Source: a bacterium (GTDB taxonomy: Bacteria > UBP6 > UBA1177). Taken from it: a stretch of 45,535 bases of DNA. The stretch covers positions 1 through 45,535 of the forward strand of contig JAEESW010000016.1 in assembly GCA_016290135.1 (NCBI GenBank), read 5' to 3'. The notes beneath the pieces were generated by a model that was not told where the DNA came from, ran no database searches, and saw only the letters and a list, made by a program, of their open reading frames with translations. Below are positions 1 to 45,535 of the stretch, one piece after another (position 1 is the stretch's first letter; every line of letters begins with the position of its first letter). The position numbers and the translations under genes are program-made.

Positions 1-1258
1 CTTGGAATTTGAAGTTCATTCTCAGACGGCCGACTTCGCTGAGGTCGTAATTCGCCGGATTGAGGAAAAGAGCGTTGAAGTATCCCTGCGCGACATCGAT
101 CTTCACCGGATTTGACGGGACCATCATCTTGTAGATCTCAAGCAGCGCATCTTCCTTCGAAGCAGTCTTATCGGCCTTAAGAGTATTGGAAAGATAGGGC
201 GAGTAGTTCATATTTTCGAAATAGATTATCGAAAATTCCTTGACGCCCTTTTTCATTATATTGTCAAGAAGAGTAGCATTTATCTCGTCGTTGACATTTG
301 CAAAGACTTCACCGGTCTTCGGATCGCATACCGGGGCAAAAAGGCGTTTGCCGAGAATATATTCCGCAGGAAGGGTGATCTCGCTGACGCCGGCAGCCTC
401 AAGTCTTTTCAGGATACCGGTCGAGAATTTTTTACCCTCTTTTGCAAGTTCCTTGTCATCCGGTCCCATAACATCGACCGGAACCTTCTGTTTTGAAAGG
501 TTTTCATCGTCGCGGGACACCACTTTTGCAAGAACGCCGTCGTGGACCGCGATTTTTTCAGGTATATAAAAAGCAGAGACGATCTCCTGATTCGTGTATC
601 CCCACGCTTTCAGAAAAATAGTCGCCAGAAATTTCTTTTTTCTGTCTATTTTGACATAGAGCAGTCTCTTTGAGTCGAATTCGAAATCAAGCCACGAACC
701 GTGATAAGGGATAAGTCTTGCAGCATAAACTTCGTTTCCGCTCGTAGTTTTGAGTTTGTCGCAGTCAAAAAAAGTTCCGGGAGAACGGTGGAGCTGATTG
801 ACGATGACTCTTTCCGTTCCGTTGATGATGAACGTGCCCCAGTCGGTCATGCAGGGAATCGAACCGAAGTGGATCTCCTGTTCCGTAATGGAGTTGAGCT
901 TGCTCCTGTTTCCGTTTTCATCGATTTCATAGGAAGCCAGAGCCGCCTTGATTTTCAAAGGAAGCTCGTACGTGGTGCCTCTGAGTTTGCACTCATCGAC
1001 ATCGTACTGCGGCTCGCCGATGGAATAGCTCTTATACTCAAGCTCAATAGCCTTATTGAAGCTTGTTATAGGAAAAATCGACAGAAAAGCGTTGTGCAAG
1101 CCGATCTTTTTCCTGTCGTCAGGTGCGGTGTCTTTCTGGAGAAGCTCCTGGAAAGAAGCTTTCTGCACCTCAAGAAGATCCGGAATGTCAGTAACATTTT
1201 TCGCTACTTTTCCGAACCACTTTCTCGTTCTGTAATTCTGTTGTCCTAAGATCCCCAT
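1..1258 (-). CDS. rpoB: RNA polymerase beta subunit, N-terminal part (cut by window edge)
   Basis: This is the beta subunit of RNA polymerase, which forms part of the catalytic cleft together with beta-prime. The minus-strand reading frame is open from 1258 to the left edge, giving 419 residues, roughly the first third of a normal beta subunit. Recognisable segments are the start (MGILGQQNYRTRKWFG), the fork-loop type run SIPCMTDWGTFIINGTERVI near residue 145 and the later YDLSEVGRLRMN. Two adjacent ATGs exist at 1261 and 1258. I chose 1258 because a GAGG ribosome-binding site then sits five bases upstream, whereas 1261 would leave only two. It lies 155 bases downstream of rplL behind a hairpin attenuator and is the last gene of the cluster seen here; rpoC would be expected just outside the window. 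Confidence 0.97.
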   Translation of the reverse strand, partial: MGILGQQNYRTRKWFGKVAKNVTDIPDLLEVQKASFQELLQKDTAPDDRKKIGLHNAFLSIFPITSFNKAIELEYKSYSIGEPQYDVDECKLRGTTYELPLKIKAALASYEIDENGNRSKLNSITEQEIHFGSIPCMTDWGTFIINGTERVIVNQLHRSPGTFFDCDKLKTTSGNEVYAARLIPYHGSWLDFEFDSKRLLYVKIDRKKKFLATIFLKAWGYTNQEIVSAFYIPEKIAVHDGVLAKVVSRDDENLSKQKVPVDVMGPDDKELAKEGKKFSTGILKRLEAAGVSEITLPAEYILGKRLFAPVCDPKTGEVFANVNDEINATLLDNIMKKGVKEFSIIYFENMNYSPYLSNTLKADKTASKEDALLEIYKMMVPSNPVKIDVAQGYFNALFLNPANYDLSEVGRLRMNFKFQ

Positions 1259-1318
1259 CATTACCTCTCTTTTGTTTGGTATCTGATATCTTCCGGCACT
1301 CCGAATAATTCGAATAAG

Positions 1319-1365
1319 CTAAAAATAAAAAAGCAGGTAAGACAGCACAAAACTGCCTTACCTCC
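1319..1365 (-). terminator. rplL-rpoB attenuator hairpin
   Basis: On the minus strand GGTAAGGCAG and CTGTCTTACC form a ten-pair stem with one wobble, around a seven-base loop (TTTTGTG), with further pairing at the base. It is followed by a T-rich tract (positions 1332 down to 1319). It lies between rplL and rpoB in their direction of transcription. In other bacteria a partial terminator at this place lowers polymerase subunit output relative to ribosomal protein L7/L12. The T tract is interrupted by single A bases, which fits leaky termination. Confidence 0.8.
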
Positions 1366-1413
1366 CAAAAAATTCATAAGTTCTGCAATAAAATGCAGAA
1401 TGTTTTCAGCAAC

Positions 1414-1785
1414 TTACTTAATCTCTATCTCAGCACCAGCTGCAACGAGTTTTTCTTTGATTGCTTCTGCGTCTGCTTTAGAAACGCCTTCTTTTACAAC
1501 GCCGTGGCCTTCAACGAGGTCTTTAGCTTCTTTGAGGCCGAGACCGGTGATCGCGCGGACTTCTTTGATGACGTTGAGTTTGTTTGCGCCTTCCGATTTA
1601 AGAACTACGTCAAATTCGGTCTTTTCTTCTGCCGGAGCAGCAGCGCCGCCAGCAACAGGACCAGCTGCAACAGCTACAGGAGCAGCTGCGCTTACGCCGA
1701 GTTCTTCTTCGAGTTCTTTAATAAGTTCCGAAAGTTCAAGGACGGTCATTCCTTTGATGAATTCTTTTACTTCTTCTTTTGTCAT
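1414..1785 (-). CDS. rplL: 50S ribosomal protein L7/L12
   Basis: This is the flexible stalk protein of the large subunit, which recruits translation GTPases such as the EF-G and EF-Tu encoded further up the same cluster. At 123 residues it has the usual length. The N-terminal dimerisation helix (about 1-35) is followed by an Ala/Pro/Val-rich hinge (about 36-55) and the compact C-terminal domain with [24 protein letters not shown]. An upstream in-frame ATG at 1797 exists, but its bases are part of the GGAG ribosome-binding site that serves the ATG at 1785, so I chose 1785. It is co-transcribed with rplJ, 33 bases upstream. Confidence 0.97.
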
Positions 1786-1818
1786 TGTTTTCTCCATAAA
1801 ACAAAAAATTAATAAAAA

Positions 1819-2340
1819 TTAAGCCTGTTCAAGTTTGTCTTTGTATGCAGCAAGCAAGCGTACGAAAGTCTGCGGAACAGCGTTAAGCAGCCGCACGAAA
1901 TTCTGAGGAACAGCAAGCATTGTTGCAAGCAGCTTCGCCTGAAGCTCTTCTTTGCTCGGAAGGTCTGCGAGGACTTCCACTTCTTTCGCCGTGAGGATTT
2001 TTCCATCCAATGCGCCGGCTTTTACAACGATGCGCTCGTCTTTTTTCGCGATCTTTTTGACGACTTTTGCACCGCTGACCTGATCTCCCATCGTAAGTAC
2101 GAGGGCTGTCATTCCCGAAAGGAAAGGAACGATTCCTTCATACGAGGTTCCTTCCACTGCGTGTTTCGCAAGAGTGTTCTTTACGACAAGCAGTCTGACC
2201 TGCTCTTTTGCGCACTCTTTACGGAAAGGAGTGAAAGTCTCCATGTTTACTCCGTTGAAATCAATTACAACGCATGACGAAGCTTTGGAAAGTGCATCTT
2301 TGATCTCCTCGATGATCTGTTGTTTTTTGCTTTTTTCCAT
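1819..2340 (-). CDS. rplJ: 50S ribosomal protein L10
   Basis: L10 anchors the L7/L12 stalk to 23S rRNA. The 173-residue product has the typical N-terminal domain (KKQQIIEEIKDALSKASSCVVIDFNGVN, written here in two parts: KKQQIIEEIKDALSKA and SSCVVIDFNGVN), the VRLLVVKNTLAKHA motif and a C-terminal helix rich in Leu that carries L7/L12 dimers. Its ATG at 2340 follows a GGAG site. The 112 bases between rplA and rplJ contain a conserved L10-type leader RNA, so translation of rplJ and rplL is probably repressed by the L10(L12)4 complex. Confidence 0.97.
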   Translation of the reverse strand: MEKSKKQQIIEEIKDALSKASSCVVIDFNGVNMETFTPFRKECAKEQVRLLVVKNTLAKHAVEGTSYEGIVPFLSGMTALVLTMGDQVSGAKVVKKIAKKDERIVVKAGALDGKILTAKEVEVLADLPSKEELQAKLLATMLAVPQNFVRLLNAVPQTFVRLLAAYKDKLEQA

Positions 2341-2359
2341 TAAGCAACTCCATCAATTT

Positions 2360-2440
2360 ACTTCTGGTCATCGAAGAACAATGACAGGTCTCAGACAGGA
2401 AATTAAGCCCTTAGGCACCCGACTTCTACGACCAGAAACG
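2360..2440 (-). promoter_or_regulatory. L10 autoregulatory leader RNA
   Basis: On the minus strand the sequence CTGGTCGTAGAAG (2435-2423) pairs with CTTCGATGACCAG (2376-2364) to form a long outer stem with one mismatch. The stem encloses conserved-looking internal sequence including GGTGCCTAAGG, TTAATTTCCTGTC and TGAGACCTGTC. This arrangement matches what I know of the L10 leader family, where the L10-L12 complex binds and represses rplJ-rplL. It lies immediately upstream of the rplJ ribosome-binding site. Covariance-model scoring was not possible. Confidence 0.85.
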
Positions 2441-2452
2441 ATTATTAAAAAA

Positions 2453-3160
2453 CTACTTAGCCTCGTTGACGAGAGCTGATTCATCAAGTTTGAGTCCAGG
2501 TCCCATCGTGCAGGATATCGTGACTTTCTTGATGAATGCGCCTTTTGCCGTTGCCGGTTTAAGCTTCTGAAGGTCTTTGATAAATTCAACAACGTTGTCG
2601 TAGATTTTATCAGGACCGAAACTGAGCTTGCCGACCATGCAGCAAAGGACACCGGCTTTGTTGACTTTAAATTCAACACGACCGGCTTTTACAAGTTTGA
2701 TCGCCGCGGTAATGTCATTGTTGACAGTTCCGAGTTTCGGGTTCGGCATCAAACCTTTTCTTCCGAGAACCTTACCGAGTTTACCGATCTTGCCCATCAT
2801 TGCCGGGATCGTGACCAATTTGTCGAAATCGGTCCATTCTTCCTGCATGATTTTGTCGATAAGCTCTTCACTGCCGTAAAAATCAGCACCGGCGTTCTTA
2901 GCCTGTTCGACCATATCTGCCGGAACGATCGCGCAAACTTTTACGACTTTGCCGACACCGTGAGGGAATACGGTGGCGCCGCGGACCATCTGATCCGATT
3001 TCTTTGCGTTGATACCGAGGTTGACTGCAAGTTCAACCGTCTCATCAAATTTTTTCGATGCGCTTTTCTGAAGGATCGTTACAGCTTCCTGAACGGAATA
3101 CTTAACATTCCTGTCGAAATTTTTAGCTGCATCTGTAAGTCTTTTTCCACAAGCTGCCAT
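2453..3160 (-). CDS. rplA: 50S ribosomal protein L1
   Basis: L1 forms the mobile L1 stalk that helps release E-site tRNA, and in many bacteria it represses its own operon. The protein is 235 residues, full length. It carries the signature NPKLGTVNNDITAAIKLVKAG together with GRKGLMPNPK (about 150) and the final block KKVTISCTMGPGLKLDES. The ATG at 3160 follows a strong AGGAGG ribosome-binding site. It starts ten bases after the rplK stop, so rplK and rplA form the classical L11 operon. The rplJ leader follows directly. Confidence 0.97.
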   Translation of the reverse strand: MAACGKRLTDAAKNFDRNVKYSVQEAVTILQKSASKKFDETVELAVNLGINAKKSDQMVRGATVFPHGVGKVVKVCAIVPADMVEQAKNAGADFYGSEELIDKIMQEEWTDFDKLVTIPAMMGKIGKLGKVLGRKGLMPNPKLGTVNNDITAAIKLVKAGRVEFKVNKAGVLCCMVGKLSFGPDKIYDNVVEFIKDLQKLKPATAKGAFIKKVTISCTMGPGLKLDESALVNEAK

Positions 3161-3170
3161 TTTTCCCTCC

Positions 3171-3593
3171 TTACTCTACGGTGATGCCCATGCTGCGGGC
3201 AGTTCCGATGATAATTTGTTTTGCAGCTTCAAGATCTGTCGTGTTGAGGTCGACAAGTTTCATCTTTGCGATCTCAGCGATCTGATCCATCTTCAAAGAA
3301 CCGATTTTCTTTTTGTTGGGCTCCCCGGATCCTTTACTCTTGTCAAGTGCTTTCATAAGCAGCTGGGAAGCAGGCGGAGTTTTTGTAACAAACGTGAAAG
3401 ATCTGTCAGCGAAGATCGTGATGACGACAGGAATTACATAACCTTTCTGTTCCTGTGTCCTTGCGTTGAACGCTTTGCAGAACTCCATGATGTTTACGCC
3501 GTGCTGTCCGAGCGCAGGACCAACGGGAGGAGCCGGATTTGCTGCCGCTGCAGGAATCTGCAACTTTACGTTTGCGACTACTTTCTTAGCCAT
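3171..3593 (-). CDS. rplK: 50S ribosomal protein L11
   Basis: L11 is part of the GTPase-associated centre and is needed for RelA-type sensing of uncharged tRNA. The 140-residue product has the usual beginning ([20 protein letters not shown]), the [18 protein letters not shown] block, and the C-terminal rRNA-binding domain ending [11 protein letters not shown]. The spacing fits an operon with nusG (21 bases upstream) and rplA (10 bases downstream). The ribosome-binding site is GAGGAG. Confidence 0.98.
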
Positions 3594-3614
3594 TGTTTTA
3601 CTCCTCTAAAATTG

Positions 3615-4187
3615 TTAATCCTCAATCTTCTCAACCTGTGAGAAGTTAAGCTCGACGGGTGTAGAACGCCCAAAAATATTAACCAAAACTTCCAATTTTT
3701 CTTTTCCTTCCTTCACATCGTCGATAACGGCTTTGAAACCTGCGAAAGGACCGTCTTTAATGAGGATCATCTCGCCTTTTTCGTACATCGTGGAGGAAGA
3801 TCCGGAAACCTCGCCCTCTTCAAGCATTCTCTTGATCTTTTGGATCTCGGCTTCCGTAATGACCATAGGCATTGCGAAACTCTGTTTCTGTTTCGCAGTC
3901 TGAAATCTTTTCTTTTCTCCTATGAAAAGCGGTTTTCTTGAAAAGGGGACCTCTTTCACAAGAAGAAGAGCGTCTTCAGAGAACTCCATCTGAATAAAAA
4001 TATAACCCGGATAGAGATTCTTCTTGACGATTTTTGTTTTGCCGTCTTTTTTGTCTTCTATTTCGACTTCGGGAACGATGATCTCGCCGAATGAAGCCTG
4101 CATTCCCTTCTTCGCGATCAACTGTTCGATCGCATTCTTCAGTTTGCTTTCGTCACCAGTCTGGGTGTGAATTGCATACCATTTCAT
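3615..4187 (-). CDS. nusG: Transcription termination/antitermination protein NusG
   Basis: NusG binds the beta-prime clamp of RNA polymerase, increases processivity and links polymerase to Rho or to ribosomal protein S10. The 190-residue product has the NGN domain (MKWYAIHTQTGDE at the start, LYPGYIFIQM near residue 64) and a C-terminal KOW domain (IKDGPFAGFKAVIDDV near 145-160, then LVNIFGRSTPVEL). Its length is close to that of Escherichia coli NusG. It sits in the universal secE-nusG-rplK order. Confidence 0.97.
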   Translation of the reverse strand: MKWYAIHTQTGDESKLKNAIEQLIAKKGMQASFGEIIVPEVEIEDKKDGKTKIVKKNLYPGYIFIQMEFSEDALLLVKEVPFSRKPLFIGEKKRFQTAKQKQSFAMPMVITEAEIQKIKRMLEEGEVSGSSSTMYEKGEMILIKDGPFAGFKAVIDDVKEGKEKLEVLVNIFGRSTPVELNFSQVEKIED

Positions 4188-4202
4188 GGAAGACCGCCTG
4201 AC

Positions 4203-4586
4203 TTAGTAAATCAATCTGGAAAGATTCGACCAGATAAGATCGAAAACAACAAAGACTACCAGCATGATGCCGACAAACACGAAAACAGAAATCGTTGTGA
4301 CTTTTGTCTCTTCTTTGGTCGGAGTCACGACCTTTTTGAGTTCGTCGATCGCCTTGTTCAGTTCGTCAATATAAAAACCTTTTTTTCCTTTCCAAAAATA
4401 AAGAGTCGTTCCCGCTGCAAGAAGGAAACCGACAAGATTTTTCACCGGCAGGACCGAAAGCAGCTTGACATCAGCGATATCGATCGCTCTGATCCCGAGC
4501 AACGCATCGGAAGCCTGCGTCATGAAATACATAAGAATAAGGAAAAAAACTGTATAAAGCCCAAGGACTATCTTTCCGTTTTTCAT
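4203..4586 (-). CDS. secE: Preprotein translocase subunit SecE
   Basis: SecE clamps the SecY channel in the inner membrane. The start was placed at 4586 because a GAGGG ribosome-binding site precedes that ATG; longer in-frame options would run into the tRNA gene. The 127-residue protein has three hydrophobic segments (about 5-24, 43-63 and 93-113) and the conserved amphipathic stretch ELNKAIDELKKVVTPTKEET before the last helix. Three helices are the Escherichia coli form; many other bacteria have a one-helix SecE. It lies between trnW and nusG, a common arrangement. Confidence 0.93.
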   Translation of the reverse strand: MKNGKIVLGLYTVFFLILMYFMTQASDALLGIRAIDIADVKLLSVLPVKNLVGFLLAAGTTLYFWKGKKGFYIDELNKAIDELKKVVTPTKEETKVTTISVFVFVGIMLVVFVVFDLIWSNLSRLIY

Positions 4587-4604
4587 AAAACCCTCAATCA
4601 AAAA

Positions 4605-4680
4605 TGGCAGGCCAGGCAGGAATCGAACCCGCAACCCCCGGTTTTGGAGACCGATGCTCTACCAATTGAACTACTGACCT
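4605..4680 (-). tRNA. tRNA-Trp (CCA)
   Basis: The minus strand folds as a complete cloverleaf. The acceptor stem is AGGTCAG with CTGGCCT (one G-U pair), the D stem GTTC with GAGC, the anticodon stem CGGT with ACCG around loop CTCCAAA giving anticodon CCA, and the T arm GCGGG-TTCGATT-CCTGC. The discriminator is G and the 3' CCA is encoded. It is embedded between rpmG and secE, so it is probably processed from the operon transcript. Confidence 0.97.
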
Positions 4681-4693
4681 GCCTCACGACTAC

Positions 4694-4870
4694 TTAAATC
4701 TTTACCTCTTTATGCACAGTATGTTTTCTGTCATACGGGCAGTACTTTTTGATTTCCATCTTATCGGCGGTGTTCTTTTTGTTCTTCATGGTCGTGTAAT
4801 TTTTTCTCTTGCACTCAGAACAGCAAAGAGCGATCTTGACTCTTGCGCCGACTTTTTTCTTAGAACCCAT
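4694..4870 (-). CDS. rpmG: 50S ribosomal protein L33
   Basis: This is a small 58-residue ribosomal protein starting [20 protein letters not shown] and ending [18 protein letters not shown]. The ATG follows a GGAG site and lies 13 bases after the tuf stop. L33 proteins of the zinc-binding form have two CxxC pairs. Here the first pair is present (C17 and C20, with an extra C16), but the second is C44-P-Y-D47, so one ligand is replaced by Asp. This may be an intermediate between zinc and zinc-free forms. The tuf-rpmG-trnW-secE order is widespread and supports the call. Confidence 0.96.
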
Positions 4871-4883
4871 TTTTTACTCCAAA

Positions 4884-6077
4884 CTATTCAATTATCTTGG
4901 AAACAACGCCTGCGCCGACCGTTCTGCCGCCTTCTCTGATTGCGAAACGGAGACCTTCGTCCATCGCGATCGGAACTATAAGGTTTACAGTGATCGTTAC
5001 GTTATCGCCCGGCATTACCATCTTTGTTCCTTCCGGAAGATCAAGCGTTCCGGTAACGTCTGTCGTTCTGAAGAAGAACTGAGGTCTGTAACCCGTGAAG
5101 AACGGGGTGTGACGTCCGCCTTCATCCTTCGTGAGAACGTAGCACTCGCCCATGAACTTCGTGTGAGGAGTGATGCTTCCCGGTTTCGCAAGGACCTGAC
5201 CTCTTTCGACTTCGTCTTTCTTCGTTCCTCTGAGGAGGCAGCCTACGTTGTCGCCTGCTTCGCCCTGGTCAAGGAGCTTTCTGAACATCTCAACGCCCGT
5301 AACCGTCGTTTCCTGCGTCGGTTTGATACCTACGATCTGGACTTTGTCGCTGACTTTGATCACGCCGCGCTCGATCCTGCCGGTTACAACTGTTCCACGG
5401 CCGCTGATGCTGAATACGTCTTCGATCGGCATAAGGAACGGTTTGTCGATATCTCTCTGAGGATCCGGAATATAATCGTCGATCGCTTTCATAAGCTCGT
5501 GGATGCACTGGCAGTCAGGACCGTTCGGATCATCCGAGTTGAGTGCGTTAAGTGCGCTTCCTTTGATTATAGGAATCTCGTCGCCAGGGAACTCGTATTT
5601 GCTCAGAAGCTCTCTGATCTCCATTTCAACGAGCTCGATAAGTTCAGGATCATCGACCATATCTACTTTGTTAAGGAATACTACCATATAAGGAACGCCG
5701 ACCTGACGGCTGAGAAGGATGTGCTCTCTTGTCTGAGGCATAGGACCGTCTGCTGCGCTTACTACGAGGATCGCTCCGTCCATCTGTGCTGCACCGGTGA
5801 TCATGTTCTTTACGTAGTCTGCGTGGCCCGGGCAGTCAACGTGTGCATAGTGACGTTTTTCAGTCTGATATTCTACGTGTGCCGTTGCGATCGTGATGCC
5901 TCTCGCCTTCTCTTCCGGTGCCTTGTCGATGTTGTCGTAGCTTACGAACTCTGCGCCGCCTACCGCTGCGAGGGTCTTCGTGATCGCTGCCGTCAACGTC
6001 GTTTTGCCGTGGTCTACGTGACCTATCGTACCGATGTTTACATGCGGTTTGCTTCTTTCAAATTTCGCTTTTGCCAT
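4884..6077 (-). CDS. tuf: Elongation factor Tu
   Basis: EF-Tu is the GTPase that delivers aminoacyl-tRNA to the ribosome. The 397-residue product is full length, with the P-loop GHVDHGKT (19-26), the switch motif DCPGHADY, the NKVD guanine-recognition motif and the C-terminal [15 protein letters not shown] block. It follows fusA after 14 bases with an AGGAGG ribosome-binding site. Only one tuf copy is visible here; whether a second exists elsewhere cannot be seen. A long open frame on the opposite strand is a by-product of its codon bias. Confidence 0.99.
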
Positions 6078-6091
6078 TTTTTCCTCCTAAG

Positions 6092-8176
6092 TTAGAAAGT
6101 TATACCGAATTTTTGTTTCTTAATATTATCGGGAATCTCCCTGTAGTGGGAAAATTCCATCGTAAACGTTCCGCGTCCCTGCGTCTGGGATCTGAGACTC
6201 GTCATATATCCGAACATTTCTGCAAGCGGGACTTCGACATTGATGATTCTGATACCGCCGGCCGCATCTTCAAAGCCGATGATCTCGGATCTTTTTGCCT
6301 GAAGGTTGCCCATAACATCGCCCAGATACTGTTCCGGGACATTGATCTCGACTTTCATGACAGGCTCAAGGATCTTCGGACTCGATTTTTCCTCAGCATC
6401 TCTAAAACAGTTGAGTGCTGCGACTTTGAATGCCATTTCAGAAGAATCGACTTCATGAAAGGAGCCGTCAACCAAAGCCACATGGACATCAACCACCGGA
6501 AAACCGTATCTTCCGCCGAAAGAAGCCGTCTGAACGCCCTTTTCTATCGCGCCGACAAACAACTTCGGAATGATCCCGCCCTTCGTCAGATCTTCGAAAA
6601 CGATGCCGGAACCTGCTTCAAGCGGCTCGAACTCCATGACAACATGTGCATACTGCCCTTTGCCGCCCGTCTGCTTTACAAGCCTGTGTTCCATTCTGAC
6701 AGGTTTCGAGAAAGTTTCTCTGTAGCTTACCATCGGATTTCCGACATGGGCATCGACTTTGAACTCTCTGCGGAGTCTTTCGACAAGAACTTCGAGGTGA
6801 AGCTCGCCCATTCCGGAAATGATCGTCTGTCCGGTCTCAGCGTCGGTGTTGACTCTGAAACTCGGATCCTCTTTCGCAAGTTTTTCAAGAGAGAGTGCCA
6901 GCCTTTCCTCATCGGCTTTCGTCTTTGGTTCGATCGCGATGCTGATGACAGGTTCCGGGAAAGTGATCTTCTCGAAAACGAACGCATCGTGCTTTGAGCA
7001 GAGCGTCGATCCCGTCGTCGCATATTTCAGACCAACGATCGCACCGATGTTTCCGGCCGTGATGACTTCGACATCTTCTCTCTTGTTTGCGTGCATCCTA
7101 AGCAGTCTGCCGACTCTCTCGACTTTGTCGGAAAGCGGGTTGTAATACTGCTGGCCGACAGCAAGTTCGCCGCAGTAGACCCTGACGAAGCTGAGTTCGC
7201 CGACATAAGGATCGGACATTATTTTGAAAATCAAAGCGCCGGGGAAAGAATCCGTCGGCTTGACGAATTTTTCCGACTCGTCTTTGACAGAGGTGACTTT
7301 GATCGGAGGAACATCTACCGGTGAAGGCAGATAATCAACGACCGCGTCGAGCAGAAGCTGGACGCCTTTGTTCTTGAAGGAACTGCCGCAAAGGACAGGG
7401 AAGATCGAATTGCTGATAACAGCCTTGCGCAAAGCGGCACGGACTTTCGCGGGTTCTATCGGAGCACCTTCAAGGAAGAGAGCCATGATCTCCTCATCGT
7501 AGTCCGAAAGAGCTTCGAAAAGTTTTTCGCGGCACTTTTCGACCGTCTCGCGGTATTCTTCGGGAACCGACTGCTCTTCTCTGAAAACCGCCCCCAAAAC
7601 ATCACTGTCGTAATAACGCGTCGTCATATTGATTATGTCGATGATCCCGCAGAAAGAGTCCTCCTTTCCGATCGGGACCTGGATCGCAACTGCGTTGGCA
7701 CCGAGTTTTTGTTCCATCATCTTTACGACATGGAAGAAATCGGCACCGATGCGGTCCATCTTGTTTACGAACGCGAGTCTCGGAACTTTGTACTTGTCTG
7801 CCTGTCTCCAAACGGTCTCGGATTGAGGCTCGACACCGCTTACCGCACAGAAAACAGCGACAGCGCCGTCAAGGACTCTCAGCGAACGTTCGACTTCGAT
7901 AGTGAAATCGACATGTCCGGGAGTGTCGATGATGTTGATCCTTTTTTCGCGCCAATAGCATGTCGTTGCAGCGGAAGTGATCGTGATGCCTCTTTCCTGC
8001 TCCTGATCCATCCAGTCCATGACCGCTGTTCCTTCGTGGACTTCGCCCATTTTGCGCGAAACGCCCGTGTAGAAAAGAATCCTCTCGGTAGTAGTCGTCT
8101 TACCGGCATCGATGTGCGCCATGATACCGATATTGCGGATATCTTCGAGAGCTATGTTCTTTTCATTAGCCGACAT
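6092..8176 (-). CDS. fusA: Elongation factor G
   Basis: EF-G is the translocase GTPase that moves tRNA-mRNA through the ribosome and also works in ribosome recycling. The protein is 694 residues, full length. It carries [15 protein letters not shown] (P-loop, about 18-32), [18 protein letters not shown], and in domain IV the conserved GGKGQYAHV. The C-terminal [21 protein letters not shown] is typical. It lies in the standard rpsL-rpsG-fusA-tuf order. No unusual residues were noticed in the motifs inspected. Confidence 0.99.
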
Positions 8177-8199
8177 GAACTGAAAAACCTCCGGTCAGA

Positions 8200-8670
8200 T
8201 TACCACTTGAAATGAGCGAACGCCTTGTTTGCTTCCGCCATTTTGTGGGTATCTTCTTTTCTTTTGAAAGAGTTTCCCCTTTTGTTGAAAGCGTCGTCGA
8301 TCTCGCCTGCAAGTTTGGCTGCCATGCCTTTCTCGCTTCTTTTGCGGGAGAACATGATCATCCACTTCATGCCGATCGCCTGGCTGTTTTCAAGAGAGAT
8401 CTCTGTCGGGACCTGATAGGTCGCGCCGCCGATCCTCGTTGATTTAACCATGACCTGCGGTCTGATGTTGTCGAGAGCTGCCTTGAAAATGTCGACAGGG
8501 TTCTCTTTTTTGCTCTGAGCAGCAGTTTCGATAGCCGTGTAAACTATTGTTTCTGCTACACTTTTCTTACCGCGAAGCATGATCTTGTTGATGAATTTCT
8601 GAAGAAGGACATCTCCGTATTTCGGATCTGCCGGAACTTCTCTTTTTGAAACGCATTTTCTTCTTGGCAT
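8200..8670 (-). CDS. rpsG: 30S ribosomal protein S7
   Basis: S7 nucleates assembly of the 30S head and contacts E-site tRNA. The 156-residue product starts MPRRKCVSKREVPADPKYGD and has the signature LQKFINKIMLRGKKSVAETI and the C-terminal KREDTHKMAEANKAFAHFKW. Length and motifs are standard. It lies 14 bases after rpsL and 23 bases before fusA, with a GGAG site upstream. Confidence 0.98.
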   Translation of the reverse strand: MPRRKCVSKREVPADPKYGDVLLQKFINKIMLRGKKSVAETIVYTAIETAAQSKKENPVDIFKAALDNIRPQVMVKSTRIGGATYQVPTEISLENSQAIGMKWMIMFSRKRSEKGMAAKLAGEIDDAFNKRGNSFKRKEDTHKMAEANKAFAHFKW

Positions 8671-8684
8671 AATTCAACTCCTTT

Positions 8685-9056
8685 TTACTTCGGTCTCTTA
8701 GCGCCGTATTTGGAACGGCTCTGCTTTCTGTTGTTTACACCTGACGTATCGTTCGTGCCTCTGACGATGTGGTAACGAACGCCGGGGAGGTCTTTGACCC
8801 TGCCGCCGCGGACGAGAACAACGCTGTGTTCCTGAAGGTTGTGACCTTCGCCGGGGATGTAGCAGGTGACCTCAAAACCGCTTGTCAGACGGACTCTGGC
8901 AACCTTTCTGAGAGCTGAATTGGGCTTTTTCGGGGTTGTGGTGTAAACACGTACACAAACACCCTTTCTCTGGGGACATGATACAAGTGCCGGGCACTTG
9001 CTTTTGTTCTGCTGGTCCTTACGACCTTTCCTTATTAACTGATTAATGGTCGGCAT
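8685..9056 (-). CDS. rpsL: 30S ribosomal protein S12
   Basis: S12 is the decoding-centre protein in which streptomycin resistance mutations arise. The start was set at 9056 ([11 protein letters not shown], the universal S12 beginning), preceded by AGGAG; a longer in-frame start at 9152 would cover the promoter. The product is 123 residues. The decoding loop reads [17 protein letters not shown] with both lysines (K43, K44) present, so no classical streptomycin-resistance change is evident there. It is the first gene of the str-rpoB supercluster. Confidence 0.98.
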
Positions 9057-9100
9057 TTTTAAACTACTCCTAATATTACCATTACCAAAAAACCGCCGGA

Positions 9101-9128
9101 ATTGTATGGAGCACTTTCCTGTTGTCAA
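9101..9128 (-). promoter_or_regulatory. str cluster promoter (sigma-70 type)
   Basis: On the minus strand a perfect -35 box TTGACA (9128-9123) is followed after 16 bases by TACAAT (9106-9101), a one-mismatch -10 box. It lies about 45 bases upstream of the rpsL ATG, giving a short leader. No other comparably good promoter was noticed down to rpoB, so it may drive the whole ribosomal/polymerase cluster. Confidence 0.8.
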
Positions 9129-9237
9129 AGATTTGACGATTTTTTGCCGCAACCAGCTGATTTTATTCTAATTTTCCGCATAGCAAGTTTTATTGTTTTT
9201 TTCTTTTTTTCAATAAAAGCGCTCTTATCGGAAATGT

Positions 9238-9681
9238 TCAGTATGAGATTTTTCCGGACATCAGAACGGCATCCTCGACCGGATCCCGATAGTAATTTTT
9301 TCTCTGTCCGTCTTCCGAAAAACCGAATTTTTTGTAGCACTCCCTTGCCGGAAGATTTGACTCCCGCACTTCGAGAAAGATCCTGATGATCCCGTTTTTC
9401 TGACACCAGTCGAAAATTTCCCTCATAAGTTCCGACGCGATCCCCTTTTTTCTCAAATTTTCGGAGACCGCGACCTCAATGATCTCAGCCTCATCCAAAA
9501 CTGTCGACAGGATCAAAAATCCGGCGATGCATCCGTCACGCACGGCAGCAAAAACTTTGCAATCCACTTTATTATTAATGATATCTTCTAAATATAGAGA
9601 AGTGTTTCCGTGAAAAGCGGAGTCGCCGATACACGAAATTTCAGCCTTCAATTTAGAAAGTGAAGAAGGATCGAGCAGCAT
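9238..9681 (-). CDS. rimI: Ribosomal-protein-alanine N-acetyltransferase RimI-like
   Basis: This is a GNAT-family acetyltransferase of 147 residues. The acetyl-CoA binding motif is LRKKGIASELM (about 75-86), preceded by EIIEVAVSE. The C-terminal block EVRESNLPARECYKKFGF, followed by the NYYRDPVEDAVLM type ending, is characteristic of RimI, which acetylates the N-terminal alanine of S18. RimI relatives can have broader substrates, so the exact target is inferred. Its ATG overlaps the stop of the upstream Cys-rich gene (TAATG), so the two are probably co-translated. It lies just upstream of the str promoter on the same strand. Confidence 0.85.
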   Translation of the reverse strand: MLLDPSSLSKLKAEISCIGDSAFHGNTSLYLEDIINNKVDCKVFAAVRDGCIAGFLILSTVLDEAEIIEVAVSENLRKKGIASELMREIFDWCQKNGIIRIFLEVRESNLPARECYKKFGFSEDGQRKNYYRDPVEDAVLMSGKISY

Positions 9682-10595
9682 TATTCCCCGGCTTTCTTTT
9701 TTCTGCCCCTCTTTTTGGGTTCTTCGGCCGGTATTTCTTCCATGGTATTGCCGAAAAGAGATTCCTGGACTTCCTCCTGCACCGGCGCCGCCTTGACGCT
9801 TTCCTTTTTCGGTTCGGGCTTTACTTCGGGCACAGTTTCCGGCACCGGCTGTTTAGGTTCTTTCGGTTCCGCCGGTTCGACCACGTCTTTGATCTTCATG
9901 ACTTTGTAGGTCTTCTGCGGAACGAGGACTTTTTCGGGGATTATCGCGCTGTCGCCGTTTGACGCATTTTCGAACCACGATTCAAAATCAACGAGTCCTT
10001 CACCGGAGACAACGTTTCCGCTGTATTTTTCCTTGAAAGCAGCGACCGTCTCCTCAAGTTTTTCCTTCTCCTCGCCGAGCGGAACAAGTTCCGACACGAT
10101 CCTGACCTCGTAGTTTCCCGGGTATACACGCTCGACTTTGTCGATGTCAACATTCCCCAGATCATTTTTACCTACGAGTTCCGTAGTTCCGTCAAGATAC
10201 ATCACGAAATAAACCATCTCTTTCCTCCATCTTAAAGATTTTATGAAATTCTTTCCCTTTCTTTCACTGAAAACGCCGCATATGACGTTGTATCTGCAGA
10301 AATTGGAAAATGCGCCGCACTCCGAAGAAGCCTGTTTTTTCTTCGGACAGTAGAGCTGTGCAAGTTTCCGTCTTTTCGCGAGCCCTTTGTTGAGTTCGAT
10401 TATTTTCATATTCAGCGGACTTTCCCTAAGTTCGATCCACTCCGGGAAAAACGACGCGAAGAGCTGCGGCTTCACCGGACAGAACTCCCTTCTGCACGAA
10501 ACGCACTGCGAGAGATGGACTTTTGTTCCCGGCATAAGACCGAAAAATTCCGGATCTTCACAAACGATCCAGCTGCTGCTCTGCAAACCCGCCAT
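9681..10595 (-). CDS. Cys-rich protein with charged Pro/Glu/Lys tail, unknown function
   Basis: I do not recognise this 304-residue protein. The N-terminal third holds eight cysteines (C12, C31, C34, C39, C83, C93, C100, C106), including CVSCRREFC, which suggests a metal or iron-sulfur site. The middle (about 127-200) is a small mixed domain starting MVYFVMYLDG. The C-terminus (about 230-304) is a low-complexity Pro/Glu/Lys/Val run ending in a basic KKRGRKKK patch. An excellent GGAGG site six bases before an internal in-frame ATG at 10217 could start a separate 178-residue product without the Cys domain. A terminator-like hairpin lies only a few bases upstream of the long start, so the true start is uncertain. 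It overlaps rimI. Confidence 0.6.
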   Translation of the reverse strand: MAGLQSSSWIVCEDPEFFGLMPGTKVHLSQCVSCRREFCPVKPQLFASFFPEWIELRESPLNMKIIELNKGLAKRRKLAQLYCPKKKQASSECGAFSNFCRYNVICGVFSERKGKNFIKSLRWRKEMVYFVMYLDGTTELVGKNDLGNVDIDKVERVYPGNYEVRIVSELVPLGEEKEKLEETVAAFKEKYSGNVVSGEGLVDFESWFENASNGDSAIIPEKVLVPQKTYKVMKIKDVVEPAEPKEPKQPVPETVPEVKPEPKKESVKAAPVQEEVQESLFGNTMEEIPAEEPKKRGRKKKAGE

Positions 10596-10602
10596 TTTAA
10601 AC

Positions 10603-10637
10603 TCAAAAAAAACGACCCCGCAAGTTTAGCGCCGGGG
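10603..10637 (-). terminator. Terminator-like hairpin just upstream of the Cys-rich gene
   Basis: On the minus strand CCCCG (10637-10633) pairs with CGGGG (10620-10616), followed by TCG and a run of T. It is directed toward the gene starting at 10595 and ends only about eight bases before that ATG. It could be a leader attenuator, or a sign that translation begins further downstream. Confidence 0.45.
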
Positions 10638-10727
10638 ATTTCAAAAACAATTTTTTGGAGTGATCAGGTCACGGAAAATTTTCTGATACTCAAAAACAGG
10701 AGTGTTTCCGCCAGTTGAAATAAAAGG

Positions 10728-10755
10728 TTGACTTTCGCCGGCAAAACTTTAAAAT
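10728..10755 (+). promoter_or_regulatory. Promoter for small peptide/rdgC-like operon
   Basis: TTGACT (10728-10733) is followed after 16 bases by TAAAAT (10750-10755), each one mismatch from consensus. It lies 27 bases upstream of the ATG at 10783 and reads toward the plus-strand operon. Confidence 0.65.
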
Positions 10756-10782
10756 AATGTTGTTTTTGTTGACGGGGTAACA

Positions 10783-10968
10783 ATGAAATTTGCTTTAATC
10801 ATAGTTTCAGCATTTTTTTTAGTAGTTTTCTCTTTCAGTGATTTCAGCGCCTTATCTTCTTCCCTGCAAAATCCTGCGGTTGCAGACGCTTACGATCCGC
10901 CTCCTTCGCCTCCAGGCAATCCGGATCCGCCGCCGCCGCTTCCCCCCGATCCTTTCAGACAGGCCTGA
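10783..10968 (+). CDS. Small secreted proline-rich peptide
   Basis: This is a 61-residue product of unknown function. The first 22 residues or so are a hydrophobic signal peptide or anchor (MKFALIIVSAFFLVVFSFSD). The remainder is Pro-rich, with runs such as DPPPSPPGNPDPPPPLPPD, and carries no cysteine. It has a good promoter 27 bases upstream but only a weak GGGG ribosome-binding site. It lies 37 bases before the RdgC-like gene. If mature, only about 40 Pro-rich residues would be exported, perhaps spanning or binding the cell wall; this is inference. Confidence 0.55.
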   Translation: MKFALIIVSAFFLVVFSFSDFSALSSSLQNPAVADAYDPPPSPPGNPDPPPPLPPDPFRQA

Positions 10969-11005
10969 TTCTTGGAAATTTTTTTATAAAGATCCGGAGT
11001 TTTAA

Positions 11006-11608
11006 ATGAGCAGATTGTTAAAGGGCAATGTTTCTTTCACGGTGTTCAAACCGGAAAAAACTCCCGAAAATATTGAAAAAGTGCGGGAGGCTCTTGCCGA
11101 ATACGCTTTTCAGAGGCTCGATCCGACAGATTTGAGGGACGAATCGGTAGGCTGGGTCGACGCCGTTCTCTGTTTCGACAGCGAGAATTTTTCTTCTCTC
11201 CTGCACGACAGTTTTTTCATCTTCGCCATCCGCGAGGACAAATATTCCTTTTCTGCAGCACAGCTCAGGCCTTACATTGAGGAAGCCGAGTTCGTCTTCA
11301 AGCGCGAAAACAGTCTTGAATACATTGCGGCACAGCAGAAGAAAGAGATCAAAGAACAGGTGATCCGGCGCATGAGAACGAACTCATATCCGAAAACAAC
11401 GGTCACCGAAGCCGCATGGGACATGGATTCGGGGCTTTTATACCTTTTTTCACAGTCGGGCTCCACAGTTGCAAAATTCACCGATCTCTTCGAGAAAAGT
11501 TTTCAGATCTCAATCGATCAGACATCTCTCTTTGATTCGGTAAAAGAACTCGGCGGTGCAGACAAGATAGAACCTGTCATTTCGAGCATCTGGGGAGAAG
11601 CAAAATGA
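11006..11608 (+). CDS. RdgC-like protein (short form)
   Basis: The 200-residue product resembles RdgC, the DNA-binding ring protein that modulates RecA. It keeps an order of features familiar from RdgC: an early ALAEYAFQRLDP block, GWVDAVL (RdgC usually has GWV), the charged IAAQQKKEIKEQVIRRM helix near 110-125, and then TVTEAAWDMDSGLLYLFSQSGSTVAKFTDLFEKSFQ (quoted in part). Classical RdgC is about 300 residues, so this is a shortened form lacking the C-terminal part. A CGGAG site precedes the ATG. Its stop overlaps the next gene by four bases (ATGA), suggesting tight co-expression. Confidence 0.65.
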   Translation: MSRLLKGNVSFTVFKPEKTPENIEKVREALAEYAFQRLDPTDLRDESVGWVDAVLCFDSENFSSLLHDSFFIFAIREDKYSFSAAQLRPYIEEAEFVFKRENSLEYIAAQQKKEIKEQVIRRMRTNSYPKTTVTEAAWDMDSGLLYLFSQSGSTVAKFTDLFEKSFQISIDQTSLFDSVKELGGADKIEPVISSIWGEAK

Positions 11609-12102
11609 AAAAAGACAACAGTATCGGATACTTGGGCCCGGAATTCCTTTTTTGGATCTTTTGGAAAAGTGCGACCGAAGAGACTCTGTCGCTCAACAAT
11701 CTCGGACTCGGCGAGATCAGGATCTCGATCGAGGATTCCATCACGCTCGCTTCTCTGGCAGGCAACGGCTACTGCGAGACCATAAAATCGCCTGAGATCC
11801 TCACGCTTCCGTCCGTCCGCGAGTCGATAAAACAGGGAAGACTGCCCGAAGCGGCAAAGGTCAGGATCTCTTCAAGCGAACTCGAATGGAGTTTTCAGGT
11901 AAAGGCTATACCGTTCAAGATCAGTTCCGTGAAACTTCCCATCACCGGCGAGAAGAATGAAAATTCAATGATCTCTGTCCGCCTGATCGCTATGACTAAA
12001 CTGGAACTTATATTGAAAGCTCTTTTCAACACATTTCTGCTTGAAAGAGAAAGCCTTGATTTTATTGATGATATCAAAGATTTTCTAGGAATTGCGGAGT
12101 GA
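11605..12102 (+). CDS. Unknown protein co-encoded with the RdgC-like gene
   Basis: The 165-residue protein begins with an aromatic block, YLGPEFLFWIFWKSA, then a beta-rich region and an all-helical end (LILKALFNTFLLERESLDF). There is no signal peptide or clear membrane segment. It overlaps the RdgC-like gene upstream and the WalJ-type hydrolase downstream by four bases each. The tight coupling suggests that it works with the RdgC-like protein, perhaps supplying the part that the short RdgC lacks; this is inference from position only. Confidence 0.75.
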   Translation: MKKDNSIGYLGPEFLFWIFWKSATEETLSLNNLGLGEIRISIEDSITLASLAGNGYCETIKSPEILTLPSVRESIKQGRLPEAAKVRISSSELEWSFQVKAIPFKISSVKLPITGEKNENSMISVRLIAMTKLELILKALFNTFLLERESLDFIDDIKDFLGIAE

Positions 12103-12878
12103 GCAGGATCCATATTCTCGCAAGCGGTTCAAAAGCCAACGCCTACATCATCGAAGACGACAGTTCGATGATCCTCATCGACCAGGGATTGAGTTTCAGA
12201 GAATTTTCGATCCGTGCGGAAAAGCTCGGCATCGATATTTTCCGCATAAAAGCGATCTTGCTGACACATGAGCATGAAGACCACATAAAAGGAGTGGCTT
12301 ACACCGCATACAAACTTGACGCCCCCGTTTTTTCAACGGCACAGACACTCAACATCCTCAACGAAAGCACAAAACGGCCGATCCACTGCCGGATAGTCGA
12401 GAAAGACCGCACGATCAGACTCGGCAGCTTTGAAATAACCCCTTTCGAAATAATGCACGATGCCGCCGATCCTGTCGGATACCTTGTTTCGACCCCGTGC
12501 GGAGAGACAGTATGTTTCGCGACCGACACCGGCAAAGTGACGAACAGAATGATGAGTTACATAAATCAAGGAACGAGCATAATCCTCGAAGCGAACCACG
12601 ATCCTGCGATGCTTTATCAGAACAGGAAGTATCCGCCGCTTTTGAAAGAACGGATCCGGGGTCCGTACGGCCACCTTTCGAACGACCAGAGTCTGGACGC
12701 GCTTGACAGAATGGGCGACAACCACCCGCGGACCGTGATCTTCAGCCATTTGAGCGAAGAAAACAACTCGCCGGAAATGCTGAAGAACCTCGTTATCGAC
12801 TTCAAAAAGACCCGGGACCTTGATTTCAAGGCGTTTATCGCAAACCAGAACAACCCAAGATCGATCCTCCTTTCATGA
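12099..12878 (+). CDS. MBL-fold metallohydrolase, WalJ/YycJ-like
   Basis: This is a 259-residue metallo-beta-lactamase-fold hydrolase. The metal motif is H57-E-H-E-D-H62 (ILLTHEHEDHIKG). Further ligands are likely in MHDAADPVGY (about 113) and CFATDTGKV (about 140), and the ending carries a conserved FSHLSEENNSPE. The beginning RIHILASGSKANAYIIE is typical of YycJ/WalJ proteins, thought to be single-strand exonucleases linked to DNA repair or cell-wall regulation. It probably starts with GTG at 12099, overlapping the upstream stop (GTGA). Its place next to an RdgC-like gene and TatD hints at a DNA-processing operon. Confidence 0.85.
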   Translation: MSRIHILASGSKANAYIIEDDSSMILIDQGLSFREFSIRAEKLGIDIFRIKAILLTHEHEDHIKGVAYTAYKLDAPVFSTAQTLNILNESTKRPIHCRIVEKDRTIRLGSFEITPFEIMHDAADPVGYLVSTPCGETVCFATDTGKVTNRMMSYINQGTSIILEANHDPAMLYQNRKYPPLLKERIRGPYGHLSNDQSLDALDRMGDNHPRTVIFSHLSEENNSPEMLKNLVIDFKKTRDLDFKAFIANQNNPRSILLS

Positions 12879-13597
12879 TCTCCGACACTCACCTCCACCT
12901 AAAGCAGCTTCTTGCAGTTTCGCCGGAGCAGGCCGATTTTATGAAGGAAAATGATTTTGAAGGTATTTGTTCATGCCGCACTTTACAGGAAGTCGAATTT
13001 GTCGGGGATTTCATCATGAAAAACCCGTGGGCTTTATCGAAATTGAAGATCTCTTTCGGCATCCACCCTCAGGCGCCTGACGAAAAAGGTCTGAAAATAT
13101 TGGAAAAACTGATCTTAGAAAACAGGATCGCGGCAGTCGGTGAAATCGGGCTTGACCGCTTTAGCGTTGAGTTTGCCTCGACTTTTGATTTGCAGAAAAA
13201 ACTTTTTGCAGCGCAGCTTGAAACTGCCGGAGATGCCGGACTTCCCGTAATTTTGCACATCCGTAAAGCTATCTCCGAGGTCTTCGGAGAGATCAGGCGG
13301 CTGAAAAAGATAAAAAAAGTGATATTCCACTCTTATTCCGGCACGGCTGAAGAGGCTGCAAGCATTTTGAACCACGGCATAAACGCTTATTTCAGCTTCG
13401 GCAACGCCGTTTTGAACGGACACAAAAAAGCCTTTGAAACTATAAAGATCCTGCCTGAAGACCGGATATTGACCGAAACGGACGCGCCTTACCAGCCGAA
13501 AAAAGGAGAGACTTTTTCAAAACCGACAGATATCCTGCAGATCCGGACAAAAATAGAAAAGATCCGTTCAGTTGATGTTTCACGTGAAACCTTTTGA
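12875..13597 (+). CDS. tatD: TatD-family metal-dependent deoxyribonuclease
   Basis: The 240-residue TIM-barrel hydrolase has all the usual metal and catalytic motifs: DTHLHL (4-9), AVGEIGLDRF (about 86-95), PVILHIRKA (about 122-130), VIFHSYSG (about 148-155) and ETDAPY (about 206-211). TatD proteins act as 3'-5' exonucleases or endonucleases in DNA repair and degradation. It overlaps the preceding gene by four bases (ATGA). Its last codons (VSRETF) are written within a near-perfect parS palindrome, so this gene end doubles as a chromosome-segregation site. Confidence 0.92.
   Translation: MISDTHLHLKQLLAVSPEQADFMKENDFEGICSCRTLQEVEFVGDFIMKNPWALSKLKISFGIHPQAPDEKGLKILEKLILENRIAAVGEIGLDRFSVEFASTFDLQKKLFAAQLETAGDAGLPVILHIRKAISEVFGEIRRLKKIKKVIFHSYSGTAEEAASILNHGINAYFSFGNAVLNGHKKAFETIKILPEDRILTETDAPYQPKKGETFSKPTDILQIRTKIEKIRSVDVSRETF
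13576..13591. promoter_or_regulatory. parS-like ParB binding site 1
   Basis: The sequence TGTTTCACGTGAAACC matches the widespread parS consensus TGTTTCACGTGAAACA at 15 of 16 positions and is a palindrome over its central 14 bases. It lies in the last codons of tatD. Together with the second site at 29553 it is unlikely to be chance. Confidence 0.85.
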
Positions 13598-13605
13598 GGG
13601 AAACC

Positions 13606-15108
13606 ATGAATTTTAAAAGATTTTTTAACGATTCAGAGCTATTGCCGTTCTTAGCGATCTTTACTCTGTCGCTTTTGGTGAGGATCTACGCTTCGGCAAC
13701 GAGCATAGCTCAGATATATCCCGATGAGATCTTTCAGACTCTCGAGCCTGCGCACAAACTTGTTTTCGGCCGCGGAATAACCTACTGGGAATTCAAAGTC
13801 GGGGCAAGAAGCTGGTTTTTCCCGGGAATTTTAGCTGGAGTCTACAAAACGCTCGATCTTTTCGGGCTCGGAGACCCCCTTTCGATAAATATCGGCATCA
13901 AGATTTTCCTCAGCATTTTCCATAGTTTGTCTGTAGCCGTCCTTTACCTTCTTTTCCGCATGCACGGTCTTGAAAAAAAGGAGTCGTTCGTGTTCGTTCT
14001 GCCGGTCGCCGCGAGTTATCTTCTTTCATATATTTCGGCGCGGACCCTGACCGAATCAGCATCGCTCCCGTTCATGGTTTTTGCCGTCTATTTTGCTTCC
14101 CGCTACATCAAAAGCGAGAGAAAAAGGGAGCTTGTTTTCGCATTTCTGACTGCCGGAACCGCCTACATGATACGCTTCCAGACCTGCATTTTTTCTTTCG
14201 GACTCGCAATCGCTCTATTTCTGACGGCAAGGAAACGTTTTCAGACGGCATCGATTTTCGGTTTCGGATTTTTAGGAATGATGCTTCTGCAGGGGCTCCT
14301 CGATATTTTCACATGGGGAGGCTTCTTCAAGTCGCTTCTCACCTACCTTGACTACAACATTCTGCGCGGGGTCGCCGACAAACACGGTGTTTTTCCGTGG
14401 CATTTCTATCTTACCGATCTTGCACAGACAGTTCATCCGCTGACTTATATCTCTGCACTCCTGCTGATGATCTCTTCGGTCTTCAGCTTCAAAAAGAACA
14501 AAGAACTTTTTCTCTTCTTCTTCCCGTTCCTCTTCTTTTTTGCAGTTCACTCGGCTATCGGGCACAAGGAACCGCGCTTTGTATTTGCCTGTTTTTTTGC
14601 AGTTTTTGCCCTTTCGGCTGAATTTTTCGCAAAATTCCTCCAAAAATACGGAAAGAACAGGAAAGATGCGGCGATCTTTCTTTCGGCATTCCTTCTTTTT
14701 TCGCTCGACGCCGTTCCTCACATCAAATATGCGCCGGTCTGGAATCATTCCGTGACAAAGATCGACAACTTCTACGGGAATGACAAAGGAAAGGAAAAAA
14801 TATTCGGCGGAGTCCTTGAAACTGAAGCCGAACTCGGCAGGATCAGGGATCTGAAACGGGCTTATCTTTTCGGGATCCCCCAGATCTGGAGCGGAGGCTA
14901 CGCATATTTTCACAAAAACGCACCGATTTCATTCGCCTCGAAGCCTGATGATGTCAAAAAAATGCTGAAAAAGGCCGTCGATTCAAAACAGTCGGGAGTT
15001 TACTGCGCCTTCAGGAACGGTATCGATATGCCGGAAGAATACACCGGGAATCTCGAAAAGATCAGCAACAACGGCGAATTTACGATCTATAGACTTAAAA
15101 ACGACTGA
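13606..15108 (+). CDS. Integral membrane glycosyltransferase, ALG9/PIG-B (GT22) type
   Basis: The product is a polytopic membrane protein of 500 residues with about ten hydrophobic segments. The loop after the first helix reads YPDEIFQTLEPAHKLVFG, followed by a TYWEFKVGARSWFFPG-type stretch, which is the signature of dolichol/polyprenol-phosphate-dependent mannosyltransferases of family GT22. An acidic DE pair would be the catalytic centre. The conserved HKEPRF motif lies near residue 320. I chose ATG 13606, preceded by GAGGG, over an upstream TTG at 13594 that overlaps tatD. It probably builds a cell-surface glycan using a lipid-linked sugar; donor and acceptor are unknown. Confidence 0.85.
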   Translation: MNFKRFFNDSELLPFLAIFTLSLLVRIYASATSIAQIYPDEIFQTLEPAHKLVFGRGITYWEFKVGARSWFFPGILAGVYKTLDLFGLGDPLSINIGIKIFLSIFHSLSVAVLYLLFRMHGLEKKESFVFVLPVAASYLLSYISARTLTESASLPFMVFAVYFASRYIKSERKRELVFAFLTAGTAYMIRFQTCIFSFGLAIALFLTARKRFQTASIFGFGFLGMMLLQGLLDIFTWGGFFKSLLTYLDYNILRGVADKHGVFPWHFYLTDLAQTVHPLTYISALLLMISSVFSFKKNKELFLFFFPFLFFFAVHSAIGHKEPRFVFACFFAVFALSAEFFAKFLQKYGKNRKDAAIFLSAFLLFSLDAVPHIKYAPVWNHSVTKIDNFYGNDKGKEKIFGGVLETEAELGRIRDLKRAYLFGIPQIWSGGYAYFHKNAPISFASKPDDVKKMLKKAVDSKQSGVYCAFRNGIDMPEEYTGNLEKISNNGEFTIYRLKND

Positions 15109-15127
15109 AGATTGATCTAAAAAGAAG

Positions 15128-15214
15128 TGGTGCCGAGAACAGGACTTGAACCTGCACGGAGTTGCCCCCACTAGAACCTGAATCTAGCGTGTCTGCCAAT
15201 TCCACCATCCCGGC
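15128..15214 (-). tRNA. tRNA-Leu (CAG)
   Basis: The minus strand gives a class II tRNA of 87 bases. The acceptor stem GCCGGGA pairs with TCTCGGC (one G-U pair), the anticodon stem-loop is CTAGA-TTCAGGT-TCTAG with anticodon CAG, there is a long variable arm TGGGGGCAACTCC, and the T arm is GCAGG-TTCAAGT-CCTGT. Discriminator A and CCA are encoded. A T5 run follows shortly after the 3' end. It has its own promoter. Confidence 0.97.
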
Positions 15215-15228
15215 ACAAAAGCGCGGTA

Positions 15229-15255
15229 ATTATACTCAGAATGAGTTATAGTCAA
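15229..15255 (-). promoter_or_regulatory. tRNA-Leu promoter
   Basis: On the minus strand TTGACT (15255-15250) is followed after 15 bases by a perfect TATAAT (15234-15229). The sequence between the -10 box and the tRNA 5' end is GC-rich (CCGCGC), a discriminator typical of stable-RNA promoters under stringent control. The spacing is slightly short. Confidence 0.7.
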
Positions 15256-15265
15256 GAATTTTCGG

Positions 15266-17011
15266 CTAATCGCCTGCAAGATGCTTGAGCTGCTCCTTGA
15301 GAGCGTTGAATTTTTCAGCCTCTTTCTTCATTTTGCCGATCTCAGCTTCAAGCCCGGCAAGCTTTGCTGCCAGTTCTGTTTTTTCCTGTTCTGAAGCAGT
15401 CAGTTTTTCGGAGATTTCGCTGCAGTTCTGTTCTTGTTCGGCAGCTTTTTTCTCCGCAGCAGCAAGTTTTTCCGCAGTTTCATCAGCATTCTTTTTGAGA
15501 GTTTCTATCTCGGAATGTGCCGTCTCGAGGGCCTCTTTTGTCTCCATCAGTTTGTCGATCTGCGTATTGAGTTCCTTGATGCGCTCGAGTTTTTCTGCGT
15601 TTTTGCTCTTCAAGGACTCGTTTTCTTTGGTAAGTTCGTCGTTCTGGTCCGTGATCTCGGCAGCTCTTGCGACAGCCTCTCCGAGTTCTTCTATCTCACT
15701 TTTCTGGATCGCGCAGACTTTTTCGAATTCAGCCTTTTCCTGGCGGAGTTTTTCGAATTCATCGGCGATTATCGTAAGGTTCGATATCGTATCCTTGAGC
15801 TCAGCCGCCTCAGCTTCCGATTTTTTGAGCAGCTCTGCCGATTCCTCTTCCGACTTTTTGAAAAGAGCCTCCTTCTCATCTATGGCCTTCTTCAGTTCTT
15901 CAGCTTCAATCCTGTGTGATTCGACAAGTTTTTCCTTTTCGGCATCAGCCGCTTTTTTCGCATCTTCCAGCGCTTTGACCGATCTATCCTTTTCGGCAAC
16001 GGCATCCTTGAGTTCTTTCTCGGCCTTTTTGACACGTTCTTTCATTTCTTTGTTGTAGACCGAAATGACGTCGTTCTGGTCTTTGACCTCGGCGATCTTC
16101 TTTTTCAGGTCATCGATGTCTTTCTGAGTAAAAGAATTTTTGAGCGATGCTTCAAGATCCTTAACTGATTTTTCAAGCTCACCGTTTTTCCTGCCGGCCT
16201 CCTCGAGTTTGGAAGCGGTCTCAGCCTTTTCATCCTGAGCCTTTTTAAGATCAGCTGCGACAGCGTCCTTTTCTGCGGCGGTCTTCTCCTTTTCGGATAT
16301 TGCGGCTTCAAGCTGTTTTTTAAGTTCGTCACGTTCTTTCGCAGTGTTTTCCGAAACGGCAAGTTTTTCTTCAAGAGCTGCGAGCTGCTCTTCAAGATTT
16401 TTGATGCGGAGCCCTTTCTGCACGATGGCATCCTTAAGTTCGCCCGTCTCCTCCTCCGCTTTTGCGGCATCGGAAAGATTTTTCTCAAGTTCCGCGATCT
16501 TTTCTGTCTGCTTGCCGATAATATCGTCCTTTTCAGAGATCTGTCTGCTCAAAGTGCCGATCTCTTCATCTTCCTGCGCAAGCCTGCCTTTCAAAGCATC
16601 GAGCTCAGCGGCACTCTCCTCGGCAGCAAGAGTATCAAGGAACGGATATATCGCATTCATCGAAGCAAGAATCGTCTCGTCATCAGCCGGCAGCTTGAGA
16701 TAGTAATCGGCATGATAGTCGAACTCTCTGTGTCTGTCGAAAGTGGCGTCATCGGCATTGCTCGAGATAAGCAGGATCGGTCTCGAGGCATAAAGACTGT
16801 TGGCTCTTATCTTCTTGCAGAGCATGAAACCTTGCATCCCCGGATTCTCGGCACGGATTATAAATGCGTTGATTTTTGTGCTGTCGAGGATCTCCTGCAC
16901 TTTTGCTTCGGAATCCGCAACCAAAACGGAAAAGCCGAATTGTTCAAAAAGAGCCGTAAGATTCCCGGCATTCGCCTGATCAGATTCATAAATAAGAAGG
17001 TTTTTGACCAT
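15266..17011 (-). CDS. Pseudo-receiver domain plus long coiled coil (AglZ/FrzS-like layout)
   Basis: The start is taken at 17011 (MVKNLLIYESD), which follows GAGG; an upstream in-frame ATG lacks such a site. The 581-residue protein has an N-terminal response-regulator fold (1-125). The phospho-acceptor position in the usual D-x-x-x-PG context is R53 (IIRAENPGMQG), and the acidic pair near residue 9 is ESD, so it cannot be phosphorylated in the ordinary way. From about 130 to the end it is a nearly uninterrupted Glu/Lys/Ala coiled coil of about 450 residues. Myxococcus AglZ and FrzS, which organise motility and polarity, share this layout. The role here is inferred only from architecture. The gene is 13 bases downstream of the small unknown gene and ends close to the tRNA-Leu promoter. 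Confidence 0.85.
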   Translation of the reverse strand: MVKNLLIYESDQANAGNLTALFEQFGFSVLVADSEAKVQEILDSTKINAFIIRAENPGMQGFMLCKKIRANSLYASRPILLISSNADDATFDRHREFDYHADYYLKLPADDETILASMNAIYPFLDTLAAEESAAELDALKGRLAQEDEEIGTLSRQISEKDDIIGKQTEKIAELEKNLSDAAKAEEETGELKDAIVQKGLRIKNLEEQLAALEEKLAVSENTAKERDELKKQLEAAISEKEKTAAEKDAVAADLKKAQDEKAETASKLEEAGRKNGELEKSVKDLEASLKNSFTQKDIDDLKKKIAEVKDQNDVISVYNKEMKERVKKAEKELKDAVAEKDRSVKALEDAKKAADAEKEKLVESHRIEAEELKKAIDEKEALFKKSEEESAELLKKSEAEAAELKDTISNLTIIADEFEKLRQEKAEFEKVCAIQKSEIEELGEAVARAAEITDQNDELTKENESLKSKNAEKLERIKELNTQIDKLMETKEALETAHSEIETLKKNADETAEKLAAAEKKAAEQEQNCSEISEKLTASEQEKTELAAKLAGLEAEIGKMKKEAEKFNALKEQLKHLAGD

Positions 17012-17024
17012 GATAGTTCCTCTG

Positions 17025-17483
17025 CTATTTGTTTTTAAAAGCCGCAAGTTTTTTTTCTATCGCGAAAACCGAACCCAAACCGTTATCTTTCAGGACTTTC
17101 CAAAAGGCTGTGCCGCCGAGCGGAAGAATTTTAAGATAACCGTGAAGCGTGAGTTTCAAAAAATTGGTGTAAATAACGAGATCTGTTTTTTCTTTACATT
17201 CGCCCGAAAGGAGTTTTGCCGAAAAAACCAGAAAACTGCCTGCATCCAAAGTCGAAGTGTATTCCGAAAACAGCTTTTCAAAGACCTCTTTCTGCATAGT
17301 CACAACAAAATCGGGCTTGTCTCCGGCAGAAGCCGCGCGGAACGAAACAGCATCCTTTTCGCGGGAAACGACGACGCTTTCGCCTCCCTCCACAACTACA
17401 CCGAATGAAGCTCCTTTTGAGAGCGAACTTAAGATTTTCATGACTGCGCCGTTATGTCTGACCGCTTCTTCCACAGAAATCAT
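17025..17483 (-). CDS. Unknown protein, possibly SCP2-like
   Basis: The 152-residue product (MISVEEAVRHNGAVMK...) has no signal peptide. It alternates short strands (GVVVEGGESVVVSREKDAVS) with helices and a hydrophobic C-terminal helix region (TNFLKLTLHGYLKILPLGG). Single-domain proteins of this size with a DFVVTM type strand sometimes belong to the SCP2 lipid-binding fold, but I cannot confirm that. An upstream TTG at 17486 is an alternative start. The AGAGG ribosome-binding site lies in a small hairpin with CCTCT (17492-17509). It is followed after 13 bases by the pseudo-receiver/coiled-coil gene, so the two likely work together. Confidence 0.7.
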   Translation of the reverse strand: MISVEEAVRHNGAVMKILSSLSKGASFGVVVEGGESVVVSREKDAVSFRAASAGDKPDFVVTMQKEVFEKLFSEYTSTLDAGSFLVFSAKLLSGECKEKTDLVIYTNFLKLTLHGYLKILPLGGTAFWKVLKDNGLGSVFAIEKKLAAFKNK

Positions 17484-17687
17484 CAAGCGAACCTCTCAAC
17501 CAAAAGAGGATTTTTTGTATCACAACCGCTTTTTTTTTGCAAGAAATTAAGTTTTCGCTCGTTTTTTTCGGAATTTTAAATATAATTTGCGCTGCAGATT
17601 CTTGCCGGTATTCCGCAATATCGTTATTCTGATATTCCGACGGCGCGATCGTTATTAACGCCAAAAGCGGTAAAAGGTGGAGATTTT

Positions 17688-18518
17688 ATGAAATTCTCGA
17701 TAGTGATCCCGAGTTATAATCAAGGCGTTTTTCTGGAACGGACGCTTCTTTCAGTCATAAACCAGGAAGTTGAGACCGAGATCATCGTGATAGACGGCGG
17801 CTCGACCGACAATTCCGTTGAAATCATAAAAAAGTATGAAGACAAAATCGCATACTGGGTCTCCGAGAAGGACCGGGGACAGAGCCACGCGCTGAACAAA
17901 GGCTTCGCTCATGCCACGGGCGACATTTTCGGCTGGCAGAACAGTGACGACGTCTATATGCCGGGTGCATTTAAGAAAGTGCTTGAAGTTTTTGAGAAAT
18001 TTCCTGACAAAAAAATCGTCTACGGCAACTGGTACGAAATCGATGAAAACGACAATGTGATCGACAGGACCTATTCCGCGCCCAAGCCGAGGATCCCGCA
18101 TTTTTCGTACGAGGGGTTCGACTCGAATCTCCAGTCAATGTTCTGGAAAAGAGAGGTCTTTGAAAAATTCAGGCAGTTTGACGAAAACCTTCACCAGCTC
18201 ATGGATACCGATTTTCTTTTCAGCGTAATATTAGACCAGGGAATTGATATCTTTGTCAAAACGGATTCTTTTTTAGGTGCGTTCAGGCGGCATCAAGATC
18301 AAAAAACAAAGCGCGACAGGATCGACAAAAGGGCTGTCAGAGAGCAGCATGTCATTGATGCAAAATACGGTTTTGACAAAATTTCTTATTTCGCAGCAAA
18401 ACGCTATAGATTTGCATACCTTACAGCAAAATTCAAATGGCTTGCGGAACAAGGCGGAATTTTTCTCGCTTTCAGGCGGATATCTCGCGCTTTTTTTAAA
18501 CGGGCGGGGCATTTATGA
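17688..18518 (+). CDS. Family 2 glycosyltransferase
   Basis: The 276-residue GT-A fold enzyme begins FSIVIPSYNQGVFLERTLLS and has IIVIDGGSTDNSVEII (about 31-46). The DxD-type region is GWQNSDDVYMPGA (about 85-97), and an acceptor-side motif HQLMDTDFLFSV sits near 170. It transfers a sugar from a nucleotide-sugar donor, presumably onto an extracellular or envelope polysaccharide. A GGTGGAG site precedes the ATG. It overlaps the next glycosyltransferase by four bases, so the two act in the same pathway. No polymerase or flippase genes are nearby, so the glycan is unknown. Confidence 0.92.
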   Translation: MKFSIVIPSYNQGVFLERTLLSVINQEVETEIIVIDGGSTDNSVEIIKKYEDKIAYWVSEKDRGQSHALNKGFAHATGDIFGWQNSDDVYMPGAFKKVLEVFEKFPDKKIVYGNWYEIDENDNVIDRTYSAPKPRIPHFSYEGFDSNLQSMFWKREVFEKFRQFDENLHQLMDTDFLFSVILDQGIDIFVKTDSFLGAFRRHQDQKTKRDRIDKRAVREQHVIDAKYGFDKISYFAAKRYRFAYLTAKFKWLAEQGGIFLAFRRISRAFFKRAGHL

Positions 18519-19525
18519 ACTCTAAAAATAAGAAAATCCTTCTGCTCGCCCATTCTTTTCCGCAAAACGAAGAAGACTATCGCGGCCGGTTCATTCTCGA
18601 TCACATAAAATCACATCCCGATACAGAATTTCATGTCGTCGCTCCTTTTCGCGGCAAATCTTTCGATACAGACATCGACGGAGCATTTGTCCACTATTTC
18701 AACTGGGATCACGACTATCTTGCAGGGAGAAGGATCTACCAGCCTTCGACTCTTTTCGTAACAGCGCAGCTCCTTTACGGTTTTTTTTCGAAAGCAGGAA
18801 AACTGCTGAAAGAGCACGATTTTGAGAAAATTTTCGCCTGCTGGGCTGTTCCTGCAGGACTTTCAGCATATTTTCTCAAAAAAGCATACGGCATAAAGTA
18901 TGATGTCTGGCTTTTGGGGACTGATGTGAACAAATTCATAAACTTTCCCCTCATTCTGCCTATGACACTGAAAAGCGCAGATAAAACATACTCCAACAGC
19001 CGTCAGCTTTCAGAGACAGTCACCAGAAAAATTCCCGGACTTGATATCGGGATCCTGCCGACATTTTCATCTTTACCGCTGCCTGAAAGACCGGAAAACG
19101 CCTTCGAAATGGATAAAAAGGATCTGAATATCGCTTTTGTCGGACGCCTTGAGAAAATCAAAGGATTCGATTTTTATCTTGAGATCGCGGAAAAAGTTTC
19201 GGAAAAAAGAAAAGATGCCGCATTTTTCGCGTTTGGCGAGGGAAGCATGGCTCCGGAGGCGGAAGCTGCAACAAAGAACGGAATCATAAAATGGAACGGA
19301 AAGGCAACTCTTGCCGGATTGTCATATTATGCCGCTTTCATTGATGTTCTCTGCATCACATCCAGAAGCGAAAGCATGCCTGTGGTATTTTGGGAATTCC
19401 GGGACAAAAGCCGCATCCTGTCGTTTCCTGTCGGGGACATTCCGCTCCACGCGAAACCGGAAGACATCTGCAACGATGTCGACACTTTTGTAAAAAAAAT
19501 TTTGGAAATACACAAAGATTATTGA
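18515..19525 (+). CDS. Family 4-like glycosyltransferase
   Basis: The 336-residue GT-B type enzyme starts KILLLAHSFPQNEEDYRG, with a Rossmann-like N-terminal domain. The C-terminal domain opens with DLNIAFVGRLEKIKGFDFYLE (partly quoted) and carries the donor-binding ITSRSESMPVVFWEF segment, an E-x7-E type motif (E after SRS, then E in WEF). It overlaps the family 2 enzyme by ATGA and probably adds a sugar in the same glycan. The protein is a little short, as the C-terminal tail after the E-x7-E motif is only about 45 residues. Confidence 0.88.
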   Translation: MNSKNKKILLLAHSFPQNEEDYRGRFILDHIKSHPDTEFHVVAPFRGKSFDTDIDGAFVHYFNWDHDYLAGRRIYQPSTLFVTAQLLYGFFSKAGKLLKEHDFEKIFACWAVPAGLSAYFLKKAYGIKYDVWLLGTDVNKFINFPLILPMTLKSADKTYSNSRQLSETVTRKIPGLDIGILPTFSSLPLPERPENAFEMDKKDLNIAFVGRLEKIKGFDFYLEIAEKVSEKRKDAAFFAFGEGSMAPEAEAATKNGIIKWNGKATLAGLSYYAAFIDVLCITSRSESMPVVFWEFRDKSRILSFPVGDIPLHAKPEDICNDVDTFVKKILEIHKDY

Positions 19526-19576
19526 AGTTTTTTTATTATATGGTAAAACTCTCCGTTTTTTGAAAAAGGAGTCCGG

Positions 19577-21319
19577 ATGAAAATAGAGCTTACCGTTCCG
19601 ATTCTTCTCGATATGCTTGAAGAATATTCGGTGATCGACAAAAAACTGAAAGAGTTGATCGTTGCGCGGCGCGACTACTACGAATCTATGTTCCAGGGCA
19701 AATTCCGCCGGGAACCTTTCGTTACTGAACTGGTCTCTTTCGCATGTGAAAACGAAGGTGTGAAATGCGACGAGGAGCAGATCCTGAAACTGATCGCGGC
19801 ACGCAGCGGATGCGAATATGTGGTCATAGACCCGCTGAAGATCGATTCTCAGCTCGCGACCAAAACGATAAGTGTGAAATACGGCAAGATAAACCGGCTG
19901 ATACCGCTCTACAAAGATGGCGATTCCATAGTCGTAGCCATGGCCGATCCTTTCAGAATGGATCTTATTGACCAGCTTTCGACGAGCAGCGGATGCGAAA
20001 TAATCCCCGTCGTAGCTTCGGCAAGCGAGATCGAAAAGACTATCGACGATCTTTTCGGCTTCAAAAAATCGATAAAAGCGGCTGCGGACGACAACGCAAA
20101 AGAAAATTTCAACAACCTTGAGAACCTCACAGGCCTCGGGCAGGCAAAAAATATGGATGACAAGCACATAATCAATGCGGTTGATTATATGCTGAAATAC
20201 GCGATCGAGCAGGAGGCGAGCGACATCCACATCGAGCCCAAGCCCACGGAAACTCTGATCAGGTTCAGGCTTGACGGCATTCTCCACACGATCTATTCGT
20301 TTCCGGCAGAGGCGCATCTCCCATTCTTAAGCCGTCTCAAAATGCTTGCGAAAATGGATATCGCAGAAAAAAGGCGCCCGCAGGACGGCCGGATAAAAGT
20401 CCTCACCGAAACGGGCCAGACTGTCGAGCTCCGTGCCAGCACCATTCCGGTGGTAAGCGGCGAAAAGATGGTCCTCAGGATTTTAGAGTCAGGAAATTTC
20501 ATCAAAGATATCAGCAACATAGGTTTCACAGACGAACAGAAGAAAGCCTTTGAAGAGTCGATGAAAAAATCGTATGGTATGGTCCTCGTCACAGGCCCGA
20601 CCGGAAGCGGAAAATCAACGACGCTCTACTCGACTCTGAAGACTATGGCTTCTCCCGACATAAATATAATTTCGGTCGAGGATCCGATAGAGATCGTGAT
20701 CGACGAGATCAACCAGATGGGCGTAAACGTCAAGGCAGGGATCACTTTCTCAAGCGCGCTCCGCCACATTTTAAGGCAGGATCCCGACATCGTCATGATA
20801 GGCGAGATCCGCGACAAAGAGACCGCCGCGAATGCCGTTCAGGCTGCGCTTACCGGCCACCTGGTGCTTTCGACTCTCCACACCAACGACACCGCGACTG
20901 CAGTCGAAAGACTCGGTGATCTGGGGGTCGAACCTTTCCTTATCGCAAGCGTTCTCAATGCTGTCGTCGCCCAGAGGCTCGTCAGAAAAGTCTGCCCGCA
21001 CTGCGCCTTCACCCGTGAAATGACTGAAGAAGAGAAGATAACGCTCCATCTTCCGCTCGAACATACTTACAAAATCCGCGATTCCGAAGGATGCGTCAAG
21101 TGCCGCTTTACCGGCTACAAAGGACGGACCGCGATAGTCGAATATATGCCGGTAACGGCAAAAATGCGTTCTCTGATTTCATCCGGCGCGACGACTGAAG
21201 AGATCCGCAACAACGCTGTCATGGACGGAATGATGACTTTGAAGGAAGCGGCCATCCGCAAACTTGCCGACGGAGTCACGACTTTCAGCGAGATCGTAAA
21301 AGCACTTTACTATGATTGA
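19577..21319 (+). CDS. Type II secretion / type IV pilus assembly ATPase (GspE/PilB family)
   Basis: This hexameric motor ATPase drives pseudopilus or pilus polymerisation from the cytoplasm. The 580-residue protein has an N-terminal region of about 190 residues that includes an MshEN-like segment (LIPLYKDGDSIVVAMADP), then the T2SSE domain. Visible motifs are ASDIHIEP (about 214), Walker A GPTGSGKST (340-348), the Walker B region DPDIVMIGEIRD, the His box TGHLVLSTLHTND, and a zinc site made of CPHC and CVKC. No other secretion or pilus genes are next to it, so it is an isolated ATPase gene here. A hairpin at 19551-19571 includes the GGAG ribosome-binding site. Confidence 0.93.
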   Translation: MKIELTVPILLDMLEEYSVIDKKLKELIVARRDYYESMFQGKFRREPFVTELVSFACENEGVKCDEEQILKLIAARSGCEYVVIDPLKIDSQLATKTISVKYGKINRLIPLYKDGDSIVVAMADPFRMDLIDQLSTSSGCEIIPVVASASEIEKTIDDLFGFKKSIKAAADDNAKENFNNLENLTGLGQAKNMDDKHIINAVDYMLKYAIEQEASDIHIEPKPTETLIRFRLDGILHTIYSFPAEAHLPFLSRLKMLAKMDIAEKRRPQDGRIKVLTETGQTVELRASTIPVVSGEKMVLRILESGNFIKDISNIGFTDEQKKAFEESMKKSYGMVLVTGPTGSGKSTTLYSTLKTMASPDINIISVEDPIEIVIDEINQMGVNVKAGITFSSALRHILRQDPDIVMIGEIRDKETAANAVQAALTGHLVLSTLHTNDTATAVERLGDLGVEPFLIASVLNAVVAQRLVRKVCPHCAFTREMTEEEKITLHLPLEHTYKIRDSEGCVKCRFTGYKGRTAIVEYMPVTAKMRSLISSGATTEEIRNNAVMDGMMTLKEAAIRKLADGVTTFSEIVKALYYD

Positions 21320-21328
21320 GGTGATAAA

Positions 21329-22543
21329 ATGGGAAAAACTCTTAAGATCTCCCTCTTTACGGCTTTATTTGCCGCATTTGCACTGGTTTCGTGCAGCAAC
21401 AGCATCGAAGGTCTGCAGACGAGCGACACAATGCTCTCGCTTACGACATTCAATGCGAAAATGACCGATGACCTTGCGTTTAAAGTCAAAAGATTCAAAA
21501 AAATGGAATTCGTTCTTGCCGAAAACTCGAGCGATATCATCTGCATTCAGGATCTTTACGGCAACAACGTGCTTGACGAAGTCCGCAATATGCTGAAAAG
21601 AGATTACGGCTACGACTACTCGCTTTACGCAAAAACGAGCAACGATGACGAAGACCTTGAATACACCGAGGCTCAGACTATTCCGGCATCGTGTTCGACA
21701 AATGACATCGCACCGGTAATTTCATGCGTCATGCAGAACTGCCCCGATTACGACGCCGGGTGTATCGTGCAGAGTTGCTGGCAGAGCTTCCTCGAGCTTC
21801 CGACAGACTGCAGGAACTGCATGATAGGCGGCGGAATGGAGGCGATCTCCGGCGGCAGCTACAATGAAATCCTCGAAAAATGCATGCAAACAACAAGGAT
21901 CCCCGCAAAAAGACTTGAATACGAATTTTCTGGAAACAGCGGAGTCCTTCTTGCGTCAAAGCTCCCGATGTCGAACAAACAGCCGGTAAAATTAAGATCG
22001 TTCGGCAGGATGCGGACCGCTGTGGCGGCGAATGTCTCAAAGGAAGGCATCGGCAAGATCCAGATCATCTGCACGTCGCTCTCGCCGGTCAGCAGTGCCG
22101 AATACGACGGTTTCGGAGAAAGCTGGGAGGACGAACAGCTGACGCAGATAGAGCAGATCCTCGCGATCCCCGCGGAAGACGATGTCGTCCAGCGCATAAT
22201 CTTAGGCGATTTCGACGGGAATCTTGCAGCCGGCAACATCCGTGAAAACAATCCGGCACCGGTCGCGCTTCTCGAAGAAAACGGCTGGTACGACCCGTAT
22301 TTCGACATTGATACGAAAGAGGGCCCGGACTGCACTCTCTGTCCTGAGAATCCGTTCGTTCCCGACAATGCCGAGGAATCGGTTCCCGACCACATCTTTT
22401 TTATGGAAAGAAAGGGTTATGGATTTTCGTCAAGCCGCATATTCCTTAACGAATTTACCGAACTCAACACGGAAGAAGAGACAAAGACAAGATATTCCGT
22501 TTCCGACCGCTACGGCATAACCGTCACAATGACCGTGGAATAA
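21329..22543 (+). CDS. Lipoprotein with degenerate endonuclease/exonuclease/phosphatase fold
   Basis: The 404-residue protein has a signal peptide with lipobox LVSC (C22) and so is probably membrane-anchored. The rest follows the EEP (DNase I-like) fold: FNAK near 41, IICIQD at 71-75, ILGDFDGN at 291-298, VPDHIFF at 352-358 and SDRYG at 392-396. Against the family pattern, QE is QD, the His of NTHL is S250, GDFN is GDFD, and the final SDH is SDR. Both catalytic histidines thus seem lost. An insertion at about 120-165 adds seven cysteines (C122, C133, C138, C145, C150, C161, C164), with C185 just after. It is likely a non-catalytic surface protein. It starts ten bases after the ATPase gene. 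Confidence 0.75.
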   Translation: MGKTLKISLFTALFAAFALVSCSNSIEGLQTSDTMLSLTTFNAKMTDDLAFKVKRFKKMEFVLAENSSDIICIQDLYGNNVLDEVRNMLKRDYGYDYSLYAKTSNDDEDLEYTEAQTIPASCSTNDIAPVISCVMQNCPDYDAGCIVQSCWQSFLELPTDCRNCMIGGGMEAISGGSYNEILEKCMQTTRIPAKRLEYEFSGNSGVLLASKLPMSNKQPVKLRSFGRMRTAVAANVSKEGIGKIQIICTSLSPVSSAEYDGFGESWEDEQLTQIEQILAIPAEDDVVQRIILGDFDGNLAAGNIRENNPAPVALLEENGWYDPYFDIDTKEGPDCTLCPENPFVPDNAEESVPDHIFFMERKGYGFSSSRIFLNEFTELNTEEETKTRYSVSDRYGITVTMTVE

Positions 22544-22567
22544 TTTTACTTTACCGACTTCTTAAAT

Positions 22568-22595
22568 TTGACAATTCCGATATATCGAATAAAAG
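22568..22595 (+). promoter_or_regulatory. Putative promoter for ACP gene
   Basis: A perfect TTGACA (22568-22573) is followed after 16 bases by TAAAAG (22590-22595). It lies 30 bases upstream of the ACP start codon. The -10 box is moderate. Confidence 0.5.
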
Positions 22596-22624
22596 AGCGG
22601 GTCGTTTTTTGAGTATTGTGAAAT

Positions 22625-22885
22625 TTGGGGGATATTATGGAAAGAAATGAAGTTTTGGAAAAAGTTATAAAGCTGACCAAAGAGAAACTTGTCGTAAAAA
22701 AGAATATCACCGTAACGGAAGAGACATCGTTCCAGGACGACCTTAACGCCGATTCTATCGACATCACCGATTTCGTCATGGAACTCGAGAATGTTTTCGA
22801 ACTGAAAATCTCCGACAAGGACATGGAAAACATCAAGACCGTCCGTGACGCAGTCGACCTGATCTACGCGAAAAAATCAAAATAG
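22625..22885 (+). CDS. Acyl carrier protein
   Basis: The 86-residue acidic helical protein has the phosphopantetheine attachment motif D39-S40-I41-D42 (LNADSIDITDFVMELE), with the family's usual FQDDLNADS approach and a C-terminal TVRDAVDLI helix. S40 would carry the 4'-phosphopantetheine arm. It stands alone, not with fab genes, so whether it serves fatty acid synthesis or a specialised pathway cannot be told. GGGGG in front of the ATG serves as ribosome-binding site. Confidence 0.93.
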   Translation: MGDIMERNEVLEKVIKLTKEKLVVKKNITVTEETSFQDDLNADSIDITDFVMELENVFELKISDKDMENIKTVRDAVDLIYAKKSK

Positions 22886-22946
22886 AACGGAAAGCAGCTC
22901 CAAAAAATCGTTCAGGATCCTCTTTTTGCGCTCCATTTTTTTGAAT

Positions 22947-22966
22947 TATATATAAATTTATATATA
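22947..22966. repeat. Perfect 20-bp AT palindrome upstream of gmk
   Basis: TATATATAAATTTATATATA is a perfect inverted repeat centred 23 bases before the gmk ATG. It contains TATAAA-like -10 elements in both directions. It could be an operator or simply a core promoter region. Confidence 0.7.
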
Positions 22967-22979
22967 TTACCCTGGTTTT

Positions 22980-23639
22980 ATGAAAATTGACGCGGAGTTT
23001 GCTTTGAATAACTCAAATTATCTCAACCACGGCAGGATCTTCGTTATTTCGGCTCCTTCAGGCGCCGGCAAGACAACTCTGGTGGGATTGCTCAAAAAAC
23101 GCTTTCCCCTTCTCGCGGAATCGGTTTCATGCACGACAAGAAGACCGCGCGGGCAGGAAGTCGACGGCATCGATTACTTTTTTCTCACGAAAGATGAATT
23201 TTTTGCAAAAAGAGAAGCCGGGCTTTTTGCGGAATGGGCTGAAGTCCACGGCAACTTCTACGGAACGCCGCTTGATTTCCTGCAGAAGCAGCTTGATTCA
23301 GGCAAAGACATCGTCTGCGACATCGACTATCAGGGTGCGATAAACATCAAAAAGGCTTTTCCTGACGAAGCGGTCCTCATCCTCGTGCTGCCGCCCTCGA
23401 TGGAAGAACTTGAATCGAGGCTCCGTCTGAGAGCGACTGATGACCCGGAAGTTATAAAGACACGTCTTCACAACGCGAAAAACGAGATCATGCACTACCC
23501 TCATTTCGATTTCGCGATCGTCAACAAGGATCTCGACACAGCCATCGGACAGCTTTCAGCCATAATATCGGCGCACACTGAATCGTCGATCTTCCACAAT
23601 TTGGAGACTATAAAAAAACTTACGGAGCAAAATGGATAA
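22980..23639 (+). CDS. gmk: Guanylate kinase
   Basis: This enzyme phosphorylates GMP to GDP with ATP. The 219-residue protein has the P-loop SAPSGAGKTTL (24-34), then the GMP-binding SVSCTTRRPRGQEVDGIDYFFL stretch (quoted in two parts: SVSCTTRRPRG, EVDGIDYFFL) and the DIDYQGAINIKK motif near 105. Compared with usual family members the N-terminus has about 15 extra residues. No strong ribosome-binding site precedes the ATG. It overlaps the rel gene by eight bases. Joining the enzyme that supplies GDP with the enzyme that metabolises (p)ppGpp is a common pairing. Confidence 0.95.
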   Translation: MKIDAEFALNNSNYLNHGRIFVISAPSGAGKTTLVGLLKKRFPLLAESVSCTTRRPRGQEVDGIDYFFLTKDEFFAKREAGLFAEWAEVHGNFYGTPLDFLQKQLDSGKDIVCDIDYQGAINIKKAFPDEAVLILVLPPSMEELESRLRLRATDDPEVIKTRLHNAKNEIMHYPHFDFAIVNKDLDTAIGQLSAIISAHTESSIFHNLETIKKLTEQNG

Positions 23640-25950
23640 AAAGACTCTCCTTTCCATTCTCAAAAGCGAACCTTACATCAACATTCCGAAAGTCGTAAGG
23701 CCCGATTCTATAATCCGCGAAGTCGAGAAACACTCCGGGATCAAAGACCCTGACGAACTCGCGGCGATCACGGGCAGGATCCACCAGGCGATAGCAATGG
23801 CTTCGGCGGCACACAGCGGAGTCGTGAGAAAAAGCGGAGAACCTTATATTTTCCATCCTTACACTGTCGCATATCTTCTTGCCACGAGCGGAATGGACGA
23901 CGACTGTATCATAGCCGGTCTTCTCCACGACACGGTCGAGGATACGAGCATGACTGTCGAAGAGATAGAAAGCGCCTTCGGAAAAAATGTCGCGAACCTT
24001 GTCGACGGCGTCACGAAACTTACCGAGATAAGGGAAAAGATAGAGAATGAGGAGATCTGCCGCAAACTTTCACGCGAAGAAAAGCAGGCTACGGCAATAA
24101 AGAAACTTCTCACTTTTGCGCAGGACGATTCAAGAATAATCATCATCAAGCTTTTTGACCGTCTGCACAACATGATGACGCTTGACGCCATGGCTCCCGA
24201 AAAGCAGAAACGGATCGCGCTGGAAACACTCAATCTTTATGTCCCGCTGGCGCACAGGCTCGGTATCTACTGGCTGAAAGAAGCACTTGAATCACTCGCG
24301 TTCTATTTCGGATTTCCGGATGAATGGGCACAGATCGACCGCAGCGTGAACGTTACTTACCCTAATCTTGCGGCAACCGCAGAAACGCTTGACGAAAAGA
24401 CGAAAAACGTCTTCAGGGATTTTGCGCCGTTCATGGCGAAAAAGATCGCGAGAGTCTACTGCAAGACGAAGTCCTATTACTACATCTACACAAAAACTTT
24501 GAAAAAGAATCTCGAAGTCGGGGATCTCAAAAACATCCTGTCGGTCAGGATCGTCCTTAAGACCAACGATGTTTTCGACTGCTACACGGTGCTCGGGATG
24601 CTTCACCTTTTCCCCGGATTTTCGCTTGTCCAGCGCTATCTCAAGGACTATATTTCCACTCCGAAAGTCAACGGATACCAGTCACTGCATACACTGATAA
24701 GGTTCAAGGAATACTTCGTCGAATTCCAGATATGCACAGAACAGATGGAGCGTGTCGCACAGGAAGGGCAGCTCTCGAAATGGAAGATCAAGGATGATCC
24801 GGCATACCGTGACACTCTTGCGGAATGGCTCAAAACGATATTCAGCGAACTTATCGACTCTTCGTCGAAACCGGAAGCTTTCGTCAGCGACATCGAGAAC
24901 CTTCTTCCGCTTGACAAAATGATCGTCTTCACACCGACGGGAGAAGAAATTCCTCTTCCTGAGGGGGCGACGCTGCTTGATTTTGCATACGCCATCCACA
25001 GCGATCTCGGTGAAAAGTGCATCGGCGGGACTGTCAACGGAAAGCGTGCGACAATAAGCCAGGTCCTCCAGAACAAGGACGAAGTCAAGGTCGAAACCGC
25101 GGAGAACCAGAATCCGCGCGAAGACTGGCTCGATTTCGTAAAGACTCAGCGTGCGAAACAGTTCATCAAAAAATATATTCAGAAGCAGCAGGACAAGATC
25201 CTCGAAAACAAAGGGCGTGAGATCTTAAAGCCTCTTTTTGTCTCACAGGAAAGAGGTGATTTTTTCGACACACTGGAAAAACAGCGCGCCTTCACAAGTT
25301 TTGCAAAAAAATATTCGCTGCCGAAACAGAACACTTTAAGCGCCTTTTTCATAAAAACTGCTTCAGGCGAGCTTAAACTCGAATCGGTCATAGAAGCGTT
25401 CTTCTCTTCGGATGAGATATCAAGGCTCATAAACGCCTTTCCGCGCAGGGTCGCACCGCTTTTCGTCCTGCAGGACGAGCGTGCCGCCGATCTGTCACCG
25501 ATATTCATCAAAGGGATCGGCCTGATAAGCGACTACAAGATCGCGCGCTGCTGCCAGCCTGTCGAAGGAGACTGCGTAGTAGCTTCAGTTTCGTCTGACG
25601 AAGGATACATTCTCCACAAACAGAAATGTCCCAAGATCTCGCGGATCGACGCAGAGCATCTCAAGGAAAACGTCTACTGGTTCGAATATCCGAAATACGA
25701 GATCTCTTTCATCATCAGCCTTCAGAACAGAAAAGGGGCTTTGATGGAACTTGCGAAAGAACTCCACGACAAGGACTTCGATATTTCCAGCATACATCTC
25801 AATGCCGATGATGCTGATGAATATTCCGGAAAAGTTTATGTCACAGTGAAGGGCTCCGACATCCAGAGTGTCGAAAGTCTTAAAGAATCGCTTAAAGACA
25901 AAGAAGTTATAATAGATTTCAAAATCAACAATATCACTTACAGAGGTTAA
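23632..25950 (+). CDS. RelA/SpoT-family (p)ppGpp enzyme; synthetase site looks degenerate
   Basis: The 772-residue protein has the full long-RSH layout: HD hydrolase (about 50-200), synthetase (about 270-390), TGS (about 428-490) and C-terminal ACT (about 690-772). The hydrolase motifs look intact: HSGVVRKSGEPYIFHP, LLHDTVEDT (H99, D100, E103, D104) and KLFDRLHNMMTL. The synthetase region keeps PKVNGYQSLHT and E364. However, the Asp of the usual YDLLAVR motif is N301 (LKNILSVR), QIRT has become QICT, and the following MH..AE motif is altered (QMERVAQEG). This points to a hydrolase-dominant, SpoT-like enzyme. It overlaps gmk upstream and ends one base before dapA. Confidence 0.93.
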   Translation: MDKKTLLSILKSEPYINIPKVVRPDSIIREVEKHSGIKDPDELAAITGRIHQAIAMASAAHSGVVRKSGEPYIFHPYTVAYLLATSGMDDDCIIAGLLHDTVEDTSMTVEEIESAFGKNVANLVDGVTKLTEIREKIENEEICRKLSREEKQATAIKKLLTFAQDDSRIIIIKLFDRLHNMMTLDAMAPEKQKRIALETLNLYVPLAHRLGIYWLKEALESLAFYFGFPDEWAQIDRSVNVTYPNLAATAETLDEKTKNVFRDFAPFMAKKIARVYCKTKSYYYIYTKTLKKNLEVGDLKNILSVRIVLKTNDVFDCYTVLGMLHLFPGFSLVQRYLKDYISTPKVNGYQSLHTLIRFKEYFVEFQICTEQMERVAQEGQLSKWKIKDDPAYRDTLAEWLKTIFSELIDSSSKPEAFVSDIENLLPLDKMIVFTPTGEEIPLPEGATLLDFAYAIHSDLGEKCIGGTVNGKRATISQVLQNKDEVKVETAENQNPREDWLDFVKTQRAKQFIKKYIQKQQDKILENKGREILKPLFVSQERGDFFDTLEKQRAFTSFAKKYSLPKQNTLSAFFIKTASGELKLESVIEAFFSSDEISRLINAFPRRVAPLFVLQDERAADLSPIFIKGIGLISDYKIARCCQPVEGDCVVASVSSDEGYILHKQKCPKISRIDAEHLKENVYWFEYPKYEISFIISLQNRKGALMELAKELHDKDFDISSIHLNADDADEYSGKVYVTVKGSDIQSVESLKESLKDKEVIIDFKINNITYRG

Positions 25951-25951
25951 C

Positions 25952-26833
25952 ATGAAAGGTGTTTACACTGCAATCGTCACTCCGTTCAAAGGATCGGGGA
26001 AAATCGATTTCGACGCATTCGGAAAACTGCTTGAAGAGCAGGTAAAGGCTAAGGTCTCGGGCATAGTCGTAGCAGGAACTACGGGAGAAGGAGCAACTTT
26101 GAGCCACGAGGAAAAGGAGGAACTTTTCCGCTTCACGAAAGAACATTGTCCGACTCTCGACCTTGTTGCCGGGACAGGAACGAACAACACTGCTGACAGC
26201 GTGAAACAGACTGAGATCGCACTCAAAGCGGGATTTGAAAAGGTCCTCATCGTTACCCCGTATTACAACAAGCCCACTCCGAAAGGCTTATTCGCGCACT
26301 ACAGCGCAGTTGCCGCAACAGGCGCAAAGATCGTGCTTTACAATGTGCCCGGCAGAACCGGACTCAACATTGCTCCGGCAGCTCTTAAAATGATAACCGA
26401 GATCAAAAACGTCGTTGCCGTCAAAGAAGCGACAGGCGATCTCGGCAGACTTGCGGACTATCTCGATGCAGTCGGGACCGATCGTTTCGACTTCCTTTCG
26501 GGAGACGATTTTACAGTCGTTCCCTTCATTTCGATGGGCGGAAAAGGTGTTATCAGCGTTCTGTCCAATATTTATCCTGAAATCTGCGTAAAAATGGTCA
26601 ATGCAGCGCTTTCGGGCGACTTTGCAACAGCTTCAAAAATCCAGCTTGCGACAAACAAAATCAACCACGCTATGTTCATGGAATCGAACCCGATCCCTGT
26701 AAAAACGGCTCTCGCGATGAAGAAAAAATGCACAGACAAATTTCGCGAGCCGCTTGCGAACATGGAAGATGAAAACATTGGAAAACTTGCCGATATCATT
26801 AAAGATTTCGAAAAAATAAAAGAGACTTTATAA
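25952..26833 (+). CDS. dapA: 4-hydroxy-tetrahydrodipicolinate synthase
   Basis: This enzyme condenses pyruvate with aspartate semialdehyde in the lysine/diaminopimelate pathway. The 293-residue TIM barrel has AGTTGEGATLSHEEKEEL (41-58), LIVTPYYNKPTPKGL (99-113), LYNVPGRTG with the catalytic Tyr at 130, and VVAVKEATGD with the Schiff-base Lys at 158. Length and motifs are standard. It begins directly after the rel stop and is followed after 18 bases by an oxidoreductase gene, so it seems to be in the same operon. Confidence 0.96.
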   Translation: MKGVYTAIVTPFKGSGKIDFDAFGKLLEEQVKAKVSGIVVAGTTGEGATLSHEEKEELFRFTKEHCPTLDLVAGTGTNNTADSVKQTEIALKAGFEKVLIVTPYYNKPTPKGLFAHYSAVAATGAKIVLYNVPGRTGLNIAPAALKMITEIKNVVAVKEATGDLGRLADYLDAVGTDRFDFLSGDDFTVVPFISMGGKGVISVLSNIYPEICVKMVNAALSGDFATASKIQLATNKINHAMFMESNPIPVKTALAMKKKCTDKFREPLANMEDENIGKLADIIKDFEKIKETL

Positions 26834-26851
26834 TCAAAATTCCGAGGCAAA

Positions 26852-27922
26852 ATGACACTTAAATTCGCCCTTGTAGGCTGCGGAAGGATCGTAAAAAAAC
26901 ATATTGAGGCGCTTCGGGACATACCGAAAGCCGAGCTTGTCGCGGTCTGCGACATCGTTCCCGAAAAAGCTGAAAAAGCTGGAAAAACAGCGGGAGTCCC
27001 CTGGTATGAAAGCTATGATGAAATGCTCTCGGCTCATCCCGAAGTCGATGTCGTCAACGTTCTCACTCCGAGCGGACTTCACCCTACCCACGTGATCGAC
27101 ATCGTGAAAAAGTATAAAAAGCACATCGTCTGCGAAAAGCCGATGGCGCTGAAATTGAGCGATGCCGATGAGATGATAAGGACCTGCGACATGAACGGAG
27201 TCAGGCTTTTCATCGTCAAGCAGAACCGCTTCAATCTGCCTGTTCAGATCTTGAGAAAAAAACTCGAAAGCGGCGGCTTCGGCAAACTTGTTATGGGAAC
27301 CGTCAGGGTCCGCTGGTGCAGGAAGCAGGATTACTACGATGCCGACCCGTGGCGCGGGACCTGGGCTTACGACGGCGGCGTCATCACCAATCAGGCGAGC
27401 CACCACATCGATCTGCTCGAATGGATGCTCGGAGAACCTGTGAGCGTAATGGCAATGAACGGAACCTATCTTGTCAACATCGAAGCCGACGACACCTGCG
27501 CCGCGATAATCAAGTTCAGAAACGGCGCTCTCGGCATAGTGGAAGCGACCACGGCAACGCGTCCTGCCGACCTTGAAGGCTCCCTTTCGATCCTGGGTGA
27601 AAAAGGAAACTGCGTCATCGGCGGTTTTGCGGTAAACAAAATGCAGGAATGGAATTTCGAAGGCGAAACTCCCGACGAAAGAAAGGAAATTTTGGAAAAA
27701 TACAGCGAAAACCCGCCTAACGTCTACGGATTCGGGCACATCCGCTACCTTGAAAGCGTCATCGACTGCATCGAAAACGGCAAACACGCCCTCGTCGACG
27801 GCCTCGAAGGAAGGAAGTCGCTCGAACTCATCAACGCTATCTACGAATCGGTCGAAACAGGCAAGGAAGTCCACCTCGTTTTCGAGCCGAAAGAATCAAA
27901 ACTCGGGCGGACGAATTTTTGA
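26852..27922 (+). CDS. Gfo/Idh/MocA-family oxidoreductase, possibly WbpB-like
   Basis: The 356-residue NAD(P)-dependent dehydrogenase has an N-terminal Rossmann motif (LKFALVGCGRIVKKHIE, where GCGRI is the dinucleotide-binding loop). The conserved catalytic region is VCEKPMALK (about 93-101), and the substrate-binding stretch is DGGVITNQASHHIDLLEWMLGE (quoted in two parts: DGGVITNQASHH, IDLLEWMLGE). The strands GIVEATTATRPADLEG and SILGEKG resemble WbpB-type UDP-sugar 3-dehydrogenases. A role in surface-glycan sugar synthesis is plausible, but substrate assignment within this family from sequence is weak. It sits between dapA and a PyrK-like gene. Confidence 0.82.
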   Translation: MTLKFALVGCGRIVKKHIEALRDIPKAELVAVCDIVPEKAEKAGKTAGVPWYESYDEMLSAHPEVDVVNVLTPSGLHPTHVIDIVKKYKKHIVCEKPMALKLSDADEMIRTCDMNGVRLFIVKQNRFNLPVQILRKKLESGGFGKLVMGTVRVRWCRKQDYYDADPWRGTWAYDGGVITNQASHHIDLLEWMLGEPVSVMAMNGTYLVNIEADDTCAAIIKFRNGALGIVEATTATRPADLEGSLSILGEKGNCVIGGFAVNKMQEWNFEGETPDERKEILEKYSENPPNVYGFGHIRYLESVIDCIENGKHALVDGLEGRKSLELINAIYESVETGKEVHLVFEPKESKLGRTNF

Positions 27923-27928
27923 GGAAAC

Positions 27929-28681
27929 ATGAAAACGAGTAAAATTTGTTCAATAGTTTCAAACGTTTTTGTCACGAAAGATACTTTTTTGATGAATGTG
28001 GAATTTGACGAAGTTCCGCAACCGGGACAGTTCCTCATGCTCTCAAAAACTGACGGCCTGACAATGCCTTTCCTGCCGCGCCCGATCTCGGTATTCGACT
28101 GGAATGACGGCGTTCTTTCGCTGCTTGTCAAGGTGGTCGGCAAGGGAACGAAGATGCTTTCCGAAATGAAAGCCGGCGAAAAGATCAGGGTCACCGGATA
28201 TCTGGGAAACAGTTTCCCCGACACGACCGGAACTCTTCTCTGCATCGGAGGCGGGATCGGCGTCGCGCCTCTTTTCTACACCGCAAAAATTTCGAAAGCG
28301 GCTAAAAAATCGTTCATTCTCGGTTTCAGAGATAAGGATTCAGTCCTCGTGGAAGAAAGATTCAGAGAACTGGGAGATGTCACGATAGTTACCGACGACG
28401 GAAGCTGCGGGCTTAAAAAATATCCGCATGAAGTGCTTGAGACCATGCTCGAAAAAGGGTTTGAGCCAAGTGAGATCTGCACCTGCGGACCTCTCATAAT
28501 GATGGATTTTGTCGGAAAAACATGTGAAAAACACAGAATCACGGAACTTTACAAATCCTACGAAACGACCATGGGCTGCGGAATAGGCGCATGTCTCGGC
28601 TGCAGGATAAATACACCCGGAGGCAGCTTCCTCGTATGCAAGGAAGGACCTGTATTCAAAGCAAACTGGAGGGAAAAATGA
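27929..28681 (+). CDS. pyrK: PyrK-like electron transfer protein (FAD, 2Fe-2S)
   Basis: The 250-residue protein resembles the electron-transfer subunit of class 1B dihydroorotate dehydrogenase. It has the FAD-binding FLPRPISVFDW (about 48-58), the NAD-binding GGGIGVAPL (about 108-116) and a C-terminal cysteine cluster MGCGIGACLGCRINT and FLVCKEGPVF for a 2Fe-2S centre. In the classical enzyme it pairs with PyrD, but no pyrD is in this window. It overlaps the next gene by four bases (ATGA), a lipoprotein, which is an unusual partner. A related flavin reductase role cannot be excluded. Confidence 0.85.
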   Translation: MKTSKICSIVSNVFVTKDTFLMNVEFDEVPQPGQFLMLSKTDGLTMPFLPRPISVFDWNDGVLSLLVKVVGKGTKMLSEMKAGEKIRVTGYLGNSFPDTTGTLLCIGGGIGVAPLFYTAKISKAAKKSFILGFRDKDSVLVEERFRELGDVTIVTDDGSCGLKKYPHEVLETMLEKGFEPSEICTCGPLIMMDFVGKTCEKHRITELYKSYETTMGCGIGACLGCRINTPGGSFLVCKEGPVFKANWREK

Positions 28682-29688
28682 AAAAAACTGCGATGATTTT
28701 TGTTCTGACTGCTCTTTTCACCATTATTTCAGCCTGCGGAAGCGTTGATAAAAAGGAAAACAACGAAAGCGCAAACCTCAAACTGCTTGAAGAAGAAAGC
28801 AAAGATGCCGCATTTACCGAAGGACAGGAGCTCCTGTCTAAGCAGGATTACGAAAAAGCCTTGGAATCATTCAGGAAAAGCACTGTAAAAGACGCTGAGT
28901 TCTACGCAGCATACTCGCTTGCCGCGCTCAACCGCACCGACGAAGCAAAAAAAGCCTTTGAAACCTGCATCGATAAAGGGGTCCAGCCCGTTGAATCGCT
29001 TTACAATCTGGCCTTGATCTCTTACGATTCGCAGGATGTCCCGTCAGCGAAAAGTTATGCTGAAAAGGCGCTGAAACTTGATCCGAAACACATCGCGACG
29101 CTTTTTTTCTACGGCAATCTTTTTTATGTCGGACAAAATATGGAAGAGGCTCTGAAATACTACAAGGAAGCAGAAAAGATCGACCCGGGATCAAGCGACA
29201 TTCAGAACGCGATATTCTTTGTCTATCTTCAGACGGAACAGTTTGAAAACGCATGGAAGATCCGGGAAAAACTCGACAAAGAGAGTCCGGATATCGTTTT
29301 TGCAGTAATGCAGGTCGCCGAAGTCACCGGCAACTTTCTTGACGGCGCCAATTTTGCAAAAAAGGAGCTTCTGGCAGAAAACAGAATAAGAAATCTTGCA
29401 AAGATCCTCTTCACGAAAGGGGGAGATTTCATCGAAGCACTTGAACTTGCGGAAAAGGAAAACATCGAAGCGGGAAAATACGCCCTCCTCGACCGCTCGA
29501 CGACACCGGGAAGCGCCTATGTTCTCGCACTCGATTCCGAAAAAAACATATTTGTTTCATGTGAAACAAATCGCGGAAACCTAATTCCGACCGAGGTTTC
29601 AGAGCAGGGAATCAAAGTTGAAGGCGTTGAAAACATCATCGCGTTCAAAGATATTCCAGCAAAACTTTCTGAAATCTGCAGTAAATAA
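28678..29688 (+). CDS. TPR-repeat lipoprotein
   Basis: The 336-residue product has a signal peptide with lipobox ISAC at about residue 20 (MKKTAMIFVLTALFTIISAC), followed by tandem tetratricopeptide-like repeats from about 45 to 200 (for example SLYNLALISYDSQDVPSAKS, then ATLFFYGNLFYVGQNMEEAL). Its C-terminal third is a separate mixed region. It probably scaffolds protein complexes at the membrane. The start was placed at 28678, overlapping the stop of the PyrK-like gene. A second parS palindrome lies within its 3' part. Confidence 0.85.
   Translation: MKKTAMIFVLTALFTIISACGSVDKKENNESANLKLLEEESKDAAFTEGQELLSKQDYEKALESFRKSTVKDAEFYAAYSLAALNRTDEAKKAFETCIDKGVQPVESLYNLALISYDSQDVPSAKSYAEKALKLDPKHIATLFFYGNLFYVGQNMEEALKYYKEAEKIDPGSSDIQNAIFFVYLQTEQFENAWKIREKLDKESPDIVFAVMQVAEVTGNFLDGANFAKKELLAENRIRNLAKILFTKGGDFIEALELAEKENIEAGKYALLDRSTTPGSAYVLALDSEKNIFVSCETNRGNLIPTEVSEQGIKVEGVENIIAFKDIPAKLSEICSK
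29553..29568. promoter_or_regulatory. parS-like ParB binding site 2
   Basis: TGTTTCATGTGAAACA matches the parS consensus TGTTTCACGTGAAACA at 15 of 16 positions, the difference being one central base. Flanking bases extend the inverted repeat to TTTGTTTCA and TGAAACAAA. It lies inside the TPR lipoprotein gene, about 16 kb from site 1. Confidence 0.85.
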
Positions 29689-29703
29689 ACCGGAGGCAGC
29701 ACA

Positions 29704-31056
29704 ATGAAAAAATTATGCGTGATTTTTGTTGTTTTTTCGCTTTTCATCTTCGCGGGATGCGGCGGCTCCAAAAGCAAAAACAAAGAAGAAACTCCCGGTC
29801 CGGAAGAAACTGTGACTGATGATGACGGCAGCAACGCGGCCGACACCGAACCGTCGGACGAGCCCGACACAGAACCGACGGAAGAACCTGATCAGGATAA
29901 CGGAGATACGACTCCTGAACCAAGTGACGACGATGCCGATACTATTCCAGAACAAAATGATAATGACAGTGACACTGATTCGATACCATCTGACAATGAT
30001 GACATTGAAGAACCTCAACCAAACCTTCCTGAATGTACTCCTGAAAGCGAAATGCCGTGCATTGATAGCGAAACATGGCTTATCTGGTCTGAAAAAACAG
30101 AAGAGTTAAATTGGAACGATGCTGTAACCTATTGCGAAGAATTAAAGGAAGGAGGACACGACGACTGGCGTCTTCCAGGTGTGGACGTACTCCTTACGCT
30201 TCTTCAAAACTGCGAACTTACCCCTCCTTTAGAAAGTTTGGGGTGCTCCAACAGTTCTGAGGAACCACGCAGCAAATTAGGATACGACACTGTCCTTTGG
30301 TCTTCAAGCTCCAGCTATTCATCAGCCGCTTTGGCAGCCAATTTTTCAAACGGCACCACAGGATCCAAAAATATCGACAATACATACGAAGCCCGTTGCG
30401 TAAGAATATGGAAAGAAAATAAAAAGGCTGCCTGCAGCAATGAAATTCCACAAAACGCAGATTGGAACTCTGTTTCGGTCATTACCCAGACATGGGATTG
30501 GGAAACAGCACAATGGCTTCCCTCCACGACAACCGTTTTCAACAACGAAACAAGCGAAGCAGAATGCAGGTTTGCGTGTAATTCCGGATACCAATGGACT
30601 GAGACCAGATGTTCGGCGTTTCCATACTACGATTCTGACAGCGGTTTTACATGGTCATCTCTGGCTCCCGACAAAATATCCTTCGACGAAGCAAAATCCT
30701 ACTGCAGCAAGTTGAACGAAAGCGGATACAGCGACTGGCATCTTCCGACAATAAGCGAACTCAGAACACTGGTTCAAAATCATAGTGGGGCTGAAACTGG
30801 CGGATTATGCCTGATTACAGATGAGTGTTTGTCACATAAAGACTGCTATCTTGCTTCACCGCAGAATGGTTGCAGCGGATACGAAGAGGATTTAAGCGGA
30901 AAATACAGCAAACTTGGTGACATTTATTTTTTCTGGTCATCTTCCGAAGACCCTGGAGATTACCCAGGAAGCGCATGGAGTCTGGGTTTTAGCAGAGGTA
31001 ATTTTATTGATTACGACAAAAAACAACCTTTCAAAGTCCGTTGTGTAAGAAAGTAA
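29704..31056 (+). CDS. Lipoprotein with acidic linker and two DUF1566-type domains
   Basis: The 450-residue product starts with a signal peptide and lipobox FAGC (C19), then a linker rich in Asp, Glu, Pro, Thr and Asn (about 25-108), which probably keeps the domains away from the membrane. Two DUF1566 (Lcl C-terminal-like) domains follow. The first (about 115-240) has LIWSEKTEELNWNDAVTYCE, HDDWRLPGVDVL and ARCVRIW; the second (about 315-450) has FTWSSLAPDKISFDEAKSYC, YSDWHLPTISEL and VRCVRK. A Cys-containing connector lies between them. The molecular role of these domains is poorly known; repeated versions are common in surface proteins. It lies 15 bases after the TPR lipoprotein, perhaps in one operon. 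Confidence 0.88.
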   Translation: MKKLCVIFVVFSLFIFAGCGGSKSKNKEETPGPEETVTDDDGSNAADTEPSDEPDTEPTEEPDQDNGDTTPEPSDDDADTIPEQNDNDSDTDSIPSDNDDIEEPQPNLPECTPESEMPCIDSETWLIWSEKTEELNWNDAVTYCEELKEGGHDDWRLPGVDVLLTLLQNCELTPPLESLGCSNSSEEPRSKLGYDTVLWSSSSSYSSAALAANFSNGTTGSKNIDNTYEARCVRIWKENKKAACSNEIPQNADWNSVSVITQTWDWETAQWLPSTTTVFNNETSEAECRFACNSGYQWTETRCSAFPYYDSDSGFTWSSLAPDKISFDEAKSYCSKLNESGYSDWHLPTISELRTLVQNHSGAETGGLCLITDECLSHKDCYLASPQNGCSGYEEDLSGKYSKLGDIYFFWSSSEDPGDYPGSAWSLGFSRGNFIDYDKKQPFKVRCVRK

Positions 31057-31065
31057 TCCTGATTT

Positions 31066-31088
31066 AACGGATTCACTAACCGTTTTTT
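31066..31088 (+). terminator. Terminator after DUF1566 lipoprotein gene
   Basis: AACGG (31066-31070) pairs with CCGTT (31080-31084) around a nine-base loop, followed by a T run to 31088. It lies nine bases past the stop. The stem is short, so termination may be partial. Confidence 0.5.
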
Positions 31089-31155
31089 ACGAAATAATTA
31101 CAAAAACAACTCTTTTTATGCTATAAACGGGCAGTTTTTTGTATCGGAGAGAACA

Positions 31156-32793
31156 ATGTTTGAACAGATCGAGATTTTACCACTTGGCGGACTGAAAGAG
31201 ATCGGAAAGAACTGTATGCTGATAAAAGCGGGCGAAGACGCGATAATGATCGACTGCGGCATGGGTTTTCCGGGCAATGACGACTTTATGGAAGACGATT
31301 TTTTCATTCCCGATTTCGACATCATCGAAGAACTGGGGATAAATCTTCTGGGCTGCGTGATAACTCACGGTCACGAGGACCACATCGGCGGCGTGCCTTA
31401 TCTTCTGCAGCAGTTCGACGTTCCGGTCTATATGACGAACTTTCCAGCTCTCGTTCTGGCTGAAAGGATCGACCGTTTCGCAGTCTACAAAAAGAATATC
31501 CGGACTTTGAACTACAAACATCCCGAAACTATAAAACTCGGTGATTTCACGGTAGATATGATCGATGTCCCCCACTCTATTCCTGAAGCTAAGGCGCTTC
31601 TCATCAAGATCGGCGACTTCACTATCCTCCACACCGGCGATTTCAAATACGAGCCTGGCAAAGGATCTCCTTTTATCGGAAAGATACCTGAAAAGATCGA
31701 TGTTCTCCTTTCAGACAGCACGAATATCGAGCGCCAGGGACACTCCGAAAGCGAAGAATCGATTTTGGGAAATATCGCAGACATCATCGAAAACGCCACA
31801 GGACGCGTGATTGCAACTGGTTTTTCGTCAAATACGACGCGAATCGCCAACATCATCAACATTTCGCTTCTCAAAGGGCGCACAGTCGGACTTTTGGGAC
31901 GCAGCGTGAACACATACATGCAGATAGCTTCTGAGCTCGGTCACATCAAGCTGCCGGCATCGGTCCTCACCGACCAGACAAAGATAAACCGCGTTCCTGA
32001 AAACAAGATAACCCTCATCGTTACAGGCTCTCAGGCTGAACCCAGGAGCGTCATGAAGCGGATGAGTCTCGACATGATGAAATCAGTTTCCATCCGTTAC
32101 GGCGACACGATCTTTTTCAGCTCGAAAAACATCCCCGGAAACGAACTTTCTATCGGCAGGATGATCGACAAGCTCATTGAAAAAGGGGCTGACGTATATT
32201 ACGAAAACACCGACAAGATCCACGTTTCAGGTCACGCTTTCCAGGATGACATCGTTCAGGCTTTCAAAGACGTGAATCCGCATTACGTCGTGCCGGTTCA
32301 CGGCCACAGAAGGTTTCTGGATCTCAGTGCGAGACTTGCCGAAAAGAACGGCTACAGCTCTGTCGTCATCAGCGACGGCGACATGCTCTGCTTCAAAAAA
32401 GGGAGACGCCCGTTCGTTTCGCACACTTTCGAACTTTCGACAAAAGTGGTTTCCAACGGAGATCCAGACCTCATCGATTTCGACATCATAAAGGAGCGCA
32501 AACGTATTGCCAAAGCGGGTTTCATGACAGTTATGATGACAGTGGATTTCTTTTCGAACGAGCTTCTCGCCGCTCCGAGGATCATCTCCGCAGGTATTGC
32601 GAACGCGGCAAAAATGAAGCTCATCGAGCGCGAGATAAAGGACATGATAGAGAATTACTTCAACGATGAGATCGCCGACGAGCCGATCTGGAAGGATGTC
32701 GAAGAGGATATCCGCATAATGGTGCGCCATTATCTGACCGAACTTACCGACAAGAAGCCGGTCGTTCACGCAATCATCGTCAATTTGGATTAG
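31156..32793 (+). CDS. rnj: Ribonuclease J
   Basis: The 545-residue enzyme has the metallo-beta-lactamase/beta-CASP architecture of RNase J, a 5'-3' exonuclease and endonuclease of mRNA decay and rRNA maturation. It starts IEILPLGGLKEIGKN, has the metal motif H71-G-H-E-D-H76, then LLSDSTNIERQGHSESE and the later PVHGHRRFL block of the beta-CASP region. The C-terminal domain is present. The organism therefore probably uses an RNase J-based RNA decay route. It is followed after nine bases by an NfeD-type membrane protein. Confidence 0.93.
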   Translation: MFEQIEILPLGGLKEIGKNCMLIKAGEDAIMIDCGMGFPGNDDFMEDDFFIPDFDIIEELGINLLGCVITHGHEDHIGGVPYLLQQFDVPVYMTNFPALVLAERIDRFAVYKKNIRTLNYKHPETIKLGDFTVDMIDVPHSIPEAKALLIKIGDFTILHTGDFKYEPGKGSPFIGKIPEKIDVLLSDSTNIERQGHSESEESILGNIADIIENATGRVIATGFSSNTTRIANIINISLLKGRTVGLLGRSVNTYMQIASELGHIKLPASVLTDQTKINRVPENKITLIVTGSQAEPRSVMKRMSLDMMKSVSIRYGDTIFFSSKNIPGNELSIGRMIDKLIEKGADVYYENTDKIHVSGHAFQDDIVQAFKDVNPHYVVPVHGHRRFLDLSARLAEKNGYSSVVISDGDMLCFKKGRRPFVSHTFELSTKVVSNGDPDLIDFDIIKERKRIAKAGFMTVMMTVDFFSNELLAAPRIISAGIANAAKMKLIEREIKDMIENYFNDEIADEPIWKDVEEDIRIMVRHYLTELTDKKPVVHAIIVNLD

Positions 32794-32802
32794 GAGGAAA
32801 AA

Positions 32803-33255
32803 ATGGAATCTTTAGCTGTCGCTCCCTGGATAATCTGGCTTATCGTAGCCGTCGCCTCGTTTATTCTTGAAATCTTCATTCCCGGTTTCTGGGTCGCGAT
32901 TCTCGGTATCGGCGCGCTTGCCGCGGCTCCTCTGGCTGCTCTCGGAGCTGGAACTGCCTGGCAGATACTCGTTTTCGCGGTCGTTTCAGTTATAGCAGGG
33001 ATCTTTTTCAGACCGCTCGCACTCAAATATTTTTTCAAATCGTCTGAAAAACGCGAAGCCAACACCAACGCAATGATCGGCAGAAAGGCGAAAGTCATCT
33101 CAAAAATAACTGCCGACGAGCCGGGAAAAGCAAAGATCGGAAGCGAAGTGTGGACAGCCGTTCCTGAAAACGAAGGCGACACTTTCGAGGAAGGCTCAAT
33201 GGTTGAGATCACCGCCGTCGACGGTGCAAAAATTATAGTAAGATCACATCAGTAG
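32803..33255 (+). CDS. NfeD-like membrane protein
   Basis: The 150-residue product has hydrophobic segments at about 9-30, 37-52 and 56-73 and a C-terminal OB-fold-like part (GRKAKVISKITADEPGKAKI, then VEITAVDGAKIIVRS). This is the short NfeD form that partners with SPFH/stomatin proteins in membrane microdomains. Its stop is nine bases before the SPFH gene and it has an AGGAGG site, so a two-gene NfeD-SPFH unit is clear. Confidence 0.92.
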   Translation: MESLAVAPWIIWLIVAVASFILEIFIPGFWVAILGIGALAAAPLAALGAGTAWQILVFAVVSVIAGIFFRPLALKYFFKSSEKREANTNAMIGRKAKVISKITADEPGKAKIGSEVWTAVPENEGDTFEEGSMVEITAVDGAKIIVRSHQ

Positions 33256-33264
33256 GAGGGAAAC

Positions 33265-34245
33265 ATGGTTTGGGTTATCGCTGTTCTCTGTGTTTTTGCA
33301 GTAATCATCATCGCAAAAGGGGCGAAGATCGTTCCTCAGGCAAAAGTCATCATCGTTGAAAGACTCGGAAGGTACCACTGCACGCTTCAGAGCGGTTTCA
33401 ACATCATCGTTCCGATCATCGACAAGCCGCGCAAAATGGAAACAAGGGTCATGAAGCAGCTCTACGACGGCAGAAAGATCATGGTCACGACGGAGCAGAC
33501 ATTCATCGACCTGCGCGAGACCGTCCACGACTTCCCGAAGCAGAATGTTATTACGAAAGACAACGTCGTGATCGAGATCGACGCGATCCTTTACTACCAG
33601 ATCACCGATCCGTTCAAGGCGATGTATGAAATTTCGAATCTCCCCGATGCGATCGAAAAGCTCGCTAAAACGACGCTCAGGAACATCATCGGAAACATGG
33701 ATCTTGACCACACTCTCTCCAGCAGGGACGATATAAACTCAAAAATGACCGAGATCCTCGATGAAGCGACCGACAAATGGGGCGTAAAAGTCAACCGCGT
33801 CGAGATCCAGGACATCAACCCGCCGCAGGACATCAAAAACGCAATGGAAAAACAGATGCGTGCAGAGCGCGACAAACGTGCTGCGATCCTTACGGCTGAG
33901 GCTGACAAACAGTCGAAGATCCTTGAGTCTGAAGGTGAAAAGCAGAAGAACATCAACTACGCTGCCGGTATGAAGGAATCGAACATCCTCGAAGCTGAAG
34001 GTCAGGCTGCGGCAAAGATCAAGGTCGCAACGGCTGAGGCTGAATCGATCAAACTCATCGCAGACGCGATCAAAGACACCAAAATGGATCCGGCTCAGTA
34101 TCTCATCGCACTCAAGTACATCGAAACATTGGCTGCGATAACTTCCGGCAAGGACAACAAAGTCGTCTACATGCCTTACGAAGCGAGCGGGATACTCGGT
34201 TCAGTCGGCTCGATCCAGGAAATGTTCAAAAATCTGCCGAAATAA
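33265..34245 (+). CDS. SPFH/Band 7 stomatin-like protein (QmcA-type)
   Basis: The 326-residue protein has an N-terminal membrane anchor (about 1-20), the Band 7 core (VIIVERLGRYHCTLQSG near 29-45, later PKQNVITKDNVVIEIDAILY) and a C-terminal coiled-coil rich in Ala/Glu/Gln (RAILTAEADKQSKILESEGE-like heptads, about 200-260). These proteins form large membrane-bound cages and influence quality control by FtsH. Pairing with NfeD supports the class. Exact function in this organism is not known. Confidence 0.93.
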   Translation: MVWVIAVLCVFAVIIIAKGAKIVPQAKVIIVERLGRYHCTLQSGFNIIVPIIDKPRKMETRVMKQLYDGRKIMVTTEQTFIDLRETVHDFPKQNVITKDNVVIEIDAILYYQITDPFKAMYEISNLPDAIEKLAKTTLRNIIGNMDLDHTLSSRDDINSKMTEILDEATDKWGVKVNRVEIQDINPPQDIKNAMEKQMRAERDKRAAILTAEADKQSKILESEGEKQKNINYAAGMKESNILEAEGQAAAKIKVATAEAESIKLIADAIKDTKMDPAQYLIALKYIETLAAITSGKDNKVVYMPYEASGILGSVGSIQEMFKNLPK

Positions 34246-34260
34246 GAGTAATATCCGCGC

Positions 34261-35049
34261 ATGTACGTTCTGACTCTTGCTTTCTGCGGGAAAAACTATC
34301 ACGGCTGGCAGTCACAGGAAAACGCGATCACTATCCAGCGGGTCCTGAAAGATGTCGTTTCGGAGATCTTCAGGACCGAAACCCCTTTTCCTTCCGGCTG
34401 CAGCAGGACAGACGCAGGTGTTCATGCCCTTGAATTCATAGCTACTGTGCCTGAACTCAGAAACATTCCGCCGGAAAACTTTCAAAAGGGCCTCAACTCG
34501 TTTCTTCCGGGCGATATCCGCGTCACAAAAGTCGAAAAAGTCGAAGGGATGCACGACGGTCGGGAATTCGTCGCCGGCAAGCACTACCGCTACATGATCT
34601 GCACGAAGCCGACAGCTTCACCTTTTGCGGCGGACTACTCGTGGCACAGCGGTTATGCACTCGATATTCCAAAAATGAAAGAGGCGATAAAACATTTTGA
34701 AGGGATCCACGATTTCGCATCGTTCATGTCCGCCGGAAGCGACGTCAAAATGACAGTCCGCACGATCCATCAGGCGAAGATCAACGAATTTGAAGGTTAC
34801 CTGGCGCTCGATTTTTCAGGCGACGGCTTTTTGAAACACCAGATAAGAATCATGGCCGGAACTTTGGCAAGTGTCGGCCGCGGCAGGATAGAACCTTATG
34901 AAATTCCCGGGCTTATCGAAGCGAAAAACCGCAATCTGGTGCCGCATACGCTTCCCGGGAACGGACTTTTTCTCTACAAACTCTTCAGAACTCCGGAAGA
35001 GATGCTCGCTTATAAATTTCCCGAAAATTTTGAAGGAATGGTGTGGTAA
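34261..35049 (+). CDS. truA: tRNA pseudouridine synthase A
   Basis: The enzyme forms pseudouridine at tRNA positions 38-40. The 262-residue protein begins with MYVLTLAFCGKNYHGWQSQE and carries the catalytic aspartate D51 in GCSRTDAGVHA. The later blocks GKHYRYMIC, HDFASF and FLKHQIRIMAGTL are typical. Length is normal. It is the last gene of the plus-strand run, closed by a palindromic hairpin in front of the convergent transglycosylase gene. Confidence 0.96.
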   Translation: MYVLTLAFCGKNYHGWQSQENAITIQRVLKDVVSEIFRTETPFPSGCSRTDAGVHALEFIATVPELRNIPPENFQKGLNSFLPGDIRVTKVEKVEGMHDGREFVAGKHYRYMICTKPTASPFAADYSWHSGYALDIPKMKEAIKHFEGIHDFASFMSAGSDVKMTVRTIHQAKINEFEGYLALDFSGDGFLKHQIRIMAGTLASVGRGRIEPYEIPGLIEAKNRNLVPHTLPGNGLFLYKLFRTPEEMLAYKFPENFEGMVW

Positions 35050-35053
35050 AATC

Positions 35054-35076
35054 AGAGACGTTTCAGAAACGTCTCT
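35054..35076. terminator. Bidirectional hairpin between convergent genes
   Basis: AGAGACGTTT and AAACGTCTCT form a perfect ten-pair stem around a CAG loop. It sits between the converging truA (plus) and transglycosylase (minus) genes. On the minus strand it is followed by a short T run (GATTTTACC); on the plus strand there is no T run. It likely stops transcription at least from the minus side. Confidence 0.7.
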
Positions 35077-35094
35077 ACCAGAAAACCCATGATA

Positions 35095-37230
35095 TCATTC
35101 GCTTTTCGTCACATTTCCCACAGGCAGTCTGAAATTCATTCCGTCGTAGACTTTTCCGTAAAAAATGTAGTGATAGACAGCGTAGTTGGTCATAACTTTC
35201 TTGACATAGTTACGTGTCTGGAAGATTGGGATATCTTCAATAAATTCATCGAGTTCGCGTTCGGGATCGTTTTCGATCCACTTTTTTATCCTGTTCGGGC
35301 CGGCATTGTATGAAGCTGCCGCGAGAGCGATCTGTCCGTCGAATTTTTTCACAAGATCGGCGAGGAAACGGACCCCGAACCTGATGTTGGTGAGCGGTTT
35401 CTGGAGATCTTTCGTCTCAATAGTCCCGTAGCCTTCGCGTGTCGCCAAAGTCTGCGCAGTGCCCGGTAGCAGCTGCAGGAGCCCTATTGCATAACTGCTT
35501 GAAATCGCTGACGTATCGAACAAACTTTCCTGACGAGCTATCGAAAAGACGAATATCGGGGAAACATCGTAAAAATCGCAGTGCGCAAGGATCTCCTCTT
35601 CAAAAGCGACGGTGTAGCGCAGTTTGAAATACTCTTTTGAAGTTGCCGAAAAATTGCTTATCGACTTCAGGATATTTGCCGCAAGGGTGTGATTGTTCAC
35701 GGTTTTTGCCGCATAACTCGCTACAAGCCTGTCTATTTCGGCTCCTTCACTGTCAATGATCTTCGCCGCGTTTTTCAGCACTTTAGCCGTCATGTTTTTA
35801 TCTGATGTCACCATGGCCGCAACGACCCATTCAGTTTCAGGAAGCATCGTATCGTCATGGAACTTTGCTTTGTCGTCTGTCCGAAGACTGCTCTCAGGGC
35901 ACTCAATATTTCCGCTCATTGCCCTTCCCGCCGCGAAAGAACCGTAAAAAGAGGCCGGGATTTTTGCCGCAAGTTCGCAGTAAATATCGTTTGCGACATC
36001 TTTTTCCCCCAGCTTTTCGGCAACCCGCGCAAACCAGTAAGTTGCCCGCTGGTGGTCATAATTCATTTCGTTAGTAGCGGAAATTATTGAAGAAAGTATT
36101 TTTTGAGCATCTTTAAACTTTCCTCTTTTGTAGTCTATCCAGAAGTTGAGGAAGCGCGCTATTTCGATCTTTCCTGAATGAGGATAGGAGTCGATGAAAT
36201 TCCTGTAATATTTTTCGGCATCCTCCAAAAGTCCGGCAAGGCGTGCCATATCCGCTGCCATATACAAAAACTCGCCGGCCGCGTCTTCATCGACGGCTTT
36301 GAAGCGCTCGTAGGCGGCAAGATAAAGCTCTATCGCCTTTTCATTTTTGCCTAAAGCAGCTTCTGTATAGGCGTATTCGCTGTAAAATTTGTAGACATCG
36401 CTGCCTGAGAGTTCTTCGTTTGCGCAGTAAGGCTCAAGTTTCGCGTAGATTGCTTCGGCCTGGGTGTGCTCCCGTCTTTTGGTGTAGGACATCGCGCGGT
36501 AAAGATGCGCCCGCCAGTCGTAAGGTCTTGCATAATTTTTGTTCGGGAACCAGCCCGAAGCCATCTGGATCACTTGTTTATAGCGGACTTTGCGGTAGTT
36601 GTATTCAAGACTCCAGATCTTGAATTCGCTGTAAGCTTTGTTTGCCAGCTTTTTGGAGTGCTTCTCAACTATTTTTGACAAAGTGTCGTAAAAAGATTCG
36701 GGAAAGGCGATATTCAGGGTGCGCAGATACGCAAGACCGCTCTCAGGATCGCGTCTTAAAAGCTCTGTGACATAAAACTGCGTCAGAGTGTAGCTGTTTT
36801 CCTGCCGGTAATCTTCCATAAACTGCTTCACATTTCCCGAGAGATAGAGTTTTTTGAGATAAACGGAGTAGAGGCTTTTTGCCGAATCTTCAGGAAGTAT
36901 CGATATATAATCCTTTAATTTTTCTAAGGAAATCTCTTCCCATCTTTCAGTTGCGTAAAGATAGACCCCCGCGCTTTTTTCTCTGTCGCCCATGTTTGCA
37001 AGATAGGTCTCGGGATCTTTGGCCGCATCTTTCGATCTGAGAGCTTCAAAAAAGAGGATACGGCATGAAAAAGCGTCTCCGGATTTACAGAACTCCTCTT
37101 TTTCCTCAGGCGTAAACTGCCTGAAATACTGGATCTTCTGTTCAATATGCTTTTCGATGTCGCTTCCCGAAAAATCAAAGACCAGAGAGGAGAAAAAAAA
37201 CTGCAGGATAAAAAGCGGGGCGGAGATCAT
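35095..37230 (-). CDS. Lytic murein transglycosylase (SLT domain) with helical repeat region
   Basis: The 711-residue protein has an N-terminal signal sequence (about 1-19), a long alpha-helical superhelix of TPR-like repeats (about 40-500) and a C-terminal SLT lysozyme-like domain (about 550-690). The catalytic Glu is in FSIARQES (about 568), followed by SYAIGLLQLLPGTAQTLA and ALAAASYNAGPNRIKKW. The layout resembles Escherichia coli Slt70 and cuts peptidoglycan in the periplasm. Its ATG overlaps the stop of the upstream PP2C phosphatase by four bases, so envelope turnover and a phosphatase signal may be linked. Confidence 0.92.
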   Translation of the reverse strand: MISAPLFILQFFFSSLVFDFSGSDIEKHIEQKIQYFRQFTPEEKEEFCKSGDAFSCRILFFEALRSKDAAKDPETYLANMGDREKSAGVYLYATERWEEISLEKLKDYISILPEDSAKSLYSVYLKKLYLSGNVKQFMEDYRQENSYTLTQFYVTELLRRDPESGLAYLRTLNIAFPESFYDTLSKIVEKHSKKLANKAYSEFKIWSLEYNYRKVRYKQVIQMASGWFPNKNYARPYDWRAHLYRAMSYTKRREHTQAEAIYAKLEPYCANEELSGSDVYKFYSEYAYTEAALGKNEKAIELYLAAYERFKAVDEDAAGEFLYMAADMARLAGLLEDAEKYYRNFIDSYPHSGKIEIARFLNFWIDYKRGKFKDAQKILSSIISATNEMNYDHQRATYWFARVAEKLGEKDVANDIYCELAAKIPASFYGSFAAGRAMSGNIECPESSLRTDDKAKFHDDTMLPETEWVVAAMVTSDKNMTAKVLKNAAKIIDSEGAEIDRLVASYAAKTVNNHTLAANILKSISNFSATSKEYFKLRYTVAFEEEILAHCDFYDVSPIFVFSIARQESLFDTSAISSSYAIGLLQLLPGTAQTLATREGYGTIETKDLQKPLTNIRFGVRFLADLVKKFDGQIALAAASYNAGPNRIKKWIENDPERELDEFIEDIPIFQTRNYVKKVMTNYAVYHYIFYGKVYDGMNFRLPVGNVTKSE

Positions 37231-38477
37231 TGTTCCTTTATGAGTTCAGTCGAAGCGTTAGTCTGTCTGGCAAGAACTGTGGCAAGCTGGGTGAGAAGTT
37301 TGACTCCGATGATCGGTTCTTCGGCGACGATCTTGTCAAAAGCGGACTTTTTGATGACTAAAAATGACGAAGTTTTGTCGAGGAAAAGGTTGTATGACGG
37401 CATCTCTCCGCTCAAGAACTGGACATCGCCCAAGTGATCGCCGCTGTGGAAGGTCTTAAGAAGTTTACTGCCCTTCAAAGCCGAAACTTTTCCGTCAAGG
37501 ATGATGAAAAGTTCTCTGTCAGCCGCCGCCGTTTTAGAAATGACATCGTATTTGTTGTAAGTCCTGATCTCGACCTGAGCCAGAACTGCGAGCAGTTCTC
37601 TGTATTCGAGGTCCTTGAAAAGCTCTACTGAACGGATCTTGTCGAATTTCCTGATGAATTCCCGCGTTCCCGTCACTTCTTCCTCATCCAGGCTGAACGC
37701 CGAAACAAGGATCATAGAGACATTGTCAGGGGCACCGTTTTTATAAACGACATCGGTAAGACGCCGCATAGCCTCTTTCAGGCGTTCCTTTTCTTTTTGA
37801 ATATCTTCGAACGGGGAATCCAGAACACCGCCGAAATCGGGGATATCGCAGCCGAGGCCGTTGTAAAGTCCGTCGGAACACAAAAGATATTTGTCCTCGG
37901 GAAGTATCGCGAATGTCAGTTTTTCGGGCTCCACATACTCCTGGGTCCCTACCGCCTTTGTAAGGATACCGCTGAATTTCGCATCAAAGACACCGGAATA
38001 GTCGCCGAACTGCCGCCGGTAGTCGTTGATGAGCGTGTGGTCGGTCGATATCTGTTTGACTTCCGAGGCTCTGATCATGTAAAGCCGAGAATCGCCCGCG
38101 TGGACCATAAAGCCGGTGTTGTCGATCACGAGAAGGGCCGTCAAAGTAGTTCCCATTTTGCCGTCGATATCGCGTTGGAGCGCTTCTTTGAACACTTTGG
38201 CGTTGGCATGACGCAGCGCGTCGGCAAGCATGTCGAGGACATGTTCTTTGTTTTCGGTGCCCGGATTCATCTGAAAAGCGTCGATGACCGCACGGTTTTC
38301 CGTGACAAAATCGCGGAGAGCGTTCACTGCCGTTTCGGAAGCGACTTCACCGAACATCTCGCCGCCCATGCCGTCAGCGATCGCGAAAAGACCGAGTTCA
38401 GGCACTTCAAGAAGTGAATCTTCGTTGTTTTTTCTTACCAACCCTTTGTCTGAAACGCTCATTGAAAGGAATTTCAT
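37227..38477 (-). CDS. PP2C-type Ser/Thr phosphatase with cyclic-nucleotide-binding-like domain
   Basis: The 416-residue product has an N-terminal PP2C domain (1-255) with the metal motifs NNEDS, IADGMGGEMFGEVAS, HAGDSRLYMIR, CSDGL and GAPDNVSMILV. A linker is followed by a Crp/cNMP-binding beta-barrel (about 290-405: VISKTAAADRELFIILDGKV, then HLGDVQFLSGEMPSYN). This suggests phosphatase activity controlled by a ligand such as a cyclic nucleotide, but the binding pocket lacks an obvious classical RxA signature, so the ligand is open. A G-rich ribosome-binding site lies upstream. It is co-transcribed with the overlapping transglycosylase gene. Confidence 0.9.
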   Translation of the reverse strand: MKFLSMSVSDKGLVRKNNEDSLLEVPELGLFAIADGMGGEMFGEVASETAVNALRDFVTENRAVIDAFQMNPGTENKEHVLDMLADALRHANAKVFKEALQRDIDGKMGTTLTALLVIDNTGFMVHAGDSRLYMIRASEVKQISTDHTLINDYRRQFGDYSGVFDAKFSGILTKAVGTQEYVEPEKLTFAILPEDKYLLCSDGLYNGLGCDIPDFGGVLDSPFEDIQKEKERLKEAMRRLTDVVYKNGAPDNVSMILVSAFSLDEEEVTGTREFIRKFDKIRSVELFKDLEYRELLAVLAQVEIRTYNKYDVISKTAAADRELFIILDGKVSALKGSKLLKTFHSGDHLGDVQFLSGEMPSYNLFLDKTSSFLVIKKSAFDKIVAEEPIIGVKLLTQLATVLARQTNASTELIKEQ

Positions 38478-38552
38478 GATTCACCCCCGCAAACAGATTT
38501 CGGGCGGCATTTTAATAAAACTGAGGAAAAATTCAATAAATATCAGTTTTTG

Positions 38553-38630
38553 ATTGGATTATTTTACGTTAAACGAATAGATGCCTTCCCATCCGGCTGC
38601 GATGTAAATTTTTCCGTCGATAAGCTGCGG
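38553..38630 (-). repeat. Direct repeat copy 1 (left end of accessory region)
   Basis: These 78 bases match 44971-45048 in the same orientation at 69 of 78 positions without gaps. The match corresponds to the 3' end of the beta-propeller gene at the right edge. Conserved blocks include ATTGGATTATTTTAC and GCCTTCCCATCCGGCTGCGA. Confidence 0.9.
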
Positions 38631-38663
38631 AGCCGCGTCATTAATCTTGCCTGTTTTCAACAT
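38559..38663 (-). pseudogene. Stranded 3' fragment of beta-propeller gene
   Basis: Read on the minus strand, the fragment encodes KTGKINDAAPQLIDGKIYI and then AAGWEGIYSFNVK before a stop. The intact gene at 44977-45535 ends SEPQLIDGKIYIAAGWEGV (then VSINVK). The fragment has lost the rest of its gene and has no ribosome-binding site, so it is a remnant. It lies in the 230-base gap upstream of the PP2C gene. Confidence 0.85.
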
Positions 38664-38707
38664 TTCAATAAAATAGCATGTTTTGTTAATTTTATACGGA
38701 GGCCGTC

Positions 38708-38857
38708 ATGCAGAAATCTTTACTATTTTTAATCGTATTCTTTTCTTTTGTGTCCATTTCTGCCGGCTGGAGAGAAGACCTCTGCGAAGATGTGACCTGT
38801 TCCGGTCACGGTGAATGTCAGGAATCCGTTTGCACCTGGAGCAGAATATGGCTATGA
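38708..38857 (+). pseudogene. Truncated EGF-like secreted peptide
   Basis: An ATG behind a strong GGAGG site encodes 49 residues: a signal peptide (MQKSLLFLIVFFSFVSISAG) and then WREDLCEDVTCSGHGECQES, ending VCTW before out-of-frame codons. The C-x4-C-x5-C pattern with CSGHGEC is an EGF-like start that would normally continue with more cysteines. The frame is cut short where the sequence joins the remnant of the 82-residue protein family at about 38835. It is probably a decayed gene, though a short secreted peptide could still be made. Confidence 0.65.
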
Positions 38858-38927
38858 CTCTACGACTTATGAGAAATTTCAGCAGGCTGGCTTCCCGCAA
38901 ACAAATGTAGATCCTGTTTTTGAATGA
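38835..38927 (+). pseudogene. Fragment of 82-residue tail-motif protein
   Basis: In frame with a TGA at 38925, these bases encode PGAEYGYDSTTYEKFQQAGF and then PQTNVDPVFE. The intact gene at 40713-40961 has PGAEYGYNSTTYEKWQQSGF and PQTNVDP at the same place. Of 27 shared residues 24 are identical, and most DNA differences are silent third-position changes, so both copies once were under protein-level selection. No start codon or ribosome-binding site remains. Confidence 0.8.
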
Positions 38928-38935
38928 GGTGAGTG

Positions 38936-39802
38936 ATGAAAAAAACGATAGTAGTTTCAATTGCAGTTTTTTCCGGAATCATTTGCGGAATTTTGTTGAT
39001 ATCCCACATTTTTTATTATTCCGAAATTGCTTCAGAAGCAAGCTGTCTTGTGCAAAGGAATGCGTCTTCCTGTTTGGCTGCAGCTCTGACAAAAATGATT
39101 GAAGGTAATTATGCCGATTCCTATCAATATGTTAACGAGGGATGTGTTTTGGGTGATGCGGAGTTGTGCAATACAAGCGGAGTAGTCTTAAGCGTAGGAT
39201 TGAACGGGTATTTTGATTATCTTTTTGCTTATGCGCTGTTTGATCACGGATGTGATTTAGGCAATAAAAAATCGTGCTCTGACAGAAAACTTCTGACTAT
39301 CGAAAAAGATGATATTCAAAATCTCATAGAAAATTGTAAAAACAATAATAATCCTGTTTTTTGCCGGAAAGCAGGAGAACATTTTTTTTATTCAAAAGAA
39401 GATCACGAAAGAAAAAAAGCTTTAGAGTTTTTGAAACCGGCATGCAGTCAATTAAAAGATTTTTCATGCGCCATGCTTTCGATAATGTTTTCAGAAGATG
39501 GGGATCAAATCAATGCCAAACAAGTTTATGATCAGTTTACCACAAAGGATTTTCCGTTTTCAAACCACGAAACATTTCTTGAAATAAAAGCAGCTTTCAT
39601 GCTCGGAAACGAGGACAAAACAGAAAAGCTTATCATCGAAAAAACAAATGAAAAACCGCAGCTCGTAATAGTGATTTTAAAAGATCCTGTCTTAAAAAAG
39701 ACTGCCGAAAACAAACGCTTGCATGAGCATTATCTGTCTTTGCTGAGAGCATTGAAACAAAAAAACGAAAGCTGTCTGATCAGTGAAGGAGGCGTGCAAT
39801 GA
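38936..39802 (+). CDS. Membrane-anchored Cys-rich Sel1-like protein, unknown function
   Basis: The 288-residue protein has one N-terminal hydrophobic segment (MKKTIVVSIAVFSGIICGIL) and then about a dozen cysteines in a repeated helical pattern: GCVLGDAELC, DHGCDLGNKKSC, and a later ACSQLKDFSC. This resembles the disulfide-linked Sel1-like repeats of Helicobacter Hcp proteins, suggesting a solvent-exposed oxidised domain outside the inner membrane. I do not recognise the precise family. The start is ATG 38936 with GAGG at six bases; a GTG three bases earlier is possible. It overlaps the next gene (ATGA). Confidence 0.75.
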   Translation: MKKTIVVSIAVFSGIICGILLISHIFYYSEIASEASCLVQRNASSCLAAALTKMIEGNYADSYQYVNEGCVLGDAELCNTSGVVLSVGLNGYFDYLFAYALFDHGCDLGNKKSCSDRKLLTIEKDDIQNLIENCKNNNNPVFCRKAGEHFFYSKEDHERKKALEFLKPACSQLKDFSCAMLSIMFSEDGDQINAKQVYDQFTTKDFPFSNHETFLEIKAAFMLGNEDKTEKLIIEKTNEKPQLVIVILKDPVLKKTAENKRLHEHYLSLLRALKQKNESCLISEGGVQ

Positions 39803-40713
39803 AAAAATCGGCATTTATTCCGGTTTTGCGGCGTGTTGCATTGTTTGCGCTGATTTTTATTGTATCGTTTGCTCTCTCGGTAATAATTTTCATTGCGAAA
39901 TCTGACTCTTTCTGCTCTTTAGGAATAAAGACTGCATGTGAAACATATTTGGTATCTGCTAAATGGATAGAACCGGATTTCTGCGGTCTTGACAACGGAA
40001 ATATGAATTTTTTGGGTTTTCTCTTTGCGAAAAATTATGAACAGCAGAAAAAATGTCTGGAACATTCGTGCAGATATGAAAATCCGGCGGCATGTTACTA
40101 TTTTGCTATGGATCAGAGAGGAAGCGGAATGGATGTGAAAGATATTTTCGTTTCTTCCTGCAAAAAGGGAGGAGTCGTTGCAGCGTGTTATGAAGCCGGA
40201 GAAGAATTTTTGAAAACCGGAGATAAAATCAAAGCCTCGGAATATTTTTTGAAGGCATGTGACCGTGGACACTTACGCTCATGCCTCATGGCTGCATCAA
40301 ATTCCGATTCAGATGAAATTTTCAATAAATCAGCCGATATAATCAAAGATAAAATGTTGGGTTTTGTCAGCAATTTCACATTGAATATCAGCGATAAAAA
40401 CGGAGAGACTGTAAAAAAAGAAATCCCTCCGGAGCAGAGATTAAAAATTCTGGATAACGAATTTGCGCTTCTCTGGCCGGAAGCCGCAGTATTATTTTCT
40501 CATATCGGAAGTTCCAAAAAAACTCTTCACTATCTTGAAAAAACGGTAAAAACCGACAAATATGATCTCTATCGGATATTGTCCAACAGCCGTTGGAACT
40601 GCAAAGATAAAGCCTGTTCCTCTATAATACTGAAAACTTTGAAGGATATTGACGCAGAAATAAATTTTTATGAAAAAGAACTGGTAGAAATGGCACCCAA
40701 AACGGAGCAATAA
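39799..40713 (+). CDS. Second membrane-anchored Cys-rich Sel1-like protein
   Basis: The 304-residue product has one N-terminal transmembrane segment (about 12-34) and cysteine-spaced Sel1-like helical repeats: CLEHSCRYENPAACYYFA, SCKKGGVVAACYEAGEEFLK and KACDRGHLRSCLMAAS. A final helical domain holds four more residues of the Cys set (NCKDKAC). It is a distant relative of the preceding gene and is coupled to it by a four-base overlap. It also overlaps the next small gene by one base (TAATG). Function unknown. Confidence 0.75.
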   Translation: MKKSAFIPVLRRVALFALIFIVSFALSVIIFIAKSDSFCSLGIKTACETYLVSAKWIEPDFCGLDNGNMNFLGFLFAKNYEQQKKCLEHSCRYENPAACYYFAMDQRGSGMDVKDIFVSSCKKGGVVAACYEAGEEFLKTGDKIKASEYFLKACDRGHLRSCLMAASNSDSDEIFNKSADIIKDKMLGFVSNFTLNISDKNGETVKKEIPPEQRLKILDNEFALLWPEAAVLFSHIGSSKKTLHYLEKTVKTDKYDLYRILSNSRWNCKDKACSSIILKTLKDIDAEINFYEKELVEMAPKTEQ

Positions 40714-40961
40714 TGATTTATAAAAATCCCTATTATGTGAACAAGGATCCGTTGAAAGCAATTTTCTTTGATGGGAACGATGGTTCTGGAAGACCAATGA
40801 TTTACAGAAACCCGTTTGTCCCCGGTGCAGAATACGGATACAACTCTACAACCTACGAAAAGTGGCAACAATCTGGCTTCCCGCAAACGAATGTTGATCC
40901 ATATTCAAATTTGCAACAGGGTGGTTTTATTCAAACGAATGTTGACCCGTATTGGTATTAG
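40713..40961 (+). CDS. Small 82-residue protein with duplicated C-terminal motif, unknown
   Basis: The protein MIYKNPYYVNKDPLKAIFF... is aromatic-rich, with no signal peptide and no cysteine. Its end holds two related units, QQSGFPQTNVDPYSNL and QQGGFIQTNVDPYWY. A pair of similar segments, MIYKNPYYV and MIYRNPFVP, also suggests internal duplication in the first half. It is translationally coupled to the Sel1-like gene upstream. A truncated relative occurs at 38835-38927 and an apparent deletion scar of another copy at 43493-43516, so it is a cassette that has been copied within this island. Confidence 0.7.
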   Translation: MIYKNPYYVNKDPLKAIFFDGNDGSGRPMIYRNPFVPGAEYGYNSTTYEKWQQSGFPQTNVDPYSNLQQGGFIQTNVDPYWY

Positions 40962-40970
40962 GAGATTGAA

Positions 40971-42197
40971 ATGAAAAAGCTAATATTTTTATCGTTCTTA
41001 ACTCTATTTTTAGTTTCTTGCACAACCAAAAGCGGCGAAAATCTGATTAAAGCAGTTAAAGCCGACGATTTTGAAAAAGTTAAAAGAATAGTTACTGCCG
41101 AAAATGTGAATTCTACTGATGAAACGGGTGGAACCCCTGCGATTTGGGCTGCATATAACGGCAATGTTGAAATCCTTGATTTTCTGGCCAAAAACGGAGC
41201 TGATGTCAGAAAAAAAGGATTAATAGGCATCAATACGGATAAATTTCCCAAAATTTACGACACTACTTTGAGTGCCGCTGCCGGGGAAGGTCATCTTGGA
41301 ATAGTCAGATATTTAATCGAAAAAGCCGGACTTTCACCGGATGAAAAAGGTGATTGCGGCAATAATTTTTTTCCGTTGCCTCAGGATTTGAAAACAACGG
41401 AAGGGCTTGTCAAATTCATACAAAGGTCTCACGGGAAAATTTTTGACCTTTTTAAAGAACATGAAGGATATGAAAATTTTGTGAATTCAGCAGACGAAAT
41501 ACTTCCATATAACTTCAGCTGGATCGTAGGAGATTTGATGTACAGTAAAGATTTTGTCAACGAAGTTCCTGATGAATATGCTGTCAGACGGATTATCAAC
41601 AACAGGAAAGAGTTCGACAAAGTGTTTGCAAAGTTCGTCAAGCCGATGGAAAGTTATGAATTTATAAAAGAAATGGATATGTCAACTCCGCTTTCTTCGG
41701 CCGTTTTCTACAAAAGAACTGAAGTGATACGCGAATTGATTTCCAAAGATGCAGATGTTAATTTTAAAGATTGTTTCGGGATCACACCTCTTAGAAGTGC
41801 TGCTATCGCGAGGAACTTTGAAGGAATGATTATTCTGCTCAAGAACGGGGCATTGAACTATACTTATAAAAATATGCTTAATGAAGATGAGTCTATTTTA
41901 GACACGCTTATGACCATCAGGTGTGATGCCGCAGAAATGCCTGAACTGAAAAATAATCTGAATGAAATTTTACCGATGCTTTGGCAGAGTGAGAAGGAGA
42001 TTGCCGACTCTAAATCCAGACTGTTGTACGCGTGTCAATGTCGTGACAAAGATCTTGTCAGGATTTTTATGGAGAACGGTGCCGATTATGGAAAAATTGT
42101 AATTGACGGCAAAACCTTGAAGGAAATATGTGCTAAATACGGTGTTGAAATCAAAGATGAGTGGTTGAAAAAGAGAGAATGGAAAACTAACCGATAA
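40971..42197 (+). CDS. Ankyrin-repeat lipoprotein (paralogue 1)
   Basis: The 408-residue product has a lipoprotein signal with lipobox LVSC (C17). Ankyrin-type repeats follow: GENLIKAVKADDFEKVKRIV, GGTPAIWAAYNGNVEILDFL, later PLSSAVFYKRTEVIRELISK, DVNFKDCFGITPLRSAA and a final one near FMENGADYGKI. The middle (about 130-235) is a divergent helical stretch. It ends with KEICAKYGVEIKDEWLKK, shared with the next gene. The ATG follows AGGAG. Ankyrin lipoproteins often bind partner proteins in the periplasm; an immunity-type role is possible but not shown. Confidence 0.85.
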   Translation: MKKLIFLSFLTLFLVSCTTKSGENLIKAVKADDFEKVKRIVTAENVNSTDETGGTPAIWAAYNGNVEILDFLAKNGADVRKKGLIGINTDKFPKIYDTTLSAAAGEGHLGIVRYLIEKAGLSPDEKGDCGNNFFPLPQDLKTTEGLVKFIQRSHGKIFDLFKEHEGYENFVNSADEILPYNFSWIVGDLMYSKDFVNEVPDEYAVRRIINNRKEFDKVFAKFVKPMESYEFIKEMDMSTPLSSAVFYKRTEVIRELISKDADVNFKDCFGITPLRSAAIARNFEGMIILLKNGALNYTYKNMLNEDESILDTLMTIRCDAAEMPELKNNLNEILPMLWQSEKEIADSKSRLLYACQCRDKDLVRIFMENGADYGKIVIDGKTLKEICAKYGVEIKDEWLKKREWKTNR

Positions 42198-42215
42198 TGT
42201 TTAGTGGAGATGTTG

Positions 42216-43496
42216 ATGAAAAACATAATAATTTCGATATTTTCTTTAATTTTAATTATTTCCTGTACATCAAGAAGCGGAGAAAATCTGATTGAAGCTG
42301 TCAAAAATGCAGATTTTGAAAAAGTCCAAAAAAACGTTACTGCAGAAAACGTAAATTCCACCGATGAAACAGGGGCTACCCCGGCAATGTGGGCGGCATA
42401 CAACGATGATGTGGAACTTCTTGATTTTCTCGTCAAAAACGGTGCAGACATCAGAAAAAGAGGAATAATCGGAATAAATCAAAAATATGTCCCCCGAACT
42501 TATACCAGTGCTCTTGGAGCTGCCGCCGGAGAAGGAAATCTCGAAACCGTAAAATATTTAATTGAGAAAGCGGGGGTTTCTCCTGACGAAAGAGGCGACT
42601 GTTTGAACTATTGGAATGTTTTGCCTAATGAAATCAAGACAATGGACGGAGTGCTTGAATTTTTGGAAAAATCAAATGATGAACTTTCAGAACTGATAAA
42701 ATCAAACGAACATTATGAATCCATAAAGCCGAAGGAATTAAAACCGAGCAAATCTCCAGTTTTTAACGACTTCCTGAAAGCAGCGAATGAAGCGGAACGA
42801 AGAGATGCCTTTGCAACCATTCTGAGCAATATTATTCTTGAAAAGGATTTGAACAATAGAGATGTCGATCCTTACGCGGTAAGAAGAATGGCTGCCAACA
42901 GAAGAGTTGTCGACGAAGTTCTGAAGGATTCCATAAGGAAAAAAGAGAGCTATGACTACAGGAAAAGTTCAGAAGGTGAACCTCCGGTTCTGACTGCTGT
43001 TTTCCGGCGTAAAAACAATGTCGTGGACTATCTCATCAGTCAAAAAGCCGATTTAAATGCTAAAGACTGCCGCGGTCTTACACCTGCAATGGCGGCAGCA
43101 ATGGCAAGCAATTACGACGGTTTGAAAAAACTTCTCGAAAACGGTGCAAAAGCGAACACCTATTGGAATCTTCGCAATCATAAGACAACCGTTTTAAGTC
43201 AGTTGATGACAATGTATTTTCACGGTGCTCGAACCGAAAAAGAGAGGGAAGGAATAAAAAAAGTCCTTCCGCTGCTCTGGAAAACAGAGCAGGATTTTGC
43301 TGAATCCATAGATGTTTTTCCTAATCCTCTGCTCAAACCTTGTCGCCTTAATACTCCGAACATAATTGAAATCTTTATGGAAAACGGAGCCGATTATTCA
43401 AAAATCAAAAATAACGGGAGAACTTTAAAAGAAATCTGCGCCGCCGACGGTGTTGAAATCAAAGACGAGTGGTTGAAGAAGAAAGAGCAGGAATGA
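42216..43496 (+). CDS. Ankyrin-repeat lipoprotein (paralogue 2)
   Basis: The 426-residue paralogue of the upstream gene has a lipobox IISC near residue 17 and the same N-terminal repeats (NSTDETGATPAMWAAYN, VELLDFLVKNGADIRKRG). The two proteins are most alike at both ends and differ in the middle, where this one has extra sequence (about 165-230). The start ATG 42216 has GGAG six bases upstream; a GTG at 42204 would lie in that site. Its stop overlaps the ATG of the deletion scar at 43493. A tandem duplication followed by central divergence is the simplest history. Confidence 0.85.
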   Translation: MKNIIISIFSLILIISCTSRSGENLIEAVKNADFEKVQKNVTAENVNSTDETGATPAMWAAYNDDVELLDFLVKNGADIRKRGIIGINQKYVPRTYTSALGAAAGEGNLETVKYLIEKAGVSPDERGDCLNYWNVLPNEIKTMDGVLEFLEKSNDELSELIKSNEHYESIKPKELKPSKSPVFNDFLKAANEAERRDAFATILSNIILEKDLNNRDVDPYAVRRMAANRRVVDEVLKDSIRKKESYDYRKSSEGEPPVLTAVFRRKNNVVDYLISQKADLNAKDCRGLTPAMAAAMASNYDGLKKLLENGAKANTYWNLRNHKTTVLSQLMTMYFHGARTEKEREGIKKVLPLLWKTEQDFAESIDVFPNPLLKPCRLNTPNIIEIFMENGADYSKIKNNGRTLKEICAADGVEIKDEWLKKKEQE

Positions 43497-43516
43497 TTTA
43501 TATTGGTATTAGGAGG
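43493..43516 (+). pseudogene. Apparent internal-deletion scar of the 82-residue gene
   Basis: The bases ATGATTTAT (matching the first nine of the gene at 40713) are fused directly to TATTGGTATTAGGAG (matching its last codons, stop and the following ribosome-binding site at 40949-40963), sharing a TAT at the join. The junction implies loss of nearly the whole gene by short-homology recombination, while the downstream ribosome-binding site was kept. Confidence 0.6.
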
Positions 43517-43521
43517 TAAAA

Positions 43522-44823
43522 ATGCGATTCATATTTATACTTTTAGTCTTGTTCTCATTTTTCACAGTTTTTGCCAACGGCGCAGCAATTGACGGTTCAA
43601 GCCTTACAAGAACCGGTAATATAGTCTATCTGCAAAAAGAAAATATCAAAATAGAGAAAGAAAGTATCTCCATTGTGTTTGTGAATGATGTTTTCAAGTT
43701 CAATGTCAGATACAGGCTGAAAAACAGTTCTGAAAAAGCGGAAAAAATCGATTATGCTTTTCCCGTTTTGTTTGAAGATATTCTCGAGAATGGTTATGTA
43801 AGTGATGATCCTGAGTTCAAAAAAGACAAAATCCGTAATTTTTCTGTAAAAATCAACGGTGCCAAGCAAAAAATGAAAGAACAGAAAATTCCAAGAGGTG
43901 AACCTAATAATATTTATTTTGTGTATTCGTTTGATTTCCCTGCAAAACAGAGCCTTGAAATCGAAGTAAATTATGAAGTTGATCCGTGGGGAGAAGTCTA
44001 TGAATACGGACCGTATACTCTATACGGGTTCATGCCTCGAAAAACAAAATATTCTATGTCCAACGCAAAATATTTCGGTTCAGGATCGGCAGACGAGCTT
44101 GAAATAAACATTGATATGACTGATTTGTTCCGTAACGGCGGAAAACTGTTGACACTTGAGCCGAGAATTTTCTCATTTGACAAGGCTGGAACATTCAAAT
44201 TCAAAGGAAAAAATTTCGATTTTTCCAAAAACAGTGAAATAGAAATAGAATACGATAATTCCTTAAGAAATTTGTGGGATCAGATTGTCGGGAGTCGTCT
44301 CACGACAAAAAACAAGATTAAAAGTGTTAAAGTTTCATCAGCGATATCGGGAACAAAAGCTGAAAATATGTTTGACGGAGATCCGGCGACAGCATGGTGT
44401 GCAAGCGGCAAAAACAACTGGATAGAAGTCAAAACCGAGAAGAGCAATATAAGATTTATCGCTGTTTTGAACGGCAACACAAAAAATGAAAAGACTTTGT
44501 CGGAAAACGGCAAGGTAAAATCTCTTGAAATCGAGTATAAAAATTGTTCAGCCATATTAGCATGGGACAAACCAGAAAATCCTATTGACTTTTTGAAAAC
44601 AGAAAAACAAAAGGGTGACAAATATCCGGAAGAAGCGGAGATCAGGCAAAGATACGAGATTATTCACGAAAAACCTATTTATTTTGATTATGACATCGTT
44701 TATCTAGGTGAACGCGACATGCCTCATTATGAAAACTGCACTCTCCGCTTCAAAGTGAAAGAGATACTCCCCGGCAGCAAATTCAAAAATGTGTGCATCT
44801 CGGAGATTTTTATTTTGGAATAA
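43522..44823 (+). CDS. Secreted protein with C-terminal NADase-type glycan-binding-like domain
   Basis: The 433-residue product has an N-terminal signal peptide (MRFIFILLVLFSFFTVFANG). Residues about 40-245 form a beta-rich domain I do not recognise (FKFNVRYRLKNSSEKAEKID, then LEIEVNYEVDPWGEVYEYGP). The C-terminal half (about 265-433) begins KSVKVSSAISGTKAENMFDG, DPATAWCASGKNNWIEVKTE, and continues FIAVLNGNTKNEKTLSENGK. This is the pattern of the discoidin-like domain seen in NADase-type glycan-binding proteins. The gene may use the ribosome-binding site left by the scar upstream. A role in binding surface carbohydrate is inferred. Confidence 0.75.
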   Translation: MRFIFILLVLFSFFTVFANGAAIDGSSLTRTGNIVYLQKENIKIEKESISIVFVNDVFKFNVRYRLKNSSEKAEKIDYAFPVLFEDILENGYVSDDPEFKKDKIRNFSVKINGAKQKMKEQKIPRGEPNNIYFVYSFDFPAKQSLEIEVNYEVDPWGEVYEYGPYTLYGFMPRKTKYSMSNAKYFGSGSADELEINIDMTDLFRNGGKLLTLEPRIFSFDKAGTFKFKGKNFDFSKNSEIEIEYDNSLRNLWDQIVGSRLTTKNKIKSVKVSSAISGTKAENMFDGDPATAWCASGKNNWIEVKTEKSNIRFIAVLNGNTKNEKTLSENGKVKSLEIEYKNCSAILAWDKPENPIDFLKTEKQKGDKYPEEAEIRQRYEIIHEKPIYFDYDIVYLGERDMPHYENCTLRFKVKEILPGSKFKNVCISEIFILE

Positions 44824-44900
44824 AATATAATGGTCAAGCATTTCTGGACAAAAAAATCCTCCGAAAAAGTGTTTTTCGATGTAGTTGTGAGCATCAACAT

Positions 44901-44946
44901 GACACACGCCCCCGCCCTGCGGGCACTCCCTCTGACTCAGAGGGAG
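44901..44946. repeat. GC-rich intergenic palindromic element
   Basis: Two adjacent hairpins lie in the 153-base gap between convergent genes: CCCGC-CCT-GCGGG (44911-44923) and CTCCCTCT-GACTC-AGAGGGAG (44926-44946). The G+C content is far above the neighbouring sequence. Such paired inverted repeats resemble dispersed intergenic (REP- or MITE-like) elements, and could also stop transcription. No long T run follows on either strand. Confidence 0.65.
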
Positions 44947-44970
44947 AATTTTGACTGTAAACTTGATTCT

Positions 44971-45048
44971 ATTGGATTATTTTACATTGATGGAAACGAC
45001 GCCTTCCCATCCGGCTGCGATATAAATTTTTCCATCGATAAGCTGCGG
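44971..45048 (-). repeat. Direct repeat copy 2 (right end of accessory region)
   Basis: This is the intact-gene copy of the 78-base repeat described at 38553-38630, covering the final codons and stop of the beta-propeller gene and a few bases downstream. The spacing between copies is about 6.4 kb. Confidence 0.9.
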
Positions 45049-45535
45049 TTCTGAGTTGTAGGTGTCACGGTAGCCGTAGTAACTGTAGGAACTTGCAAAT
45101 GAAATGTCGTCGTCTCCCGATTTTTCCTTGCCGTCAGGAGTGATATAAGTCCATCCTTCGGTAGTCGAAACAAGCAGCCCTCCGTCGTTTACATTGAGTA
45201 TCGATCTCGCTTTGTCGAACGATTTTTTGTAGAGTTCCCTGCCGTCAGCCGCCGAAACAAGTCTGATCTCCGTTGTTCCGCTGGTGCTGTAGGAGCAGGT
45301 GTTCCACTCTTCGCCGACCATGGTTTTTACAAAGAAAACTTTGTCGTTTTTAGCGTAGACGTTATTTGCGACAGATTCGTATTTGTCGCCATTGTATCCG
45401 TATGAATTGGTCATAGTCTCTTTTTTGACAACTTTTACAGCAGTTTTGCTGTCGTTGAGCTTAAGGATGTAGAAGTCGTAAGTTCTGGAACTTGACCAGT
45501 AGTAGTCATCGTCACTGCTTACAGAGGCTTCGTCA
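44977..45535 (-). CDS. Beta-propeller (PQQ-repeat-like) protein, C-terminal part (cut by window edge)
   Basis: The minus-strand frame is open from the right edge to a TAA at 44977, giving 185 residues of the C-terminus; the start is outside the window. Repeating blade-like strands are visible: EIRLVSAADGRELYKKSF, GGLLVSTTEGWTYITPDGKE and QLIDGKIYIAAGWEGVVSIN. Aromatic and Asp/Gly-rich turns are typical of PQQ-type or WD-like propellers that are often periplasmic or surface lipoproteins. Its last 25 codons are duplicated at 38559-38663, marking it as the reference copy for the flanking repeat. Confidence 0.8.
   Translation of the reverse strand, partial: DEASVSSDDDYYWSSSRTYDFYILKLNDSKTAVKVVKKETMTNSYGYNGDKYESVANNVYAKNDKVFFVKTMVGEEWNTCSYSTSGTTEIRLVSAADGRELYKKSFDKARSILNVNDGGLLVSTTEGWTYITPDGKEKSGDDDISFASSYSYYGYRDTYNSEPQLIDGKIYIAAGWEGVVSINVK

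What the first reader, a model, noticed from the sequence alone, without database searches (positions are those of the whole stretch)
38835..43516. A small-protein cassette present as one intact copy, one truncated copy and one deletion scar
The 82-residue gene at 40713 has a 27-codon relative at 38835 with 24 identical residues and mostly silent DNA changes, and a scar at 43493-43516 joining its first nine bases to its last codons and ribosome-binding site. Its own sequence holds duplicated motifs (QTNVDPY twice, MIYKNP/MIYRNP). The pattern suggests a repeatedly copied module that spaces or punctuates the other genes of the island. I know no family like it.
Basis: partly seen in the sequence, partly recalled or inferred. 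Interest (0 to 1): 0.72.

Follow-up and report, generated by a model that had tools for sequence, protein, structure and literature searches.

The report
Disarmed toxin island keeping its immunity genes
The small gene is the detached tail end of a giant bacterial Rhs weapon protein; here almost the whole 8 kb weapon gene has been deleted, while a string of probable immunity genes, joined by copies of that tail, has been kept and placed at a new chromosomal site.

Summary
The 82-residue ORF is not an independent small-protein family. It is the conserved C-terminal tail that follows the variable toxin domain of Rhs/YD-repeat proteins in a genus of rumen bacteria (labelled UBP6/UBA1177), found in 13 of 14 congeners. 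The 'truncated copy' at 38835 is a deletion scar: the leader, start and first 39 codons of a full-length (~2,700-codon) Rhs gene are fused at a 9-bp microhomology (TGTCAGGAA, 38816-38824) to the last ~36 codons of the tail. Two other species carry independent scars with other breakpoints. The genes left behind are probable immunity genes: relatives of three of the five directly follow intact Rhs toxins elsewhere, one at 86% identity. The island (38631-44970) is absent from the same site in seven congeners. Of 82 tail copies, about 50 stand free between immunity-like genes; in these the 5' half tracks the upstream gene and the 3' half the downstream gene. Free tails therefore look like recombination joints of immunity-gene arrays; their ends also carry the next gene's ribosome-binding site. 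Verdict: a new variant of known Rhs 'polyimmunity' arrays, not a new gene family. Function was not tested.

The parts
38553..38630 (.). left direct repeat: 3' end of the PQQ-like gene, native side of the insertion site
   Evidence: 88% identical to 44971-45048; contiguous with the PP2C gene in congeners
38669..38707 (+). leader and ribosome-binding site of an Rhs gene
   Evidence: homologous to the leader of the intact Rhs gene L042 and of the G007 scar L040
38708..38857 (+). truncated Rhs N-terminus; first 39 codons (to 38824) genuine, then out of frame
   Evidence: same signal peptide + EDLCEDVTCSGHGECQE as the 2,700-aa Rhs proteins L041, L042, L047
38816..38824 (+). 9-bp microhomology TGTCAGGAA at the deletion junction
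   Evidence: Rhs 5' homology ends at 38824 and tail homology starts at 38816 in blastn
38816..38927 (+). 3' part of the Rhs tail (the 'truncated copy')
   Evidence: tail profile columns 32-66, 63.6 bits
38936..39802 (+). probable immunity gene 1 (small membrane protein, Sel1-like cysteine pattern)
   Evidence: position; a homologue in tandem with a homologue of gene 2 in G011
39799..40713 (+). probable immunity gene 2 (TPR/Sel1-like)
   Evidence: position; 56% identical homologue in G011
40971..42197 (+). probable immunity gene 3 (ankyrin lipoprotein)
   Evidence: 86% identical homologue directly follows an intact 951-aa Rhs frame in L055; Ank
42204..43496 (+). probable immunity gene 4 (ankyrin lipoprotein, paralogue of gene 3)
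   Evidence: 46-47% identical to gene 3
43493..43516 (+). deletion scar of a tail: ATGATTTAT joined to the last codons and ribosome-binding site
43522..44823 (+). probable immunity gene 5 (DUF4424 / NADase-type discoidin-like)
   Evidence: 92% homologues after tail remnants in L040 and L049; distant homologues directly after intact Rhs in L044, L046
44926..44946 (+). terminator-like hairpin at the island's end
   Evidence: consensus scan only, near chance rate
44971..45048 (.). right direct repeat: 3' end of the PQQ-like gene (minus strand)

Best explanation
The island is the disarmed remnant of an Rhs polymorphic-toxin locus. Shown by sequence: an Rhs gene's leader, start and first 39 codons are fused to its last codons at a 9-bp microhomology, so the toxin gene was removed; probable immunity genes were kept downstream; and the 82-residue ORF is an Rhs C-terminal tail without its Rhs body. 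Shown: the island sits at a site that is empty in related species. Supported by statistics: free tails are joints where arrays recombine, because the 5' half goes with the gene before and the 3' half with the gene after. Inferred: recombination between tails adds, removes and moves immunity genes; the tail keeps translation flowing from one gene to the next because its start overlaps the previous stop and its end carries the next gene's Shine-Dalgarno sequence; the cell profits by surviving relatives' Rhs toxins without paying for this one.
For: Tail on Rhs-core proteins in own genome and congeners. Rhs N-terminus at 38708 and microhomology junction. Two independent scars with other breakpoints, G007 L040 and G002 L150. 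Gene 3 homologue at 86% directly after an intact Rhs; 40 of 51 free tails have a neighbour from a family that also follows Rhs. Empty site in seven congeners. In free tails 5' class vs upstream family p=0.0002, vs downstream family p=0.93; 3' class vs downstream family p=0.0002; in Rhs-attached tails 5' class vs downstream family p=0.0002. Near-identical junctions in up to four species with different downstream genes; 0 of 19 same-upstream pairs share the downstream family. A/B chimeric tails seen only among free copies. Start/stop overlap or abutment in 27 of 35 and SD before 36 of 38 downstream genes.
Against: No expression, toxicity or immunity was measured. Immunity genes 1 and 2 were not found next to any Rhs gene; their G011 homologues stand in an island without tails. 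No within-genome homogenisation of tails (p=0.37), so recombination is not frequent enough to erase divergence. Tail classes were assigned by hand-written motifs and species are not independent, so p-values are guides. All genomes are MAGs, and Rhs loci break at contig ends.
Confidence: 0.85

Rival explanations
1. An autonomous small-protein cassette that copies itself between genes and has its own function.
For: About 50 free copies, most with an open frame and a start overlapping the previous gene; same-junction free tails show pN/pS 0.24 at pS 0.71, as if the peptide were still selected.
Against: 31-32 copies are the C-termini of Rhs proteins, with matching toxin-immunity pairs; free copies occur mostly beside Rhs-linked gene families; at 38816 it is fused to an Rhs N-terminus.
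Confidence: 0.05
2. Plain decay: the tails and scars are inert debris of Rhs pseudogenes, with no role in joining or translating the immunity genes.
For: Truncated copies, one in-frame stop (L012), one frameshift (L052) and the 24-bp scar exist.
Against: Most free tails stay open; spacing to the next gene is the same as behind intact Rhs (+9, -13, -10, -7); codon-level conservation after detachment, although replacement by recombination with intact tails could also give this.
Confidence: 0.25
3. The retained genes are not immunity genes but other surface or defence genes that happen to travel with the tails.
For: Ankyrin, TPR/Sel1 and discoidin folds are generic; PADLOC gives only weak ankyrin-based hits.
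Against: The same families sit directly behind intact Rhs genes, and toxin type and gene family go together (metallopeptidase-like toxin with WG lipoproteins, DUF5675-like toxin with gene-5 relatives, M15-like with family 6).
Confidence: 0.1

Closest known systems
Rhs C-terminal displacement arrays (Jackson 2009, PMC2935791; bee-gut Rhs loci, PMC5727410 and PMC8125069)
   Same: Low-GC region with displaced Rhs fragments and their immunity genes; recombination through conserved sequence; C47/C11 of this genome look so.
   Different: Those orphans keep part of the Rhs core plus a toxin tip. In the window both core and toxin are gone and only the sequence behind the toxin remains; that conserved post-toxin tail is not described in the passages read.
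Homo-/heterogeneous polyimmunity loci of polymorphic toxin systems (Zhang 2012, PMC3482391)
   Same: Several different immunity genes, including ankyrin ones, in a row without a toxin.
   Different: Here the route is visible: toxin excised at a microhomology, its leader and start kept, genes linked by tail copies.
T6SS immunity gene arrays of Vibrio cholerae (Kirchberger 2017, PMC5361080)
   Same: Effector displaced, immunity kept; a short conserved region normally found downstream of effectors remains between immunity genes.
   Different: No T6SS sheath gene in the genomes searched; Rhs carries a signal peptide; the tail is coding, recombinant and in dispersed islands.
Integron cassette arrays (own knowledge)
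   Same: Array of single genes separated by related sequences at which cassettes are exchanged.
   Different: No integrase in the island; the joint is a protein-coding ~200-bp sequence; the inferred route is homologous recombination.

Membership tests
Rhs/YD polymorphic toxin gene | RHS repeats and Rhs-associated core domain in the protein | tested here: not met
   No core in the window; genome-wide TIGR03696 hits only on C11 and C47. The parent proteins meet it.
Rhs/YD polymorphic toxin gene | Variable toxin domain after the core | tested here: not met
   Absent from the window; present in parents, one with DUF5675 at 4.6e-9.
Rhs-derived C-terminal tail | Homology to the conserved C-terminus of Rhs proteins | tested here: met
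   79% identity to the tail of an Rhs frame in the same genome; E=1.5e-34 in the search.
Polyimmunity locus | Several genes of immunity families in a row without toxin | tested here: met
   Relatives of genes 3, 4 and 5 follow intact Rhs toxins elsewhere; genes 1 and 2 by position only.
Polyimmunity locus | Genes neutralise cognate toxins | not testable with these tools
   Needs a co-expression assay.
Rhs C-terminal displacement array | Core-plus-tip fragments downstream of an intact Rhs gene | tested here: not met
   Window has neither core nor tip; core-plus-tip fragments are present at C47/C11.
T6SS effector-immunity array | T6SS in the genome | tested here: not met
   VipB (PF05943) absent from 15 genomes, control positive.
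Integron | Integrase gene with the array | tested here: not met
   No integrase among the island ORFs.

The most novel reading that the evidence does not exclude
An integrase-free, integron-like cassette system: the coding tail behind the toxin acts as a homologous-recombination joint and at the same time as a translational coupler, so that immunity genes are collected, shuffled and moved as translated cassettes, and whole toxin genes are repeatedly cut out while the array is kept. The free tail peptide itself may still be under selection.
Probability: 0.45. Interest if true: 0.75.

Novelty: new variant of a known kind. Interest (0 to 1): 0.6.

Why it matters
How arrays of orphan immunity genes arise and stay expressed after the weapon is lost is mostly inferred from gene order. 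Here the deletion junction, the retained leader and start, the empty chromosomal site and the recombinant joints are all readable, and three species show independent disarming events. It also shows an Rhs architecture with a conserved tail behind the toxin domain, in a poorly known rumen lineage, and gives markers (tail, N-terminus) for finding such islands.

Tried and rejected
Independent small-protein family: rejected by the Rhs C-terminal matches. Duplicated QTNVDPY as a local event: rejected, regular variant on intact Rhs. T6SS delivery: no VipB. Viral origin: no relative in viral contigs. Gene conversion homogenising tails within a genome: not seen, p=0.37. Site-specific right end: the repeat TGGTCAAGCATTTCTG..., present at this island's end and at other islands, occurs five times in the genome, also away from islands, and did not point to an element. 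Structure of the tail: AlphaFold model poor (mean pLDDT 52, pTM 0.25), so no fold search was run. Literature search for a known post-toxin Rhs tail gave nothing clear.

Full report
1. Observation. The 82-codon ORF at 40713-40961, the relative at 38835 (24 of 27 residues; 15 of 19 nucleotide differences in codons that keep their residue) and the 24-bp scar at 43493 are all in the sequence. The scar's 15-base half occurs twice in the window and never in 100 shuffles at up to one mismatch. No Pfam, NCBIfam or PADLOC model matches the 82 residues.

2. What the sequence is. A search of the window's own genome (2.47 Mb, 66 contigs, the window being the whole of contig 27) found 13 matches. Four lie at the end of Rhs-core proteins...YWMRNRYYHIDMHRFINQDPIGIWGD...DPSGL, then a variable region, then the tail. 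In relatives it occurs in 13 of 14 members of the genus, weakly in the family and order, and not in the more distant genomes sampled. A scan of 84,980 species genomes returned 23 loci, nearly all with rumen or other ruminant-gut MAG titles, some named UBP6. Of 82 copies in 26 loci, 31-32 (depending on the rule used) end an Rhs protein and 50-51 stand free. The conserved tail of intact Rhs proteins is about 110 residues with 12 invariant positions; the window's 82 residues are its last part with an extended end that also occurs on intact Rhs proteins. So the duplicated motifs are family features.

3. The 'truncated copy' is a toxin-gene deletion. Full-length Rhs proteins of congeners (open frames of 2,704-2,808 codons) start with a signal peptide followed by GWGEDLCEDVTCSGHGECQED.... 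The window ORF at 38708 starts MQKSLLFLIVFFSFVSISAGWREDLCEDVTCSGHGECQE and then runs into the tail out of frame. In blastn the Rhs 5' homology covers 38690-38824 and the tail homology begins at 38816, an overlap of nine bases, TGTCAGGAA. This is the signature of a deletion between short direct repeats that removed about 8 kb. Leader, start and 39 codons remain on one side, about 36 codons of tail on the other. Two other species carry comparable fusions with other breakpoints: G007 (L040, after about codon 21) and G002 (L150, after about codon 52). Recurrence argues against assembly error and for selection, or a mutational tendency, to remove the toxin while keeping what lies behind it. The window's own genome still holds other Rhs N-termini (C38, C28) and Rhs cores (C11, C47), so the species is not without Rhs genes.

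4. What is kept. Five genes follow. Gene 3 (40971) has an 86% identical homologue directly behind an intact 951-aa Rhs frame in G002; gene 4 is its paralogue; relatives of gene 5 (43522) directly follow intact Rhs genes in G003 and G012, and 92% homologues follow tail remnants in G007 and G001. Genes 1 and 2 have homologues only in G011, in an island without tails, so their role rests on position. Across all arrays, 40 of 51 free tails have a neighbour from a family that also follows Rhs. Rhs variable domains pair with neighbour families: metallopeptidase-like domains (HELTH, HEFGH, HELGH motifs) with WG-repeat lipoproteins, a DUF5675 domain with gene-5 relatives, an M15-like domain (weak, E 0.029) with a small exported protein. 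These are the marks of toxin-immunity pairs; activity is inferred.

5. Insertion site. In seven congeners the PP2C-like gene and the PQQ-like gene that flank the island are adjacent; the window's two flanks overlap there by about 78 bases. The island 38631-44970 is thus an insertion flanked by 78-bp direct repeats (88% identical). G007 has a different insertion at the same place, a 995-aa restriction-modification-like gene (named from its sequence by eye), so the site may be a hotspot. How the island got there is not known.

6. Free tails as joints. Two 5' classes (A, B) and two 3' classes (next gene starting inside the tail, or after it) can be told apart. In Rhs-attached tails the 5' class goes with the downstream family (p=0.0002), as expected if toxin, tail and immunity gene travel together. 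In free tails that link is gone (p=0.93); the 5' class goes with the upstream family (p=0.0002) and the 3' class with the downstream family (p=0.0002). Closely matching upstream junctions occur in up to four species with different genes behind; of 19 pairs with the same upstream family none share the downstream family. AB and BA chimeras exist only among free tails, one of each. Simple displacement of a toxin would leave a tail that belongs to the gene behind it; the data need a further step, recombination inside the tail. I infer that tails are the sites at which array segments are joined. Against frequent exchange: no homogenisation within genomes (p=0.37).

7. Translation. Upstream stop and tail start overlap or abut in 27 of 35 cases; a Shine-Dalgarno-like sequence formed by the tail's end precedes 36 of 38 downstream genes, at the same spacings as behind intact Rhs. 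In the window GGAG lies a few bases before the ATG at 40713, and TATTAGGAG precedes gene 3. Same-junction free tails show pN/pS 0.24 at near-saturated pS: the peptide is conserved after detachment, or is renewed from intact tails. I cannot separate these.

8. Comparison. The kinds of system are known: displaced Rhs tips (PMC2935791), orphan immunity in bee-gut Rhs loci, V. cholerae immunity arrays with a short conserved region retained between immunity genes (PMC5361080) and polyimmunity loci with ankyrin immunity proteins (PMC3482391). New here: a conserved tail behind the toxin domain, tail-only remnants as recombinant joints, and a readable excision of the whole toxin gene with its start retained. 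Delivery is not by T6SS as far as VipB tells; the signal peptide suggests Sec export, later steps unknown.

9. Limits. All data are MAG sequences; classes and families were defined with simple rules; related species are not independent; nothing was tested at the bench.

Noticed in passing
L097 (G007:C6), reverse complement 1468-4455; window site 38551-44971: The same intergenic site holds a different insertion in a congener, a 995-aa restriction-modification-like gene: possible defence hotspot.
   Followed up: partly
window 44831-44857: TGGTCAAGCATTTCTGGACAAAAAAAT at the island's right end recurs five times in the genome and at the ends of other islands (L012, L044, L049, L054, L057).
   Followed up: partly
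L059 (NZ_JAFSNZ010000035.1): A contig filed under Methanobrevibacter sp. RGIG3316 carries several Rhs tails of this bacterial genus: likely mis-binned. Records RUG11946 and RUG12558 are labelled Spirochaetales.
   Followed up: no
L116 (G011:C19): An island of immunity-like genes (homologues of window genes 1 and 2, WG-repeat proteins) without any tail, beside an AAA ATPase gene.
   Followed up: partly
L009, L011, L137, L138 (C47, C11, C38, C28): Rhs loci break at contig ends in this genome (C47 end, C11 start; N-termini running off C28 and C38), so its full Rhs complement is not assembled.
   Followed up: no
L041, L042, L047: The Rhs proteins carry an N-terminal signal peptide, EGF-like cysteine repeats and leucine-rich repeats, an unusual N-terminus for an Rhs toxin; export route unknown.
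   Followed up: partly
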